Of a stretch of DNA of 64,000 nt, positions 1 through 64,000 are shown one piece after another. Origin of the DNA: Desulfuromonadales bacterium (GTDB lineage: Bacteria; Desulfobacterota; Desulfuromonadia; Desulfuromonadales; BM103); assembly GCA_014860225.1 (NCBI GenBank), contig JACZKE010000035.1:1-64000 (forward strand). The letters are read 5' to 3'. Under the pieces are notes generated by a model, which saw nothing but the letters and a program-made list of their open reading frames with translations, was not told where the DNA came from and ran no database searches. Positions within the stretch are counted from its first letter, which is position 1. The number at the start of each line of letters is the position of its first letter. The translations under genes and the position numbers were made by a program.

Positions 1-123
1 GTTCTGCTCGATAACCGTGCCGATGATCGAGGTCGTCGCGAGCAGAATCAGGATACTGATCGCCAGTTTCAGGGAACAGAAAAAATCCCACAACCGGTCA
101 GTGAAGCTCTGTTCTTTACTCAA
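1..123 (-). CDS. resB: ResB-like cytochrome c biogenesis protein, N-terminal fragment
   Basis: This is the first 41 codons of a minus-strand gene that runs off the left edge. The start is TTG at 121-123, with AGGAGT about 8 bases upstream; no ATG is as well placed. The peptide begins with a short polar stretch (SKEQSFTDRLWDFF) followed by a hydrophobic segment ending in SIIGTVIEQN. That matches the first transmembrane helix of ResB/Ccs1 family proteins, where a short 'SxK' stretch leads into a helix ending in 'SIxGTxxxQ'. ResB proteins act in the membrane with ResC/CcsA in system II cytochrome c maturation, which fits an organism rich in c-type cytochromes. Only the first helix is visible, so the family call is inference from a short but characteristic motif. 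Confidence 0.7.
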   Translation of the reverse strand, partial: MSKEQSFTDRLWDFFCSLKLAISILILLATTSIIGTVIEQN

Positions 124-296
124 ATTATTTACTCCTGAAAAAGAGGGCGAAAACTTCAGTTTTCCCCCCCATTTAGACGGCCGCATCAGCAGCGACAAAC
201 AATTCCGATACGACAGCAACCTGCACAAAATAATATGACTCTTCTGGTCATGTCAAGCTTAAGACTTACAACCTCCGGAGACCATGAGCTGGACTG

Positions 297-818
297 CTAG
301 CCGCCGAAATCCTCTTTCAGGCGTTTATTGAGTGCTTCCGCCTTGGCTTCAACTTCCAGGGCCATATCGGCTTTGAACTGCACCAGCTTGGCGCTGAGTC
401 CGGCGTCATAAACAGCCAGCATCTGCGCTGCGAAAATACCGGCATTGCGGGCACCGGCCTTACCTATTGCCATGGTCGCCACCGGAATGCCGGCCGGCAT
501 CTGCACCATTGCCAGTAAGGCATCCATACCGTTGAGGGCCGTAGCGTCGATCGGCACAGCGATCACCGGCAGGGTTGTTTCGGCAGCAACCACTCCGGCA
601 AGATGAGCGGCAGCTCCAGCTCCGGCGATCAGGATCTTGATTCCCCGACCATGGGCCTCACGCACATAACGGGAGGTACGTTCGGGCGTGCGGTGGGCGC
701 TGGAGACCGTCATCTCAAAAGGGATACCAAACTGCTTGAGAGCTACGGCCGTCTCTTTCATGATCTCATAGTCGTTGTCGCTTCCCATAAGGATGCCGAC
801 TAAAGGGTTTACTTTCAT
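297..818 (-). CDS. purE: 5-(carboxyamino)imidazole ribonucleotide mutase PurE
   Basis: 173 residues, the usual length for PurE. It rearranges N5-CAIR to CAIR in de novo purine synthesis (or carboxylates AIR directly if it is the class II type; no purK is visible to decide). Seen: the N-terminal MGSDND motif (residues 11-16) and SAHRTP (about 40-45) that form the nucleotide site and hold the catalytic serine and histidine, then the glycine/alanine-rich AGAGAAAHL loop. The ATG is preceded by AGGAAG at good spacing. It follows purD on the minus strand, separated by a 124 bp gap with a heptamer repeat array, and purH lies further upstream, so the three purine genes probably form one unit. Confidence 0.96.
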   Translation of the reverse strand: MKVNPLVGILMGSDNDYEIMKETAVALKQFGIPFEMTVSSAHRTPERTSRYVREAHGRGIKILIAGAGAAAHLAGVVAAETTLPVIAVPIDATALNGMDALLAMVQMPAGIPVATMAIGKAGARNAGIFAAQMLAVYDAGLSAKLVQFKADMALEVEAKAEALNKRLKEDFGG

Positions 819-895
819 TGTTTCTTCCTATGTAAGTGAAACGTGAAATGTGAAAAGTAATAAAAACAGGTGCCTTTTGTCCTATGACGTACTTT

Positions 896-944
896 ACCTT
901 TTACCTTTTACCTTTTACCTTTTACTTTTTACTTTTCACTTTTT
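896..944 (-). repeat. Heptanucleotide tandem array between purD and purE
   Basis: Seven consecutive 7-base units: four exact ACCTTTT copies (896-923) followed by ACTTTTT, ACTTTTC and ACTTTTT (924-944), as read on the plus strand. On the coding strand it reads AAAAGGT-like units beginning inside the purD stop codon and running toward purE. The remaining 75 bases to purE continue with related fragments (GTGAAACGTGAAATGTGAAAAG style). No function can be assigned from the sequence. Confidence 0.85.
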
Positions 945-2214
945 AACGATTCAACGCTTTCCGGCCTATATCCTTACGGAAGTGCACGCCGCTCCAGTTG
1001 ATCTTGTCCACAGCACTGTAGGCACACTCAATAGCTTCGGCAACCGTACTGCCGAGTCCCGTAACGCCTAGAACGCGGCCGCCGGCATTGACGATTTTGC
1101 CATCCTTGAGGCTGGTGCCGGCATGAAAAACCACCACATCATCCATGGCCAGGACATCATCCAGTCCTGTGATCTCAAAGCCTTTTTCATAAGATGCCGG
1201 GTAGCCGCCCGAGGCCATAACCACGCACACGGCCGCCTTGTCGTGCCATTCGATGGAATCCTGCCGCAGGTTGCCCCGGGCACAGGCCTGAAGAACTGGC
1301 ACGATATCCGACTTCATACGCATCAGCAGCGGCTGAGCTTCCGGGTCACCGAAGCGGGCATTGTATTCAACGACCCGTGGTTTACCGTCCTTGATCATCA
1401 GGCCGACATAGAGGATGCCGCTGTACGGGCATCCATCGCTGGCCATTCCTTCGATGGTCGGTTTGACAATGGTTTCGACAATCTCGTCATGCAGAGCTGC
1501 GGTCACCACCGGAGCCGGGGAGTAAGCACCCATGCCACCGGTATTCGGGCCTTCGTCGTTATCGAAAGCCCGCTTGTGATCCTGCGATGAAGCCAGCGGC
1601 AGGACTCGTCGACCATCGGTAAAGGCAAAAAAAGAAGCCTCCTCACCCTCCATGAATTCCTCGATGACGATGCTCGCCCCGGCTTCGCCAAACACCTTGT
1701 CGAGCATGATATCATCAACGGCAGCGATAGCCTGCTCTTCGGAAATGGCGACGATGACACCCTTGCCGGCGGCCAGGCCATCGGCTTTGACAACGATCGG
1801 GGCGCCTTGCGCTCTGATGTAGGCGACCGCAGCATCACGCTCGGTGAAGGTCTGGTAGGCCGCTGTCGGGATCGCGTATTTGGCCATCAGGTCCTTTGAG
1901 AAACTTTTACTCCCCTCAATGCGGGCTGCCGCCTGATTGGGACCGAAAATTTCCAGTCCAAACGCCTGAAACCGGTCGACGATGCCCAGGGTCAATGGCA
2001 CTTCCGGGCCGACCACGGTCAGATCGATCTGCTCAGCCTTGGCAAAATCAAGCAGTGCCTCGATATCGTCTGAGGGGATATGGGCACATATGGCAAGGCC
2101 TGCGATCCCCGGGTTGCCCGGAGCACAGTAGATGGTTTTTACCAGCGGCGACTGAGCGATTTTCCAGACCAGCGCGTGCTCACGACCCCCACCGCCAACA
2201 ACTAAGATCTTCAT
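943..2214 (-). CDS. purD: Phosphoribosylamine-glycine ligase PurD
   Basis: 423 residues, normal for PurD (GARS), which joins glycine to phosphoribosylamine with ATP in purine synthesis. Domains: N-terminal Rossmann-like part starting MKILVVGGGGREHAL, an ATP-grasp core with VVKADGLAAGKGV (about 140-155), and a metal/phosphate site NARFGDPE near residue 285. ATG start with AGGAG 8 bases upstream. It lies between purH (upstream on the minus strand) and purE. The ~140 bp gap to purH contains one copy of the composite palindromic repeat. Confidence 0.97.
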   Translation of the reverse strand: MKILVVGGGGREHALVWKIAQSPLVKTIYCAPGNPGIAGLAICAHIPSDDIEALLDFAKAEQIDLTVVGPEVPLTLGIVDRFQAFGLEIFGPNQAAARIEGSKSFSKDLMAKYAIPTAAYQTFTERDAAVAYIRAQGAPIVVKADGLAAGKGVIVAISEEQAIAAVDDIMLDKVFGEAGASIVIEEFMEGEEASFFAFTDGRRVLPLASSQDHKRAFDNDEGPNTGGMGAYSPAPVVTAALHDEIVETIVKPTIEGMASDGCPYSGILYVGLMIKDGKPRVVEYNARFGDPEAQPLLMRMKSDIVPVLQACARGNLRQDSIEWHDKAAVCVVMASGGYPASYEKGFEITGLDDVLAMDDVVVFHAGTSLKDGKIVNAGGRVLGVTGLGSTVAEAIECAYSAVDKINWSGVHFRKDIGRKALNR

Positions 2215-2236
2215 CTTCGGACTCCTAAAATTACAA

Positions 2237-2351
2237 CAGGCAAAACCATTTCAACGCGGAGGCTCAGAGATACTGAAAAGCGAGACAGGGGTTTAACCAA
2301 AAAAAATCTTTTGTTTCTCTCAGCGCCTCTGCGTCTCTGCGTTGAATAGCG
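2237..2351. repeat. Composite palindromic intergenic repeat, copy 1 (partial)
   Basis: Begins with CAAAACCATTTCAACGCGG, continues with CAGAGATACTGAAAAGCGAG and GGTTTAACCAAAAAA, and closes with CTCTGCGTCTCTGCGTTGAA. The two ends are imperfect reverse complements, so the unit can fold into a long hairpin. The same unit recurs at 3933-4190, 12326-12600 and 15208-15460. This copy lacks the octamer array and lies between purH and purD. Confidence 0.85.
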
Positions 2352-2353
2352 TT

Positions 2354-3919
2354 TTAATGCCTGAAGTGGCGCATCCCGGTAAACACCATCGCCATGCCAT
2401 GTTCATCAGCGGCTGCGATGACTTCTTCATCACGGATCGATCCACCCGGCTGGATGACTGCGCTGATGCCGACAGTGGCAGCATTGTCGATGCCGTCACG
2501 GAAAGGGAAGAAGGCGTCGGAAGCCATGACCGCACCTTTGACCTCGAGTCCTGCCTGTTCGGCTTTGATCGCTGCGATACGCGCCGAGTTGACCCGGCTC
2601 ATCTGGCCAGCGCCGACGCCGATGGTCATACCGTTTTTGCCATAGACGATTGCGTTCGATTTGACAAACTTTGCGACCCGCCAGGTGAAAAGCAGATCCT
2701 GCATCTCTTTCGCCGTAGGCTGGCGCTTGCTGACCACCTTCAGCTCGGCAGTCAACAACAGATCGGACTCCTGCACCAGCATGCCGCCGTTGACCCGTTT
2801 GAAGTCAAGGCGGGCGGCTGATTGATCAGGCCATTCACCGCACTCGAGCAGACGGACATTTTTCTTGGCAGCAATCACGGCAACCGCTTCGGTGGCTACC
2901 TTCGGCGCAATGATCACTTCAACGAACTGCTGATCGGCAATCGCCTGGGCAGTGTTGGCATCCAGCTCACGGTTGAAAGCGATAATGCCGCCGAAAGCCG
3001 ACTCGGTATCGGTACTGAAGGCGCGCTGATAAGCCTCGAGCATGGTCTTGCCATAAGCCACGCCGCAGGGGTTGGCGTGCTTGACGATGACACAGGCTGG
3101 GCCTTCATTGAATTGCTTGATACATTCCAGGGCCGCGTCGGTGTCGGCGATGTTATTGTACGAGAGTTGCTTGCCCTGCAACTGTTTTGCCGTGGAGATC
3201 GAAGCCTCTTCAATGCCGCGTTCGACATAAAAAGCCGCCTTCTGGTGCGGGTTTTCACCGTAGCGCATGATCTCGGTGCGCTGATACTGAAAGGTCAGCG
3301 CGCTCGGAAAATCGGCACTTTTTTCGTCGATCCTGCGTCCCAGCCAGTTGGAGATAGCGGCATCGTAGGCGGAAGTCCGCTGATAAACCTTGAGGGCCAG
3401 TCGGAAATTGGTTTCACGGGAGACATTGCCGGCGTGGGCATTCATCTCGTCGAGAACCAGGTTATAATCAGCGGGGTCAATGACCACTGTTACCGACTGG
3501 TTGTTCTTGGCCGCGCTGCGCAGCATGGTCGGGCCGCCGATGTCGATATTCTCGATGGCATTTTCAAGGGTACAGTCGGGATTGGCCACTGCCTCTTCGA
3601 AAGGGTAGAGATTGACGACCACCATGTCGATCGGTGTGATGCCGTGCTCCGCCATCTTGGCGACATGGGCCGGGTTGTCGCGTAAACCGAGCAGGCCGCC
3701 GTGGACCTTGGGGTGCAGCGTCTTAACGCGTCCGTCGAGCATTTCCGGGTAACCGGTGTGCTCAGAGACATCCTTCACGTTCAGACCGGCCTGCCGCATT
3801 ATGCTGGCAGTCCCGCCGGTCGAGAGAATTTCGACGCCGAATTTGCTCAAACCTTTAGCAAAATCGACGATACCGGTTTTGTCGGAAACACTGATCAATG
3901 CGCGCTTGATGACAGCCAT
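2354..3919 (-). CDS. purH: Bifunctional AICAR transformylase / IMP cyclohydrolase PurH
   Basis: 521 residues from the chosen start, the standard PurH length. The N-terminal MGS-like IMP cyclohydrolase domain (start [16 protein letters not shown], with STGGTA and [15 protein letters not shown]) is followed by the AICAR formyltransferase domain with [11 protein letters not shown] near residue 265. It catalyses the last two steps to IMP. The reading frame stays open upstream through the octamer repeat array to 4075. The true start is taken as ATG at 3917-3919 because it has GGGAGG at proper spacing and matches the family N terminus; the upstream extension encodes only the repeat peptide IQRFNDST. 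Upstream on the same strand is the ASKHA ATPase gene; downstream is purD. Confidence 0.97.
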
Positions 3920-3932
3920 CTGAAAACCTCCC

Positions 3933-4190
3933 GTTGAATCGTTGAATCGTTGAATCGTTGAATCGTTGAATCGTTGAATCGTTGAATCGTTGAATCGTTG
4001 AATCGATTCAACGGGCAAAACCATTTCAACGCGGTGGCTCAGAGATACTGAAAGGCGAGACAAGGGTTTAACCAAAAAATTCTTTTGTTTCTCTCTGCGT
4101 CTCTGCGTCTCTGCGTTGAATAGCGAGTTAGTGGTTTTATCCTTTTTATCCCTGTAAGGAACGGGCGCAGCCCAATCAACGATTCAACAG
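3933..4190. repeat. Composite repeat with (GTTGAATC)9 array, copy 2
   Basis: Nine exact tandem copies of GTTGAATC (3933-4004) are followed by its reverse complement GATTCAAC (4005-4012). Then comes the same palindromic unit as copy 1, and a tail containing GTTTTATCC, CCTGTAAGGAACGGGCG and CAATCAACGATTCAACAG. It fills the gap upstream of purH. The octamer is stop-free in all three minus-strand frames, which produces the false N-terminal extension of purH. Confidence 0.92.
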
Positions 4191-4192
4191 AT

Positions 4193-5434
4193 TTAAATGA
4201 ACTCAAGTGCAGCCAGAAAGCGCCTTTCGAATACCGGCGTACCGGACAGCGGAAACGGCTGGACCATTGTCATCAGCGCTGTCAGTCGCTGCTGACCATC
4301 TGCTGTGGTCAGATAGGCCTGCAGGCCCGCCAACACCCCGTTTGTGACAAAGGAGGTTTTATCTAACATGGGCTCAGGCAGCAAGGCAACCCTTTTCAGA
4401 GTCTCGACCGGCAAAGCCGTACCGAGAGCGCCGGTCACCAGCACCTGCGGCACATCGCCCGCCGCAAAACCGCCCCGTTCGATCAACACCTGGACCCCGG
4501 CGCGCACCGCGCCCTTGGCCAGTTGAAAATTACGCACATCCGCCTGCGTCAACAGCAGTTCTCCTGCAGCACTACGGTGAAAACAGATCGCCCAGGAGCC
4601 CCCCTGATCGACCAGGTAGCGACTCAGGTTGGTCGCAACTTCCTCAGGACAAAGGATACGGCCGGTCACATCGATCAAGCCCCCCCGCAGCGCAGCAGCA
4701 ACCAATGCTGCCAGGCCGCTCCCGCACAGGCCGCGCGGCTGTCCCCCTCCGGCGACAGCAAGTTGCAGACGGTCGTCAACCAATTGGACAGCGCTTACCG
4801 CTCCAGCAGCCAGGATCATTCCTGCGCCAATGTTGCTGCCCTCGAAAGCCGGACCGGCCGCTGCAGAAGTCACCCACCAGTGCCATCCATCCCACAAAGC
4901 GAGTTCAGCGTTGGTACCGACATCGACCAGAAGAGTGCCCGGCAGCACAGCACCTGCACTCAGTAAACAGGCAACCAGGTCGCCGCCGACAAATCCCGAG
5001 ACCAGGGGAAAGATTTCCAGTGGAGCAGTAAGACCGAGATCAATTTCATCGACTGGAATACTGACTAATTCCCTGTACGGAGGTTTGTGCGGAGGGAAGA
5101 GCAAAGAAGAGACCGGCAGATTACGCAACAGGCAGGACATACCAGGGTTGCCGGCGGCGACGACAGCGACAATGTCCGAGGGTTCACAGTCTGACTTTGT
5201 GAGGAGTTGTTTAATCAGGTCGCGCAATCCTTCGATCAGCAGCGCCTGTAAATCCTCGCCCTTGCCATCGAATGCCTGCTGCAGGCGCGAGAGGATATCA
5301 GCGCCCAGTACCCGTTGCGGATTAGCGATCTGCACCTCTGCCAAAGTTTCGCCAACAGGGTCAGACAATCGCCCGGCCAGGGTCGTGGTGCCGAGATCAA
5401 GAGCCAGATATCGCTTGTTTGAAGGAAAATTCAT
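4193..5434 (-). CDS. ASKHA-domain ATPase, RACo/DUF4445 type, without ferredoxin domain
   Basis: 413 residues. The N terminus ALDLGTTTLAGRL is the phosphate-1 motif of the ASKHA (actin/sugar kinase/Hsp70) fold. Further motifs are GNPGMSCLL, FVGGDLVACLL, LLVDVGTNAELAL, GPAFEGSNIGAGM and GGGQPRGLCGSGL. These fit the C-terminal half of reductive activators of corrinoid proteins (RACo/RamA), which use ATP to re-reduce Co(II) corrinoid. Full-length family members carry an N-terminal [2Fe-2S] ferredoxin domain; this protein starts directly at the ATPase core and has no cysteine cluster. It follows alr by 18 bases on the minus strand, so co-transcription is likely, but no methyltransferase or corrinoid protein is nearby to name a substrate. 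No clear ribosome binding site precedes the ATG. The partner is unknown. Confidence 0.75.
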   Translation of the reverse strand: MNFPSNKRYLALDLGTTTLAGRLSDPVGETLAEVQIANPQRVLGADILSRLQQAFDGKGEDLQALLIEGLRDLIKQLLTKSDCEPSDIVAVVAAGNPGMSCLLRNLPVSSLLFPPHKPPYRELVSIPVDEIDLGLTAPLEIFPLVSGFVGGDLVACLLSAGAVLPGTLLVDVGTNAELALWDGWHWWVTSAAAGPAFEGSNIGAGMILAAGAVSAVQLVDDRLQLAVAGGGQPRGLCGSGLAALVAAALRGGLIDVTGRILCPEEVATNLSRYLVDQGGSWAICFHRSAAGELLLTQADVRNFQLAKGAVRAGVQVLIERGGFAAGDVPQVLVTGALGTALPVETLKRVALLPEPMLDKTSFVTNGVLAGLQAYLTTADGQQRLTALMTMVQPFPLSGTPVFERRFLAALEFI

Positions 5435-5452
5435 CGACAGAGACGGAAATGA

Positions 5453-6577
5453 TCAAGCATTGACAAACAATCGCGGCACCCGCTTGCTGATCTGGCAGAA
5501 CACTTCGTAGGTGATTGAACCAATTTTGTCCGCCCACTCTTCTGCTGTGATGATTGCATCGCCATCCTGGCCAAGCAGGGTTACCTGGTCACCGACCCGG
5601 GTGTCCGGGAGATCGGTGACATCAACAAGAGTCCAGTCCATGCAAACCGTGCCGACAACCGGGGCACGCCGACCATGGATCAGAACGTCACCACGGTTAG
5701 TAAGCAAGCGATTGTATCCGTCCGCATAGCCGACCGGGACCGCTGCGACACGCGAAAGTCTCGACGTCACAAAGCGATGCCCATAGGAGACGCCTTCTCC
5801 GGGAGGGATGTCCTTAAGTTGAGCCACCTGGCTGATAAAGCTCATTACCGGCTGTTGTGTAAACCGGTTGACGTATGGACCGCCGGTCAGTCCGCCATAC
5901 AGGGAGATTCCCGGCCGGACCAGGTTGCATCCGGTCAGTTCACGACTATAAATACCGGCACTGTTGGCAATGTGTCGGTAAAGAGGCTTAAACCCGGCTT
6001 CAGAGACTTTCGCAATCACACCGGCAAAGGCATCATACTGCAACCCGGTCAGAGGACGCTGCGGCTCATCAGCCACCGCCAGATGACTCATGAGTCCTGT
6101 CATATTAAGGTTTTTCAGGTTTTTCAGGACCGGCAACGCCTCATCAAGCAGCTCAACCCGGAAACCAAGCCGGCCCATCCCTGTGTCAACTTTCAGGTGA
6201 TAATCGATATTGCAGCCGGCATCACTGGCCACGCGTTCCAGTTGGCGGGCGCAGGTCAGGTCATAGAGGACAGGTGTGAGCTGATGTGCCAGAACGTCAG
6301 GCTCCTGACCGGGGAAAATGCCGCCGAGAATGATGATCGGCTGCTCGATGCCCAGCCTGCGCAATTGCATGCCCTCTTCAACGAGTGCAACGCCAAACAG
6401 GCGGGCTCCGGCATCAGCAAGAGCCGGAGCAACCTGACTGACGCCATGTCCATAAGCATCTGCCTTGACTACGGCTAACACATCACAGCCGGGGCCGACA
6501 ATGCGCTGGATTTCCCGGAAATTGTGCCGGAGAGCGGCGAGGTCGATTTCAACCCGGGTCGGGCGGGGGACAGGCAT
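5453..6577 (-). CDS. alr: Alanine racemase
   Basis: 374 residues from the chosen ATG (6575-6577), preceded by GGAGA; an ATG 17 codons upstream is less likely because the family begins near PTRVEIDLAALRHN. The PLP lysine lies in VVKADAYGHG (about residue 37) and the second catalytic base tyrosine in GVSYGHRF (about 265). HLKVDTGMGRLGF and VGTVCMDWTLVD are further family motifs. Alr interconverts L- and D-alanine for peptidoglycan. The ASKHA ATPase gene follows closely. It is divergent from the thiamine genes, with a 510 bp gap between them. Confidence 0.97.
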   Translation of the reverse strand: MPVPRPTRVEIDLAALRHNFREIQRIVGPGCDVLAVVKADAYGHGVSQVAPALADAGARLFGVALVEEGMQLRRLGIEQPIIILGGIFPGQEPDVLAHQLTPVLYDLTCARQLERVASDAGCNIDYHLKVDTGMGRLGFRVELLDEALPVLKNLKNLNMTGLMSHLAVADEPQRPLTGLQYDAFAGVIAKVSEAGFKPLYRHIANSAGIYSRELTGCNLVRPGISLYGGLTGGPYVNRFTQQPVMSFISQVAQLKDIPPGEGVSYGHRFVTSRLSRVAAVPVGYADGYNRLLTNRGDVLIHGRRAPVVGTVCMDWTLVDVTDLPDTRVGDQVTLLGQDGDAIITAEEWADKIGSITYEVFCQISKRVPRLFVNA

Positions 6578-6785
6578 GAGAATCTCCGCTGGGATTGAAG
6601 AGCACGAGCATTTAAACATTGACTTCAAGAGGTGTAAAGAGAGAAACGAGGTGCAGGCAATGCCTGGTTGAATTTTAAAAAAAGCCTTGCTCGTTTGCCT
6701 TCACGACTAACACCTTTCGTCACAGACTCACACAGACAACAGCAGGCACAACTTTTCAATTATGTTTTAAAAATCGGAGGTGTGC

Positions 6786-6829
6786 GTCAACCGCAACAAT
6801 TCCGACATGTCGAGATTGTTGCGGTTGAC
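6786..6829. promoter_or_regulatory. Long perfect hairpin in the alr-thiED divergent gap
   Basis: A 15 bp perfect inverted repeat, GTCAACCGCAACAAT (6786-6800) with its complement at 6815-6829, separated by 14 bases that themselves hold the palindrome CGACATGTCG. Partial pairing extends outward through GGTGTG/CACACC. No run of T follows on either side, so it is not a classical terminator. It could be an operator or a folded leader of either divergent transcript; the sequence does not say which. The rest of 6578-6910 shows no gene. Confidence 0.6.
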
Positions 6830-6910
6830 ACACCGCAGCCAATCTTTTAGGCTGTTGACTAGGAACCGGACTATTCATAAGCCGGCTATCCGCAAGTTTA
6901 AATCTGAACC

Positions 6911-7005
<95 letters not shown>

Positions 7006-7041
7006 CTGGTCAGCAACGAGCACCCCCGTTAAGCGGGCAAG

Positions 7042-7070
7042 CGCCGTGGCCACCAGCCAGGCGTTTTTTT
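7042..7070 (+). terminator. Rho-independent terminator of the TPP riboswitch
   Basis: Left arm CGCC(G)TGG (7042-7049, one bulged G) pairs with CCAGGCG (7057-7063) around a 7-base loop, followed by TTTTTTT (7064-7070). It sits 37 bases after the aptamer and before the thiED start, as expected for the riboswitch expression platform. A GTG at 7046 that would open a longer thiED frame lies inside this stem and is not the start. Confidence 0.85.
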
Positions 7071-7087
7071 ATTTGGGAGCAGCAGGA

Positions 7088-8515
7088 ATGATCCAGGGTC
7101 TTTATCTGATTACTCCACAAGGTTCTGATGAACAGGTCCTGAACGTAGTCCGCGCAGGATTACGTGGTGGCGTGCAGGTCGTGCAGTTTCGCGACAAGCA
7201 ACGTTCTTTTGAAATGCAGGTCAATCTGGCTCGCCAATTGGCGCAGATATGCAAAGAAGCCGGCGGCACCTTTCTGATTAATGACAATCCGCAACTCGCG
7301 GTTGCGAGCTTTGCCGACGGTGTGCATCTCGGCCAGGGGGACGGCACGGTTCACGATGCCCGCAGGCTGCTCGGTCCGGACAAGCTGATCGGCGTTTCCA
7401 CCCGCACGGTCGACCAGGCACTCAAGGCGGAGATGGCTGGCACCGACTATATCGGTATCGGCAGCATCTTCCCGACCACCACCAAGAATGATGCCGAACT
7501 GGTCGGGCTGGAAATGCTGCGCAAAGTTCGCCGAGCCGTCAAAATTCCGGTGGTCGCCATCGGTGGCATCAACTGGACCAATGGTGCCGATGCGCTCGAG
7601 GCTGGGGCTGACTCACTGGCGGTTGTATCAGCAATCGCTGATGACCCGAACCCCGCTCTCGCAGCCAGGGAACTTTACTTGCTGTTCAATAGCAAGAAAC
7701 CATCTGGTGAAACCAGGGTGATGACCATTGCCGGCTCCGACTCCGGTGGTGGAGCCGGAATTCAGGCGGATCTCAAAACGATTGTCCTGCTCGGATCTTA
7801 CGGTACCAGCGCTATCACCGTGCTGACGGCACAGAACACGCTCGGTGTACATGGTCTTTCCCCGGCATCGACAAATTTTATTATCAAACAGGCTGAGACG
7901 GTCCTTAACGACATCGGCGCTGACACGCTTAAAACCGGCATGCTCTACAACGCCGAGATCGTCAGCGCTGTCGCCGGGCTCATCCAGAGATACAACCTGC
8001 TCAGCGTAATCGATCCGGTCATGGTTGCTAAGGGCGGCACCGCATTACTGAGGCAGGATGCGGTTGCGGCTGTGCGCAGCGACCTGCTGCCTTGCACCTA
8101 CCTGTTAACACCCAATATTCCGGAAGCCGAAGCCCTGACCGGGAAGACGATACGGACGCTTGAAGATATGGAAGACGCCGCGAGAAGTCTGCAGGCCATG
8201 GGGCCACGTCATGTCCTGCTCAAAGGCGGCCACCGCGAAAACGATGCTGTCGATATCCTGCTGGCCGGCAAGGCTGTGCACAAACTGGCCGCGGAACGCA
8301 TTGACACAACCAGCACCCATGGCACAGGTTGCTCATATTCAGCGGCTCTCGCCACCCTGCTCGCTCAAGGTGTACCGCTGATAAAAGCCGCCGAATCAGC
8401 CAAACTTTTCATCAATGCAGCGATACGTCACGCCGTGCCTTTAGGCAATGGGCATGGTCCGATCAACCATATCGCTGGGGCAAGGGCAGTGCGGATCAAG
8501 GTGGAAAAGGCTTAA
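7088..8515 (+). CDS. thiED: Fused thiamine-phosphate synthase / HMP(-P) kinase ThiED
   Basis: 475 residues made of two enzymes. Residues 1 to about 210 are ThiE (VQFRDKQRS, FLINDNPQLA, GVHLGQGDG, IGIGSIFPTTTK, VAIGGI), which joins HMP-PP to thiazole phosphate. Residues about 215-475 are ThiD (TIAGSDSGGGAGIQADLK, LTAQNT, KTGML, VIDPVMVAKGG, LLKGGH, THGTGCSYSAAL), which phosphorylates HMP and HMP-P. The start is ATG 7088, preceded by GGGAGCAGCAGG; the alternative GTG at 7046 is buried in the riboswitch terminator. thiC follows after a 359 bp repeat-containing gap. The fusion couples supply of HMP-PP to its use. Confidence 0.96.
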   Translation: MIQGLYLITPQGSDEQVLNVVRAGLRGGVQVVQFRDKQRSFEMQVNLARQLAQICKEAGGTFLINDNPQLAVASFADGVHLGQGDGTVHDARRLLGPDKLIGVSTRTVDQALKAEMAGTDYIGIGSIFPTTTKNDAELVGLEMLRKVRRAVKIPVVAIGGINWTNGADALEAGADSLAVVSAIADDPNPALAARELYLLFNSKKPSGETRVMTIAGSDSGGGAGIQADLKTIVLLGSYGTSAITVLTAQNTLGVHGLSPASTNFIIKQAETVLNDIGADTLKTGMLYNAEIVSAVAGLIQRYNLLSVIDPVMVAKGGTALLRQDAVAAVRSDLLPCTYLLTPNIPEAEALTGKTIRTLEDMEDAARSLQAMGPRHVLLKGGHRENDAVDILLAGKAVHKLAAERIDTTSTHGTGCSYSAALATLLAQGVPLIKAAESAKLFINAAIRHAVPLGNGHGPINHIAGARAVRIKVEKA

Positions 8516-8822
8516 AAATCAAGCGATAAGCATTTAACGCAAAGTCGCCAAGGTTAAGTGGAAGGGAGCAAAGGCAAAGGTTAATTTTTTGGTTCTATAA
8601 CCCAAAAGAAGGTTTAACGCGGAGACGCAGGGGACGCAGAGTAAAAAAAATATTTCGAGGGCAAATTGACGGACACATTAGTCTCTCTTCTCAGCGCCTC
8701 CGCGACTCTGCGTTAATTATTGGACTGACCTTTGTTTGGGTTATAGCTCCGAATTTTTTTAGTGTTTCCCATTGCGCCTTGAGTGAGCAAAGCGAACGGG
8801 CGTTAAATGAGTTTAAAGTCTT
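8516..8822. repeat. Intergenic palindromic repeat between thiED and thiC
   Basis: The core at about 8590-8745 has terminal inverted repeats: left CTATAACCCAAAAGAAGG, right (as its reverse complement) CTATAACCCAAACAAAGG. Inside are AACGCGGAGACGCAG and the opposed GCGCCTCCGCGACTCTGCG, related to the composite repeat around the pur genes. A shared end (TTTGGGTTATAG) recurs at about 34010. The segment near 8779-8803 (CTTGAGTGAGC...GAACGGGCGTT) recurs inverted at about 18126-18153. No gene was found in it. Confidence 0.75.
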
Positions 8823-8853
8823 TTGACATGAAACTTTTTTTGGGATCAACAAT
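8823..8853 (+). promoter_or_regulatory. Probable sigma-70 promoter of thiC
   Basis: A perfect -35 TTGACA (8823-8828) is followed after 19 bases by AACAAT (8848-8853), a fair -10. Transcription would start only about 15 bases before the thiC start codon, leaving no room for a riboswitch in that transcript. The long spacer makes this a moderate call. Confidence 0.4.
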
Positions 8854-8874
8854 GTACACAACCAACGAGGACAC

Positions 8875-10194
8875 ATGAAGAAACAAAATATACTGACCCA
8901 GCTTGAGCTCGCCCGCCAGGGCATCGTCACCGACAAAATGAAGCAGGCCGCAGCGACAGAAAACATCGATCCGGAAATCCTGCGCCAGCGTATCGCCGAA
9001 GGCACAGCGATCATCTGCCACAACAACAGGCACACAAACGGCATCCCCCTCGCTGTGGGCAAGGGCCTTCGCACCAAGGTCAACGCCAACATCGGTACCA
9101 GCAAAGACGACACCAGCATCGACAAGGAGCTGGAGAAAGCCCGCGTGGCAGTCGCCGCTGGTGCTGATGCCATAATGGACCTCTCTACCGGCGGACCGAT
9201 CGATGAAATCCGCGCGGCAATCATCCGCGAGACCACTGCCTGCATCGGCTCGGTGCCGCTCTACCAGGCGGCGGTCGATACGGTGACCCGCAAAGGCAAG
9301 GCAATGGTCGACATGACCGCCGACGAGATCTTCGACGGAATCGTCAAGCATCTGGATGACGGCGTCGACTTCATCACGGTGCATTGCGGTGTCACCAGGG
9401 CGACGGTCGAGCGCATGGACAACGAGGGCCGTATCATGGAGGTCGTCTCCCGCGGCGGTTCCTTCACCGTCGAGTGGATGCACCACAACAACGCCGAGAA
9501 CCCGTTGTTTGAGCAATTCGACCGGCTGCTGGAGATCGTCAAGCCCTACGATGCCACCCTCTCCCTCGGTGACGGCTTCCGCCCCGGCTGCCTGGCCGAC
9601 GCCAGCGACCGCGCCCAGATTCAGGAATTGATCCTGCTCGGCGAATTGACCCAGCGCGCCTGGAAGGCCGGTATCCAGGTGATGATCGAAGGGCCTGGCC
9701 ATGTGCCGCTCAACCAGATCGAGATGAACATCCACCTGCAGAAGCGCCTCTGTCACGGCGCGCCCTTCTACGTGCTCGGCCCGCTGGTCACCGACATCGC
9801 CCCCGGCTACGACCACATCACCTGCGCTATCGGTGGCACTCTGGCCGCAGCTGCCGGCGCCGACTTCCTCTGCTACGTCACCGCCAGTGAGCACCTGCGG
9901 CTGCCAACCGTGGAGGACGTCCACGAAGGCGTCATCGCCTGCCGTATCGCCGCCCACGCAGGGGACATCGTCAAAGGGATTCCCGGCGCCATGGAGAAGG
10001 ACATCGCCATGGCACACTGTCGCAAAAAACTTGACTGGGAAGGTCAGTTCGCCCTGGCCCTCGACCCGGAAAAAGCCCGCCGTCTACGCGCCGAGTCCGG
10101 CGTCGACGAAGAGCACGGCGCATGCACCATGTGCGGCGAGTTCTGTGCGTACAAGGTCATGAATCAGAGGAAGGCGAGCAGCCCGGTGAAGTGA
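8875..10194 (+). CDS. thiC: Phosphomethylpyrimidine synthase ThiC
   Basis: 439 residues, the short form found in anaerobes (the E. coli type is over 600). This radical-SAM-like enzyme converts aminoimidazole ribotide to HMP-P. Motifs: ADAIMDLSTGG (around residue 100), VTRKGKAM, FITVHCGV, VSRGGSFTVEWM, LSLGDGFRPGC, VMIEGPGHVPLNQI, and the C-terminal cluster cysteines in CTMCGEFC (about 420-427). As read here the last spacing is CX2CX3C. The ATG has CGAGGA upstream. It may share the thiED transcript, but it also has a promoter-like site of its own and no riboswitch of its own. A BzaF (5-hydroxybenzimidazole synthase) paralogue is the main alternative; the thiED neighbour favours ThiC. Confidence 0.93.
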   Translation: MKKQNILTQLELARQGIVTDKMKQAAATENIDPEILRQRIAEGTAIICHNNRHTNGIPLAVGKGLRTKVNANIGTSKDDTSIDKELEKARVAVAAGADAIMDLSTGGPIDEIRAAIIRETTACIGSVPLYQAAVDTVTRKGKAMVDMTADEIFDGIVKHLDDGVDFITVHCGVTRATVERMDNEGRIMEVVSRGGSFTVEWMHHNNAENPLFEQFDRLLEIVKPYDATLSLGDGFRPGCLADASDRAQIQELILLGELTQRAWKAGIQVMIEGPGHVPLNQIEMNIHLQKRLCHGAPFYVLGPLVTDIAPGYDHITCAIGGTLAAAAGADFLCYVTASEHLRLPTVEDVHEGVIACRIAAHAGDIVKGIPGAMEKDIAMAHCRKKLDWEGQFALALDPEKARRLRAESGVDEEHGACTMCGEFCAYKVMNQRKASSPVK

Positions 10195-10249
10195 GGAGTG
10201 TAGGACACGTCAAGGGGGCTTAATGTTAAGTCCCCAGTTCTGATACAGA

Positions 10250-10290
10250 CGAGGGGGACACTTCGATTGAATTGTCCCCCTCGCTTTTTA
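10250..10290 (+). terminator. Terminator after thiC
   Basis: An 11 bp perfect stem, CGAGGGGGACA (10250-10260) with TGTCCCCCTCG (10273-10283), a 12-base loop and CTTTTT following. It ends the thi transcript; speA converges from the other side. Confidence 0.88.
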
Positions 10291-10349
10291 ACCAGAATTT
10301 TTCATGCCTCATGCCTCAAGGCTCAAGCCTTACTCCTCATTTCACCAAC

Positions 10350-12257
10350 CTATTCCCCCAGGTACGTATAAGACAGCAGCATCTTATCCAGCAACTCAAT
10401 AAAATGACTGGTCTCCTCGAAAGTGACCTTGCGCGAGGCGACGTTCTTCTCAAGGGAGTCGCGGACGTGCTTGAGGATTTCCGGTCCCTTGTACTGCACA
10501 TACTTGAGACTCTCCCAGGTCGCATCACCATGGATGACCGTATCAATCTTGTAATTGGTCTTCTTGTTGAAGGTGATGTGCACCGCGTTGGTGTCGCCGA
10601 ACAGGTTGTGCATGTCACCGAGGATCTCCTGATAGGCGCCGATCATGAAGAAGCCGATGTAATAATCCTCGCCACTCTGCACCTTGTGCAGCGGCAGGTA
10701 CTTGGTCCGGCCATTCTCACCGACGAAGCTGTTCACAGCACCATCGGAGTCGCAGGTGATGTCAGCGATGGTTGCCATGACGTCGGGTTTCTGGCTGAGA
10801 CGCTGCAGCGGCATGATCGGAAACAACTGGTCGATCGCCCAGGAATCGGGCACCGACTGAAAGAGTGAAAAATTTGCAAAGTAGGTCTGGCGCAGGTTCA
10901 GCTGGAAATTCTGCAGCTCATCCGGGACCGGTCGCATACGCTCGACAATGCCGTTAATCCTGATAAAAATCTTGTTGCACAACCATTCGGCCAGCGCCCG
11001 ATCGTGCAGTTTCAGGTAACCGAGGTTGAAGAGACTGTCGGCTTCCTGAATCAGCTGCAAGGTGTCGTGATAATCCTCACGCAGGGAGTGCCGATCAAGA
11101 CTCTTGTAGATGTCGTGCAACTTCCTGACCGTCGGGGAAAGTTTTTCTGCGTCCTCGAGAACGTCATCGTAGTCGGGCAGGGCATTCTGGGTGTTGGTGT
11201 TCAGTATATTGGTAATCAGCACCGAGTAATGGGCGGCGATGGCCCGCCCCGATTCAGAGATGATGTTCGGACATGGTACGCCGGCCTCCGTACAGATGTT
11301 TTTCACCTGGTAGATGACATCATTGGCGTACTCTTCGACAGAATAGTTGACGCTGGAAAAGTAGCTCGACTTTGAGCCGTCGTAATCAACCCCCATGCCA
11401 CCGCCTATGTCGAGGTACTCGAGATCGACCCCCATCTTGCGCATCTCGGCATAGATGCGGCTGCCCTCAATCAGGGCGTTTTTGATCTTGTCGATCTTGG
11501 TAATCTGACTGCCGATATGAAAATGCAGCAGCTTCACATGGCTGAGCAGATTATGTTTTTTAAGCACATCAATGGCAGCGAGCAGTTCGGAAATCTTCAA
11601 ACCGAATTTAGCATCACTGCCTCCGGAGGTCGCCCACTTGCCCGTGCCTTTCGAAGAGAGCTTGACGCGAATACCGAGCTTGGGCACGATGCCGAGCTTT
11701 TCCGACAGGGCAATGATCTTCTCCAGTTCGAAGAGTTTCTCGACAACGATGGTGATATCGTAACCGATGCGGTTGGCGTAGAGGATGGTTTCGATGAAAT
11801 CATTATCCTTGTAACCGTTGCAGATAATCTGCAGGTCTTTACCAGTCGCAAACGAGATCGCCGCCACCAGCTCGGGCTTGGAGCCGACCTCAAGACCGAT
11901 CTTGTGCTTCTTGCCGAATTCGGTGATCGCCTGAACGACCTGGCGCTGCTGGTTGACCTTGATCGGGAAGAAGGTCTGATAACCGGCCGGATAGTCGTAC
12001 TCTTCAATAGCGTTTTTGAAGGCGCGGTTGATCGCCGAAATGCGCCCCTGCAATACGTCCATGAAACGCAACAGGATCGGCGGTTTTATTTTGCGCTTGA
12101 TCAAATCTTCGACCAGGGTCCGCAGATCGATGGCGTACTTCGAATTCGGCGAAGGATGAACACAGACATGCCCCTTGCGATTGATGGAAAAGAACCCGTC
12201 GCCCCAGTTGTCGATGTTGTAGATTTTTTCTGAACTTTTGACTGACCAACGTTCCAT
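10350..12257 (-). CDS. speA: Biosynthetic arginine decarboxylase SpeA
   Basis: 635 residues, typical of the large PLP-dependent SpeA that decarboxylates arginine to agmatine. Seen: the PLP lysine region FFPIKVNQQRQVVQAI (about residue 97), HFHIGSQITKIDKI, DIGGGMGVDYDGS, ISESGRAIAAHYSVL and, near the C terminus, FMIGAYQEILGDMHNLFGD. The ATG (start MERWSVKSSEKIY) has only a weak AAAGG-like site. It is the last gene of a minus-strand group with carboxy(nor)spermidine synthase and nspC. Agmatine-to-putrescine enzymes are not in this window. Confidence 0.96.
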   Translation of the reverse strand: MERWSVKSSEKIYNIDNWGDGFFSINRKGHVCVHPSPNSKYAIDLRTLVEDLIKRKIKPPILLRFMDVLQGRISAINRAFKNAIEEYDYPAGYQTFFPIKVNQQRQVVQAITEFGKKHKIGLEVGSKPELVAAISFATGKDLQIICNGYKDNDFIETILYANRIGYDITIVVEKLFELEKIIALSEKLGIVPKLGIRVKLSSKGTGKWATSGGSDAKFGLKISELLAAIDVLKKHNLLSHVKLLHFHIGSQITKIDKIKNALIEGSRIYAEMRKMGVDLEYLDIGGGMGVDYDGSKSSYFSSVNYSVEEYANDVIYQVKNICTEAGVPCPNIISESGRAIAAHYSVLITNILNTNTQNALPDYDDVLEDAEKLSPTVRKLHDIYKSLDRHSLREDYHDTLQLIQEADSLFNLGYLKLHDRALAEWLCNKIFIRINGIVERMRPVPDELQNFQLNLRQTYFANFSLFQSVPDSWAIDQLFPIMPLQRLSQKPDVMATIADITCDSDGAVNSFVGENGRTKYLPLHKVQSGEDYYIGFFMIGAYQEILGDMHNLFGDTNAVHITFNKKTNYKIDTVIHGDATWESLKYVQYKGPEILKHVRDSLEKNVASRKVTFEETSHFIELLDKMLLSYTYLGE

Positions 12258-12325
12258 AAGGGAAGCCTTTTGTGTTGAATTGTTGATCGCACCTGCGGTG
12301 CTGTTGAATTGATGCCTGCGGCATC

Positions 12326-12600
12326 GTTGAATCGTTGAATCGTTGAATCGTTGAATCGTTGAATCGTTGAATCGTTGAATCGTTGAATCGTTGAAGCGTT
12401 GAAGCGTTGAAGCGATTCAACGGGCAAAACCATTTCAACGCGGTGGCTCAGAGATACTGAAAGGCGAGACAAGGGTTTAACCAAAAAATTCTTGTGTTTC
12501 TCTCCGCGTCTCAGCGTCTCTGCGTTGAATAGCGCGTTAGTGGTTTTATCCCGTTCATCCCTTTTATCCCTGTAAGCAACGGGTGCAGCCCAATCAACCG
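12326..12600. repeat. Composite repeat with (GTTGAATC)8(GTTGAAGC)3 array, copy 3
   Basis: Eight GTTGAATC units (12326-12389) and three GTTGAAGC variants (12390-12413), then the inverted GATTCAAC, then the same ~190 bp palindromic unit and tail as at 3933-4190. It fills the 346 bp gap between nspC and speA. The rest of the gap (12258-12325) shows only short inverted fragments such as GATGCCTGCGGCATC. Confidence 0.92.
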
Positions 12601-12603
12601 TTT

Positions 12604-13758
<1,155 letters not shown>

Positions 13759-13776
13759 ATCGTTAAACCTTATTTA

Positions 13777-13877
13777 TTCAACGCGGAGGCGCTGAGACAC
13801 TGACAGGATTTAAAGCATAAAAGCCTTTATTTTGTGATTTTTAGTGCTTCTCGGCGTCTCTGCGCCTCCGCGTTGAA
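13777..13877. repeat. Short palindromic repeat between the two carboxyspermidine genes
   Basis: A 16 bp perfect inverted repeat, TTCAACGCGGAGGCGC (13777-13792) against GCGCCTCCGCGTTGAA (13862-13877), extended inward by GAGAC/GTCTC. It is the minimal core of the composite repeat, without octamers or tail, and nearly fills the 127 bp gap. Confidence 0.88.
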
Positions 13878-13885
13878 GCCCTTCT

Positions 13886-15082
13886 TTACAGTTCAGGCCA
13901 CTCGCCTTCAACCACCACATGCGGCAGACCCATCGGCCCGAGCTCGGCGAGGAACGGTTGCGGGTCGAACTGTTCCATGTTCCAGACCCCCGGCTTGTAC
14001 CATTGGCCGGTCAGCATCATGATGCCGCCGACCACCGCCGGAACGCCGGTGGTGTAGCTGATGGCCTGGGAGTTGACTTCTTTGTAGCACTTTTCATGAT
14101 CGCAGATGTTGTAGATATAAACCTGCTTGCGCTTACCGGCCTTGAGGCCACGGGCAATAACGCCGATACAGGTGCGCCCCTTGGTCAAGGGGCCGAGCGA
14201 TGCCGGATCAGGCAGAACCGCCTTGAGAAACTGCAGCGGCACGATCTTCTGGCCGTTGTATTCAACTTCATCGATACGCGTCATGCCGACATTCTGCAGT
14301 ACTTCAAGATGCTTGAGATAGTTATCGGAAAAGGTCATCCAGAACTGGGCTTTCCTGATAGTCGGGATGTGTTTGACGATTGATTCCATCTCCTCGTGGT
14401 AGAGACGGAAGATATTCATCGACCCGATACCCTCGGGAAAGTCGAAGACACGTTTGGTTGAAAGCGGTGCGGTCTCGACCCACTGGCCGTTCTCCCAGTG
14501 CCGGCAAGTTGCGGTCACCTCGCGGATATTGATCTCCGGGTTGAAGTTGGTGGCAAACGGCTGGCCGTGGCTGCCGGCGTTGGCGTCGATGATATCGAGC
14601 TCGTGGACCTCGTCGAGGTAACTCTTCGCTGCCAGGGCGGTGTAGACATTGGTCACCCCCGGATCGAAACCGCTGCCGAGCAAGGCCATGATGCCTTTCT
14701 CCCTGAAGCGCTCATCGTAGGCCCACTGCCAGCTGTACTCGAAATGTGCGGTGTCGAGCGGCTCATAGTTGGCTGTATCGAGATAGTCGACTCCGGTCTC
14801 GAGGCAGGCGTCCATGATGGTCAAGTCCTGGTAAGGCAAGGCCACGTTAATCACCAGCCTGGGCTTCTCCTGACGGATCAGGGCAACCAGTTCAGGAACG
14901 TTGTCTGCATCGACGCGGGCCGTTTTAATATCAAAGTCCCTAATTTCAGCAGCAATCGCATCACATTTGGATTTTGTGCGCGAAGCCAGGGTAATCGCGG
15001 AAAAGATGTCCTTGCGCTGAGCACATTTGTGGACTACAACCCGGCTGACGCCGCCGGCACCGATGATCAGTACTTTACTCAT
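13886..15082 (-). CDS. Carboxy(nor)spermidine synthase (saccharopine dehydrogenase family)
   Basis: 398 residues. The N-terminal NAD(P) motif IIGAGGVSRVVVHKC (residues 5-19) is followed by ASRTKSKC, PRLVINVALPYQDL and LLGSGFDPGVTNVY, matching Lys1-like dehydrogenases. Next to nspC this is the carboxyspermidine (or carboxynorspermidine) dehydrogenase, which reductively condenses putrescine or diaminopropane with aspartate semialdehyde. ATG preceded by AAGGAGC. First gene of the polyamine group on the minus strand. Which polyamine is made cannot be read from sequence. Confidence 0.93.
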   Translation of the reverse strand: MSKVLIIGAGGVSRVVVHKCAQRKDIFSAITLASRTKSKCDAIAAEIRDFDIKTARVDADNVPELVALIRQEKPRLVINVALPYQDLTIMDACLETGVDYLDTANYEPLDTAHFEYSWQWAYDERFREKGIMALLGSGFDPGVTNVYTALAAKSYLDEVHELDIIDANAGSHGQPFATNFNPEINIREVTATCRHWENGQWVETAPLSTKRVFDFPEGIGSMNIFRLYHEEMESIVKHIPTIRKAQFWMTFSDNYLKHLEVLQNVGMTRIDEVEYNGQKIVPLQFLKAVLPDPASLGPLTKGRTCIGVIARGLKAGKRKQVYIYNICDHEKCYKEVNSQAISYTTGVPAVVGGIMMLTGQWYKPGVWNMEQFDPQPFLAELGPMGLPHVVVEGEWPEL

Positions 15083-15207
15083 GGCAAAGCTCCTTCGTAA
15101 TCAGTCTGTCAGAACCCGCTAGCACGGGATTAAACAATTGATCGGGTTCTTTTCTCCCCAACCCGCTACCGTTGTCAACGGAAAAACGGTTTTGTGCCTG
15201 CGGCATC

Positions 15208-15460
15208 GTTGAAGCGTTGAAGCGTTGAATTGGTTTAAACGATTCAACAGTTCAACGGGCGAAGCCCAATCAACGGGCAAAACCATTTCAACGCGGAGAA
15301 TCAGAGATACTGAAAGTCGAGACAAGGGTTTAACCAAAAAATCTTGTATTTCTCTCCGCGTCTCTGTGTCTCTGCGTTGAATAGCGAGTTAGTGGTTTTA
15401 TCCCGTTCATCCCTTTTATCCCTGTAAGCAACGGGCGAAGCCCAATCAACGATTCAACAG
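15208..15460. repeat. Composite repeat, copy 4
   Basis: Two GTTGAAGC units and one GTTGAATT, then the palindromic unit (CAAAACCATTTCAACGCGG through CTCTGCGTTGAATAGCG) and the tail CCTGTAAGCAACGGGCG...CAATCAACGATTCAACAG. It occupies most of the 495 bp divergent gap between the polyamine genes and the ChaN lipoprotein gene. Confidence 0.9.
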
Positions 15461-15497
15461 ACTATCACCAGTCGCCCTGATTTCAAATCGTTTTCCC

Positions 15498-15527
15498 TTG
15501 AGAAGGCGCTTTGAGGTATGGTCTAAT
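15498..15527 (+). promoter_or_regulatory. Possible sigma-70 promoter of the ChaN lipoprotein gene
   Basis: TTGAGA (15498-15503), an 18-base spacer and TCTAAT (15522-15527), about 50 bases before the start codon at 15578. It lies just outside the repeat. Confidence 0.4.
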
Positions 15528-15577
15528 TGTCTACCTGCAAGGAACTCTTAAGCAATTATATTTGACGGAACAGGACT

Positions 15578-16837
15578 ATGGTAAAACAAATTCGCGCTGC
15601 ACTCACATGCACCTGTTGTTTGGTGTTCCTTACCCTGGCGGCCTGTACTATGAGTCAACAACCGATGATCGGCAACCCGGAGACCCCCTATCCGCCAACA
15701 GAAAAACCTGCTGTCGGCGATATCTATCATCTGCCCACCGGCGTCAAGGTTACCGCAGACCAGATGAATGCAGCCATAACGGATGCACGAATCGTCTATG
15801 TTGGCGAGACCCATGACAACCCCGCCGCGCACCGTCTGCAGCTGCAGATACTCAAAGCAATGGCAGAGCGTTATCCGGAGCAGTTAAGCCTTGGCATGGA
15901 GATGTTCAACACCAGCCAGCAGGATGCACTCGATCAATGGTCCAGAGGTGAACTGAGCGAAAAGGAATTCTTGAAAAAATCCGGATGGTATGACAACTGG
16001 CGTATGGACTATACCTATTACCGTGACATCCTCAACTACGCCCGGGAGCATCAGATCCCTCTCATCGGCCTGAACGCGACTCGCGAGATGGTCGAGGCCG
16101 TCGGCAAGAGTACGCTGCCTGAACTGGATGAAGAGATTCGCAGTCAACTTCCTGAATTTGACCTGGAGGACCCTTACCAGCTCGCCGTGACCAGGGCCAT
16201 TTATGCAGGGCACCTCCAGAGCGACAAAATGCTTGATGGCTTTTTACGCATCCAGACCCTCTGGGACGAGACCATGGCGGAGAATATCGTACGAACCCTG
16301 GCAGACAGACCTGAGCATCGCATGCTTGTAATGGCCGGCGGCAACCACATCAGAAACGGCTTCGGCATACCCCGGCGCGTCTATCGCCGGCTGCCGACAT
16401 CCTATGTGATGGTTGGCAGCCGTGAGCTGGTCGTCCCCGAGGAGAAGCAGGGCCAGATGATGGATGTCGACCCGCCGCACTTGCCGATGCCTCCCTATGA
16501 CTACCTGGCATACACGGAATATGAGAGTTTGCCCGGCGAGCGTGTCAAACTCGGCGTGAGCATGCATGAAGAGAATGGCAAAGTGGTCGTCGAAGCGGTT
16601 GTGCCGAATTCGACAGCAGACGAGGCTGGAGTCCTCGCCGGGGATGTCATTACCGCCCTGGACGATGTTTTGATCGATGACAGCTTTGATCTGATTTACG
16701 AAGTGAGCCAGCGCGCCACTGGAGATCAGGCAACCCTGGCTGTAGAGCGAGACGGCGAACAACTTCAACTTGAGGTGATGTTCACCCCTCTGCCGAAGAC
16801 AGACACTCATGGCACGGGCGGTGGTCACAAAAAGTAA
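15578..16837 (+). CDS. ChaN-family lipoprotein with C-terminal PDZ domain
   Basis: 419 residues. The signal peptide ends in a lipobox TLAAC (Cys23), so the mature protein should be lipid-anchored. Residues about 60-290 match the ChaN (Cofac_haem_bdg, TIKI superfamily) fold: RIVYVGETHDNPAAH, LGMEMFNTSQQ, GLNATREMVEAV and VMAGGNHIRNGFGIP. ChaN proteins bind haem and have been linked to iron uptake. Residues about 325-405 form a PDZ-like domain (VVEAVVPNSTADEAGVLAGDVI). The protein could handle haem or act as a TIKI-type hydrolase on a peptide partner; this cannot be settled here. Single-gene unit ending in a shared terminator with fba. Confidence 0.88.
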   Translation: MVKQIRAALTCTCCLVFLTLAACTMSQQPMIGNPETPYPPTEKPAVGDIYHLPTGVKVTADQMNAAITDARIVYVGETHDNPAAHRLQLQILKAMAERYPEQLSLGMEMFNTSQQDALDQWSRGELSEKEFLKKSGWYDNWRMDYTYYRDILNYAREHQIPLIGLNATREMVEAVGKSTLPELDEEIRSQLPEFDLEDPYQLAVTRAIYAGHLQSDKMLDGFLRIQTLWDETMAENIVRTLADRPEHRMLVMAGGNHIRNGFGIPRRVYRRLPTSYVMVGSRELVVPEEKQGQMMDVDPPHLPMPPYDYLAYTEYESLPGERVKLGVSMHEENGKVVVEAVVPNSTADEAGVLAGDVITALDDVLIDDSFDLIYEVSQRATGDQATLAVERDGEQLQLEVMFTPLPKTDTHGTGGGHKK

Positions 16838-16874
16838 AGATCCATTCGGTATTAGAGCCCACACCGTCAATCCA

Positions 16875-16917
16875 AAAAAAAAGCACCTCTCACTGAATCG
16901 CGAGCGGTGCTTTTTTG
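16875..16917. terminator. Bidirectional terminator between ChaN gene and fba
   Basis: AAAAAAGCACC (up to 16887) pairs with GGTGCTTTTTT (16906-16916), with an 18-base loop region. A-run on one side and T-run on the other let it stop both converging transcripts. Confidence 0.9.
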
Positions 16918-16967
16918 TCATTATTTATTTTTTTAGCGCCGGACGGCTCGCGTCACGCAAATTTTCT

Positions 16968-17948
16968 TTAAACCTTCCCGGCACTCCCCAGAACGGCTTT
17001 ATTCTTATGATTGAGCAGCTTGATCAGTTCTTTGCGTGCCGCACCAAGATATTTGCGGGGATCGAACTCGCCGGGATTTTTGGCCAGGTACTCGCGTATT
17101 TTGGCGGTGACGACGAGCCGACCGTCGGAGTCGATGTTGATTTTACAGACGGCGCTCTTGGCAGCCCGGCGCAACTGCTCCTCGGACACTCCGACGGCGC
17201 CTTCCATCTTGCCACCGTACTGGTTGATCAGGTCCACATAGTCCCGGACTACGCTTGAGGCACCGTGAAGGACAATGGGGAAGCCGGGGATGCGTTTCTC
17301 GACCTCATCAAGGATATCGAAGCGCAGCGGGGGTGCTTCTTCACCTGCTTTCAGCTTGAACTTGAATGCTCCGTGACTGGTGCCGATGGAAATCGCCAGT
17401 GAATCAACGCCGGTCTTCTTGACAAAATCCTCGACCTCTTCGGGTTTGGTGTAGGTCGACTTTTCGGCCTGAACCTCATCCTCAATACCGGCCAACACGC
17501 CGAGTTCGCCCTCTACGCTGACGTCAAACTGATGAGCGTATTCAACGACTTTTTTGGTCAGGGCGACGTTTTCATCATAAGGGAGGTGTGAACCATCGAT
17601 CATCACGGAGGAAAAACCATTATCAACACAGGACTTGCATAGCTCGAAGGAATCACCATGGTCGAGGTGGAGGCAGATAGGCAGATCCACACCAAGTTCC
17701 CTGGCCATCTTGACCGCCCCCATCGCCATGTAGCGCAGCATGGTCGCGTTGGCGTATTCACGCGCGCCTTTGCTGACCTGAACAATAACCGGCGAACGAC
17801 TCTCTACGCAGGCAGTAACAATGGCCTGAAGTTGCTCAAGATTGTTAAAATTGTAAGCGGGAATGGCATAACCTCCGGCCATCGCTTTGGCGAACATGTC
17901 ACGGGTGTTGACCAACCCGAGTTCAGAATAATGTACCGTGTCGCTCAT
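16968..17948 (-). CDS. fba: Class II fructose-bisphosphate aldolase
   Basis: 326 residues. A zinc-dependent aldolase that cleaves or forms fructose 1,6-bisphosphate. Motifs: PAYNFNNLEQLQAI, CLHLDHGDS (catalytic Asp and zinc His, about residues 93-101), VMIDGSHLP, SVEGELG, SIGTSHGAFK and VLHGASSV. The ATG is preceded by AAGGAGG. It is divergent from gap, so two central glycolytic/gluconeogenic enzymes share a regulatory gap of 368 bp. Confidence 0.96.
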   Translation of the reverse strand: MSDTVHYSELGLVNTRDMFAKAMAGGYAIPAYNFNNLEQLQAIVTACVESRSPVIVQVSKGAREYANATMLRYMAMGAVKMARELGVDLPICLHLDHGDSFELCKSCVDNGFSSVMIDGSHLPYDENVALTKKVVEYAHQFDVSVEGELGVLAGIEDEVQAEKSTYTKPEEVEDFVKKTGVDSLAISIGTSHGAFKFKLKAGEEAPPLRFDILDEVEKRIPGFPIVLHGASSVVRDYVDLINQYGGKMEGAVGVSEEQLRRAAKSAVCKINIDSDGRLVVTAKIREYLAKNPGEFDPRKYLGAARKELIKLLNHKNKAVLGSAGKV

Positions 17949-18316
17949 CAGAAGAAATCCTCCTTTGTGGGTGGTTTAGTCACTCGAACCATAAGCATAC
18001 CTTAATACCAATTCATTTTCGACAAGTCCAGATCAAACGCCTAAAAAAACATGACACTGGTTGCATCTCATACCCCCTTTCGACTAGGATAAAAAACAAT
18101 TTCGTTTCGACCTTCAATCTCAAGATCAACGCCCGTTCGCTGCGCTCACTCAAGACGCAAAGAAAAGCCAGGAAAGAAAAAAGAAAGAAATCCTTTTGAT
18201 TCAACCGAAAAGCCTTTCTTTGCGTCTTTGCGTTGGGCTTTGAGCTTAACCCTTTGCCCTTAACTTTAATCAAGCTATTCAATCTCGAGCTCAAGTGACA
18301 CCGGAAGGGAACCAAC
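17949..18316. repeat. Divergent fba-gap intergenic region with palindromic repeat
   Basis: Within 18120-18240 AGACGCAAAGAAAAGCC (18152-18168) is nearly the reverse complement of AGCCTTTCTTTGCGTCT (18211-18227). This is flanked by CAACGCCCGTTCGCTGCGC, which matches, inverted, a stretch near 8780-8803. It resembles the other 'cgcaaag' style intergenic repeats in this window. No gene was found in this gap; promoters for both genes must lie in it but none is clear. Confidence 0.65.
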
Positions 18317-19762
18317 ATGAACCTGAAAAAGCAGGAAGAGTACTTTTCAGACTGGAAACAACGCGAGGAGATCGCTGAAGCGATGCTGCCGATCATCGGC
18401 CGGCTCTACCGCAACCACGGCATTGTCATCACGGTCTATGGACGCAGCCTGGTTCACGGCTCCATGGTGGACATTCTCAAGGCCCATCGCTTCGCCCGGC
18501 AGATACTCGAGAATGAGCTTTCAGTGCGCGACAGTTTTCCGGTCCTGCAGGCGATGGACAACCTTGACCTGGCTCCGGCCCGCATCGATATCGGCAAACT
18601 GACCGTACGCTATCAGGCGCAGGGGCCCGATCATGACGTGGCTGATTTTGTGCGCCGGGAGTTGGCAACCGTCAATACCGGCCAGACATCTTTGCTCAGT
18701 GAACCTCGCGACGTCGTTCTCTACGGTTTCGGCCGCATCGGCAGGCTGCTGGCAAGGATTCTGGTGGAAAAATCCGGAGGTGGAGACAAGCTGCGCTTGC
18801 GCGCCGCGGTGGTCCGCAAGGGGGGGAAAGACGACCTGATGAAGCGAGCCAGCCTGCTGCGTCGCGACTCGGTTCACGGCCCCTTCAACGGCGCTATCAC
18901 CATCGACGAGGAAGAGAATGCAATCATCGCCAACGGCAACATGATTCGCCTCATTTATACCGATGCCCCGGACCAGATCGACTACACCGATTACGGCATT
19001 CAGAATGCCATCCTGATCGACAACACGGGTAAATGGCGCGACCGCACAGGGCTCGGTCGGCACCTGCAGGCCAAGGGCATCAGCAAGGTTGTTTTGACGG
19101 CACCGGGCAAGGGGGATATCCCCAACGTGGTGTTCGGTGTCAACAATCAGCTTCTGACGGATGACGAGAACATTTTCTCGGCAGCAAGTTGCACCACCAA
19201 TGCCATTGTTCCTGTACTGAAGGCGGTCAACGACCGCTACGGGGTCATCAGCGGCCACGTCGAGACCTGCCACGCCTATACCAACGACCAGAACCTGATC
19301 GATAACTATCACGACAAGCATCGTCGCGGCCGCAGCGCCCCACTCAACATGGTCATCACCGAAACCGGCGCCGCCAGTGCGATTGCCAAGGCGTTGCCCG
19401 AGTTGACCGGCAGGCTGACCGGCAACGCGATCCGGGTGCCGACACCCAACGTGTCGCTGGCGATTCTCAATCTGACCCTTGGTGAAAAGGTTAACCGCAC
19501 GGACCTGAACAGCTACTTGCGCGACGTCTCCCTCGACTCGCCGTTGCAGAATCAGATCGACTACACCAATTCCCCGGAAGCGGTCTCGTGTGATTTTGTC
19601 GGTTCGAGCCATGCCGGCGTGGTTGATTCGATCTCAACGATCGTTGCCGGCGACCGGGTTGTCCTGTATGTCTGGTACGACAATGAATTCGGTTACAGCA
19701 GCCAGGTGGTGCGGCTGGTGCAGAACTTGGCGGGGTTGGAGTTGCCGGTATTGCCTTTTTAG
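18317..19762 (+). CDS. gap: Glyceraldehyde-3-phosphate dehydrogenase, long form
   Basis: 481 residues, about 130-140 longer than ordinary GAPDH. Residues 1-130 form an N-terminal extension found in the long GAPDH subfamily (also known in Pseudomonas and Vibrio). The NAD motif YGFGRIGRL begins near 136, and the catalytic cysteine is Cys292 in SAASCTTNAIVPV. GHVETCHAYTNDQN, GRSAPLNMVITETGAASA and WYDNEFGYSSQV follow. ATG preceded by GGAAGGG. It oxidises glyceraldehyde 3-phosphate or runs in reverse in gluconeogenesis. The extension begins MNLKKQEEYFSDWKQREEI and its role is not evident. A palindromic repeat begins at the stop codon. Confidence 0.95.
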   Translation: MNLKKQEEYFSDWKQREEIAEAMLPIIGRLYRNHGIVITVYGRSLVHGSMVDILKAHRFARQILENELSVRDSFPVLQAMDNLDLAPARIDIGKLTVRYQAQGPDHDVADFVRRELATVNTGQTSLLSEPRDVVLYGFGRIGRLLARILVEKSGGGDKLRLRAAVVRKGGKDDLMKRASLLRRDSVHGPFNGAITIDEEENAIIANGNMIRLIYTDAPDQIDYTDYGIQNAILIDNTGKWRDRTGLGRHLQAKGISKVVLTAPGKGDIPNVVFGVNNQLLTDDENIFSAASCTTNAIVPVLKAVNDRYGVISGHVETCHAYTNDQNLIDNYHDKHRRGRSAPLNMVITETGAASAIAKALPELTGRLTGNAIRVPTPNVSLAILNLTLGEKVNRTDLNSYLRDVSLDSPLQNQIDYTNSPEAVSCDFVGSSHAGVVDSISTIVAGDRVVLYVWYDNEFGYSSQVVRLVQNLAGLELPVLPF

Positions 19763-19907
19763 TTTTCGTCCGGAAACGGCCCTTTTCCGCAATCTCTGCG
19801 TCAATCTGCGGATTTGATTGTGCGGCGTAAAGGACTACGCCTCCGCTCAAATCCTGGATTTCCTTGACCTTGCGAAAAATTGCGCGTTTCCAGATCGAAA
19901 ACTGCGG
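19762..19907 (+). repeat. Near-palindromic 146 bp repeat, copy 1
   Basis: Starts GTTTTCGTCCGGAAACG and ends CGTTTCCAGATCGAAAAC, which are imperfect reverse complements (terminal inverted repeats of about 18 bases). The centre GGATTTGA...TCAAATCC with GCGGCGTA/TACGCC also pairs, so the whole element can fold on itself. An inverted copy, nearly identical in most blocks, is at 63305-63452. It begins exactly at the gap stop codon. The rest of 19908-20025 carries further 'gcgtctcagcgtctccgcg' style repeat sequence and no gene. Confidence 0.88.
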
Positions 19908-20025
19908 TTATAGCATCCTGATTTTTTGCGTATTGCTTTATGCTTTGCGACTTTGCGTTGAATTCGATTTTTCGCGTCTCAGCGTCTCCGCGAAACAAAG
20001 TGAATTTTTGCGTCACCCTGAATGC

Positions 20026-20060
20026 AAACGGGCAACAGATTCGTCATCTGTTGCCCGTTT
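20026..20060 (-). terminator. Probable terminator of the hexahaem cytochrome gene
   Basis: A 14 bp perfect stem, AAACGGGCAACAGA (20026-20039) with its complement at 20047-20060, and a 7-base loop. On the minus strand the stem ends in GTTT, a short U tract, 24 bases after the cytochrome stop. Confidence 0.7.
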
Positions 20061-20083
20061 ATCATGTATTCAAACAAGCGAAA

Positions 20084-20632
20084 TCACATCGCGTGGCACG
20101 ATTCACAGTCTTCAGCAACCCCGAAAGCTGTCGACCCGTCGTGGCAGGCACCACAGGATTCACCATTCTCCATCTCCTCCATGGTCGCCTGATTTTCGCC
20201 CTGTTCAGGCTTGAATAGATCGGGGTGGCATTCATCGCACCCGAACATCGCGATATGGGCGTCATGAGGGAAGTTGACATTGCCGGCATCTTCGCTGACA
20301 AAGACGATATCGCCGGCGTGGCAGGTGGTGCAGTCTTCGGCAACACTGAATGCTTCCTCGCCGTTATGGCAGAAACCGCAGGATTTGCCTTCCTCCATCT
20401 GTGCCATGGTGAACGCCGGATTCTTCTTGGTGACGATGTGGAAAACATCATTGTGACAGGTGGGACAGTTCTTACCGATAGATTCCATCTCCATGTGTGT
20501 ATAATGGCTGAACTCGACCTTGCCGACCGAGTCGGTTTCCAAGTAAACTTTATCTTTGATCCAGCGGCCGTAAATAACGGATGGCAGAACCAGCATAAGC
20601 AGAACGGTGAGGATCATCCAGCGGCGTGTCAT
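20084..20632 (-). CDS. Periplasmic hexahaem c-type cytochrome, two c7-like triheme domains
   Basis: 182 residues with an N-terminal signal segment (RRWMILTVLLMLVLPSVIYG). Six CXXCH haem sites: CPTCH (56-60), CGFCH (85-89), CTTCH (101-105), CDECH (132-136), CGACH (160-164) and CESCH (176-180). They fall into two repeats of three, each opening with an HxxH-type pair (FSHYTHM, FPHDAHI) and closing with AEDCxxCH, as in c7/PpcA-type triheme domains. It probably carries electrons through the periplasm for metal or electrode respiration in Desulfuromonadales; the actual partner is unknown. ATG with GGAGG upstream. It stands alone, divergent from the methyltransferase gene. Confidence 0.93.
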   Translation of the reverse strand: MTRRWMILTVLLMLVLPSVIYGRWIKDKVYLETDSVGKVEFSHYTHMEMESIGKNCPTCHNDVFHIVTKKNPAFTMAQMEEGKSCGFCHNGEEAFSVAEDCTTCHAGDIVFVSEDAGNVNFPHDAHIAMFGCDECHPDLFKPEQGENQATMEEMENGESCGACHDGSTAFGVAEDCESCHAM

Positions 20633-20773
20633 AATTTTCCTCCATCGGTAAGTTTGGGCAATATTATACTGATTTTATCCATTCAACCAACTTTTTAATT
20701 TAGATTCCGCTTACTATGCAGCAATCGGACAGTCAGGTTGCACACAACCAGAGAGTATGAAAGTGAGATTTTA

Positions 20774-21889
20774 ATGGACCATCGTCGTACCGAACAACTT
20801 TATGCTGTTGTTTCTCCAGGCCTGGAAGGCGTTTGCGCAGCAGAGCTGTCAGCATTGGAGATAACGCCACAAGAGGTCACCGTGGGCGGCATAGCCTTTG
20901 CCGGGCGTTTGCGAGATCTTTACCTCGCCAACATCTGGTTGAGAACAGCCAGTCGGATCCTTGTCCGTTTTGCTGAATTCCGGAGCCGGGACTTCCCCGA
21001 TCTTTATCGTCGGGCGCATCGCCTTCCCTGGGGACGTTTCATTCAACCGGAGGCTTCGGTTGCCTTCCGTGTCACCTGCCATTCGTCACGCCTCAATCAT
21101 ACCACACGCATTGCGGAAACGCTTGAATCAGCCCTTAATCAGGCCCTTGGACGTTCGACGAACCCGGTCGGTGATAATCCCCAGTTAATACTGGTCAGGG
21201 TTGTCGATGACCAGGTGGTGATTTCGATCGACAGTTCCGGTGAACTTTTACATCGTCGCGGTTATCGTCAGTCCGTGACCGTTGCGCCACTGCGTGAGAC
21301 ACTCGCTGCCGGGGTGCTGATGCTGCTCGGCTGGAACGGCACAAAACCACTGGCGGATCCGATGTGCGGCTCCGGCAGTTTTCTTTTGGAAGGAGCGCTG
21401 CTCGCCCGGCAACAGGCGCCAGGCCTCGATCGCTTGTTTGCCTTTATGAATTGGCCCGGATATCGCGAGGGGCTATGGAATCTGCTGTGTTCAGAGGCAC
21501 AGCGGTTGGCGGTTGATGTGCCCTTGGCCATCAGCGGCGCCGATGAAAACCCCAGGGCGGTTATTGCTGCAAATGCGAATTGCCAGCGCTGCGGTGTTGC
21601 CGAACAGGTCTTAATCGACCAGCGTCGCCTTTCTGAACAGCCGATACACGACGGTCAGGGATTGGTTGTCTGCAACCCCCCTTACGGCAAGCGCCTTGAC
21701 CTGGGAGAAAACCCGGAACGTTACTATGCTGAGCTTGGTCGTCAATTGCAGCGAGCATACCCCGGCTGGCAGCTGGCAATGCTCTGTTCCAATCCCTCGC
21801 TGGTGAAAGCGACTGCTCTGCCGTTCAAGCAGATAGCCAGCCTTGACAACGGTGGCTTGAATGTCGGGCTGTTTGCGACAGTCTCCTGA
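20774..21889 (+). CDS. THUMP-domain class I RNA methyltransferase (RlmL-like)
   Basis: 371 residues. N-terminal THUMP-type RNA-binding part (YAVVSPGLEGVCAAEL, then SVAFRVTCHSSRLNHT), then a SAM-binding domain with LADPMCGSGSFLLEGALLA (about 195-213) and the catalytic VVCNPPYGKRL (about 299-309). This matches the YcbY/RlmL N-terminal family, which makes N2-methylguanosine in 23S rRNA; the exact target cannot be read. It lacks the second (RlmK) domain of the E. coli fusion. ATG 20774 was chosen over a TTG 12 codons upstream because it begins right at the conserved part. Confidence 0.88.
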   Translation: MDHRRTEQLYAVVSPGLEGVCAAELSALEITPQEVTVGGIAFAGRLRDLYLANIWLRTASRILVRFAEFRSRDFPDLYRRAHRLPWGRFIQPEASVAFRVTCHSSRLNHTTRIAETLESALNQALGRSTNPVGDNPQLILVRVVDDQVVISIDSSGELLHRRGYRQSVTVAPLRETLAAGVLMLLGWNGTKPLADPMCGSGSFLLEGALLARQQAPGLDRLFAFMNWPGYREGLWNLLCSEAQRLAVDVPLAISGADENPRAVIAANANCQRCGVAEQVLIDQRRLSEQPIHDGQGLVVCNPPYGKRLDLGENPERYYAELGRQLQRAYPGWQLAMLCSNPSLVKATALPFKQIASLDNGGLNVGLFATVS

Positions 21890-21925
21890 CCGCGGGATTT
21901 CTCGTCACAATCTGGCGATTCTTGC

Positions 21926-21954
21926 TTGCACTGTCTGTGAAAATCGTCTATAGT
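21926..21954 (+). promoter_or_regulatory. Sigma-70 promoter of rpsU
   Basis: TTGCAC (21926-21931), an exact 17-base spacer and TATAGT (21949-21954). It is well placed for a transcript starting near 21961, with a leader of about 110 bases that contains the decayed AGTCCGAC element. Confidence 0.65.
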
Positions 21955-21971
21955 CCGCACTCTTCTCCCTC

Positions 21972-22034
21972 GCAGCCTATAGGACTATACTGGCCGAAGC
22001 GAAAAGCCGGCTCATGGATAGTCCGACAGACTGC
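21972..22034 (+). repeat. AGTCCGAC-family element, internally deleted copy in rpsU leader
   Basis: 63 bp. Left end GCAGCCTATAGGACTATAC...GGCCGAAGCGAAAA is joined directly to the right end GCCGG.TCATGGATAGTCCGACAGACTGC, with the roughly 100 bp interior seen in the full copies missing. The outermost bases GCAG/CTGC still pair. It would form a hairpin in the rpsU 5' leader. Confidence 0.8.
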
Positions 22035-22073
22035 TCTGGAGATTAATCGTTAAGGAAAGCGAGGTGATTGCAG

Positions 22074-22268
22074 GTGGAGATCCATGTTGTCGACAATAAC
22101 GTCGAAAAAGCCATCAGGGTTCTCAAGCGCAAGCTACAACAGGAAGGCCTTTTCCGTGAAATGAAGCAACGCAAGTTTTACGAAAAGCCAAGTGTTAAGC
22201 GTAAGCGTAAAGAGAAAGAAGCCCAGAGGCGCCTGCGCAAGAAAATGCGCTTGATGCGCAAAGACTAA
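22074..22268 (+). CDS. rpsU: Small ribosomal subunit protein bS21
   Basis: 64 residues, beginning [20 protein letters not shown] and ending in the basic tail [13 protein letters not shown]; a near-perfect bS21. GTG 22074 was chosen because GAGGTG lies about 8 bases upstream; a TTG two codons earlier would be too close to it. It binds 30S subunits and helps initiation. It has its own promoter and terminator. Confidence 0.97.
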
Positions 22269-22291
22269 TCCTCGCGTTTTAGTGGTTATCG

Positions 22292-22329
22292 AAAAGGCCG
22301 GATCCTGTTCAGGGGTCCGGCCTTTTTTT
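22292..22329. terminator. Bidirectional terminator between rpsU and aat
   Basis: AAAAGGCCGGA (22292-22302) pairs with TCCGGCCTTTTTTT (22316-22329). It ends rpsU on the plus strand and, from the other side, aat on the minus strand. Confidence 0.93.
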
Positions 22330-22333
22330 GTGA

Positions 22334-23029
22334 CTACAGAACCTCTGGAAATACGACTTTCTCTGCCTTAACGCCAACACCCAACCCGCCAGCCAGCAAA
22401 CACTCAAGAAATTCCTCGCGCGCGATAAGACAGGCCCCCATGCTGAGTAGGTGCGGATTGGGGACCTGGCAGTCAAGCAGAGCAAAACCTTGCTTCTCCA
22501 GATGGCGAGCCAACCGGGCCAGAATGACTTTGGAGGCATTCGGCTGAGTATGGAACATCGATTCACCAAAGAAGAATCTGCCGAGAGCAACGCCGTATAA
22601 CCCGCCGACCAGTTCATCGTCGCACCAGGCTTCCACGGAATGCGCAAAACCAAGTTCAAAAAGCTTTTGGTAAGCCGCCTGCATGTCAGCAATCAGCCAG
22701 GTCTCCTCGCCTTTGTTGAGCCGGACATTCGCACAGGCTTCAACGACCTGCGCGAAAGCACGATTGCAGGTCAGACGATAACGGCCCTGCTTGATGACTC
22801 TCGCCAGTCGACGTGAAACGTACACATTTTCAGGGATAAGGACACACCGGGGATCCGGCGACCACCACATAATCGGCTCATCTTCGCCATACCAGGGGAA
22901 AATGCCAAGTTTGTAGGCCAGCACCAGTCGTTCGGCAGAGAGGTCGCCGCCGACGGCCAGCAGGCCGTCAGTTGTAGCCCAGCGTGGATCGGGGAAAATC
23001 AGCTCATCTGTGAGACGGAAGACAGGCAT
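22334..23029 (-). CDS. aat: Leucyl/phenylalanyl-tRNA-protein transferase
   Basis: 231 residues, family length. Motifs: FPDPRWATTDGLLAVGGDLS, LAYKLGIFPWY, WWSPDPRCVL, HSVEAWCDDELVGGLYGVALG and FFGESMF. It transfers Leu or Phe from tRNA to proteins with N-terminal Arg or Lys, making them substrates for ClpS-ClpAP. Third gene of the minus-strand group clpS-clpA-aat, an N-degron module. No strong ribosome binding site before the ATG. Confidence 0.97.
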   Translation of the reverse strand: MPVFRLTDELIFPDPRWATTDGLLAVGGDLSAERLVLAYKLGIFPWYGEDEPIMWWSPDPRCVLIPENVYVSRRLARVIKQGRYRLTCNRAFAQVVEACANVRLNKGEETWLIADMQAAYQKLFELGFAHSVEAWCDDELVGGLYGVALGRFFFGESMFHTQPNASKVILARLARHLEKQGFALLDCQVPNPHLLSMGACLIAREEFLECLLAGGLGVGVKAEKVVFPEVL

Positions 23030-23110
23030 CAGGACAGAGTGGCGCGGGACACGGGGTGCGGAACGCGGAGTTCAAAGACAGAGAGGCCCATGGCTTTCGC
23101 GTCCCGGATT

Positions 23111-25357
23111 TCAGCGATAGCTGAAATCGAGCTTGCCCGACTTGAAGGCGACGCGAACTTTGCCGCCGCGGGAGAGTCTCCCGAAAAGGATTTCATCAGC
23201 AAGCACATTACCGATTTCGCTCTCGATCAGACGGCCGAGAGGACGGGCACCAAAGACCGGATCATATCCGCGACGGGCCAGATCACGCCGGGCACCGTCG
23301 GTCAGGGTTAAAGTCACCTTGCGCTCTTTCAGTGAGACTTGCAACTGACGGATAAATTTGTCAACCACCCAGGTCATGACTTCTTCATCCAGAGGACGGA
23401 AGGAAATAATCGCGTCGAGGCGATTGCGGAATTCCGGAGAGAAGGTTTTCTCAACAGCCTGCCGCGTCTCACCGGGCAGGCGATCACCGAAGCCGATCAG
23501 CGTGCTGCTCATCTCGCGAGCGCCGACATTGCTGGTCATAATCAGGACCACGTTATGGAAATCCGCCTGGCGACCGTTGTTGTCTGTCAAGGATCCGTGA
23601 TCCATGACCTGCAGCAGAATGTTGAATATATCAGGATGAGCTTTCTCGATCTCATCAAGCAGCAGTACCGCGTGAGGGTTACGAATCACGGCATCGGTCA
23701 AAAGACCACCCTGCTCAAAACCGACATACCCCGGCGGTGATCCTATCAGGCGAGACACTGCGTGCTTCTCCATGTATTCACTCATATCAAAGCGCAGGAA
23801 CTCGACCCCCATCTGAGCAGCAAGCTGGCGGGCAACTTCGGTTTTTCCCACCCCGGTCGGTCCGGTAAAGAGAAACGATCCGGTCGGTTTTTCCGCTTGG
23901 CCAAGGCCGGCACGGGCCCGACGAATCGCCTGGCACAGTTGATCGACCGCTTGATCCTGGCCAAAGACCTGGCGCTTGACAGCCCGATCGAGCTCCTTCA
24001 ACTTGCGGCGATCGGTCTGTGCGAGCTTGCGCGCCGGAATGCGTGCCATCCCGGCAACAACCATTTCAATGTCGGCGACACCGATCGTCGGGTGTTTGCG
24101 CGGATAAAGCCGCAGCCGTGCACCGGCCTCGTCAATCACATCGATAGCTTTGTCAGGCAGGCGGCGGAAGTTGACATGCCGGGCAGACAGGCTGGCTGCC
24201 GCCTCCAGAGCCGCAGCCGTGTACTTCACACCATGATGCTCTTCGTAAGCCCCTTTGAGTCCTTGTAAAATTTCAACCGTCTCGCCGACACTCGGCTCCA
24301 GCACATCAATCTTCTGAAAACGTCGCGACAGAGCACGATCTTTTTCGAAGAGGTTCTTGTATTCATCGTAGGTGGTCGAACCGATACAACGGATCTCTCC
24401 GGCACCGAGCATCGGCTTGAGGATATTGGCGGCATCGAGCGATCCGCCGCTGGTGGCGCCGGCGCCGACAATCGTATGAATTTCGTCGATCACCAGAATG
24501 GCACTTGGCCGTTTCGACAGCGCCTGCACAACGGCCTTGAGACGCTCTTCAAAGTCTCCCCGATACTTGGTGCCTGCCAGCAAAGAGCCCATATCGAGGG
24601 CAAAGAGCTCTGCATCCTGCAGCAGTTCCGGTACGTCCTGCTCAAGAATGCGCAGGGCCAGACCTTCAGCAATGGCGGTTTTGCCGACACCAGGTTCACC
24701 TACCAGCACTGGATTGTTCTTACGCCGGCGGCAGAGGATTTGAATCGTACGCTCCAGCTCAGCCTGCCTGCCGATCAGAGGATCGATCTTGCCCCTGGCA
24801 GCCCGTTCGAGAAGATTGACGGTAAAAGCCTCGAGTGGGTTGACCTTCTTGACCGGTTTATTCTCGGGGGATTGACTGGTTTGCTCGTCGGGCTCTCGCT
24901 GCCCGGTCTGAGCGTCCTGGAAAGGAACCTTGGTGATGCCATGAGAGACATAGTTTAAAACGTCGAGCCTGGACAAGCCTTCAGCCTTGAGAATCTGCGC
25001 AGCCAGGCAATCACCCTGCTCGAGAATTGCAGAGAGGATGTCGCCAATGCCAATCTCCTCACGGCCGGACGATTGCATGTGCGTTACGGTTCGTTGCAAA
25101 ACATTCTGCAGGCCGACTGTCTGCTCCGGCATATCATCATCAATCTGCTCCATGGTTTCCAGGTGCTGATCGAAGTAAAGTTCCAGGTCTTCGCGCAAGT
25201 TATCGATATCGCCGCCGCATGCACGCAGAATTTCCTGACCCTGTTCATCAAAAAGGATTGCATACAAGACATGCTCGGTAGTCAGAAATTCATGATGCCG
25301 ACGCTGGGCTTCCCTGACTGCAAGGGAAAAGGTTATTTGAACATCCTGGTTAAACAT
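23111..25357 (-). CDS. clpA: ATP-dependent Clp protease ATP-binding subunit ClpA
   Basis: 748 residues. N domain (residues 1-140, two Clp-N repeats), AAA1 with GEPGVGKTAIAEG (about 218-230) and AAA2 with [14 protein letters not shown] (about 500), followed by a Clp D2-small domain. The start MFNQDVQITFSLAVREAQRRHHEFLTTEHVL... fits the family (shortened here to its first motif). It unfolds substrates for ClpP and takes N-degron cargo from ClpS, whose gene is 67 bases upstream; aat follows. clpP is not in this window. Confidence 0.96.
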   Translation of the reverse strand: MFNQDVQITFSLAVREAQRRHHEFLTTEHVLYAILFDEQGQEILRACGGDIDNLREDLELYFDQHLETMEQIDDDMPEQTVGLQNVLQRTVTHMQSSGREEIGIGDILSAILEQGDCLAAQILKAEGLSRLDVLNYVSHGITKVPFQDAQTGQREPDEQTSQSPENKPVKKVNPLEAFTVNLLERAARGKIDPLIGRQAELERTIQILCRRRKNNPVLVGEPGVGKTAIAEGLALRILEQDVPELLQDAELFALDMGSLLAGTKYRGDFEERLKAVVQALSKRPSAILVIDEIHTIVGAGATSGGSLDAANILKPMLGAGEIRCIGSTTYDEYKNLFEKDRALSRRFQKIDVLEPSVGETVEILQGLKGAYEEHHGVKYTAAALEAAASLSARHVNFRRLPDKAIDVIDEAGARLRLYPRKHPTIGVADIEMVVAGMARIPARKLAQTDRRKLKELDRAVKRQVFGQDQAVDQLCQAIRRARAGLGQAEKPTGSFLFTGPTGVGKTEVARQLAAQMGVEFLRFDMSEYMEKHAVSRLIGSPPGYVGFEQGGLLTDAVIRNPHAVLLLDEIEKAHPDIFNILLQVMDHGSLTDNNGRQADFHNVVLIMTSNVGAREMSSTLIGFGDRLPGETRQAVEKTFSPEFRNRLDAIISFRPLDEEVMTWVVDKFIRQLQVSLKERKVTLTLTDGARRDLARRGYDPVFGARPLGRLIESEIGNVLADEILFGRLSRGGKVRVAFKSGKLDFSYR

Positions 25358-25424
25358 GTGTCTCGATTACTCCATTACCAATGATTTCGGTTTCATGCAT
25401 TTATCATCCCTTGCCTGGCAGAGA

Positions 25425-25739
25425 TCAAGCCTGTTCCAGAGAACAGCGCAACGGAAAACCCTCTTTTCGCGCCATATCGTGAACCTTGCTCACCTTGGTC
25501 TCAGCGATCTCATAAGGGTAGACTCCACAGACACCGGATCCCTTGAAGTGAATATGCAGCATGATCCGATTCGCCTCGGTCGCCGACTTATGAAAAACAG
25601 CGATCAGGGCTTCGACGACAAATTCCATGCTCGTATAATCATCGTTATGCATCAGGACCGTGAACATCGGCGGTTTCTTGATACTGGCACGACTTCTGAC
25701 ATCGGAACGGGTTTGGTTGTTGGCGGTCGGCCTTGCCAT
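25425..25739 (-). CDS. clpS: ATP-dependent Clp protease adaptor ClpS
   Basis: 104 residues. The core PPMFTVLMHNDDYTSMEFVV (about 23-42) with the N-degron pocket motif HNDDYT, then MLHIHFKGSGVCGVYPYEIAE, is diagnostic. It recognises N-terminal Leu, Phe, Trp and Tyr and delivers proteins to ClpA. ATG preceded by AAGGTG. First gene of the clpS-clpA-aat group. Confidence 0.96.
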   Translation of the reverse strand: MARPTANNQTRSDVRSRASIKKPPMFTVLMHNDDYTSMEFVVEALIAVFHKSATEANRIMLHIHFKGSGVCGVYPYEIAETKVSKVHDMARKEGFPLRCSLEQA

Positions 25740-25882
25740 CTAATTCACCTTGAACAGCAACGATATACACCAAGCTTAAGCAGGCTCATTCTAACACAGA
25801 ACGCCGCGCAATGTCATTGCTGTGGGTTGCGTAGTTTGACAGTGAGCGGATAGCACATAAAATATATGCGTGGTTCTTATTA

Positions 25883-25924
25883 TCCGGTTTCCTCACCCCG
25901 CTGTCCGGTTTCTTCACCCCCGCT
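25883..25924. repeat. Direct repeat before the GGDEF-EAL gene
   Basis: Two adjacent 21-base copies of TCCGGTTTCYTCACCCCYGCT (25883-25903 and 25904-25924), followed by CCGAACCGG, which inverts the CCGGTT. It lies 56 bases before the start codon at 25980, so it could be a regulator-binding site, but no regulator is indicated. Confidence 0.55.
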
Positions 25925-25979
25925 CCGAACCGGAAGTTATTACTTGCAGGCAGTTAAATTATAGGTGGATACCGTCCCT

Positions 25980-27944
25980 ATGTCCAAGTTCTTAACCGAG
26001 AAAAAATCATTTTTGCTTCTATGCGGCTGGCTCTTTACCGGATCGCTGATCGCTGTCGCCGTGATTTTTCTTGACCGCAGCATCCACGGACTGCCTGTCG
26101 ATTTTACTCAGTTCTGGCTGCCTGCAATATTTGGTGGCCTTGCCGGCATTCTCTTCGGCCGGTTGAACATCCGCTTGCGCAGCATGAGCCGCAGCCACGA
26201 AGAAAGCGAGAAACACTTTCAATATTTTTGCCATGAAACCCCGGCCATGCTTCATTCGATGGACAGTGAGGGTCGCCTTGTTTACGTCAGCCAGACATGG
26301 CTCGACACCCTCGGTTATCATCGCGAGGACGTGATCGGCAGAGACTTTTTCGATTTAATCGTCGGCGAAGACATCCCGGAGATCAGAGCAAAACATTTTC
26401 AGAGCCTTAGAGATTCAGGTGTAATCAGAGATCACAATTATCAATTGCGCCTGGCCAACGGTTCAGCTATGACAGTTTCCATCTCTGAAGTAGCTCAACG
26501 TGATTTTAACGGTCACCTGACAGAGAGCCTGGCGGTTGTCAACGACCTGACAAACCATCGCGCTTCCGAAGAACGCATTGAACGACTGGCATACTACGAC
26601 ACCCTGACCGGTTTGCCTAATCGTGCCTTGATGAACGACCGTATTCTGCAATCGATGGCCCTGGCCCGCCGTGACAACAGGCAGGTGGGCGTCTTCTTTT
26701 TCGACCTCGACCGTTTTAAACTGATCAATGATACCCAGGGCCATGCCGTTGGCGATTTGGTTCTGCGATCTGTCGCGCAACGCTTAAAAAAATTCATCCG
26801 AGAAGGCGACACCTTTGCCCGCATGGGAGGCGACGAGTTCGTTATTGTGCAGGCCGATCCGAACCATGACCCCAACTTTAGCATCATGGGTCAACGCATT
26901 CTCGAAACTCTGGGGCAACCTTTCCAGGTTGGCAGCCGCGAGTTTTTCACCACTGCCAGTGTCGGCGTAGCGATCTACCCTATTGATGGCGATAACCCGC
27001 AAGCGCTCTTAAAAAGTGCTGATACAGCCATGTATGTCGCCAAAAGCCGTGGCCGTAACAACCTCCAGTATTTCTCAGAGGACATGAATGCCTCAGCAGT
27101 GGCCAAATCCGATCTTGAAAACCGTCTGCGGCACGCACTGAGCAGCGGCGAGTTGCAGCAACATTACCAGCCGCAAGTCAACCTGGCCACTGGCCGTATC
27201 ACAGGAGTAGAGGCTTTACTGCGTTGGTATGACAGCGACGGCAACCTGATCCCTTCGAACCAGATCATCAGCCTCGCTGAAGAAAGCGGGCTGGTTTTTC
27301 CACTTGGCGAATGGGCTTTAAAGACTGCCTGTGCCCAGGCCAAGGCCTGGCAGGACGCTGGATTCCAGCCATTTCGCATGTCCGTCAACCTCTCAGGACA
27401 TCATATCCGTCAGTCCAATTTCATTGACCGCATTGAAACAATTCTAAACGAGACAGGGATCGAGCCCAACACTTTGGAAATTGAACTTGCGGAGAACTCG
27501 GTCATGAGGCATGTCAACGACAGCATCATGGCCTTGACCGACCTGAAAGTTCGCGGCATCAATCTCGCGATCGACAACTTCGGCACAGGGTATTCATCGT
27601 TGCTGTACCTTAAGCACTTCCCGATTCACCGCATCAAAATCGCCCAGGAGTTTATTCACGACATTATTCACAAACCCGACTATGCTGCCATCACCGAAGC
27701 GATTCTGAGCATGGCTCGCAGTTTGAACCTGTCGGTTACCGCTGTAGGTGTGGAGAACCATGCGCAGTTGGAATTTCTACGCAAACGCGGGTGTCTGGAG
27801 GTCCAGGGGCACTTCTTTGGCGCAGCTTTGAGCGCAGATGATATGACGCTCTTTCTCAAAAAGTCCGGAGGCATATTACTGACGGCCAAAGGACTGCAAG
27901 GCAAGCACGAGTCAAGTTTCTTGCAATCCAGGGAAATTCATTAG
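25980..27944 (+). CDS. Membrane-bound PAS-GGDEF-EAL cyclic-di-GMP protein
   Basis: 654 residues. Two hydrophobic helices (about 10-30 and 43-62), a PAS domain (about 75-195), GGDEF (about 205-360) and EAL (about 380-625). The diguanylate cyclase motif GGDEF is intact (283-287), and so is the inhibitory I-site REGD (274-277). In the EAL domain EAL (411-413), NLS, the GVE glutamate (592) and Gln609 are present, but the metal-binding DDFG motif reads DNFG (532-535) and KID reads KIA (553-555). It probably makes c-di-GMP, and phosphodiesterase activity may be weak or lost. ATG 25980 was preferred to GTG 25965, with AGGTGG somewhat far upstream. The stop codon overlaps the start of an AGTCCGAC element. 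Confidence 0.93.
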   Translation: MSKFLTEKKSFLLLCGWLFTGSLIAVAVIFLDRSIHGLPVDFTQFWLPAIFGGLAGILFGRLNIRLRSMSRSHEESEKHFQYFCHETPAMLHSMDSEGRLVYVSQTWLDTLGYHREDVIGRDFFDLIVGEDIPEIRAKHFQSLRDSGVIRDHNYQLRLANGSAMTVSISEVAQRDFNGHLTESLAVVNDLTNHRASEERIERLAYYDTLTGLPNRALMNDRILQSMALARRDNRQVGVFFFDLDRFKLINDTQGHAVGDLVLRSVAQRLKKFIREGDTFARMGGDEFVIVQADPNHDPNFSIMGQRILETLGQPFQVGSREFFTTASVGVAIYPIDGDNPQALLKSADTAMYVAKSRGRNNLQYFSEDMNASAVAKSDLENRLRHALSSGELQQHYQPQVNLATGRITGVEALLRWYDSDGNLIPSNQIISLAEESGLVFPLGEWALKTACAQAKAWQDAGFQPFRMSVNLSGHHIRQSNFIDRIETILNETGIEPNTLEIELAENSVMRHVNDSIMALTDLKVRGINLAIDNFGTGYSSLLYLKHFPIHRIKIAQEFIHDIIHKPDYAAITEAILSMARSLNLSVTAVGVENHAQLEFLRKRGCLEVQGHFFGAALSADDMTLFLKKSGGILLTAKGLQGKHESSFLQSREIH

Positions 27945-28106
27945 GAGGCTGTCGGATTATACGGACCGAAGCGAAAATTTGGATGTTTGAGAACAGATTT
28001 TAGCTCGTTTGCAGGTCTATAGCCGTAGCTATAGAGCAAAAAGGAGCTGAAATATGGGCCGGACAGCCGAATTTGCAGCCGGTTCATGGATAGTCCGACT
28101 GCCTCC
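27944..28106 (+). mobile_element. AGTCCGAC-family palindromic element, full copy A
   Basis: 163 bp. Ends GGAGGCTGTCGGATTAT (27944-27960) and ATAGTCCGACTGCCTCC (28090-28106) are reverse complements at 15 of 17 bases. Inside, CTATAGCCGTAGCTATAG and the surrounding ATTTTAGCTC/GAGCTGAAAT also pair. It carries AAGGAG and an ATG at 28054, opening a 29-codon frame (ends 28143) that starts MGRTAEFAAGSWIVR. No transposase is present. Located between converging genes. Confidence 0.85.
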
Positions 28107-28135
28107 CGGGAGGATCTTGGTTTTTAATCGGGCCG

Positions 28136-28822
28136 TTAATTGATTGGAACACTCTCTCCGGAAGTATACAAAGCGATCATTTCCGGGTCGGCAAGGAGAT
28201 TCAGGACTGCCGAACTTAATCGCTTTGGCCGATGATCAAGCCCCAGGTATTCCAGTGCCCAACCCAACTCACAGTAGACAGTTTCGATCAGCTTCTTCTG
28301 GAAGAGGTCCATTTCAACGTTTGGTGCGCCATCCAATGGAACCATCGCTATCGCATCACGGCAAAGCTCGGGATCAGTGGAGGTAATGGCACGGCACAAG
28401 AGGGGACGAACAGTATGAATCATGCAGCTGCCACACTCATCCAGGAAGGCACAGGGCTTTCGCAGGTAAAGGCGTTCTTCATCATCCAACCAGCGAGTCA
28501 GCCTGCGCAACTCCTGCAATCGGGTTCGGAGTATTTCAAGTTCCTCTGCGGAGAAACGTCTTTGCAGGAACCAGGTGATCGCGATTGCTTCCGGCATCAG
28601 GACCGTGACGTTGAGAACGCAGCAGGCTCCGCATCCCGGACCGCAGGCGATACGCGAGGTCTCAGGTGAAACACCAAAACGGGCAAGGTCTCTTTCCGCA
28701 GCAACGGCGAGAAGGTGCATGCGGCCGGAAATTTGTACGACATTGCGGCCGGAGGACATCAAAGCCCTGCAAAACTTGCGGACCTGTTGCCCATAGCTGG
28801 AAAAATCAAACTGATCCTGCAT
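28136..28822 (-). CDS. YkgJ-family cysteine-cluster protein
   Basis: 228 residues. CGPGCGACC (about 61-69), CAFLDECGSCMIHTVRPLLC and a later CRD supply the conserved cysteines of the YkgJ/UPF0153 family, thought to bind zinc or an Fe-S cluster. The start was moved to ATG 28820-28822, which has GGGAG upstream, from an ATG nine codons earlier. No close functional partner is seen in the neighbourhood, and its role is unknown. Confidence 0.8.
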   Translation of the reverse strand: MQDQFDFSSYGQQVRKFCRALMSSGRNVVQISGRMHLLAVAAERDLARFGVSPETSRIACGPGCGACCVLNVTVLMPEAIAITWFLQRRFSAEELEILRTRLQELRRLTRWLDDEERLYLRKPCAFLDECGSCMIHTVRPLLCRAITSTDPELCRDAIAMVPLDGAPNVEMDLFQKKLIETVYCELGWALEYLGLDHRPKRLSSAVLNLLADPEMIALYTSGESVPIN

Positions 28823-29041
28823 AGTCGTCTCCCGGTAAAAAGAGCACATGCCTGCAAAGAAGAGTTGTCAATATACCTTATAACTGCTGCACTGTCACAT
28901 CTGCAGCCTTGTCTTCAGCATTGTGTGCTCAGCATTGGTGACAGATTCGAAAAAATAGATTAGGATGAGCTTCTTTTAGCGTTTTTGCTGATATCTTTTA
29001 CTACCTGACACCTGCACCCTGAGGCAAAGGGAAACCTTTAC

Positions 29042-29428
29042 ATGTTGCAGAACACCCATACCCCCCTGATCGGCTATCTTCTCTGGCTGTTCGGCTTCAC
29101 TGGCTCGCACCGCTTCTATTACGGGCGCCCGATTTCGGGAACCATCTACTTCTTTACACTGGGGCTGTTTTTTATTGGCTGGCTGGTTGATCTGTTTTTG
29201 ATCCCCGGCATGGACCGTCAAGCCGACCTGCGTTTTACTACGGGTCCGATCGACTACAATGTCGCCTGGATCCTGCTTACCTTTTTGGGGCTTTTCGGCA
29301 TACACCGAATGTATATGGGCAAATGGCTGACCGGCATCCTTTACCTGGTAACCGGCGGTTTATTTGGCATCGGCTATATCTATGACTACTGGACTCTCAA
29401 TGAACAGCTATCTCAACTCAATGGTTGA
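29042..29428 (+). CDS. TM2-domain membrane protein, two tandem TM2 units
   Basis: 128 residues. Two similar halves: LLWLFGFTGSHRFYYGRP with a helix pair ending in DLFLIPGM, and LLTFLGLFGIHRMYMGKW with a pair ending in YIYDYWTL. Each has the G-xHRxYxG loop of TM2 domains between hydrophobic helices, so four helices in all. Function unknown. ATG preceded by AAAGGG. Followed 21 bases later by a Dabb-family gene. Confidence 0.85.
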   Translation: MLQNTHTPLIGYLLWLFGFTGSHRFYYGRPISGTIYFFTLGLFFIGWLVDLFLIPGMDRQADLRFTTGPIDYNVAWILLTFLGLFGIHRMYMGKWLTGILYLVTGGLFGIGYIYDYWTLNEQLSQLNG

Positions 29429-29449
29429 GCTCAACACACGGAGCAGAGA

Positions 29450-29740
29450 ATGATTACTCACGTTGTAGTTTTTAAATTCAAACCGGAAGCAACAGAGGCT
29501 GAGATTCAACACCTTGCTGAAAGTCTTGGCGGCCTGCCACAATTGATTGAAGAGATTCGCGAGTTTCGTTTTGGTGCCGACGTGATACGCTCCGAACGTT
29601 CCTATGATCTCGGCCTGGTCTCCAGCTTTGATGATCTTGACGCACTGCAGCGCTACCAGATTCACCCGGAACACCAGAAAGTCGTAGCTCAAGTCAAAGC
29701 GATTGCCTCTAATGTCGTTTCCGTAGATTTTTCAGGTTGA
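29450..29740 (+). CDS. Dabb (stress-responsive A/B barrel) family protein
   Basis: 96 residues. It begins ITHVVVFKFKPEATEAEI and ends in an EHQKVVAQVKAI...VVSVDF pattern, typical of dimeric alpha/beta-barrel Dabb proteins. A conserved histidine lies in the first strand and another near QIHPEH. Substrate unknown. GGAG precedes the ATG. Probably co-transcribed with the TM2 gene. Confidence 0.85.
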   Translation: MITHVVVFKFKPEATEAEIQHLAESLGGLPQLIEEIREFRFGADVIRSERSYDLGLVSSFDDLDALQRYQIHPEHQKVVAQVKAIASNVVSVDFSG

Positions 29741-29805
29741 TGACTTAACCATTTCAAGTCTTTTTGCGCATGCATCATGACCGTTGAGCCGGAAACTTTT
29801 CAGGT

Positions 29806-30447
29806 ATGGCCCAGACAAGCCGCGAAGGCGTCATCAAATTCCAGCTTGATTTTCAGGAGGGTCCTGCCCCACCTGAAGGACTCCTGCGTGAGTTGAACGC
29901 GTGGCGCACGATCTTTCGCCAGCTCGGTTTGCTTGGTCAGGACCCGGCACGTTACGAAGGATACGGTTTTGGCAACCTGAGCCGCCGCTTGCCAGGTCAG
30001 GACAATTCTGCTTTTCTGATCAGCGGTACACAGACCGGCCATTTGCAGAAGCTGTTGCCGCATCATTACGCTATGGTTGAGCAATGCAACCCCGCGGCAA
30101 ATCGGCTTAAGGCTTCGGGACAGATTCAGCCGTCATCCGAAGCGCTTTCCCACGGAGTTCTTTACCAAAGCAACCCCGGTATCCTCTGGGTCATGCATCT
30201 CCACAGCCCGGACATCTTCAATCACCGCATGTCGCTAAACCTGTCCTGCACAGACCCGGCAGCCGATTACGGAACGCCGGAAATGGCAGCAGAAATCCGG
30301 CGTCTGGTAAATGGTCATGGTTACTCAAGCCCCGGACTGTTAGTCATGGCCGGTCATCAGGACGGCATCCTTGCTTATGGCTCCACCGCAGCAGAAACCG
30401 GCAACCGGGTTGTAGAGACCCTGGCTTTAGCACTGCAGCAGAGCTGA
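29806..30447 (+). CDS. Class II aldolase/adducin-family protein
   Basis: 213 residues. Motifs GFGNLSRRL (the GNxS phosphate loop), LISGTQTGHL, PSSEALSHGVLY and the zinc-site VMHLHSPDIF, followed by PGLLVMAGHQDGILAYG. The family holds fuculose- and ribulose-phosphate aldolases and MtnB dehydratase; the substrate here is not clear, and a full set of metal histidines can be traced (the two in HLH and a later one in GHQ). The start ATG has only a weak upstream site. Nothing in the neighbours names a pathway. Confidence 0.75.
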   Translation: MAQTSREGVIKFQLDFQEGPAPPEGLLRELNAWRTIFRQLGLLGQDPARYEGYGFGNLSRRLPGQDNSAFLISGTQTGHLQKLLPHHYAMVEQCNPAANRLKASGQIQPSSEALSHGVLYQSNPGILWVMHLHSPDIFNHRMSLNLSCTDPAADYGTPEMAAEIRRLVNGHGYSSPGLLVMAGHQDGILAYGSTAAETGNRVVETLALALQQS

Positions 30448-30602
30448 CATCACACCAACGTTCAACTTTTCTTGAATGTAGGTCACTAATAAATAACGTT
30501 TTTAGTTGCAGCGTCACTTAATTCTCTGGCATGATTAGCCCCTCCTCAGATTCTTAAGCCGTGCCTCTCCCGAAACTCCGGGTGGGTGCATTGAAGATTC
30601 CC

Positions 30603-30767
30603 AGGAGACTGTCGGACTATACGGACCGAAGCGAAAATTTGGATGTTTGAGAACAGATTTTAGCTCGTTTGCAGCTCCATAGCCGTAGCTATAGAGCAAA
30701 AAGGAGCTGAGATATGGACCAAACAGCCGAATTTGCAGCCGGTTCATGGATAGTCCGACAAACTCCT
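30603..30767 (+). mobile_element. AGTCCGAC-family palindromic element, full copy B
   Basis: 165 bp. Ends AGGAGACTGTCGGACTAT (30603-30620) and ATAGTCCGACAAACTCCT (30750-30767). Most of the interior matches copy A exactly, including the GAAGCGAAAATTTGGATG stretch and the CTATAGC-type stem. AAGGAG and ATG (30714) open a frame that starts MDQTAEFAAGSWIVR and runs in frame into the downstream zinc-ribbon gene. Confidence 0.85.
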
Positions 30768-30797
30768 AATGCCAACGATGCGACGATGGAGCCAGTT

Positions 30798-30974
30798 ATG
30801 ACACTGCTGATTCAATTCGAGTGCCCGCAATGCAATCAGACCCTGCCTCTCAACCTGCGCGACTTTGCCCCTGGCCAGCGTCAGACCTGCAAGGACTGTC
30901 AGAAGCCGGTCCAGATGACCAAAGCCGGGCTGGACCGCTTTTCAAAGGATCTGCGCCAATACTGCCAGGACTGA
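30798..30974 (+). CDS. Small zinc-ribbon-like protein
   Basis: 58 residues from ATG 30798. Two CxxC pairs, CPQC (9-12) and CKDC (31-34), form a likely zinc ribbon; the rest is polar, ending QYCQD. The native start is supported by GGAG 7 bases upstream. The frame stays open 28 codons further to an ATG inside the AGTCCGAC element copy B, giving a possible 86-residue form. Function unknown. rmuC follows on the same strand. Confidence 0.65.
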   Translation: MTLLIQFECPQCNQTLPLNLRDFAPGQRQTCKDCQKPVQMTKAGLDRFSKDLRQYCQD

Positions 30975-31140
30975 TCCGCTTCCGCACACTTAATTCCACT
31001 CATCACACACTTCGCCTGCACCTCCGGGTCCAAGCACAATCACATGCAGTGAAGTATCCTGTCACACCCCTCTTGCAGGCTCATTTTTAAGCTGCTATCT
31101 TTACCCCTCATTCACCGACATCCTTCTTATGGAGCCTGGC

Positions 31141-32541
31141 ATGCCTGTCTCACCTGACCTGATCTGGCTCACCGCCCCCCTGATCACCGGCTTTATCCTG
31201 GGGCTCTTCCCGGCCATTCTGCTGATTAAAAGTCGTATCGAAGCTGCACGTCTGGCAGGTCGACAGGAACTTTCCAGCGACCTGGCAACCCTTGATGAAC
31301 GTCTCAGCAGTCGTAATGCACGGTTAGAACGCCTTGAAATTGAACTCCGGGAGAAAGACGAAAAGTTGGACAGGCTGATCCAGGAACGTACCGAACTGGA
31401 ACGGGAGAAATCGCGGTTGTCTACCGAATTAAAAGAGGAAGCCAGGCGGTCTGTAGAAAACCTGCAGATTCTGGATGATGCCAAGAAAACATTGCAGGTC
31501 CAGTTTGAAAATTTGGCCAATCAGATCTTTGCAGAAAAAACCAGGACATTTGCCGACCAGAGTAAGGCTAATTTGGATACAATCCTGTCGCCGTTCAAAG
31601 AGAAGATTGTTGAGTTTGAGAAAAAAATCACCGAGGTTTACACCACAGAGGGCAAAGAGCGACACTCGTTGATCAAGGAGGTACAGCGTCTTCAGGAATT
31701 GAACCAGAAGATCGGCGAAGATGCCGCGAACCTGACCAAAGCTCTTAAAGGCGACGCCAGAACCCAAGGCACCTGGGGAGAGGTCATCCTTGAACGCATT
31801 CTCGAGGAATCCGGCCTGCGCAAAGGGATCGAATATAATTCGCAAGGAGGGTTCAGGGATACAGACGGCAAACTGCTCAAACCCGACGTCATTGTTCACC
31901 TCCCTGAAAAAAAGGACATTATCATTGACTCAAAGGTTTCCCTGGTCGCTTATGAAAAGTATGTACGCACTGAAGATGCCAACGAGCGGGACCAGGCAGT
32001 CAAACAACATCTGGTGTCGATCAATGCTCATTTGAAGAGTCTGGAATCGAAGAGGTATGACGAATTGCCAGGAGTCAAAAGTCTCGATTTCGTCCTCATG
32101 TTTATCCCGATTGAAAGTGCTTTCATGCTGGCCATCGACAAGGACAGTGAAATCTTTCGCAAAGCCTTTGATCAGAATATTATGATCGTCAGCCCGTCCA
32201 CCTTGCTGGTGACATTGCGAACCATCCAGAATATCTGGCGTTATGAATATCAGAACAAGAACGCTCTGGAGATTGCCGAGAAGGCCGGCAACCTGTATGA
32301 CAAGTTTGTCGGCTTTGTGGCTGATCTGGAAAGGATCGGAGATCATATCGACTGCACCCGGAAAGCCTACGACGGAGCCCATAACAAGCTGGTCAGCGGC
32401 AAAGGCAATCTCATCTCGAGGACACAGATGCTCATCGATCTCGGCGTGAAAAGCCGCAAGCAAATGCCGGATTCAGTCCTTCAGGAAGCTGACCTTGAGA
32501 CGTCTTTTGTTGCACAAAGAGAGATTGATCTCGAAACTTGA
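31141..32541 (+). CDS. rmuC: DNA recombination protein RmuC
   Basis: 466 residues. One N-terminal membrane helix (about 7-25), a long coiled coil (about 30-130, rich in E/K/R/L) and the RmuC nuclease-like core (about 165-420): ALKGDARTQGTWGEVILERI, DVIVHLPEKKDIIIDSK, SLDFVLMFIPIESAF, VSPSTLLVTLRTI. RmuC limits inversions at short inverted repeats in E. coli, which is worth noting in a genome full of them. ATG 31141 has GGAG upstream, so it was preferred to ATG 31129. Converges with tmcAL, 15 bases apart. Confidence 0.93.
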   Translation: MPVSPDLIWLTAPLITGFILGLFPAILLIKSRIEAARLAGRQELSSDLATLDERLSSRNARLERLEIELREKDEKLDRLIQERTELEREKSRLSTELKEEARRSVENLQILDDAKKTLQVQFENLANQIFAEKTRTFADQSKANLDTILSPFKEKIVEFEKKITEVYTTEGKERHSLIKEVQRLQELNQKIGEDAANLTKALKGDARTQGTWGEVILERILEESGLRKGIEYNSQGGFRDTDGKLLKPDVIVHLPEKKDIIIDSKVSLVAYEKYVRTEDANERDQAVKQHLVSINAHLKSLESKRYDELPGVKSLDFVLMFIPIESAFMLAIDKDSEIFRKAFDQNIMIVSPSTLLVTLRTIQNIWRYEYQNKNALEIAEKAGNLYDKFVGFVADLERIGDHIDCTRKAYDGAHNKLVSGKGNLISRTQMLIDLGVKSRKQMPDSVLQEADLETSFVAQREIDLET

Positions 32542-32556
32542 ATTTATTTCGCGTGC

Positions 32557-33801
32557 TCAGGCTTGCTGAACAGCCTGGAAATAATCCTGATTGCGATGAA
32601 CTTTCTGTTGAGTCACCTGCAGCAGGCCGTAAAGCCGGGTTGCCCGCAAATCGCAATTCAGCATCTGCTCTGCCAGGCGGTAAAATTCAGGCTGGCCACG
32701 GTAAAACCTTCTTAACGTGGCCTTTGCGCGGGCCGGATCGGAGATCATCGGCAAAGTTTTCCCTGAACGGGCCCTGGCCAGCACCTGCCGCCCCCTTTCT
32801 GTAGAACCCAGCAGATGCAGATACATCGGGCCATGTTGAAGGAATCCACGCATTTCATCGCCAAACACCTGCAACAAGATATAACTCAAAACCCTCTGGA
32901 TACGGGTCAGAGTCCACTGGCGCGACTTTATCGTATCGGCCAGTTCAGAATAAGCTGTTGACTTCATAGCGGCATCGACCATTCTTCGTTCCAGACCATC
33001 TTCTACTTGATAAATGCCTCGCAAACTCTCCACCTCTTGAAGCAGAAAGGTCTGCAAGGAATTAAAAAGCCGTCCGTAATCAAGACTCCGGCCCTCATCA
33101 AGCGCCTTTTCCAGGGTTTTTCGACAGGCAACCGGCAAGAGATGGTCGAATGTGCCGTCCTCGGCAATCAATTTACGGACTCCGGTAGCGCTAGCGATTT
33201 TACCTGAAACATCGGTACTATGATAATCGGCACCACGCCGGGGAATTGTGTAAGCTCGCATTGGACTGGATGTGATTTGCAGGGCACGCAGGTATTCAAT
33301 GCCGAGGATATTATTCGGTGATGCCAACGTTTCAGGCGACAAAGTCGGAAACAACCGTGACAGGACCTCAGCCCGCGCGATGGGATAACTGATGCCACCA
33401 CGCAAACGTTCACGCGTTCCCGCTTCGATTGCGTTCGAGTGTTCAATCAGGATCCGGGCAATCGCTTGCAGGGGGTGGATCTCTCCGGTCTCGCTGCCGA
33501 AGCAGAGCGAATCGACAACCCCGAGGGCATTCAAGGTTTTCACTGCCCCCATAGCAAAATGAGGTGCGCTGTTGCACGCAAAAGGGAAAGGCAGCTCCAG
33601 CACCAGATCGACACCGGCAGCCAATGCCATTTCAGTTCGTACCCATTTGTCGACCAGTGACGGCTCACCGCGCTGCAGGAAATGTCCACTCATGACCGCA
33701 ACACTGGTATCAGCACCCGTGATCCGCAGGCTTTCCTGCAAATGATGCAGATGCCCATTATGGAAAGGGTTATATTCGGTGATCAGGCCAACAATACGCA
33801 C
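32557..33801 (-). CDS. tmcAL: tRNA(Met) cytidine acetate ligase TmcAL
   Basis: 414 residues, family length. A nucleotidyltransferase with the HxGH-type motif EYNPFHNGHLHHL (residues 9-21), VAVMSGHFLQRGEPSL, LELPFPFAC and NNILGIEYLRAL. It activates acetate with ATP and acetylates C34 of the elongator tRNA-Met anticodon. The start codon is GTG (33799-33801). Stands alone on the minus strand, converging with rmuC. Confidence 0.93.
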   Translation of the reverse strand: MRIVGLITEYNPFHNGHLHHLQESLRITGADTSVAVMSGHFLQRGEPSLVDKWVRTEMALAAGVDLVLELPFPFACNSAPHFAMGAVKTLNALGVVDSLCFGSETGEIHPLQAIARILIEHSNAIEAGTRERLRGGISYPIARAEVLSRLFPTLSPETLASPNNILGIEYLRALQITSSPMRAYTIPRRGADYHSTDVSGKIASATGVRKLIAEDGTFDHLLPVACRKTLEKALDEGRSLDYGRLFNSLQTFLLQEVESLRGIYQVEDGLERRMVDAAMKSTAYSELADTIKSRQWTLTRIQRVLSYILLQVFGDEMRGFLQHGPMYLHLLGSTERGRQVLARARSGKTLPMISDPARAKATLRRFYRGQPEFYRLAEQMLNCDLRATRLYGLLQVTQQKVHRNQDYFQAVQQA

Positions 33802-33851
33802 ATCAGGTCCCCATGGGATGACTCGCGAGAGTTAAAACTTCAGATTTAGAT

Positions 33852-34020
33852 TCAAAACAAAGGTTAGCCACCAAGGCACCAAGACACGGAGATAATTTTT
33901 GAATTTTCTTCAAATCAGTAATTTTGCGAGATAGTAATATCGATCTTTACCCTGTAAAATGCCCTACTTGGTGCCTTTGTGACTTGGTGGCAAACAAACC
34001 TTTTTTTGGGTTATAGAACC
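33852..34020. repeat. Palindromic intergenic repeat between guaC and tmcAL
   Basis: GCCACCAAGGCACCAAG (33867-33883) faces CTTGGTGCCTTTGTGACTTGG (33967 onward). The outer right end TTTGGGTTATAGAACC matches the terminal repeat of the element before thiC, and the left end has ACAAAGGTT. The interior is AT-rich. No gene in this 286 bp gap. Confidence 0.75.
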
Positions 34021-34087
34021 ATAACACTTTGCCGACCCGGTCAATTTCCGGTTTGAGACTCATCTCCTGCAACAACCATATTTCCGG

Positions 34088-35128
34088 TCACCCGAATACC
34101 GTGTTCTCCTGCTCCATGACCCTGATAAAAGTGGTCCGTTTGCTCAACTCCCGCAAGGCCGAGGCACCGACGTAGGTGCAGGTTGAACGAAGACCACCGA
34201 GGATATCCTTGACGGTCTCATCGAGGGCACCGCGGTAAGGCACTTCGACGGTCTTACCTTCGGAGGCGCGGTAGTTGGCCACCATGCCAGCATGTTTTTT
34301 CATGGCAGTGTCCGAACTCATACCATAATAAAGTTTGAAATGCTGGCCGTCACGTTCCACCAGCTGTCCGCCGCTTTCGTCGTGACCGGCGAACATGCCG
34401 CCGAGCATAACGAAGTCGGCGCCGGCGCCGAAAGCCTTGGCCACATCTCCGGCAGAGAGGCAACCGCCATCAGAGATGATCCGTCCGCCGAGGCCGTGGG
34501 CAGCATCGGCACATTCAATCACAGCGGAGAGTTGCGGATAGCCGACCCCGGTCTTGACCCGGGTGGTGCAGACCGACCCCGGGCCGATGCCGACTTTGAC
34601 AATATCGGCTCCGGAAAGCAGCAACTCTTCGACCATCTCACCGGTAACCACATTGCCGGCGATGATGGTTTTGTCGGGGAACTCCTCGCGGACTCTGGCG
34701 ACATATTCAACAAACGATTCGGCGTAACCGTTGGCGACATCAATGCAGATAAACAGCAACTCCGGGTGCTGAGCAAGAATCTGCGACAGCTTGTCAAAGT
34801 CCTCATCCGCGACCCCGGTGCTGACCATGATCCGCTCGAAAATATCGTCGGCGTTCTGCCGATCGATAAAGGCCTGCCAGTCTGCGAGACTGTAGTGCTT
34901 GTGAATGGCGCAGAGCATTCGCCGCGTTGCCAGGACTTCGGCAACCTCAAAGGTGCCTATCGTGTCCATATTGGCGGCAATGATTGGCACACCGTTCCAT
35001 TGCCGTTTGCTGTGAAGAAAAGTGAACGCCCGGTCCAGCTCAACCAGGGACCGGCTTTTCAGGGTCGAACGCTTGGGCCGGATCAGTACATCCTTAAAGC
35101 CGAGCTTCAGGTCTGTTTCGACGCGCAT
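34088..35128 (-). CDS. guaC: GMP reductase GuaC
   Basis: 346 residues from ATG 35126-35128 (AAAGGA upstream), matching the E. coli-type GuaC. The frame extends 48 codons further, but that part does not resemble the family. It has the IMPDH/GMPR barrel with [40 protein letters not shown], the catalytic cysteine loop [25 protein letters not shown] and [15 protein letters not shown], but no CBS domains, which separates it from GuaB. It reduces GMP to IMP with NADPH, a salvage role that complements the pur genes. Downstream of sfsA on the minus strand with a ~200 bp gap in which nothing was recognised. Confidence 0.93.
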
Positions 35129-35330
35129 GGGGATCCTTTCTTTTTCAGAATATGGGACAGCTGGCAACGCTCCTGGCAAGGGATGCCTCATCGCAGCGGG
35201 CAAGACCAGCTGATTGCACAACCAGTATAACTTAAGTTCCGGCGTGGATTCGTAAAAGTATGCTGCATGCACCTGATGGTCAATGCTACAGCTTGATGCC
35301 CTCGCGACAGCTCATGGGAAGAATAAGCCC

Positions 35331-36023
35331 TCATAGTTGAACGGCTATCTGCTCGCCGACCCGGCATTCTTTGCGAGTGACGATTGTCCGGTAGGCTAAC
35401 GCCTCAACCCCGGAATTGACAGCCAGCCTGAGCAGACGTCCGTATTCCGCATCGATTGCATCCGCCGGCGTAAAGGACTTGGCCTCACCCCGCTGCACCA
35501 GAAAAAAGATTACCGCCCGCCAGCCATCTTTTGTTGCAGATATCAAATCACGCAGATGCTTCTGCCCACGCTTAGTAACCGCATCGGGAAAGCAGGCGAC
35601 ATCTGTTTGACAGCAGAGGGTAACGTTCTTGACTTCCAGCAGGATTTTTTCGTCCTGGTTTTCCAGCCTGAAATCAATGCGACTGTCAGCAAAAGAAAAC
35701 TCCGGAGAAAGCCGATAATTCTGAAATTCGGCAATGGCGTTGCTGCGCAAGGCTTCTTCGACCACCCGGTTGGCGCGAAGCGTATTGATATCGACCCAGC
35801 GGTTGTTGACCAGAACCAGCTCCCAGGACCAGGCAAGCTTACGTTTCGGGTTGTCACTTTTTGACAGGAGCACAGTCTGGCCAGGAACCGCGCACTGCTG
35901 CATACTGCCGGTGTTTGGAGTATGGGCTGTCACCAGGGTGCCATTGTTCAACTCGACATCGGCCAGGAAACGTTTGTAGCGGCGCACCAGGCGCCCTTCA
36001 ATCAAGGGTTGGGGCAATTGCAT
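35331..36023 (-). CDS. sfsA: SfsA family protein (sugar fermentation stimulation protein)
   Basis: 230 residues. Starts LPQPLIEGRLVRRYKRFLAD (an OB-like part) and has AHTPNTGSM, DFRLENQDEKILLEVKNVTL (a PD-(D/E)xK nuclease-like D...EVK core) and FLVQRGEAKSF. The family is widespread; a DNA-binding or nuclease role has been proposed but no reaction is established. GAGG precedes the ATG. Divergent from the RNase J gene. Confidence 0.93.
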   Translation of the reverse strand: MQLPQPLIEGRLVRRYKRFLADVELNNGTLVTAHTPNTGSMQQCAVPGQTVLLSKSDNPKRKLAWSWELVLVNNRWVDINTLRANRVVEEALRSNAIAEFQNYRLSPEFSFADSRIDFRLENQDEKILLEVKNVTLCCQTDVACFPDAVTKRGQKHLRDLISATKDGWRAVIFFLVQRGEAKSFTPADAIDAEYGRLLRLAVNSGVEALAYRTIVTRKECRVGEQIAVQL

Positions 36024-36102
36024 TGCAGTACCTCGCTAACAACGAAGGCATTGTAACCTTCAGAACGGTGCGCAGCAAACATGAAAGCAAACATGAAAGC
36101 AT

Positions 36103-36131
36103 TTGACTCTTAATCGCGACTCCCCTAGACT
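36103..36131 (+). promoter_or_regulatory. Sigma-70 promoter of the RNase J gene
   Basis: TTGACT (36103-36108), a 17-base spacer and TAGACT (36126-36131), 50 bases before the RNase J start. Just upstream are two tandem 12-base copies of AGCAAACATGAA. Confidence 0.6.
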
Positions 36132-36180
36132 GACGTCGCTTTCTTCCCCAACCACCTGATTTGTCAGGAATTTTCAACCG

Positions 36181-37884
36181 ATGATGAACGATTTACAGAA
36201 TTCCGGGGCACCACGCCCGTTGCATCCCGATGCCGTGCGTATCCTGCCGTTGGGTGGCCTCGGCGAAATCGGCCTTAACATGATGGTTGTCGAGACCACA
36301 AAGGGTCTTCTGATCATCGATTGCGGCCTGATGTTTCCGGAAGCCTACATGCTCGGCATCGACCTGGTAATACCGGATATTTCTGCAATTGCCGCACGCC
36401 AGAATGAGATCGTCGGCATCGTGCTGACCCATGGTCACGAAGACCACATCGGCGCGATTCCCTTTCTGATTGAAGCTCTCGGTTGCCCGCCTATCTACGG
36501 TTCACCATTGACCCTGGGTCTGCTCGCCAACAAGCTTGAAGAGCATCATCTACAGAGCAGGGTTGAGTGCCGGAGCGTCAAAGTCCGCGAAGCGGTCAAC
36601 ATCGGTCCTTTCGGGGTGGAGTTCTTCCGTGCCGCTCACTCCATTGTCGACGGCTGTGGCCTTGCAATCCGCACGCCGGCGGGGTTGATTGTGCACACCG
36701 GAGACTTCAAACTCGATCCGACACCCGTGGACAATCAACCCACCGACCTGGGACGACTGGCCTCCTACGGTGAGCAAGGAGTCCTGCTGCTGCTCTCCGA
36801 TTCAACAAATGTTGAAAACACCGGTCAGACTCTCTCCGAGCGCACCGTCGGTGAAGCCTTTAACGAACTGTTGCCCCGCTGCACCGGCAAGATCCTGGTG
36901 GCGACCTTCTCCTCCAACATTCATCGCATCCAGCAGGTGATCAACGCGGCCGTCCTGGCTGAGCGCAAGGTTCTGATCTCCGGCCGCAGCATGGTCAGCA
37001 ATATCGCAATCGCCCGGCAACTCGGCTATCTTCATGTGCCGGACGACATCCTCATTGACCTTCGCCAGATGCGTGATCTGCCTTCACGGCGGGTTCTTGT
37101 TTTAACCACCGGCAGCCAGGGTGAGCCACTCAGTTCGCTTTCGCGCATCGCTATGGATGACCATAAACAGATCAGCATTACTCCAGGTGATACGGTGATC
37201 CTTTCGTCAAAGTTTATCCCCGGTAATGAGCGGGCGATTACTCATGTGATCAATCACCTCTATCGGCGGGGAGCGGAAGTCCATTATGAGACGACCAGCG
37301 AGATCCACGTTTCCGGGCACGCCAGCCAGAACGAGCTGAAAACCGTACTCAATCTGGTCAAACCAAAATATTTCGTGCCGGTACACGGCGAATACCGTCA
37401 CCTGGTAAAACACGCGCAACTGGCACGCAGCATGGGCTGGAGTGAAGACCGGGCGCTTGTGCTCAGCAACGGCACGCCCCTGGTTCTGTCCATGAACGGC
37501 CATCATATCGAACCCAAGGTTGAAACCGGTCGGGTGTTTATCGACGGCAAGGGTGTCGGTGACGTCGGTGAGATGGAGTTGCGTGATCGACGGCACCTGG
37601 CCAACCATGGCCTGGTCATCGTTTTCCTGGCACTCCACCAGGAGACTGGCGAAATCGTCTCGGGGCCGGAGATTATGACGCGCGGCTTCATTCCGGAAGA
37701 TGAAAACCAGGGTTTGCTGAACGAAGCCAGAGAGCTGGTTTGTCAGATGCTGGCCGAGCACAGCCTGGCAGCGATTGCTGATTGGGAAGAACTTCGTGTT
37801 GAAGTCCGCAAAATTCTGCGCCGACTGTTCAACAAGACGATAAACCGTCGGCCGCTGATTCTGCCGATCATTATGGAATTATAA
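36181..37884 (+). CDS. rnj: Ribonuclease J
   Basis: 567 residues. Metallo-beta-lactamase fold with VLTHGHEDHIGAIP (zinc ligands, about residues 81-94), HSIVDGCGLAIRTPAGLIVHTGDFK and LLLSDSTNVE; the beta-CASP part has VLVLTTGSQGEP and HVSGHASQ; and a C-terminal domain follows. RNase J has 5'-3' exo- and endonuclease activity in RNA decay and maturation. The ATG has AGGA somewhat far upstream. Followed by uppP after 117 bases. Confidence 0.96.
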   Translation: MMNDLQNSGAPRPLHPDAVRILPLGGLGEIGLNMMVVETTKGLLIIDCGLMFPEAYMLGIDLVIPDISAIAARQNEIVGIVLTHGHEDHIGAIPFLIEALGCPPIYGSPLTLGLLANKLEEHHLQSRVECRSVKVREAVNIGPFGVEFFRAAHSIVDGCGLAIRTPAGLIVHTGDFKLDPTPVDNQPTDLGRLASYGEQGVLLLLSDSTNVENTGQTLSERTVGEAFNELLPRCTGKILVATFSSNIHRIQQVINAAVLAERKVLISGRSMVSNIAIARQLGYLHVPDDILIDLRQMRDLPSRRVLVLTTGSQGEPLSSLSRIAMDDHKQISITPGDTVILSSKFIPGNERAITHVINHLYRRGAEVHYETTSEIHVSGHASQNELKTVLNLVKPKYFVPVHGEYRHLVKHAQLARSMGWSEDRALVLSNGTPLVLSMNGHHIEPKVETGRVFIDGKGVGDVGEMELRDRRHLANHGLVIVFLALHQETGEIVSGPEIMTRGFIPEDENQGLLNEARELVCQMLAEHSLAAIADWEELRVEVRKILRRLFNKTINRRPLILPIIMEL

Positions 37885-38001
37885 CGTTGTCAGGCTGTCA
37901 ATCCCCTGAGGTTCAGGATACATGGGAACAAAAGTTTTTCGCTTCGCCCCTTGCGCCTCACACCTCACCGGTTGAAGTGATCATTCTGTACTGGAGCAAC
38001 A

Positions 38002-38793
38002 ATGTCTTTTCTTGACGCGATATTACTCGGCATCCTGCAGGGTGCCTCCGAATTTCTGCCGGTCTCGTCGAGTGGCCACCTGGTTCTGGCCCAACACCTG
38101 CTGGGCGACTTTAAACAGCCTGGGGTCCTCTTTGATGTTCTGTTGCATATTGGCTCCATGGTGGCTGTCACAATCTATTTCTGGCGCGATCTGGGCGGGC
38201 TGATCTCTTCACTCTGGCGACGCGATGAAACCGCAAAGCAACAACGCTTCATGGTCTGGTTACTGTTCGCCGGATCCGTACCAACCGCTGTGATCGGCTT
38301 GCTTTTCAAGGATTTTTTTGTCGGCCTTTTTGAGCGCCCCGACATCGTCTGCATTATGCTGCTGGTTACCGGCAGCCTGCTCTGGCTGGCAGAACGACTG
38401 CGCAACAGGGAACACTCTCGCAAAAAAATGACCTTCATGGATGCCATCGTGGTCGGCGCGGTTCAGGGTTGTGCCATCATCCCCGGCATCTCCCGTTCCG
38501 GTTCAACCATTGCCGCGTTACTGCTGCGTGGTGTCGACGGGGAAACTGCGGCTCGCTTCTCGTTCCTGCTGGCGCTGCCGGCAGTCTTCGGAGCAGCACT
38601 GCTCTCTGTCAAAGATCTTGATGCCATTGCTGCCGGGTCTGTCTTTCCCTACATTGCCGGAACAGTCGCGTCACTGGTGACCGGCGTGCTCTGCATCCAC
38701 CTGCTTATGGGAATCATCAGACGTCAACGGCTCCACTGGTTTGCTTTTTACTGCTGGTTTGTCGGCGGCCTCGGGATAATCTATTTTTTATAA
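38002..38793 (+). CDS. uppP: Undecaprenyl-diphosphatase UppP (BacA)
   Basis: 263 residues, strongly hydrophobic with several helices. The two catalytic motifs are GILQGASEFLPVSSSGHL (about 12-29) and IIPGISRSGSTI (about 158-169). It dephosphorylates undecaprenyl pyrophosphate in the membrane for cell-wall synthesis. GGAGCAACA precedes the ATG. Lies between RNase J and ftsK on the same strand. Confidence 0.96.
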   Translation: MSFLDAILLGILQGASEFLPVSSSGHLVLAQHLLGDFKQPGVLFDVLLHIGSMVAVTIYFWRDLGGLISSLWRRDETAKQQRFMVWLLFAGSVPTAVIGLLFKDFFVGLFERPDIVCIMLLVTGSLLWLAERLRNREHSRKKMTFMDAIVVGAVQGCAIIPGISRSGSTIAALLLRGVDGETAARFSFLLALPAVFGAALLSVKDLDAIAAGSVFPYIAGTVASLVTGVLCIHLLMGIIRRQRLHWFAFYCWFVGGLGIIYFL

Positions 38794-38892
38794 AGGAGCG
38801 TCCTGTTGCCATACGAAGCCGAAACAGCGGGTGCCGGTGCAGTTCCGAAGAAGCATTTCCTTGAGCCTTCGTGCCTGCGAGCAACGCAACCT

Positions 38893-38922
38893 TTGACCTT
38901 TTCCCTATATCTGAGCTAACAT
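38893..38922 (+). promoter_or_regulatory. Possible sigma-70 promoter of ftsK
   Basis: TTGACC (38893-38898), an 18-base spacer and TAACAT (38917-38922), 28 bases before the ftsK start. Confidence 0.45.
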
Positions 38923-38949
38923 ATCGCGAATTATCCACAGGGCAACTTA

Positions 38950-41232
38950 ATGAGCGAAAAACCACGTAAAACCTTTCTACGCGAACACATCAAAAAAGAG
39001 ATTGCCGGCCTGATCTGGATGGCTGCGGGTCTCGTTCTGCTTTTGAGTCTGGTTTCCTTCAATAATCACGATCCATCTTTCAACAATAATCTTGATCCGG
39101 CGACCATCCACAACTTCTGCGGCAAAGCCGGCGCCTATGTTTCAGACCTTTTTTATCAAATCGTCGGCCTGCCGGCATTGATGATCCCTTTTGCCTGCCT
39201 GCTCTTTGCCTGGCGACTTTTGAAGTTCCGCGATTTACACCCCCGTGTTTACAAGGTCGTTTTTTTTGTAGTGATGCTGGTTTCTATTGCCGGCCTGATT
39301 TCTCTCGAATTTGAAAAAGTTACTCTGTTCGGGCAAACCCTGAATCAGGCCGGGGGCTTTATTGGATTTTTCCTGGCAAACACCCTGAAAGGCTGGTTCA
39401 ACCTGACCGGAGCAGCCATTTTCCTGATCGTCTGCCTTTCTGTCTCGACCATGCTGGTCGCCCGCTTTTCCATGGTGCTCTTTCTGGAAGGGCTGCTGAC
39501 AAGACTGGGTGATGCTCTGGAAAGACGCCGGGAGGCCAGGCAGGCCCGTCGTGCTCTCAGAGACGCCAACAAACCCAAAAAAGAAAAAGCACCGGTCATC
39601 CGCTCCCAGGAGCTGTCACATGCACCGGCAATCACAGAAAAAGCCAAGAAGGGACAAAAGAAAATCCAGGTCAGCCAGGAGGCCTTCGATTTTCTGGAAC
39701 CATCGGGGACCTACCATCCACCTTCGCTGAATCTGCTCGACCATGATGGCGAAGCGGCAAAACCGGTCGACAAAGAAGCCCTGATGATGAACGCCCGGCT
39801 TCTGGAGAGAAAGTTGCTCGACTTCAACGTTGAAGGCGATGTCTCAGAAGTCAAACCGGGGCCGGTGGTCACCATGTACGAGTTTGCCCCGGCCCCCGGC
39901 GTCAAGGTCAACAAGATCGCCGGGCTGGCCGACGATCTGAGTATGGCGCTCAAGGCGCTCTCGATCCGCATTGTTGCCCCGATTCCGGGTCGCGGCGTGG
40001 TTGGTATCGAAATCCCGAACCGTGACCGGGAGATGGTTTATCTCAAGGAGATTTTCGCCAGCGAAGAGTTCCAGAAGACCGGCGGGCGCCTGCCGATCGC
40101 CCTGGGCAAGGATATCTTCGGTCATACGGTCGTCTCCGATCTCGCCAAGATGCCGCACCTGCTGGTGGCCGGTTCGACCGGAACCGGCAAATCGGTTTCT
40201 ATCAACTCCATGATCCTGTCGCTGCTCTACCGCGCTGATCCGCGCGATGTCCGCCTGATCATGGTCGATCCGAAAATGCTGGAGCTCTCGATGTACGAAG
40301 GGATTCCACACCTGCTGCTGCCGGTTGTGACCAACCCGAAGAAGGCGGCGCTGGCACTCAACTGGGCCGTTCGCGAAATGGAACGGCGCTACAAGTTGAT
40401 GTCAGACAAGGGTGTGCGAAATATCGACGGCTACAATCGCAAACTGATCAAGGAAGAAAAAGACAAGACCTCCAAACGCCAGCGGGAGTTGGAAAATGAT
40501 GAGATCATAGATCTCATGGAAGAAGATCTCCCGGAGATTCAACTGGCCGAAGGGGAACAGCTCGATCATGCCCACCTCCCCTACATCGTCGTGATTGTCG
40601 ATGAACTCGCCGACCTGATGATGGTCGCCGGCCGGGACATTGAAGAAGCGATTGCCCGGCTCGCCCAGATGGCCCGTGCCGCTGGCATCCACTTGATCCT
40701 GGCCACCCAGCGACCGAGCGTTGATGTCATCACAGGCCTGATCAAGGCCAATTTCCCGACCCGCATCTCCTTCAAAGTATTCTCACGCATCGACTCGCGC
40801 ACGATTCTCGACCAGATGGGCGCCGAGACGCTGCTTGGCAATGGCGACATGCTCTTTCTGCCGCCGGGCACCGGCGCCGTTCAACGCGTACACGGGGCTT
40901 TTGTCTCGGAAATAGAAGTGCAGCGCGTGGTTGAATTCCTCAAGAAGCAGGGCACGCCTGAATACGACAAGACCATCCTCGCGACACCAGCGACGACGGA
41001 CAGCAGCGGTAATGGCGATGACGAATACGACGAAAAATGGGATGAAGCCCTGGCAATCATATCTGACTCCAAGCAGGCTTCAATCTCCATGCTCCAGCGT
41101 CGCCTGCGGCTCGGCTACAATCGTGCCGCACGCATGATTGAAAAGATGGAAGCTGAAGGAATCGTCGGAGCTTCCGACGGCACCAGCCGTCCCCGGGAAG
41201 TTTTCCTCAGCAAGATTGGTGGAGACGAGTAA
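38950..41232 (+). CDS. ftsK: DNA translocase FtsK
   Basis: 760 residues. Four N-terminal membrane helices (about 15-180), a basic linker, then the motor: alpha domain around 270-370 and beta domain with Walker A AGSTGTGKSVSIN (about 405-418), Walker B IVVIVDELADLMM and ATQRPSVDVITGLIKANFPT. The C-terminal winged-helix gamma domain (from about 700, YNRAARMIEKMEAEGIVG) reads KOPS-type sites. It pumps DNA at the division septum and activates dimer resolution. An acidic insert (EIIDLMEEDLPEIQLAEGE) lies between Walker A and B. A terminator-like hairpin follows. Confidence 0.96.
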   Translation: MSEKPRKTFLREHIKKEIAGLIWMAAGLVLLLSLVSFNNHDPSFNNNLDPATIHNFCGKAGAYVSDLFYQIVGLPALMIPFACLLFAWRLLKFRDLHPRVYKVVFFVVMLVSIAGLISLEFEKVTLFGQTLNQAGGFIGFFLANTLKGWFNLTGAAIFLIVCLSVSTMLVARFSMVLFLEGLLTRLGDALERRREARQARRALRDANKPKKEKAPVIRSQELSHAPAITEKAKKGQKKIQVSQEAFDFLEPSGTYHPPSLNLLDHDGEAAKPVDKEALMMNARLLERKLLDFNVEGDVSEVKPGPVVTMYEFAPAPGVKVNKIAGLADDLSMALKALSIRIVAPIPGRGVVGIEIPNRDREMVYLKEIFASEEFQKTGGRLPIALGKDIFGHTVVSDLAKMPHLLVAGSTGTGKSVSINSMILSLLYRADPRDVRLIMVDPKMLELSMYEGIPHLLLPVVTNPKKAALALNWAVREMERRYKLMSDKGVRNIDGYNRKLIKEEKDKTSKRQRELENDEIIDLMEEDLPEIQLAEGEQLDHAHLPYIVVIVDELADLMMVAGRDIEEAIARLAQMARAAGIHLILATQRPSVDVITGLIKANFPTRISFKVFSRIDSRTILDQMGAETLLGNGDMLFLPPGTGAVQRVHGAFVSEIEVQRVVEFLKKQGTPEYDKTILATPATTDSSGNGDDEYDEKWDEALAIISDSKQASISMLQRRLRLGYNRAARMIEKMEAEGIVGASDGTSRPREVFLSKIGGDE

Positions 41233-41280
41233 GCGGACCCGCTTCAAAGACACCTGTCCCCGTCTTTACGCCAAAGCAAC

Positions 41281-41323
41281 AGTGAACAGCCCATCCTGAT
41301 GAAAGCGGGATGGGCTGTTCACT
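41281..41323 (+). terminator. Strong hairpin after ftsK, probable terminator
   Basis: A 16 bp perfect stem, AGTGAACAGCCCATCC (41281-41296) with its complement at 41308-41323, and an 11-base loop, then TTCTT. The T tract is weak but the stem is very stable. Between here and the element at 41431 nothing else was recognised. Confidence 0.7.
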
Positions 41324-41430
41324 TTCTTGAGTACAGCTGAAATTTATCAATGACATCAGCCTTGGCTTACGACACCCACGACAAACCGTTTGTAAATCCC
41401 GCCGGGAGTGCTAACATGTGAGTTTGGAAA

Positions 41431-41580
41431 AAAGCATGGTAACTATTCAGCTCCCTTGCTCAAAGGCACAGCATGTGGGCTGCAGCTGTTGCTTGCGGGA
41501 AGTTAAGTGACAACGTTGGACGCAGGCAATGGCTACAGACCACAGGCACTCGCTTATGTGCTGAATAGTTACAAAGCATG
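41431..41580. mobile_element. MITE with IS66-like ends and 8 bp target duplication, before larB
   Basis: A 134 bp element (41439-41572) with 13 bp perfect terminal inverted repeats, GTAACTATTCAGC at the left and GCTGAATAGTTAC at the right, flanked on both sides by the same 8 bases AAAGCATG (41431-41438 and 41573-41580). Ends beginning GTAA and 8 bp duplications are features of the IS66 family. No reading frame for a transposase fits inside, so it would be a non-autonomous derivative moved in trans. The right duplication touches the GGAG ribosome binding site of larB. Confidence 0.88.
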
Positions 41581-41591
41581 GAGATTAAAAG

Positions 41592-42350
41592 ATGGATAGC
41601 AACGATTTAAAGCACTTACTGATCGCTGTGCAGACCGGCGATCTCAGCATCAACGAGGGGCTTGAACGCTTGCGGGCACTTCCCTTTGAAGATATCGGCA
41701 TCGCCATGATCGACCACCACCGCACTTTGCGCCAGGGAGTCCCGGAAGTGGTCCTGGGCGAGTCCAAATCGACCGGGCAGATTGTTACAATCGTTCAACA
41801 CATGGCCGCCCATGGCGACAATGTTCTGGTTACCCGGCTTTCAGGTGAAAAGGCCGAAGTTCTCTCAAATAAATACCCGGAGGGAGGCTACGATCCGACC
41901 GCCAGGACATTTTCCCTGCAACAGAAACCCTTTGAAGACCTCGGCCGGGGAAAAGTTCTCATTATCTGCGCAGGCACCTCTGACCTGCCCGTCGCCAGGG
42001 AAGCGGCCGTCACTGCCCGCATGTTCAACAACCGGGTGGAAGAGCTTGTCGATGTTGGTGTCGCCGGAATTCACCGCCTCCTGGCACACACCGAGGCCCT
42101 GCGCGAAGCGACAGTCATTATAGTTGTAGCCGGCATGGAAGGCGCGCTGCCGTCTGTCGTTGGCGGCCTGGTCGATGTCCCGGTCATCGCTGTTCCCACG
42201 TCCGTCGGCTATGGAGCCTCTTTCCAAGGGATCGCAGCTCTACTCGGCATGCTCAACTCCTGTGCCGGCGGCATCACAGTGGTCAATATCGACAACGGCT
42301 TCGGTGCCGCCTTCGCTGCCACGCGTATCAATCGACGAAAGCAACAATGA
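41592..42350 (+). CDS. larB: Nickel-pincer cofactor biosynthesis protein LarB
   Basis: 252 residues. The C-terminal half resembles the PurE fold (VLIICAGTSDLPVAREAA at about 117-134, GMEGALPSVVGGL, VIAVPTSVGYG), and an earlier part has YDPTART. LarB carboxylates and hydrolyses NaAD in the first step of nickel-pincer nucleotide synthesis. GGAG precedes the ATG, immediately after the target duplication of the MITE. Overlaps larC by 4 bases (ATGA). larE and the lactate-racemase-type apoenzyme are not seen nearby. Confidence 0.95.
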   Translation: MDSNDLKHLLIAVQTGDLSINEGLERLRALPFEDIGIAMIDHHRTLRQGVPEVVLGESKSTGQIVTIVQHMAAHGDNVLVTRLSGEKAEVLSNKYPEGGYDPTARTFSLQQKPFEDLGRGKVLIICAGTSDLPVAREAAVTARMFNNRVEELVDVGVAGIHRLLAHTEALREATVIIVVAGMEGALPSVVGGLVDVPVIAVPTSVGYGASFQGIAALLGMLNSCAGGITVVNIDNGFGAAFAATRINRRKQQ

Positions 42351-43531
42351 AACTTCTTTATCTCGACACGTTTTCCGGGATTTCCGGTGACATGATGCTC
42401 GGCCTGCTGGTTGACCTGGGTGTTGACCTGAACGCCATCAAGGCGGAGTTGGCCCATTTACCCGTATCCGGTTATCAGCTGGAACAGCGCAACGAAAAAC
42501 GCCACGGTATTGGCGGCACACGGATCGAGGTCTTGTGTGATGACAGTCAACCGGCGCGCACCTGGACAGACATAGACACCATGCTTGCCGACAGCTTGCT
42601 CAGCGATCCGGTCCGCAGCATGGCGCGGCGCATCTTCCGGCGTCTCGGTGACGCAGAAGCGCATGTTCATAAGGTTGCTCTGGATGACGTCCATTTTCAT
42701 GAAGTCGGTGCGGTTGACGCCATTGTCGACATCGTCGGCAGCGCGATCGGCCTGCACCTGCTGGGGGTAAAAATGATCTGCTGTACCCCCCTGCCCCTTT
42801 CCAGCGGAATGATCCGGGGATCACATGGTGCCATGCCATTACCTGCTCCTGCTACCTTGCAGATACTCCACGGACACCCCGTACGTGATGCCGGCAGCGA
42901 CCGCGAACTGGTCACCCCCACCGGGGCAGCCATTGCCACTGAAATCGCAGAATTTGGTGCCATGCCGGACATAACCATTGAGCGTATCGGCTACGGCGTC
43001 GGTGGCTGGGAGCTGGATGACCGTCCCAACCTGTTGCGCGGCATTATCGGTGAAAAGCCTGCCACAGAAGGATTCGAGCGCGATTCTGTGACCGTGATTG
43101 AAACTCACCTTGACGATTCGTCTCCGGAATGGCTCGGCTCGCTGCTCGACCGACTTTTGACAGATGGCGCCCTGGATGCAGCTTTCGCGCCTCTGCAGAT
43201 GAAACAGAATCGTCCGGGGACACGCTTGACGGTTGTGACTCAGCCACAGGATGCGGAACGCCTGGCGCAAACAATCCTGCGTGAAAGCAGTGCCATCGGT
43301 GTCCGCATGTACGAGAACCGTCGTTTGAAACTTCGACGAGAGCCGGCAACAGTGCAGACTGATTTTGGTGAAGCGGCCGTGAAATTAATTTACGAAGGCG
43401 AGAAACTGCTGCGGATTACCCCGGAACACGCCAGCTGCAGGAAGCTGGCGAAAGCCACGGGGCGACCACTGCCGGAAGTCTACCGGGTGGTTACAACAAT
43501 CGCCAATCACCGATTCGGCCTGGAGAACTGA
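42347..43531 (+). CDS. larC: Nickel insertion protein LarC
   Basis: 394 residues. LYLDTFSGISGDMMLGLLVD at the N terminus, then VHFHEVGAVDAIVDIVGSA, LPLSSGMIRGSHGAMPLPAPA (split here as two motifs) and ELVTPTGAAIATEIA, all family hallmarks. LarC inserts nickel into the pincer cofactor as a CTP-dependent cyclometallase. In some bacteria larC is split or frameshifted; here it is one intact frame. It starts inside the larB stop and ends right before the pgpA start. Confidence 0.95.
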   Translation: MKLLYLDTFSGISGDMMLGLLVDLGVDLNAIKAELAHLPVSGYQLEQRNEKRHGIGGTRIEVLCDDSQPARTWTDIDTMLADSLLSDPVRSMARRIFRRLGDAEAHVHKVALDDVHFHEVGAVDAIVDIVGSAIGLHLLGVKMICCTPLPLSSGMIRGSHGAMPLPAPATLQILHGHPVRDAGSDRELVTPTGAAIATEIAEFGAMPDITIERIGYGVGGWELDDRPNLLRGIIGEKPATEGFERDSVTVIETHLDDSSPEWLGSLLDRLLTDGALDAAFAPLQMKQNRPGTRLTVVTQPQDAERLAQTILRESSAIGVRMYENRRLKLRREPATVQTDFGEAAVKLIYEGEKLLRITPEHASCRKLAKATGRPLPEVYRVVTTIANHRFGLEN

Positions 43532-43990
43532 ATGCGCAAGCTGATTCTTTTCCTCTCCAGCAACGCCGGCCTCGGCTACGCACCATTTGCCTCAGGCACC
43601 GTCGGTACACTTGCCGGAATCCCCGTATTCTACCTGATCAGCGCCTGGCCATGGTGGCTGTTTCTGGTAACCTTTACGGCCTTGCTTTTTTTCAGTTTCT
43701 GGGTAGCCGATGCCGCCGGTCAAATTTACGGAGTCGCAGATGACGGCCGCATCGTTATCGATGAGCTGGTCGGCTATCTGGTAACTGTTGCTTTTCTGCC
43801 ATGGAGCTGGCCTGTGGCGCTGCTCGGTTTTTTCTGGTTTCGTCTTTTCGACATTGTCAAGCCACCGCCTGCTGGCTGGCTTGACAAAAACCTGAAGCAT
43901 GGCGTTGGCGTAGTCCTTGATGACTTTGCCGCAGGCATCTACGCTGCCGTTGCATTACGCCTGACCATATGGCTATTTAACCTGACTTAA
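43532..43990 (+). CDS. pgpA: Phosphatidylglycerophosphatase A
   Basis: 152 residues. GLGYAPFASGTVGTLAGIP (residues about 15-33) and DDGRIVIDELVGYLV, with several membrane helices, match PgpA, which removes phosphate from phosphatidylglycerol phosphate in the inner membrane. The ATG directly follows the larC stop with no spacing, so translation is probably coupled. cinA follows. Confidence 0.94.
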   Translation: MRKLILFLSSNAGLGYAPFASGTVGTLAGIPVFYLISAWPWWLFLVTFTALLFFSFWVADAAGQIYGVADDGRIVIDELVGYLVTVAFLPWSWPVALLGFFWFRLFDIVKPPPAGWLDKNLKHGVGVVLDDFAAGIYAAVALRLTIWLFNLT

Positions 43991-44039
43991 TAGCGGTAGC
44001 CACTCTGCCTTGCGGACACCCGGAAGAGCCCTGGATTCA

Positions 44040-45293
44040 ATGAATATCGCAATTCTCACCATAGGCGATGAGCTGCTGAACGGCGATCTGACCGACACCA
44101 ACACTACGGCGATCGCCCGGACATTACTTGAGCATTCCCTGCCGGTGCATGAAGCAAGCACCGTTGGCGACAACGAGGAAGACATTGTTGCCGCGCTGCA
44201 ACGTCTGGCCTCCACGCATGACGTGGTCATCACAACGGGCGGACTTGGACCGACAGACGATGACAGGACCACACGGGCGGCTGCCCGTGCCTTTGAACGC
44301 CCCCTGAGTCTGAATGACAAAGCGCTTACGCAGATCAGGGCCCATTTCAGCTCCCGGCAGCGTGAGATGCATCCACGCAACGAGAAACAGGCCCTGTTGC
44401 CAGGAAGAAGCACTGTTATTGCCAACCCCGACGGGACCGCACCGGGATTCCACCTGCAGAGCAAACGCGCTGATCTTTATTTTCTGCCTGGAGTTCCCCC
44501 GGAAATGCTGGCCATGCTCGATGAATATGTTATCCCCTCATTATTGAAACGCTTCCCCAACCCGCCAGCGCGGGGCCAACGGGTGATGAGTGTCTTTGGC
44601 TTGTCGGAGCCCGAAGTCGAGGCTCGCATCAACGGCAGCAACCTGCCCGACGGGGTCGAATTGGCCTTCAATGTCGATTTTCCGATGGTGCAGGTTAAAC
44701 TGCGCGCCAGAGGGGAAAACGTCCAAAAGCTGCTCGACCGTGCCGAACTGTCAGTGCAAAAGGCGCTGGGCGATCATGTTGTCGGTATCGACAGCGACAC
44801 ACTGGCCGGCACTACGGCACGCATCCTGTCAACAGCCGGTCTCACAATTTCTCTTGCGGAATCATGTACCGGCGGCCTGATCGCCAAGCTGCTTACGGAT
44901 CAACCTGGATCATCGGCGTTTCTGGAACGCAGCATCGTCACATATGCCAACTCTGCCAAGGTAAATTGTCTGCATGTTGCCCGGAAGATTCTTGATCATC
45001 ATGGGGCTGTCAGTGCCGAGTGTGCCACGGCCATGGCCAAAGGTGTACATGCGACAGCTCACACTGACATCAGCCTTGCCGTAACCGGCATTGCCGGACC
45101 CGGGGGCGGCACCGTCGACAAACCGGTCGGCACGGTCTACCTGGCCATGACCAGCCCCTGGCAAGAGCGCGTTGAGCGATTCAATTTTTCAGGAAATCGT
45201 GACCAGGTCCGTCTGCGTACAGCCTGCACGGCCCTGGACTGGCTGCGTCGCCTTGCAATGTCCCGACTTTCCGGTGAAGAGCAGGAGCGTTGA
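44040..45293 (+). CDS. cinA: CinA-like protein (ADP-ribose pyrophosphatase / NMN deamidase type)
   Basis: 417 residues, typical CinA. The N-terminal MoaB/COG1058 domain has AILTIGDELLNGDLTDTN and VVITTGGLGPTDDD; the middle has LPGVPPEMLAML; the C-terminal PncC domain (from about 255) has LAESCTGGLIAKLLTDQPGS and VTGIAGPGGG. It acts in NAD-pool repair by deamidating NMN; the historical name comes from competence. ATG 44040 was chosen over a TTG ten codons earlier, because the family begins MNIAILTIGDEL. The histidine kinase gene starts at its stop. Confidence 0.95.
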   Translation: MNIAILTIGDELLNGDLTDTNTTAIARTLLEHSLPVHEASTVGDNEEDIVAALQRLASTHDVVITTGGLGPTDDDRTTRAAARAFERPLSLNDKALTQIRAHFSSRQREMHPRNEKQALLPGRSTVIANPDGTAPGFHLQSKRADLYFLPGVPPEMLAMLDEYVIPSLLKRFPNPPARGQRVMSVFGLSEPEVEARINGSNLPDGVELAFNVDFPMVQVKLRARGENVQKLLDRAELSVQKALGDHVVGIDSDTLAGTTARILSTAGLTISLAESCTGGLIAKLLTDQPGSSAFLERSIVTYANSAKVNCLHVARKILDHHGAVSAECATAMAKGVHATAHTDISLAVTGIAGPGGGTVDKPVGTVYLAMTSPWQERVERFNFSGNRDQVRLRTACTALDWLRRLAMSRLSGEEQER

Positions 45294-45295
45294 GT

Positions 45296-47248
45296 ATGGA
45301 AGCGCTTGTCCTCACTCTTGCAGGGACTTTCATCATTATAGCCAGCGTCTGGGCAAAACGAAAACAATACCAGACGAAAGAGCTGCAAAAGAAACTGCTG
45401 GCCAGCGAAGTGGCCTGCCAACGGCAGGCTGATCTTCTTGAGAATTTCCGCAGTCGCGACCGACAGTTTATCCAGAACGCTGGCGAGGCTCTGTTTATCT
45501 TTGACCAGGAAGACGGCTCTCTGATAGAGCTCAATCGCCAGGCGGAGGGCCTGCTGGGCTATACCCAGGCGGCATCTACCCATCTCACCTTCAAAGTGCT
45601 CTTCTCGCGTGAACACCAACATCGCGTATTGCGTATGGTCAGCACAGTCGTTAAACAGGGTGAAGCTGAGATCAGCGAGATCAGGTTCCGGCGTAAAGAC
45701 GGCAGCCAGTTCATTGGTGACATCAGAGTGAAGGCCGGGCGTATAAATGATCGCCAGATCATTTACGGCAGCTTCCGGGACATTACCCAGACAACCAACC
45801 TGCAACTCGAGCTGAAACGCCATAACCGGCACCTCAAGCTTCTGAACGAAATCTCTCAACGGGTTGCCGAAGGACATGACCTGCCACACACCCTTGAGAT
45901 CACGCTCGATGAAGTCATCAAAAGCCTTGTCATCTCGGGGGGAGGAATCTTTCTTCTGGAGCAGAGCGGCACGGAGATGACGTTGGCTATCCATCGCAAC
46001 ATCCCCGAGAATGTGGTTGTAGAGCTTGGCCGAATGCAACCGGGGATGGGACTGGTAGGTAAAGTGGTCGAAACCGGTCGCCCGCGCATGTCAGCCAATC
46101 TGCAAAAAGACCATCGTCGAATCTCCAGAGCTGTGTTTGCAGACCACTGGCAAGCATTTTTGGCTGTACCTTTTATTGCCGAAGAAGAAACCCTGGGCGT
46201 ACTCTTTATCTTCGACCGGGGCAGCCGGGTATTCAGTCGCGAAGACGTGCGGCTAATCCAGGCGATCGGCAGACAACTCGGCCCGTTGCTGAAGAATGCT
46301 GAACTTTTTAATGAACTGCAGTGGCAGCACCGTATCAACTTTGCCAGTATGCGTGAACTGGAACGTTCGCGGTCGGCCCTGCGTGACAATCTGCAGCAAC
46401 TCGAACAACATCACCGCGCCCTGCAAAGCCTCAACCAGATGAAAAGCGCTTTCCTGTCACTTGCCTCGCATGAACTGCGCACACCTTTGACAACCATCCT
46501 TTCCGGCGCAGAATTTCTGCAATGTGAAGCCGGGGATGTTGTCGGGGAAAACGGCAAGCGCGCTCTGGATGTCATCATGCACGGCAGCCTTCGCCTCAAT
46601 CACATCGTTGATGACCTTCTTGAAGCAGCCCGGCTCGAAGCAAAAGTTCTCTACATGGCCCAAGAAGCGTTTAGTCCCTTGCCGATGATCAATGAACTCC
46701 TCGCTGATGCCAGACCAAATTGCGAGCTACGCAAATTACATCTTGGCCTGCTGGAGTTTCCAGACGACATCATGATTCGCGGCGATGCACATCATTTGAA
46801 ACGCGCTTTCGGCCGACTGATGGAGAACGCCATGAAGTTTACGCCGGAAGGAGGCCGAATACAGATTACCGGTAGAATCTTGCAACAGCAGGAAGTTTTC
46901 GCCCTCAGTGAAAAGCTGAGAACCTTCTCCGAAAGTTTTTTCGAAGGGGTTCTCTCAGAGAGCTATCTGCAAATCTCAATCAGCGACAGCGGCATCGGCC
47001 TCGAACTGGAAGACCAGATCAGGATTTTTGACAAATTCCAGGAAGTCGGGGACATCTCCGAACATTCGACATCTCAAGCACGGTTTGGCGGCAAGGGCGT
47101 CGGACTCGGCTTGGCCCTGGCCAAGGGCATTATAGAAACCCACGAGGGTCTGGTCTGGGTGGAGAGTGCCGGTCCGTCTCAAGGCAGCTGCTTTTCAGCG
47201 CTTCTGCCACTGACCAGCCATGAAGAGGGGAGATATGTCCTCGGTTAG
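45296..47248 (+). CDS. Membrane-anchored PAS-GAF sensor histidine kinase
   Basis: 650 residues. One N-terminal membrane helix (about 4-20), a PAS domain (about 55-170), GAF (about 185-335), a coiled stretch, HisKA with the phospho-acceptor His392 in SLASHELRTPL, and HATPase (about 490-645) with LMENAMKFTPEGG, ISDSGIGLE and GGKGVGLGLALAKGI. No response regulator is adjacent, so it is an orphan kinase as far as this window shows. ATG 45296 has GGAG upstream and overlaps the end region of cinA. Its stop overlaps the start of thpR, so the three genes are likely one transcript. Signal unknown. Confidence 0.93.
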   Translation: MEALVLTLAGTFIIIASVWAKRKQYQTKELQKKLLASEVACQRQADLLENFRSRDRQFIQNAGEALFIFDQEDGSLIELNRQAEGLLGYTQAASTHLTFKVLFSREHQHRVLRMVSTVVKQGEAEISEIRFRRKDGSQFIGDIRVKAGRINDRQIIYGSFRDITQTTNLQLELKRHNRHLKLLNEISQRVAEGHDLPHTLEITLDEVIKSLVISGGGIFLLEQSGTEMTLAIHRNIPENVVVELGRMQPGMGLVGKVVETGRPRMSANLQKDHRRISRAVFADHWQAFLAVPFIAEEETLGVLFIFDRGSRVFSREDVRLIQAIGRQLGPLLKNAELFNELQWQHRINFASMRELERSRSALRDNLQQLEQHHRALQSLNQMKSAFLSLASHELRTPLTTILSGAEFLQCEAGDVVGENGKRALDVIMHGSLRLNHIVDDLLEAARLEAKVLYMAQEAFSPLPMINELLADARPNCELRKLHLGLLEFPDDIMIRGDAHHLKRAFGRLMENAMKFTPEGGRIQITGRILQQQEVFALSEKLRTFSESFFEGVLSESYLQISISDSGIGLELEDQIRIFDKFQEVGDISEHSTSQARFGGKGVGLGLALAKGIIETHEGLVWVESAGPSQGSCFSALLPLTSHEEGRYVLG

Positions 47249-47816
47249 AGCCTTTCTGGCTATACCCTTGCCTCAGCAATTAAAGGATGCTGTCAAAACC
47301 CTCCAGAGGAATCTCCAGGCACAGATACCGGATGCCCGCTGGGTCCGTCCGGAAAACCTGCACCTGACCTTACATTTCTTCGGTGACGTCGAACAGGAAA
47401 CCCTTGAAAAGATCAAGGTTTCTGTGCTATCCGTTAAAGGCTGTAAACGCCCTTTAACGGTCGAGGTCAAAGGACTTGGCGCTTTCCCCAATTGGCACCG
47501 GCCCCGCATCCTCTGGCTCGATCTGGAGCCCAAAGACCAGCTCCGGCAACTTTATGAAAGTTGCCGGGAACAATTGCAGCACGTTGGACTCGTCACTGAT
47601 TCACGGCCTTATTCTCCGCACTTGACGATCGGTCGACTGCGACAGCGGAAGTCGTGCTTGACAGACCTGAACGCTCTGAACGCCTCAATCGGAGGCAAAC
47701 TAGTTGGCCGGTTTTCAGTTGACAGGCTGATTCTTTTTGAGAGCCGTTTGCATGCAGACGGCGCAGAACATATCCCATTGTTGACGGTGAACCTCGATGA
47801 GAGTAATCACCTGTAG
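47235..47816 (+). CDS. thpR: RNA 2',3'-cyclic phosphodiesterase ThpR
   Basis: 193 residues. Two HxTx motifs of the 2H phosphoesterase family: HLTLHFFG (about 43-50) and HLTIGRL (about 126-132), plus RAFLAIPLP at the N terminus and FSVDRLILFESRL near the end. It opens 2',3'-cyclic phosphates on RNA. ATG 47235 follows GAGGGGAG closely, so it was chosen over the ATG 5 codons earlier. Overlaps the 3' end of the kinase gene. Confidence 0.93.
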   Translation: MSSVRAFLAIPLPQQLKDAVKTLQRNLQAQIPDARWVRPENLHLTLHFFGDVEQETLEKIKVSVLSVKGCKRPLTVEVKGLGAFPNWHRPRILWLDLEPKDQLRQLYESCREQLQHVGLVTDSRPYSPHLTIGRLRQRKSCLTDLNALNASIGGKLVGRFSVDRLILFESRLHADGAEHIPLLTVNLDESNHL

Positions 47817-47850
47817 CAGACAACCGAAGGTTGATACGCTCGCAAAATAT

Positions 47851-47865
47851 CTTAGGATGGCTAAG
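47851..47865. promoter_or_regulatory. Small inverted repeat upstream of recA, candidate operator
   Basis: CTTAG-N5-CTAAG (47851-47865), about 90 bases before the recA start. It is an imperfect candidate for a LexA-type site; the known Geobacter LexA consensus was not found in this gap. No convincing -35/-10 pair was found nearby. Confidence 0.25.
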
Positions 47866-47955
47866 CAAAAAATTTGTCCTGCAACGCTTGCCGGATTTTT
47901 GCGACACCATCAATGTTTATATTGTGTGCATTAGCCCTGTAAGGAGGGACCACTG

Positions 47956-48978
47956 ATGGCAGAGAGTGATCGCAATAGAGCAATCGAACTGGCCATGGGC
48001 CAGATTGAAAAACAGTTCGGCAAAGGCAGCATCATGCGTCTCGGCGAAGATGCCATCCTGCCGGATATCAAAGCAATTTCGACCGGGGCCTTGAGCCTGA
48101 ATATCGCTCTCGGTGTCGGCGGAGTACCATGCGGCCGGATCATCGAGATCTACGGCCCTGAATCTTCAGGGAAGACCACGCTGGCGTTGCACATTGCAGC
48201 CGAGGCGCAGAGGACAGGTGGTGTTGCTGCATTTATCGATGCGGAGCATGCCCTTGACGTCCATTATGCCAAAAAACTCGGCGTCAACACTGATGAGTTA
48301 CTGATATCGCAACCGGATACCGGAGAGCAGGCCCTTGAGATCGTCGAGGTTCTCGTGCGCAGTGGAGCCATCGATGTCATGATAATCGACTCGGTTGCCG
48401 CCCTTGTCCCCCGCGCAGAGATTGAAGGTGAAATGGGCGACTCACACATGGGTCTGCAAGCCCGATTGATGTCGCAGGCTTTGCGGAAATTGACAGGAAC
48501 CATCAGCAAATCGAATTGCTGCGTTATTTTCATCAACCAGATCCGCATGAAGATCGGCGTCATGTTTGGCAATCCCGAGACCACCACCGGCGGCAACGCA
48601 CTGAAATTTTATGCTTCCGTGCGCATGGACATTCGCCGGATCGCTTCACTCAAACAGGGCCAAGACGTCATCGGCAACCGCACCCGGGTAAAAGTTGTCA
48701 AAAACAAGGTTGCCCCTCCCTTTAAGGAAGCTGAGTTTGACATCATGTATGGTACCGGTATCTCACGTGTGGGAGATCTGGTCGATTTGGGTGCTGAATG
48801 CAATATCGTCGAAAAGAGCGGTTCCTGGTTTTCCTACGGGACAGAGCGTATCGGCCAGGGACGCGAGAACGCCAAGCAGTATCTTACCGAACACCCTGAT
48901 ACCGCAGCCGAGATCGAAGCAAAGATTCTTGAGCATTATGGTCTTAAACCTGCCGGTGCCGCATCTAAAGGGAAATAA
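47956..48978 (+). CDS. recA: Recombinase RecA
   Basis: 340 residues. Walker [10 protein letters not shown] (about 69-77), [47 protein letters not shown] and [12 protein letters not shown] are diagnostic. It forms the filament for homologous recombination and SOS signalling. AAGGAGGG precedes the ATG. pilT begins 3 bases after the stop, and recX and alaS follow, so recA is the head of a four-gene run. Confidence 0.98.
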
Positions 48979-48981
48979 TTC

Positions 48982-50109
48982 ATGGAACTCAGTGAAATCC
49001 TGTCAATTGGTCTGAAATCCGGAGCTTCCGACATCCATCTCAAAGCTGGTCTGCCGCCGATCTACCGTATCGACGGCACTCTGCGGCCACTGCCGAAAGC
49101 ACCACGAATCACTCCGGAACAAACCGAGCAGATCACTGCAGAGATCATGAATGACATGCAGAGAGAGCGTTTTGAGAAAGCTTACGAGGTGGACCTGGCT
49201 TACGGAATCCCGGGTTTGGGACGATTCCGTGTCAATGCCTTTACCCAGCGAGGTTCTATTTCTCTGGTGTTCCGCGCCATCCCTTTTGACATCAAAAGCC
49301 TGGACGACCTGCTGTTGCCGGCCGTTATCAAGAAGATGGCCATGGCCAATCGCGGCCTGATCCTGGTGACCGGCGCCACCGGTTCTGGTAAATCAACCAG
49401 TCTTGCGGCGTTGATCGACTATATCAACACCAACCGCAAAGCACACATCGTCACGATCGAAGATCCGGTCGAATTCCTTCATCGTGACAAGAAAAGCATC
49501 ATCAACCAGCGTGAAGTCGGATCCGATACCCAGGGCTTTCAGCCTGCCCTGAAATCAGCTCTGCGCCAGGATCCCGATGTCATTCTGGTCGGTGAGATGC
49601 GTGACCATGAGACCATCGAGACGGCCCTGACAGCGGCCGAAACCGGTCATTTGGTTCTCTCTACCCTGCATACGATCGATGCTACGGAAACGGTCAACCG
49701 GATTATCTCGGTCTTTCCGCCGTTCCAGCAGCGGCAGATACGTATCCAGCTGGCGGCGGTGTTGCGAGGCGTTATTTCCATGCGCCTGGTACCCAGACTC
49801 GACGGCAAGGGCCGTGTTCCTGCCGTGGAGGTTATGGTGGCCTCCGCCCGGGTCCGCCAGATGATCGACGACAAAGACCAGACTAAATCGTTGCCCGAAG
49901 CAATCCAGCAGGGCTATGAATCTTACGGCATGCAGACCTTTGATCAATCGCTGATGGGCCTGCTCAAGAAGAAAATGATCAGCTTCGAAGAAGCCTTGAG
50001 GCAATGCTCCAATCCGGATGATTTCAAGCTCAAGATGTCCGGTGTCTCATCAACCTCAGATCTCTCCTGGGATGCCTTCGACGGCACCGACGACAAAGGT
50101 GACGAATAA
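48982..50109 (+). CDS. pilT: Twitching motility ATPase PilT
   Basis: 375 residues. GASDIHLKAGLPPIYRIDG at the N terminus, Walker A TGATGSGKSTSLAAL (about 130-144), the Asp box VTIEDPVEFLH, the Walker B region DPDVILVGEMRDHETIETAL and the AIRNLIRE-like His box HLVLSTLHT. It is a hexameric retraction ATPase for type IV pili. No other pilus gene is in the window; it sits between recA and recX. Its stop overlaps the likely recX start. Confidence 0.95.
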   Translation: MELSEILSIGLKSGASDIHLKAGLPPIYRIDGTLRPLPKAPRITPEQTEQITAEIMNDMQRERFEKAYEVDLAYGIPGLGRFRVNAFTQRGSISLVFRAIPFDIKSLDDLLLPAVIKKMAMANRGLILVTGATGSGKSTSLAALIDYINTNRKAHIVTIEDPVEFLHRDKKSIINQREVGSDTQGFQPALKSALRQDPDVILVGEMRDHETIETALTAAETGHLVLSTLHTIDATETVNRIISVFPPFQQRQIRIQLAAVLRGVISMRLVPRLDGKGRVPAVEVMVASARVRQMIDDKDQTKSLPEAIQQGYESYGMQTFDQSLMGLLKKKMISFEEALRQCSNPDDFKLKMSGVSSTSDLSWDAFDGTDDKGDE

Positions 50110-50605
50110 AGCCGGGCCGGGAGCAGGCCGGGTCGATCCCTGGCCGGCAGCGCTGCGGTTATTGACAGGCCGCGACTACAGCCTGTCTGGGTTGCGCCGA
50201 AAGTTGTTGGATAAAGGCTTTGCCCCGACAGACGTCGAAGAGGTGTTGCAACGCTGCCTTGAGTTTGGCTATCTGGATGATGCGCGCTATGCCCTGAACC
50301 GGGCAACCAGCTTGATGTCCCAGGGACGTGCAGTCGGCCCCCGCATTCTGGTCGATCTGCAACAGCGCGGTATCAGCGAAGGAGTCGCCTGTCAGGCACT
50401 GGCCAAAGCCCGCGAGGCCTGCGACGAAAACGACCTACTGACATCGCTTTTGGAACGACGGTTTCCTGATTTCAACTACAGCTCGGCGCCGGCAAAAGAA
50501 CGGCGTCGGGTTGTTCATTTTCTCCAGCGGCGTGGCTTTTCCATCGGCCACATTATGGATCAATTGACACGGAAAGGCCTTGAAACACACGATGAAGACC
50601 GGTAG
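50099..50605 (+). CDS. recX: Regulatory protein RecX
   Basis: 168 residues from GTG 50099 (start [10 protein letters not shown]). The frame is open further upstream inside pilT, so the start is uncertain. Three-helix repeats with [32 protein letters not shown] and [14 protein letters not shown] fit RecX, which restrains RecA filaments. It overlaps pilT by 11 bases and alaS by 14. Confidence 0.85.
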
Positions 50606-53240
50606 TGAAATACGTCAGCTTTTTCTGAAGTTTTTTGAAGATCGCGGCCATACAATCGTCGCCTCATCTTCTCTGGTTCCGCACAATGACCCGACCCTGC
50701 TCTTTACCAACGCCGGCATGAACCAGTTCAAGGACTGCTTCCTTGGCCAGGAAAAGCGAGCCTACGTTCGCGCCGCATCCTCACAGAAATGTGTGCGTGC
50801 CGGCGGCAAACACAACGACCTGGAAAATGTCGGCCGCACCGCCCGCCATCACACCTTTTTCGAGATGCTCGGCAATTTCTCCTTCGGCGACTATTTCAAG
50901 AAAGAGGCGATTGCCTACGCCTGGGAATTGCTCACTGTCGATCTGGGGATCGACAAGGACCGTCTCTATGTCTCGGTCTACACCGATGACGACGAAGCCG
51001 CCGCCATCTGGAATGAACAGGAGGGGGTCCCGCGCGAGCGGATCTTCCGCTTTGAAGAAGATAACTTCTGGTCGATGGGTGACACCGGCCCCTGTGGCCC
51101 CTGCTCGGAAATCTTTTACGATAACGGACCGGAAGTCGGTTGCGGTTCTCCTGACTGCACCGTCGGCTGTGACTGCGACCGCTACATGGAGATCTGGAAC
51201 AACGTCTTTATGCAGTTCAACCGCCAGCCTGATGGTGAACTGGTGCCGCTGCCGAAGCCGGCCGTTGACACCGGCATGGGCCTGGAGCGGATCACCACGG
51301 TGATGCAGGGCGTCCAATCGAACTATGACACAGACCTGATCCGGGACATTATCGGCTATATCGAACGGCTTTCAGGGAAACGTTATGGTAGCAGCTCTGA
51401 CGATGACGTCTCCATGCGGGTCATGGCTGATCACAGTCGGGCGACCGCATTCCTGATCGCTGATGGCGTCATGCCAAGCAACGAAGGGCGCGGTTATGTG
51501 CTGCGCCGCATCATGCGCCGGGCCATGCGTCATGCCAAGATGCTCGGGTTTGCCGATCCGGTGCTCTACAAGACAGCCGTTTTTGTTCTCGAATTTATGG
51601 TTGATGCTTACCCGCAGGAAGCTGAACGCAAGGGTTTTGTCGCCAAAATCGTCGAGAAGGAGGAGGAGCGCTTTATCCAGACCCTGGACAATGGTCTGCG
51701 CATGCTCAACGAAGAAGTCGAACGGCGCCGCCGACAGCAGTCAACGGTCATCCCCGGTGATGTGCTTTTCAAGCTGTATGACACCTACGGTTTTCCGACC
51801 GACCTGACGGCTGACATCGTTGAAGCCGAGGGCTTCACTGTCGACGAAGACGGCTTTCAGACCTGCATGGAGGAGCAGCGCAAGAAGGCCCGTCAACATT
51901 GGAAGGGGTCCGGTGAAGAAGCGATCGGTACGGTTTATCGCGAGCTGGTTGAGCAGGGCAACAAAGTGAACTTCAGCGGCTATCATGAGTTGCAGACAAC
52001 CAGCCGCATTACGGCGATCCTGCACGATGGTGAGCAAGTCAGCCGGGCCAGAGCCGGTGAACAGGTAGAGATCATCACCGAAACGACGCCTTTCTACGGC
52101 GAATCGGGCGGCCAGACCGGAGATATCGGCACGATCAGCGCGCCTGGTCTCAAAGTCGACATTTCGGAGACCAGAAAACCACTGCCCGAACTGATCGTCC
52201 ACATCGGCCAGGTGAGCGAGGGGACCCTGCAGATCGGCCAGGAGGTGCACCTCACTGTCGACGCTGAGGCGCGCAAGGCAACAGCCTTGAATCATACTGC
52301 GACCCATATCCTGCAGGCTGTTCTGGTCGAGGTGCTTGGCGACCATGTCAAGCAGGCAGGGTCACTGGTTACACCGGATCGCCTGCGCTTCGATTTCAAT
52401 CATTTTTCGGCAATAACCAACGATGAACTGCGCCAAATCGAAATAGAGGTCAATCGACGCATCCGTGAAAACCAGGCTGTGGAAACCCACGAAATGGCCG
52501 CCGATGAAGCGATTGCTGCAGGGGCAACGGCCCTTTTTGGCGAAAAGTACGGTGAACGAGTGCGGGTCGTCAATCTTGGTGATTTCAGCATGGAACTCTG
52601 CGGCGGGACGCATACTGCCGCTGCCGGCGACATCGGTCTCTTCAAAGTCATTCAGGAATCAGGGATTGCCGCCGGTGTCCGGCGCATTGAAGCCGCTACC
52701 GGTGCGCGGGCTCTGAAACTGATGCAACAGCAGCAGGAGTCCATAGGCCGCTTAGCCGGCCTGGTGAAGAGTGAGCCCTCGCAGCTGGAAACCCGTCTGA
52801 CTAAAATGGTGGAACACCAGAAAGAGCTGGAGCGTGAACTGGCCACCCTGGAGAGCCGACTGAAAGCTGTTCAAGCTGATGACATCATGAACAAAATTCA
52901 GGAGATTGACAGCATCAAGCTGCTGGCCGCTATGGTAGAATCGACGGATGGCAAAGGCTTGCGTGATATGGCCGACAAACTGCGCGACAAAATCGGTTCC
53001 GGAGTGATTGCAATAGGCTGCCCCTATGAAGGCAAGGTCAACCTGCTGGTTGCCGTCACTGCCGATCTGACCGGTCAACTGCATGCCGGTAAACTTGTAG
53101 CAGCCCTGGCTGCTGATGTTGGAGGACGCGGTGGTGGCCGGCCGGACCTTGCCCAGGCAGGCGGCAGCCAGCCGGAGCATCTTGCCAGGGCCTTAGGCAA
53201 GGTTGCCGATCTGGTCCGCAGCACTCTTCTTAATGGCTAG
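50592..53240 (+). CDS. alaS: Alanine-tRNA ligase
   Basis: 882 residues. The class II catalytic core starts [20 protein letters not shown] and has [16 protein letters not shown] and SYDTDLI-like [11 protein letters not shown]; the editing domain has [12 protein letters not shown] and later [16 protein letters not shown] with metal His/Cys; the C-Ala DHHA1 part has [15 protein letters not shown]. It charges tRNA-Ala and clears mischarged Ser/Gly. ATG 50592 lies inside recX; an upstream TTG is possible. A truncated AGTCCGAC repeat follows the stop directly. Confidence 0.97.
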
Positions 53241-53274
53241 CAGTCTGCCGTCCCGTATAGTCCGACAGCCTGCC
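53240..53274 (-). repeat. AGTCCGAC-family element, truncated copy after alaS
   Basis: CCGTCCCGTATAGTCCGACA...GCCTGC, read on the minus strand, matches the left end of the full elements. The outer bases GCAG (53240-53243) and CTGC (53270-53273) still pair. It starts at the last base of the alaS stop codon. The remaining 116 bases to hslV show no repeat. Confidence 0.65.
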
Positions 53275-53390
53275 AGAAAAAACACACTCTGACGCGCTGC
53301 TTTGCTACAATTGCAGCATATGGTTGGAAACGCGGGATGTGAGCCGTTATTGCTCGTAGGGTTACAGAAGACTTTGATAAGAGGTTCAAG

Positions 53391-53921
53391 ATGTTTAAAG
53401 GAACAACCATTCTTTGCGTGCGACGCGGTACTGAAGTCGCCATGGCCGGTGATGGTCAGGTCAGCCTCGGCAATACCATCATGAAGCACACTGCCAGAAA
53501 ACTGCGGCGGGTGTATGATAACCAGGTGATCGCCGGGTTTGCCGGCAGCACGGCCGACGCCTTCACCCTCTTTGAAAAATTTGAGGCCAAGCTGCAGGAG
53601 TATCGCGGCAACCTGCAACGGGCGGCAGTTGAGCTGGCCAAGGAATGGCGCAAAGACCGCATCCTGCGCCATCTGGAGGCCCTTCTGATCGTTGCTGATC
53701 GTGAAACGACCCTGGTGCTCTCTGGAGTCGGTGATGTGATTGAACCGGAACACGGCATCGCCGCGATCGGCTCCGGTGGCACGTTTGCCCAGGCGGCTGC
53801 GCGTGCCCTGACCTGCCACACAGAGCTGTCTATGGCCCAGGTTGCCGAAGAATCTTTGAAGATTGCCGCAGAAATCTGCATTTACACCAACGACCGGATT
53901 ATTGTGGAGACCTTACCTTGA
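53391..53921 (+). CDS. hslV: ATP-dependent protease subunit HslV
   Basis: 176 residues. After a short propeptide (MFKG) the mature N-terminal threonine nucleophile begins [33 protein letters not shown] and [17 protein letters not shown] are further family motifs. It forms the proteasome-like peptidase core of HslUV. AAGAGG precedes the ATG. Overlaps hslU by 4 bases. Confidence 0.97.
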
Positions 53922-55246
53922 ACAACTTCACCCCTCGGGAGATCGTCTCTGAGCTTGATCGTTATATAGTCGGTCAGAACAGCGCCAAGCGGGCGGTAGC
54001 CGTAGCTTTGCGCAACCGCTGGCGTCGTCAGCAGGTTGACCCTGACCTGCGAGAAGAGATTGCGCCGAAGAATATCATCATGATCGGCCCGACCGGAGTC
54101 GGCAAAACCGAAATTGCCAGACGCCTGGCGCGACTGGCCCAGGCTCCATTTGTCAAGGTCGAAGCCAGCAAGTTCACCGAGGTCGGTTATGTCGGCCGCG
54201 ATGTCGAAAGCATGGTGCGCGACCTGGTCGAACTGGCTATCTTGATGGTCAAAGCCGAGGAGGCGAAGAACCAACGGATCAAGGCAGAGGATCTGGCCGA
54301 AGAGCGCCTGCTCGACCTGCTGCTTCCCGGCGATACAGCCAGCCAATCCACAGAAGTCAAAGGCGAAGGGGGAACCCGCGATAAATTACGCCGGTTGCTG
54401 CGCATGGGTGAACTCGACGAACGCATGGTCGACATAGAAACGCAGGACAACCAGATGCCGAGCATGCAGGTTTTCGGTCCCCAGGGACCGGAAGAAATGG
54501 GCTTCAACATCAAAGAGATGTTCGGCAATATCTTTCCAAAGAAAACCAAACAACGCCGGATGAAAGTGTCCGAAGCCAGAGAACTGCTGATCGAAATTGA
54601 GGCGGAAAAGCTTGTGGATATGGATAAGGTCCAGACCCTGGCCAAAGAACGTACCGAGCAAAACGGCATCATTTTTATCGATGAGATTGACAAGATTGCC
54701 AGCCGTGAAGGTGGCCATGGCCCGGAAGTTTCCCGTGAGGGGGTGCAACGCGACATACTGCCGATTGTCGAGGGGAGTACGGTCAACACCAAGTATGGTC
54801 CTGTGAAGACCGACCATATCCTCTTCATTGCGGCCGGCGCATTTCATGTCGCCAAGCCATCGGACCTGATTCCGGAATTACAGGGTCGCTTTCCCATCCG
54901 GGTAGAGCTTGACAGTCTTGAAGAAGCTGATCTCTTCAGAATCCTGACGGAACCGCGCAATGCACTGATCCGTCAATACCAGGCCCTTATGGCGACTGAA
55001 GGCATCCACCTGGAATTTAGCGAAGATGCGATTCTGGAGATTGCAAAAACTGCAGCCAGGGTCAATGAACGCACAGAAAATATCGGCGCCAGGCGTTTGC
55101 ACACAATCATGGAAACGCTGCTGGAGGAGTTGTCTTTCAGCGCTCCAGAGCAATCTGAAAAGCGCTTCAGTATTGACGAGGCTTTTGTACGCGGGCGACT
55201 CTCGGCGATTGCCGATAACGAGGATCTGTCGCGCTATATTCTCTAA
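53918..55246 (+). CDS. hslU: HslUV protease ATPase subunit HslU
   Basis: 442 residues. [30 protein letters not shown] at the start (one motif, shortened), Walker [17 protein letters not shown] (about 56-71), [18 protein letters not shown], an I domain (about 110-230) and [12 protein letters not shown]. It unfolds proteins for HslV. The start codon is TTG 53918 with GGAG upstream, and it overlaps the hslV stop, so translation is coupled. argB follows after 25 bases. Confidence 0.97.
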
Positions 55247-55268
55247 GAACATTTGCAGGACAGGATAA

Positions 55269-56159
<891 letters not shown>

Positions 56160-56218
56160 GCCAGCAGCTGAGGTCCGGCTGCCAGATACACACTTTTCAG
56201 CTTTTACGGATAACCGTT

Positions 56219-57433
56219 ATGAGTACTTCGAGCGAGTGGATTGATAAAGCAGACAAGCATGTCATGAAGACCTACGGCCGCTACCCGGTCGTCGCCCAGC
56301 GCGGCGAGGGTTGCCGACTGTGGGATGTCGATGGGAGAGTCTATCTGGACTTCCTCGCCGGGGTAGCGGTCAACAATCTCGGTCATTGTCACCCCAAGGT
56401 CGTGGCGGCACTGCGTGAGCAGGCCGGGCGTTTGCTGCATTGCTCCAATTTCTATCATATCCCCCAGCAGATCGAATTGGCGGAGTGGCTCTGTGAACAC
56501 TCATTTGCCGACCGCGTCTTCTTCTGCAATTCCGGTGCTGAAGCCAATGAAGCAGCGATGAAGCTGGCACGCAAACACAGCAGGGAGAAATACGGTGAAA
56601 ACCGCTTTGAGGTGATCACGGCACTGGCCTCTTTCCATGGCCGCACCATCGCCACCATCAGCGCAACCGGCCAGGAGAAGGTCAAGGCCGGCTTTTCACC
56701 GATGCTCAACGGTTTCAAACACGTGCCCTTCGGCGATCTGGAGGCGATGCGCCAGATGGTCACGCCGAACGTCTGTGCTATCATGCTGGAGCCGATACAG
56801 GGTGAAGGTGGCGTCAACGTGCCTTTACCCGGCTATCTCAAAGCCGTCCGGGATCTTTGCGACGAATTCGATCTGTTGCTGATCTACGACGAGGTTCAGG
56901 TCGGCTGCGGCAGGACCGGTACCCTGTGGGCCTATGAGCACGAAGAGGTCCCCCCGGACATCATGACTCTGGCCAAGGCCCTGGCCGGCGGTCCGCCGAT
57001 CGGCGCCATGCTGACGACAACATCTCTGGCCGAAAGGCTCGGCCCTGGGACGCACGGGTCAACTTTCGGCGGTAACCCGCTGGTCTGCGCTGCGGCTCTG
57101 GCCGCGATGCAGACGATAACCAATGACGGTATCCTGGACAACTGTCGAGCCATGGGCGAGTATTTGACGGGGGAGCTTGAGAGATTGCAGGGCAAATATG
57201 CCTTCATCAAAGAAGTTCGTGGACGCGGACTGATCATCGGTATGGAGATGACGATCGAAGGCGGACCTTTGGTCAATGCCGCCATGGAACGTGGGCTGCT
57301 GATCAACTGCACCGTTGGTAAGGTCTTGCGCTTCGTTCCGCCGCTGATCGTCAGCCGGGCAGATATTGATGAAGCGGTGGCGATTCTCGATGAAGTCCTG
57401 GCAACCATTGACACAACGGATCATGCTGGCTGA
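56219..57433 (+). CDS. argD: Acetylornithine aminotransferase
   Basis: 404 residues. A class III PLP aminotransferase with GEGCRLWDVDGRVYLDFLAG, FFCNSGAEANEAAMKLAR (about 100-117), SFHGRT, LLIYDEVQVGCGRTG and the PLP lysine in TLAKALAGGPPIGAM. It converts N-acetylglutamate semialdehyde to N-acetylornithine and may also serve lysine synthesis as DapC. 59 bases after argB. Confidence 0.96.
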   Translation: MSTSSEWIDKADKHVMKTYGRYPVVAQRGEGCRLWDVDGRVYLDFLAGVAVNNLGHCHPKVVAALREQAGRLLHCSNFYHIPQQIELAEWLCEHSFADRVFFCNSGAEANEAAMKLARKHSREKYGENRFEVITALASFHGRTIATISATGQEKVKAGFSPMLNGFKHVPFGDLEAMRQMVTPNVCAIMLEPIQGEGGVNVPLPGYLKAVRDLCDEFDLLLIYDEVQVGCGRTGTLWAYEHEEVPPDIMTLAKALAGGPPIGAMLTTTSLAERLGPGTHGSTFGGNPLVCAAALAAMQTITNDGILDNCRAMGEYLTGELERLQGKYAFIKEVRGRGLIIGMEMTIEGGPLVNAAMERGLLINCTVGKVLRFVPPLIVSRADIDEAVAILDEVLATIDTTDHAG

Positions 57434-57467
57434 ACCGCTACTATTGTTTTCTTAAGGAGCCATTATT

Positions 57468-58376
57468 GTGAATAAAGATTTTCTCTGCCTCAGCGACTGG
57501 AGCTTCGACGCTCTGGAAAAGATCTTTGCCTTGACCAAAGACCTGAAATCCAGGCAGAAAGCCGGTTTGAAACATCACCTGTTGTCAGGCAAAACCCTCG
57601 GCATGCTCTTTGAGAAAAGCTCGACACGAACCCGCGTCTCCTTTGAAGCCGGCATGTTCCAGCTGGGCGGACACGCGCTTTTCCTGGCGGGCGGCAGCAC
57701 CCAGATGGGACGCGGAGAACCGATCAAGGATACCGCCCGTTGCATGGCTCGCTATGTCGACGGCGTCATGATCCGCACCTATTCGCAACAAGCTGTTGAA
57801 GAGTTTGCTCAATACAGTTCCGTGCCGGTCATCAACGGCCTGACCGACCTTTATCATCCCTGTCAGGTGATGACCGACCTCTTCACTGTTAGTGAGCACA
57901 AGCAGAACTATCGTGAGCTCTGCTACTGCTGGATCGGCGACGGCAATAATATGGCCAACAGCTGGATCAACGCTGCTGCGGTGTTCGGTTTCGAACTGCG
58001 CGTGGCCACTCCGGAAGGCTATGCACCGGATGCCGGTATCTGCAAACGGGCAGCAGATGCCGGTGCCCGTATTTTCTATACCAATGACCCCCGCGAAGCT
58101 GCGCGCAATGCAGACGTTTTGAACACTGATGTCTGGGCAAGCATGGGGCAGGAAGCCGAGCAGCAGGAACGTGCAAAGGCGTTTGCCGATTTCCAGATCA
58201 ACATGCAGCTGGTTGCGCTAGCCGATCCTGATTGCGTGGTCATGCACTGCCTCCCGGCCCATCGTGATGAAGAAATTACCGACGAGGTTATAGAGAGTCG
58301 TCATGCGATTATTTACGATGAAGCCGAGAATCGTCTGCATGTGCAGAAGGCCATCATGGCGACATTGATGGGATAA
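57468..58376 (+). CDS. argF: Ornithine carbamoyltransferase
   Basis: 302 residues. The carbamoyl phosphate motif FEKSSTRTRVSFE (about 47-59) and the ornithine-side motifs HPCQVMTD and MHCLPAHRDEEI identify ArgF. It makes citrulline. GTG start with AAGGAG upstream. 34 bases after argD. The RDD protein gene follows. Confidence 0.97.
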   Translation: MNKDFLCLSDWSFDALEKIFALTKDLKSRQKAGLKHHLLSGKTLGMLFEKSSTRTRVSFEAGMFQLGGHALFLAGGSTQMGRGEPIKDTARCMARYVDGVMIRTYSQQAVEEFAQYSSVPVINGLTDLYHPCQVMTDLFTVSEHKQNYRELCYCWIGDGNNMANSWINAAAVFGFELRVATPEGYAPDAGICKRAADAGARIFYTNDPREAARNADVLNTDVWASMGQEAEQQERAKAFADFQINMQLVALADPDCVVMHCLPAHRDEEITDEVIESRHAIIYDEAENRLHVQKAIMATLMG

Positions 58377-58444
58377 CACCTGCAAGCAAAAGATGCTGAG
58401 TGCGAGGCGGGAAAAGCCTCTTCAACATAAAGACTCGAGAACAA

Positions 58445-59224
58445 ATGAAGATCATCTGTCCCAAATGTAATTTTTCCAAGACGGTCGATCCGGACAGTGT
58501 TCCAGATCGACCGGTCAAGGTAAACTGCCCCCGATGCGGCAATGGGTTTATCTTTGACAAGTCGCTGCGCTCCAGGCAAGAGGCGGCTCCCGGACATGCG
58601 ACTGAGCCGTCAGAGCAGGTCACCTGTCCGGTTTGCGGTCTCCTGCAGGATAAAAGCGACACCTGCAAAGGCTGTGGGGTCGTGTACGCCAAGCTCCTGG
58701 GCCAATGGCAGAAAAACGGACAGTCGCCTCAAAATTCTGACATACTGAACAGCAGCCTCGCCGAGTTGCGCCGCAAAGCAGAAAAACCGGCGCCGCAGAA
58801 TCAACCGAAAGCAGGCTTCTGGCTCCGTGTTATAGCCTGCATGCTCGACTTTTTCCTGCTGGGAATGGTGCAAGGCTTACTCAGCCTGCTGATCAACCTG
58901 GTGATTGGCATGCTCGGGATTGCCACCGAAGATGACCCGGCCGTCGGTCTGGTCCTCATGCTGTTCGGTGTGTCGCTCATCATCGGCTACGTTGTATTCT
59001 TTACCGGTTACTGCGGCCAGACACCAGGCAAGATGGCCCTGCGCATCAAGGTTATTCGCACCGATGGCAGCCCGGTCAGCTACGGCCGCGCTTTCTTGCG
59101 CGAGGTACCGGGCAAGTTCATTTCCTGCATCCTGCTCGGCATCGGCTATCTCATGGTCGCCTTCGACAGCCAGAAGCAGGGGTTGCACGACAAAATTGCT
59201 GATTCATATGTCATCAAACTCTGA
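58445..59224 (+). CDS. Zinc-ribbon RDD-family membrane protein
   Basis: 259 residues from ATG 58445; a GTG 15 codons earlier is less likely. N-terminal zinc ribbon of the MJ0042 kind (CPKC at 5-8, CPRC at 28-31), a second ribbon (CPVC 61-64, CKGC 74-77), a linker, then an RDD domain (about 123-259) with GFWLRVIACMLDFFLLG, two or three helices, GQTPGKMALRIKVI and GLHDKIADSYVI. Role unknown. It lies inside the arginine operon between argF and argG, with nothing arginine-specific visible in it. Confidence 0.85.
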   Translation: MKIICPKCNFSKTVDPDSVPDRPVKVNCPRCGNGFIFDKSLRSRQEAAPGHATEPSEQVTCPVCGLLQDKSDTCKGCGVVYAKLLGQWQKNGQSPQNSDILNSSLAELRRKAEKPAPQNQPKAGFWLRVIACMLDFFLLGMVQGLLSLLINLVIGMLGIATEDDPAVGLVLMLFGVSLIIGYVVFFTGYCGQTPGKMALRIKVIRTDGSPVSYGRAFLREVPGKFISCILLGIGYLMVAFDSQKQGLHDKIADSYVIKL

Positions 59225-59261
59225 GGCATGCAGCCCATAAAACGATAAGGAGCATTTGATA

Positions 59262-60482
59262 ATGAGCAAAAAAGGAACCGTTAAAAAAGCCGTCCTCGCC
59301 TATTCCGGGGGACTTGATACTTCGATCATCCTTAAATGGCTGATCGAGGAATACGGTTGTGAAGTCATCGCCTTTTCTGCCGACCTTGGCCAGGGCGAGG
59401 AACTGGACGGCATTCCGAAAAAAGCAAAGGATACCGGCGCAAGCGCCTGCCATATCCTCGACCTGCGCGAAGAATTCACCCGCGACTTCGTTTTTCCGAT
59501 GTTCCGCGCCAACGCCATCTACGAAGGGCGCTACTTCCTCGGCACCTCGATTGCCCGGCCGCTGATCGCCAAGGCACAGATGGACATTGCCCGTCAGGAA
59601 GGTGCCGATGCGGTTTCCCATGGTGCCACCGGTAAAGGCAACGACCAGGTCCGTTTCGAGATCGCCTACTACCACTTTGATCCGGCAGTCAAAGTCATCG
59701 CGCCATGGCGCGAGTGGGACATGAACAGCCGCACAGCTCTCGAGGAATATGCCCGCAAACATGGCATCCCGGTGCCGACCAGCAAAAAGTTCCCCTGGAG
59801 CTCCGATCGCAACCTGCTGCACATTTCCTTCGAAGGCGATGTGCTTGAAAACCCCTGGGCAGAAGCTCCGGAAGAGATGTACGTACTGACTGTGCGTCCG
59901 GAAGACGCTCCCGACCAGCCGGAATATGTCGAGATTGAATTCGAGAAGGGCGATGCCGTTGCAGTCAACGGCGAGCGTCTGTCACCGGCCAAACTGCTCG
60001 CCAAGCTTAACGAAATCGGCGGGCGTCACGGCATCGGCCGGGTTGACCTGCTCGAAAACCGCTTTGTCGGCATGAAGAGCCGCGGCGTTTACGAGACACC
60101 CGGCGGCACCATTCTCGAGGAAGCGCACCGCGGCGTGGAATCGATTACGATGGACCGCGAAGTCATGCACCTGCGTGATTCGCTGGTTCCCAGCTATGCC
60201 AGCATGATCTATAACGGCTTCTGGTTCGCTCCCGAGCGTCTGGCCCTGCAGGCCCTGATCGATCAAACCCAACAGAACGTCAACGGCAAGGCCCGCATCA
60301 AGCTTTACAAGGGCCACTGCCGCGTGGTCGGTCGCGATTCGGCAACCGACAGCCTGTTCAATGTCGACTTCGCCACCTTCGAGGCGGACGCTGTCTACAA
60401 CCAGGCTGACGCTGAAGGTTTCATCAAGCTCAACGCCCTGCGCCTGCGCATCGCAGCGATGCAGAGGGAAGCGAAAAAATAA
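59262..60482 (+). CDS. argG: Argininosuccinate synthase
   Basis: 406 residues. The ATP PP-motif [18 protein letters not shown] (about 10-27), [15 protein letters not shown] and VIAPWREW are diagnostic. It condenses citrulline and aspartate. ATG 59262 has AAGGAG 9 bases upstream. Follows the RDD gene by 37 bases. Confidence 0.97.
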
Positions 60483-60500
60483 GGCGCACCTCGAGGTATT

Positions 60501-60986
60501 ATGGACTTCAAAAAACAGGCGATCAAAACCTCTGTCGTCGCCTGCATTGTCGATGAAAAAGAGCGCGTTTTGCTAACCCGGCGCTGCATTGAACCATTCT
60601 GCGGCCAGTGGGTCATGCCGGGAGGCAAGGTCGATCACGGCGAGCCACTCCTGCAGGCGCTGCATCGCGAAGTTCGTGAAGAGGTCGGTATCGAGGTGCA
60701 CATCGCCGGCTTGCTTGATGTCTACGAACATGTCGCCATAGGCGAGCGTAACGACCATTACGTGATCCTCTATTACCGGGCGCAGCCTTTGACAGTTGAT
60801 CTGATGCCTAACAGTTCGGAAGTGATTGAGGCCGACTGGATCCCGGCAGACCGCCTGGCAGCCTACGACATGACACCCGGAACCAGGCACATCCTTGCCC
60901 AGGTTTATCCCGGCATGCTCCAGGATCCGGGAGAACCTGCGGATGAGCTGTTCAACCGCAGCGAAGTCGGCATTGTTGGCCAATAA
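60501..60986 (+). CDS. Nudix hydrolase
   Basis: 161 residues. The Nudix box reads GGKVDHGEPLLQALHREVRE followed by EVGI (about 43-66) and matches the GX5EX7REUXEEXGU signature. It begins IKTSVVACIVDEKERVLLTRR. It hydrolyses a nucleoside diphosphate linked to some group; the substrate is unknown. GAGG precedes the ATG. It sits between argG and argH, 18 and 56 bases from them. Confidence 0.9.
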   Translation: MDFKKQAIKTSVVACIVDEKERVLLTRRCIEPFCGQWVMPGGKVDHGEPLLQALHREVREEVGIEVHIAGLLDVYEHVAIGERNDHYVILYYRAQPLTVDLMPNSSEVIEADWIPADRLAAYDMTPGTRHILAQVYPGMLQDPGEPADELFNRSEVGIVGQ

Positions 60987-61042
60987 CCTTGAACCTGCCA
61001 CAGGTTCTGATCTGCATGTAAAGACGAAGAAACGAGAGAATA

Positions 61043-62425
61043 ATGAGCAACAAACTCTGGGCCGGACGCTTCACTCAGCCCACCGATGCCTTTGTCGAAG
61101 AGTTCACCGCTTCGATCAACTTCGACCAGCGTCTCTATCGCTACGACATCCTCGGATCCGTCACCCACGCCGGGATGCTCGCCCGCCAGGGGATCATCGC
61201 TGACAACGAAGCCGAAACAATCATCCAGGGTCTTAATGAGATTCTTGCAGAGATCGAAGAAGGTAAATTCGTCTTTTCGGTCGCTCGTGAAGATATTCAT
61301 ATGAATATCGAAGCACGCTTGATCGAGAAGATCGGTCCGGTCGGCGGCAAGCTGCACACTGCCCGTTCGCGCAACGATCAGGTCGCCCTGGATGTGCGTC
61401 TCTATCTGCGCGATGAAGTCGATGCCATCGCGAAAGCCCTCAGGCAGATGCAGTCGGCACTGCTCGCACAGGCCGAGGTCAATCTCGATGTCATCATGCC
61501 GGGATACACCCATCTGCAGACTGCCCAACCGGTGCTTTTTTCGCATCACATGCTGGCTTATGTCGAGATGCTGGCGCGCGATGCCGGCCGCCTGCATGAC
61601 CTGCGCCGTCGGCTCAACCTGATGCCTCTCGGTGCAGGAGCCCTGGCGGGGACCACCTTTCCTATTGATCGCGAATGGGTTGCCGGGCAGCTTGGCTTTG
61701 CCGGGGTGACGCGCAACAGCCTGGATTCGGTCTCCGATCGCGACTTCGCTCTCGAATTCTGCAGCTTTGCCTCGATCATGATGATGCACCTCTCGCGGCT
61801 CTCCGAGGAGTTGATCCTCTGGTCGAGTGCCGACTTTGCCTTCATCGAGCTCTCCGACGGTTTCTGTACCGGCAGTTCCATCATGCCGCAGAAAAAGAAT
61901 CCTGACGTGCCGGAGCTGGTACGCGGTAAAACCGGACGCGTCTACGGCAACCTGGTCAGCCTGCTGACATTGATGAAATCGCTGCCGCTGGCCTATAACA
62001 AGGACATGCAGGAGGACAAGGAGCCGCTCTTCGACACCATCGATACGGTGCGTGGTTCACTCAAGGTCTTTGCCGAAATGATCGCAAAAATGGCTGTCAA
62101 TCCGGAGCGGATGCGGATTGCAGCCGCTCGCGGCTTCTCCACCGCCACCGATGTCGCCGATTACCTGGTACGCAAGGGACTGCCGTTCCGCAATGCCCAC
62201 GAAGTCGTCGGCAAAACCGTGCGCTATTGTGTTGAGAACGGCAAGGACATCCCGGAGTTGTCCCTCGAGGAATTTCAGCAGTTTTCCACTGCTATTGATG
62301 CCGACATCTTTGATCACGTTACCCTTGAAGCCTCGGTGAATGCCCGCAAGGCGACCGGCGGAACCGCCCGTTCAGCCGTTGAAAAAGAACTCGTACTTGC
62401 CCGTCAGGCCCTGGAAGAAAGCTGA
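61043..62425 (+). CDS. argH: Argininosuccinate lyase
   Basis: 460 residues. [20 protein letters not shown] at the start, [37 protein letters not shown] and the signature loop [20 protein letters not shown] (about 274-293). It releases arginine and fumarate. Last arginine enzyme of the run; a lipoprotein gene follows after 2 bases. Confidence 0.97.
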
Positions 62426-62427
62426 AA

Positions 62428-63231
62428 ATGAAGATTTTCACTGCCTCGCAGCGCTCACGATTTATCTCACACTGCGTCCGGCGCTCTGCATTCAGCATCA
62501 TGATCAGTCTCATGCTGATCATGATGATAACAGCCTGTGGCAAAAAGGGCCCGGTGCGGCCCAAGCTTGGCTCCCTTCCCATGGCTCCGGAAAAAGTGAC
62601 TCTGCAGCAGCAGGGCAATCTCTTTCTGCTCGGTTGGACCATTCCATCGACAAACCAGGATGGCAGCGACGCCGAAGAACTGACCGGTTTCCGCATCAAA
62701 CGCCTCTCTTACGACGCGACCGATGATTGTCCGACCTGTCGCGACCCGCTGGATGAAGTTGCAGATCTCGATCTCGGCTATCCAACGCCGGGGCAACGTA
62801 TCGGCAACCGGATTTACTGGCGTGACCTGGACATTCGCATCGGCATCGGTTACCGTTACGCCATCGTACCCTTAACCGTTGGTGGCCAAGAAGGGCCTGC
62901 CGCCACAGTACATCTTGCAGCACAAACACCACCACCGCCACCGACGGCTCTGCAGGTTGAAGCCGGTAATGCCCAGGTTGCCGTACAATGGATTGCTCCT
63001 GCCTTATCTGGCGAGATGAAACTGGTCGGCTATAACCTTTATCGCCGGCAGGCCAAGCGCCCGTTTCCAATCGTTCCGGTCAATAGCGATCCTCTGCAAG
63101 AGACACACCTGCTTGATCGCGGCCTTGACAATGGACGGGCTTACGAGTACCGGGTCAGCTCACTGATTCGCATTGGCGACCAGGTTCTGGAAAGCATGGC
63201 AAGCCCCGGTGCCCTGGTCACACCGCAGTAA
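62428..63231 (+). CDS. Lipoprotein with fibronectin type III-like repeats
   Basis: 267 residues. A long basic n-region, a hydrophobic stretch SIMISLMLIMMIT and then the lipobox cysteine in MITACGKKGPVRPKLGS (Cys37), a sequence typical of small lipoproteins next to argH/dapA/lysA. The rest holds two FnIII-like segments (about 55-165 and 170-265; 'PTALQVEAGNAQVAVQW', 'GYNLYRRQ', 'YEYRVSSL'). Probably exported and lipid-anchored; partner unknown. GGAAG precedes the ATG inside the argH end. Confidence 0.82.
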   Translation: MKIFTASQRSRFISHCVRRSAFSIMISLMLIMMITACGKKGPVRPKLGSLPMAPEKVTLQQQGNLFLLGWTIPSTNQDGSDAEELTGFRIKRLSYDATDDCPTCRDPLDEVADLDLGYPTPGQRIGNRIYWRDLDIRIGIGYRYAIVPLTVGGQEGPAATVHLAAQTPPPPPTALQVEAGNAQVAVQWIAPALSGEMKLVGYNLYRRQAKRPFPIVPVNSDPLQETHLLDRGLDNGRAYEYRVSSLIRIGDQVLESMASPGALVTPQ

Positions 63232-63304
63232 AGGCGCTTGCACGCACTTTACAAGTACCTGCTGCTATGTTAGGTAGTTTCCATACGGAAACTCCGGACA
63301 ACAC

Positions 63305-63452
63305 CGGCACAGTTTTCGATCTGGACACGAGCAATTTTTCGTAAGGTCAACGAAAACAAGGATTTGAGCGGAGGCGTAGTCCCTTACGCCGCACAATCAA
63401 ATCCGCCGATTGACGCAGAAATTGCGGAAAAGGGCCGTTTCAGGACGAAAAC
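63305..63452 (-). repeat. Near-palindromic ~148 bp repeat, copy 2 (inverted)
   Basis: The reverse complement begins GTTTTCGTCCTGAAACG and ends CAGATCGAAAACTG, matching 19762-19907 in nearly every block (for example GCGGATTTGATTGTGCGGCG). It lies between the lipoprotein gene and dapA. The remaining parts of this 270 bp gap show no gene or clear promoter. Confidence 0.88.
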
Positions 63453-63501
63453 CAGGTAGGGTGCTTTACTAATCAAAGGATATTCAAGCAAGGAGAAGAT
63501 C

Positions 63502-64000
63502 ATGTTTAGAGGATCCATGGTAGCGATCGTCACCCCTTTCGACAGTCAGGGCAAGTTCGCCGAGGAGACCTATCGTCAGCTGATTGATTTCCAGATTGAG
63601 AACGGTACCGATGTCATTGTCCCTTGCGGCACGACCGGTGAATCGGCAACCCTCGATTTTGACGAGCACGAGTACGTCATCAAGGTCTGTATCGATCAGG
63701 TCAACAAGCGCATTCCGGTAATTGCCGGCACCGGCGCCAACAACACGGCCGAAGCGATCCATCTGTCGAAGAATGCCAAGGCCAACGGCGCTGACGGTCT
63801 GTTGCTGGTCTGTCCCTACTACAACAAGCCCTCTCAGGAAGGTATCTACCAACATTACAAAAAGCTCGCCGAGGAGGTCGCCCTCCCCCAGGTGCTCTAT
63901 AACGTGCCGGGCCGTACCGGCGTCAACGTAACCGCCGATACCACCATCCGCCTGGCCGAGTTTGCCAACATCGTGGCCATCAAGGAAGCTTCCGGCGACC
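63502..64000 (+). CDS. dapA: 4-hydroxy-tetrahydrodipicolinate synthase, N-terminal part
   Basis: The first 166 codons of a plus-strand gene that runs off the right edge. MFRGSMVAIVTPFDSQGK, VPCGTTGESATLD (the substrate-site threonines), VIAGTGANNTAEAI, VCPYYNKPSQEG, LYNVPGRTGVNV and the active-site lysine in IVAIKEASGD identify DapA. It condenses pyruvate with aspartate semialdehyde toward lysine and diaminopimelate. AAGGAG precedes the ATG. Confidence 0.96.
   Translation, partial: MFRGSMVAIVTPFDSQGKFAEETYRQLIDFQIENGTDVIVPCGTTGESATLDFDEHEYVIKVCIDQVNKRIPVIAGTGANNTAEAIHLSKNAKANGADGLLLVCPYYNKPSQEGIYQHYKKLAEEVALPQVLYNVPGRTGVNVTADTTIRLAEFANIVAIKEASGD

Follow-up and report, generated by a model that had tools for sequence, protein, structure and literature searches.

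ERIC, Correia and RUP are long imperfect palindromes without a transposase gene, with ends and hosts other than those of the repeat described in this study. REPIN/RAYT systems consist of inverted paired units in high copy; unlike these, the present repeat has no consistently linked RAYT gene, and its ends are of the DDE type. In the available part of PMC10969869, ERIC, Correia and RUP are named as types of MITE, and Chunjie is presented as a MITE of Geobacter uraniireducens with tens of copies and size variants. Those Chunjie copies that have ends measure 178-235 bp, and unnamed palindromic multicopy families are also described, as far as the accessible text goes, in G. metallireducens and G. 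bemidjiensis; all of these were compared with the present repeat by description only. Another close system is IS1272, a member of the IS1182 family and therefore of the same family as the transposase proposed below. According to the available sections of PMC5678879 and PMC4923244, IS1272 replaces stem-loops without duplication. Palindromes have a role in the published model, which supposes a cruciform step. The present repeat differs from IS1272 in that its flanks are non-palindromic across 173 copies and a 4-bp target is indicated.

A close likeness was found with ISAzo2-like transposons of the IS1182 family (NF033551), which have the same CTAG-[GC]AG-N-[CT]TGTCGGACT ends, the same G and C classes and the same CTAG at the edge. 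In the copies seen, these transposons carry a transposase gene within about 1.07-2.1 kb between their ends, whereas the repeat carries no gene, and the two have no similarity past the outer 18 bp. No paper naming this repeat family was found in the literature, which was covered mainly outside subscription journals and in main texts. The repeat is read as a new family within a known class of element, the MITEs, and has IS1182-type ends; the covariation along its whole stem is its unusual part. It was not taken as an undescribed kind of functional element, as a sequence-only reading had proposed.

The window is the whole stretch of DNA that was analysed, 64,000 nucleotides in length. The four loci and paired outer bases given by the sequence-only reading are real, and all coordinates were borne out on re-reading the sequence. 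GGAGGC (27944-27949) pairs with GCCTCC (28101-28106), AGGAG (30603-30607) with CTCCT (30763-30767), GCAG (21972-21975) with CTGC (22031-22034), and GCAG (53240-53243) with CTGC (53270-53273). The consensus of 55 copies aligned from the window's own genome reads CTAG-[GC]AG-N-CTGTCGGACTAT ... ATAGTCCGACAG-N-CT[GC]-CTAG, with mirror-image ends. The true unit of about 169 bp extends further out than the interval 27944-28106 given earlier, and two main end classes can be seen, GGAG/CTCC (27944 and 30603) and GCAG/CTGC (21972 and 53240).

The first full-length copy spans 27941-28109 (169 bp including both edge tetranucleotides, GGAG class) and lies on the minus strand, its strand being the alignment orientation with the CCATGAACCGGCTGC arm first. 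Its unstranded edge tetranucleotides, TTAG on the left (27941-27944) and CCGG on the right (28106-28109), were each taken as a decayed CTAG and as probable target duplication of 4 bp. The TAG stop codon of the open reading frame at 25965-27944 is part of this TTAG. Between the edges lie the terminal inverted repeats, at 27945-27960 on the plus strand (GAGGCTGTCGGATTAT) and at 28090-28105 on the minus strand (ATAGTCCGACTGCCTC as read on the plus strand). The second full-length copy (30601-30769, minus strand, GGAG class) has the edges CCAG and CTAA. Two further copies, both of the GCAG class and without assigned strand, are an internally deleted one of 69 bp at 21969-22037, which has kept both ends and has the edges CTCG and CTCT, and a minimal one of 40 bp at 53237-53276, likewise with both ends preserved, which has the edges CTAG and CCAG. 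Half copies were seen elsewhere at L067, L068, L078 and L081. In L068 and L081 the sequence ends once more in GGCTGCTAG after about 38 bp, and these two are perhaps deletions between an internal and the terminal GGCTGC. The unit as a whole is short (169 bp), multicopy and without a transposase gene, and terminal inverted repeats are present in the aligned copies, as in MITEs generally.

The own genome comprises 68 contigs and 3.94 Mb. BLAST with 27944-28106 gave 49 matches there, 9 of which are reverse-strand echoes, and about 55 copies entered the alignment. Allowing up to one mismatch, this genome has 55 forward and 57 reverse occurrences of the end motif CTAGSAGNCTGTCGGACTATNC, compared to no match of the reversed control pattern either here or across all 58 genomes. 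Many contigs of the assembly start or end inside a copy of the repeat. The repeat was found in 33 of the 58 genomes searched, the own genome included (E<=0.001), under 11 family codes of the order, and the end motif in 27 of the 58. The sole match to an exact end pattern in the named genome collection, outside which the own genome may lie, was a Desulfuromonadales MAG, and no match to the repeat element was found among PLSDB plasmids. Only 3 of the 65 copies with 900 bp on both sides are spanned by an open reading frame. The flanking genes of the 63 copies with a neighbour on each side are tandem in 38 cases, convergent in 14 and divergent in 11, so no strong orientation rule exists for the repeat.

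Several other repeats and features were observed. Positions 19762-19904 and 63310-63452 of the window form an inverted pair of another repeat, 93% complementary, and 19857-19891 is a close match to its core. Relatives of the 19762-19904 repeat exist in dozens of places in genomes of the same genus, and at site L005 they host the element of this study. Several repeat families that interlock, containing 8-bp tandem units (GTTGAATC) and 'CTCTGCGTCTCTGCG' blocks, occupy 2234-2359, 3920-4189, 12305-12598, 13777-13877 and 15195-15451. In the right flank of copy L319 (G034:C1 near 59943), the copy is abutted by another palindromic repeat, about 130 bp long (ATGGGGACGCACCCCCCATGAC...), which is abundant in G072 (more than 30 places), from another genus of the same family code. 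Positions 6907-7016 of the window contain a TPP riboswitch (Rfam RF00059, 78.5 bits).

At L208, L209, L210 and L214, CTAG[GC]AG..TGTCGGACTT ends lie next to a transposase gene of the IS1182 family or what is left of one, and ends of the repeat's kind were found at only 4 of 30 PF13751 loci in the order's genomes searched. L208 lies in the own genome, with 1352 bp between its ends; its transposase lacks the DUF772 part and falls under the NF033551 cut-off. The L209 protein, with the domains PF13751, PF01609 and PF05598, scores above the NCBIfam NF033551 (IS1182) cut-off (325.6 bits vs 270). At the nine distinct places with a close relative of L209, two of which are L208 and L209 themselves, each has at least one such end, and in six of the nine both ends bracket the gene, 1066 to 2118 bp apart. 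Ends of a related type, CTAG[GC]AGGYTGTTGAAAA, were observed beside PF13751 matches at L218 and L224 and in a solo palindrome at L260, which suggests further families with the same edge.

The same ends were found on plasmids of alpha-, beta- and gammaproteobacteria, on which 8 IS1182 loci were examined among 15 listed from 2702 matching records. The proteins at these 8 loci are 55.7-58.3% identical to L209, and one locus is annotated ISAzo2-like. All 8 carry the pattern CTAG....YTGTC, with at most one mismatch, on one side or more, and 5 of the 8 carry it on both sides. L480 and L483 are of the G class and the remaining examined loci of the C class, and the class was identical at both ends in all five copies with two ends seen. 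Because the G and C classes also occur on IS1182 transposons, variation at the outer base is a trait of this branch of transposons. Compared with six of the IS copies, the similarity of the element is limited to the outer 18 bp, which are 83-89% identical to the G-class consensus. The sequence-only reading had argued for a selected fold as against a fixed end recognised by a transposase; that opposition finds no support, as the outer 18 bp are IS1182-family ends and the G/C class runs in lineages. From sequence comparison, apparently autonomous elements with the same ends as the repeat therefore exist in the order's genomes and on plasmids.

Judging from sequence, the repeat is very probably a MITE that a transposase of the IS1182 family moves in trans, inserting at CTAG and most likely duplicating it. 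The shared ends, the copy number, the spread, the empty homologous sites and the covariation all lead to the MITE reading. A counterpoint to an IS1182 mover is that a transposase close to L209 (E<=1e-40) was found in just 8 of 136 genomes of the order, compared to the repeat in 33 of 58, and most hosts of the repeat have no close relative of the likely mover. The small share of PF13751 loci with these ends, the lack of the DUF772 part and the low score of the own-genome transposase, and a likeness confined to the outer 18 bp also count against it.

A REPIN-type element moved by a RAYT (Y1) transposase would also have inverted paired ends and high copy number, with no intact partner seen in the own genome, and one of the six Y1 genes there starts close to a copy. 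This RAYT-like gene, at L160 (G000:C63:95500-97869), has its ATG at a distance of about 45 bp from a copy that lies at the end of a contig. However, the other five Y1 loci of the own genome have no end within 5 mismatches, and among 30 Y1 loci an end was found only at L131, with 5 mismatches. Moreover, G008 and G010 (87% and 82% complete) contain many copies and no Y1 match, and the ends match IS1182 instead. With the gene at C63 as the single linked case and no co-occurring RAYT, this origin was rejected as exceedingly improbable.

The edges of the MITE were examined in 173 full-length rows (163-172 bp, duplicates removed), reduced from 257 candidate end pairs through 232; shorter copies were excluded from the covariation counts, and rows labelled Gx_ carry no genome label. 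CTAG stands at both edges in 82 of the 173. Outside CTAG, pairing, palindromes and longer direct repeats are no commoner in these copies than chance would give. A 6-bp direct match occurs there in one copy, and the base adjoining CTAG is mildly pyrimidine-rich (119/173 on the left, 104/173 on the right). Insertion into pre-existing palindromes was rejected, as the flanks outside CTAG show no palindromes. Among the 91 copies with a non-CTAG edge, one inverted and two direct matches were seen, the direct pairs comparing with 0.73 expected (p 0.16).

Occupied and empty homologous sites were compared at 21 copies, which indicates past mobility. These 21 come from 33 empty-site listings, of which 12 were set aside, namely nine half-elements (gap 53-54), two that overlap with a copy next to them, and L292, where 16 bp are missing; site L029, with homologues GAGC and AAAC if taken as 4 bp, is not among the 21. 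At 12 of the 21 sites a homologue has exactly 4 bp between the flanks. An empty CTAG was seen at L124 (one homologue) and at L302 (1 of 4 homologues, which could be an excision footprint), and a homologue of L340 has CTAG beside the right flank plus another 11 bases. At L300 the copy stands between two CTAT edges; three of its eight homologues read CTAT and the other five TTAT. A comparison of G034 with G050 provided two spanning sites (L317 and L318, both within the 21), which are hard to interpret. For the plasmid IS copies no empty sites were found.

Replacement of the target, in the manner published for IS1272 (PMC5678879 and PMC4923244, in their available parts), would mean that the element itself brings CTAG and that some 4 bp of target, in many cases CTTG or CAAG, are lost with nothing duplicated. 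This may be considered by analogy; at 18 of the 21 sites, none of the homologues seen carries CTAG. The other empty homologues read CTTG, CAAG, TTAG, TTAA, GCAG, ATGA, TTGC and so on, and the filled sites mostly CTAG, although the TTAA homologue of L279 adjoins a run of N in one scaffold and is maybe an assembly product. The host repeat at L005 has CTTG in 17 of 17 aligned copies, and in the window an unoccupied homologue (41480-41509, minus strand; not part of the element) of the site that is occupied in L090, elsewhere in the own genome, reads CAAG at the target position. Against replacement stand the CTAT edges and homologues of L300, the empty CTAG at L124 and L302, the non-palindromic flanks of the 173 copies, and the low conservation of CTAG elsewhere. 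CTAG is about ninefold under-represented in the window (11 vs 101 expected) and was conserved in 0.33-0.50 of homologous places at this divergence, compared to 0.48-0.83 for seven other tetranucleotides, in a baseline that pools all loci retrieved and in which repeats weigh. As CTAG is both avoided and poorly conserved, it may plausibly have been present in no lineage but the one hit. Target replacement is thus unlikely, and duplication of CTAG is clearly preferred over it. Duplication of a 4-bp target, at a tetranucleotide that is rare, is the most likely origin of the outermost CTAG, and because CTAG is its own reverse complement, the duplication resembles an extra stem. The sequence-only reading had found no target duplication, which is probably wrong, for the CTAG or CTAT edges at L124, L302 and L300 are consistent with a duplicated target.

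The fold of 27941-28109 is a single long hairpin (z -9.0 as DNA and -9.6 as RNA), and none of 200 shuffles folded as well, for DNA and RNA each. Across the 173 copies, position 5 (G or C) is the same on both ends in 163, compared to 49% expected from the column make-up, and position 8 in 68%, compared to 32%. Smaller excesses of matches occur at positions 9, 12, 14 and 18 (p 0.0005-0.0015), and positions 1-4 (CTAG) have none (p 0.11-0.83). Position 8 covaries in the G class (p 0.02 in the own genome, 0.0002 in others) and shows no covariation in the C class (p 0.29 and 0.46). On the interior tree, where the branch of one kept row (the first L240 copy) is very long, the G/C class changes 8 times, at least 2 of them on starred branches, compared to 52.6 times in shuffles. 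Since the class tracks the interior tree, there are few well-supported independent switches.

RNAalifold on all 173 rows gave a consensus of only 11 pairs. The structure used was the fold of the consensus sequence, derived from the same copies that were tested, a problem offset in part by slid and re-paired controls and by half-only trees. This fold has 63 pairs, 38 of which show a double change, compared to 19.3 in shuffles. Three trees were used (interior, left half alone and right half alone), with six slid pairings per tree. Double changes from one Watson-Crick pair to another occurred on 55-64 branches at the true pairs and on 1-8 at the slid ones, and random re-pairings gave means of 2.7-3.6 with a maximum of 17. 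Double changes of any kind numbered 84-92 at true pairs, compared to 30-49 at slid pairs. Divided by part, the CTAG columns had 0-1 co-changes, the 14 end pairs 16-30 and the 45 inner pairs 25-39. The paired change in both arms is therefore real and reaches the inner stem, as the 55-64 compared to 1-8 branches indicate. If the arms matched only because both ends must fit one transposase, with no fold involved, the 16-30 end co-changes would be expected, as would a G/C class that tracks lineages and agrees at both ends in the five two-ended plasmid copies. However, the 25-39 inner co-changes lie beyond the shared 18-bp end, so shared ends alone are insufficient and this explanation is improbable.

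The stable fold and strong covariation would also suit a structured RNA gene or cis-regulator that spread as repeats under selection of its RNA fold. On the strand analysed, A-C counts exceed G-T counts (210 vs 152, p 0.003; 39 vs 21 on internal branches), and this excess would equal G-U on the other strand. Nevertheless, the bias is slight and may reflect mutation; RNA from the other strand is the less likely cause. No covariance-model match to the repeat was found in Rfam at E<=1, G-U was not above A-C on the analysed strand, and neighbouring genes lie in all orientations. In addition, 439 of the 770 one-sided changes break a pair, compared to 114 that restore one, and this proportion of pair-breaking changes counts against constraint on every copy. 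A structured RNA is thus very unlikely. Because the bias is opposite to that of an RNA from the analysed strand, the cause of the covariation is placed at the DNA level. From the earlier claim of a selected fold in RNA or cruciform DNA, the fold and the covariation are retained, and the RNA on the strand analysed is not.

Templated repair of one arm of an inverted repeat from the other is known as quasi-palindrome correction. In the mechanism proposed here, the element would be a non-coding palindromic transposon of about 161 bp with 4-bp edges. An ISAzo2-like DDE transposase of the IS1182 family would recognise [GC]AGNCTGTCGGAC at both ends and act in trans, and insertion would take place at a CTAG that is not brought in by the element and is most likely duplicated. 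The arms may stay matched through a DNA hairpin or cruciform in transposition, in line with the cruciform step of the published IS1272 model, or through repair of each copy from its own other arm. After insertion, single copies would decay, their edges without compensation. A more tentative proposal, possible though doubtful, is that the whole hairpin with its arms of about 82 bp, and not only the ends, is the unit acted on by the IS1182-type transposase or by the host. If so, those copies able to extrude a full-length DNA hairpin or cruciform would spread, and paired changes would accumulate along the stem in the spreading lineages as parked copies decay.

Under the MITE reading, an unexplained palindrome becomes a mobile element with a named transposase family, and the repeat accounts for many contig ends in the assembly of its own genome. 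Published work on IS1272 reports stem-loop replacement; for this branch of IS1182-type ends, the present findings suggest use of CTAG, a tetranucleotide that is avoided. The copies would also serve as natural material for studying how the arms of a DNA hairpin remain matched during its spread.
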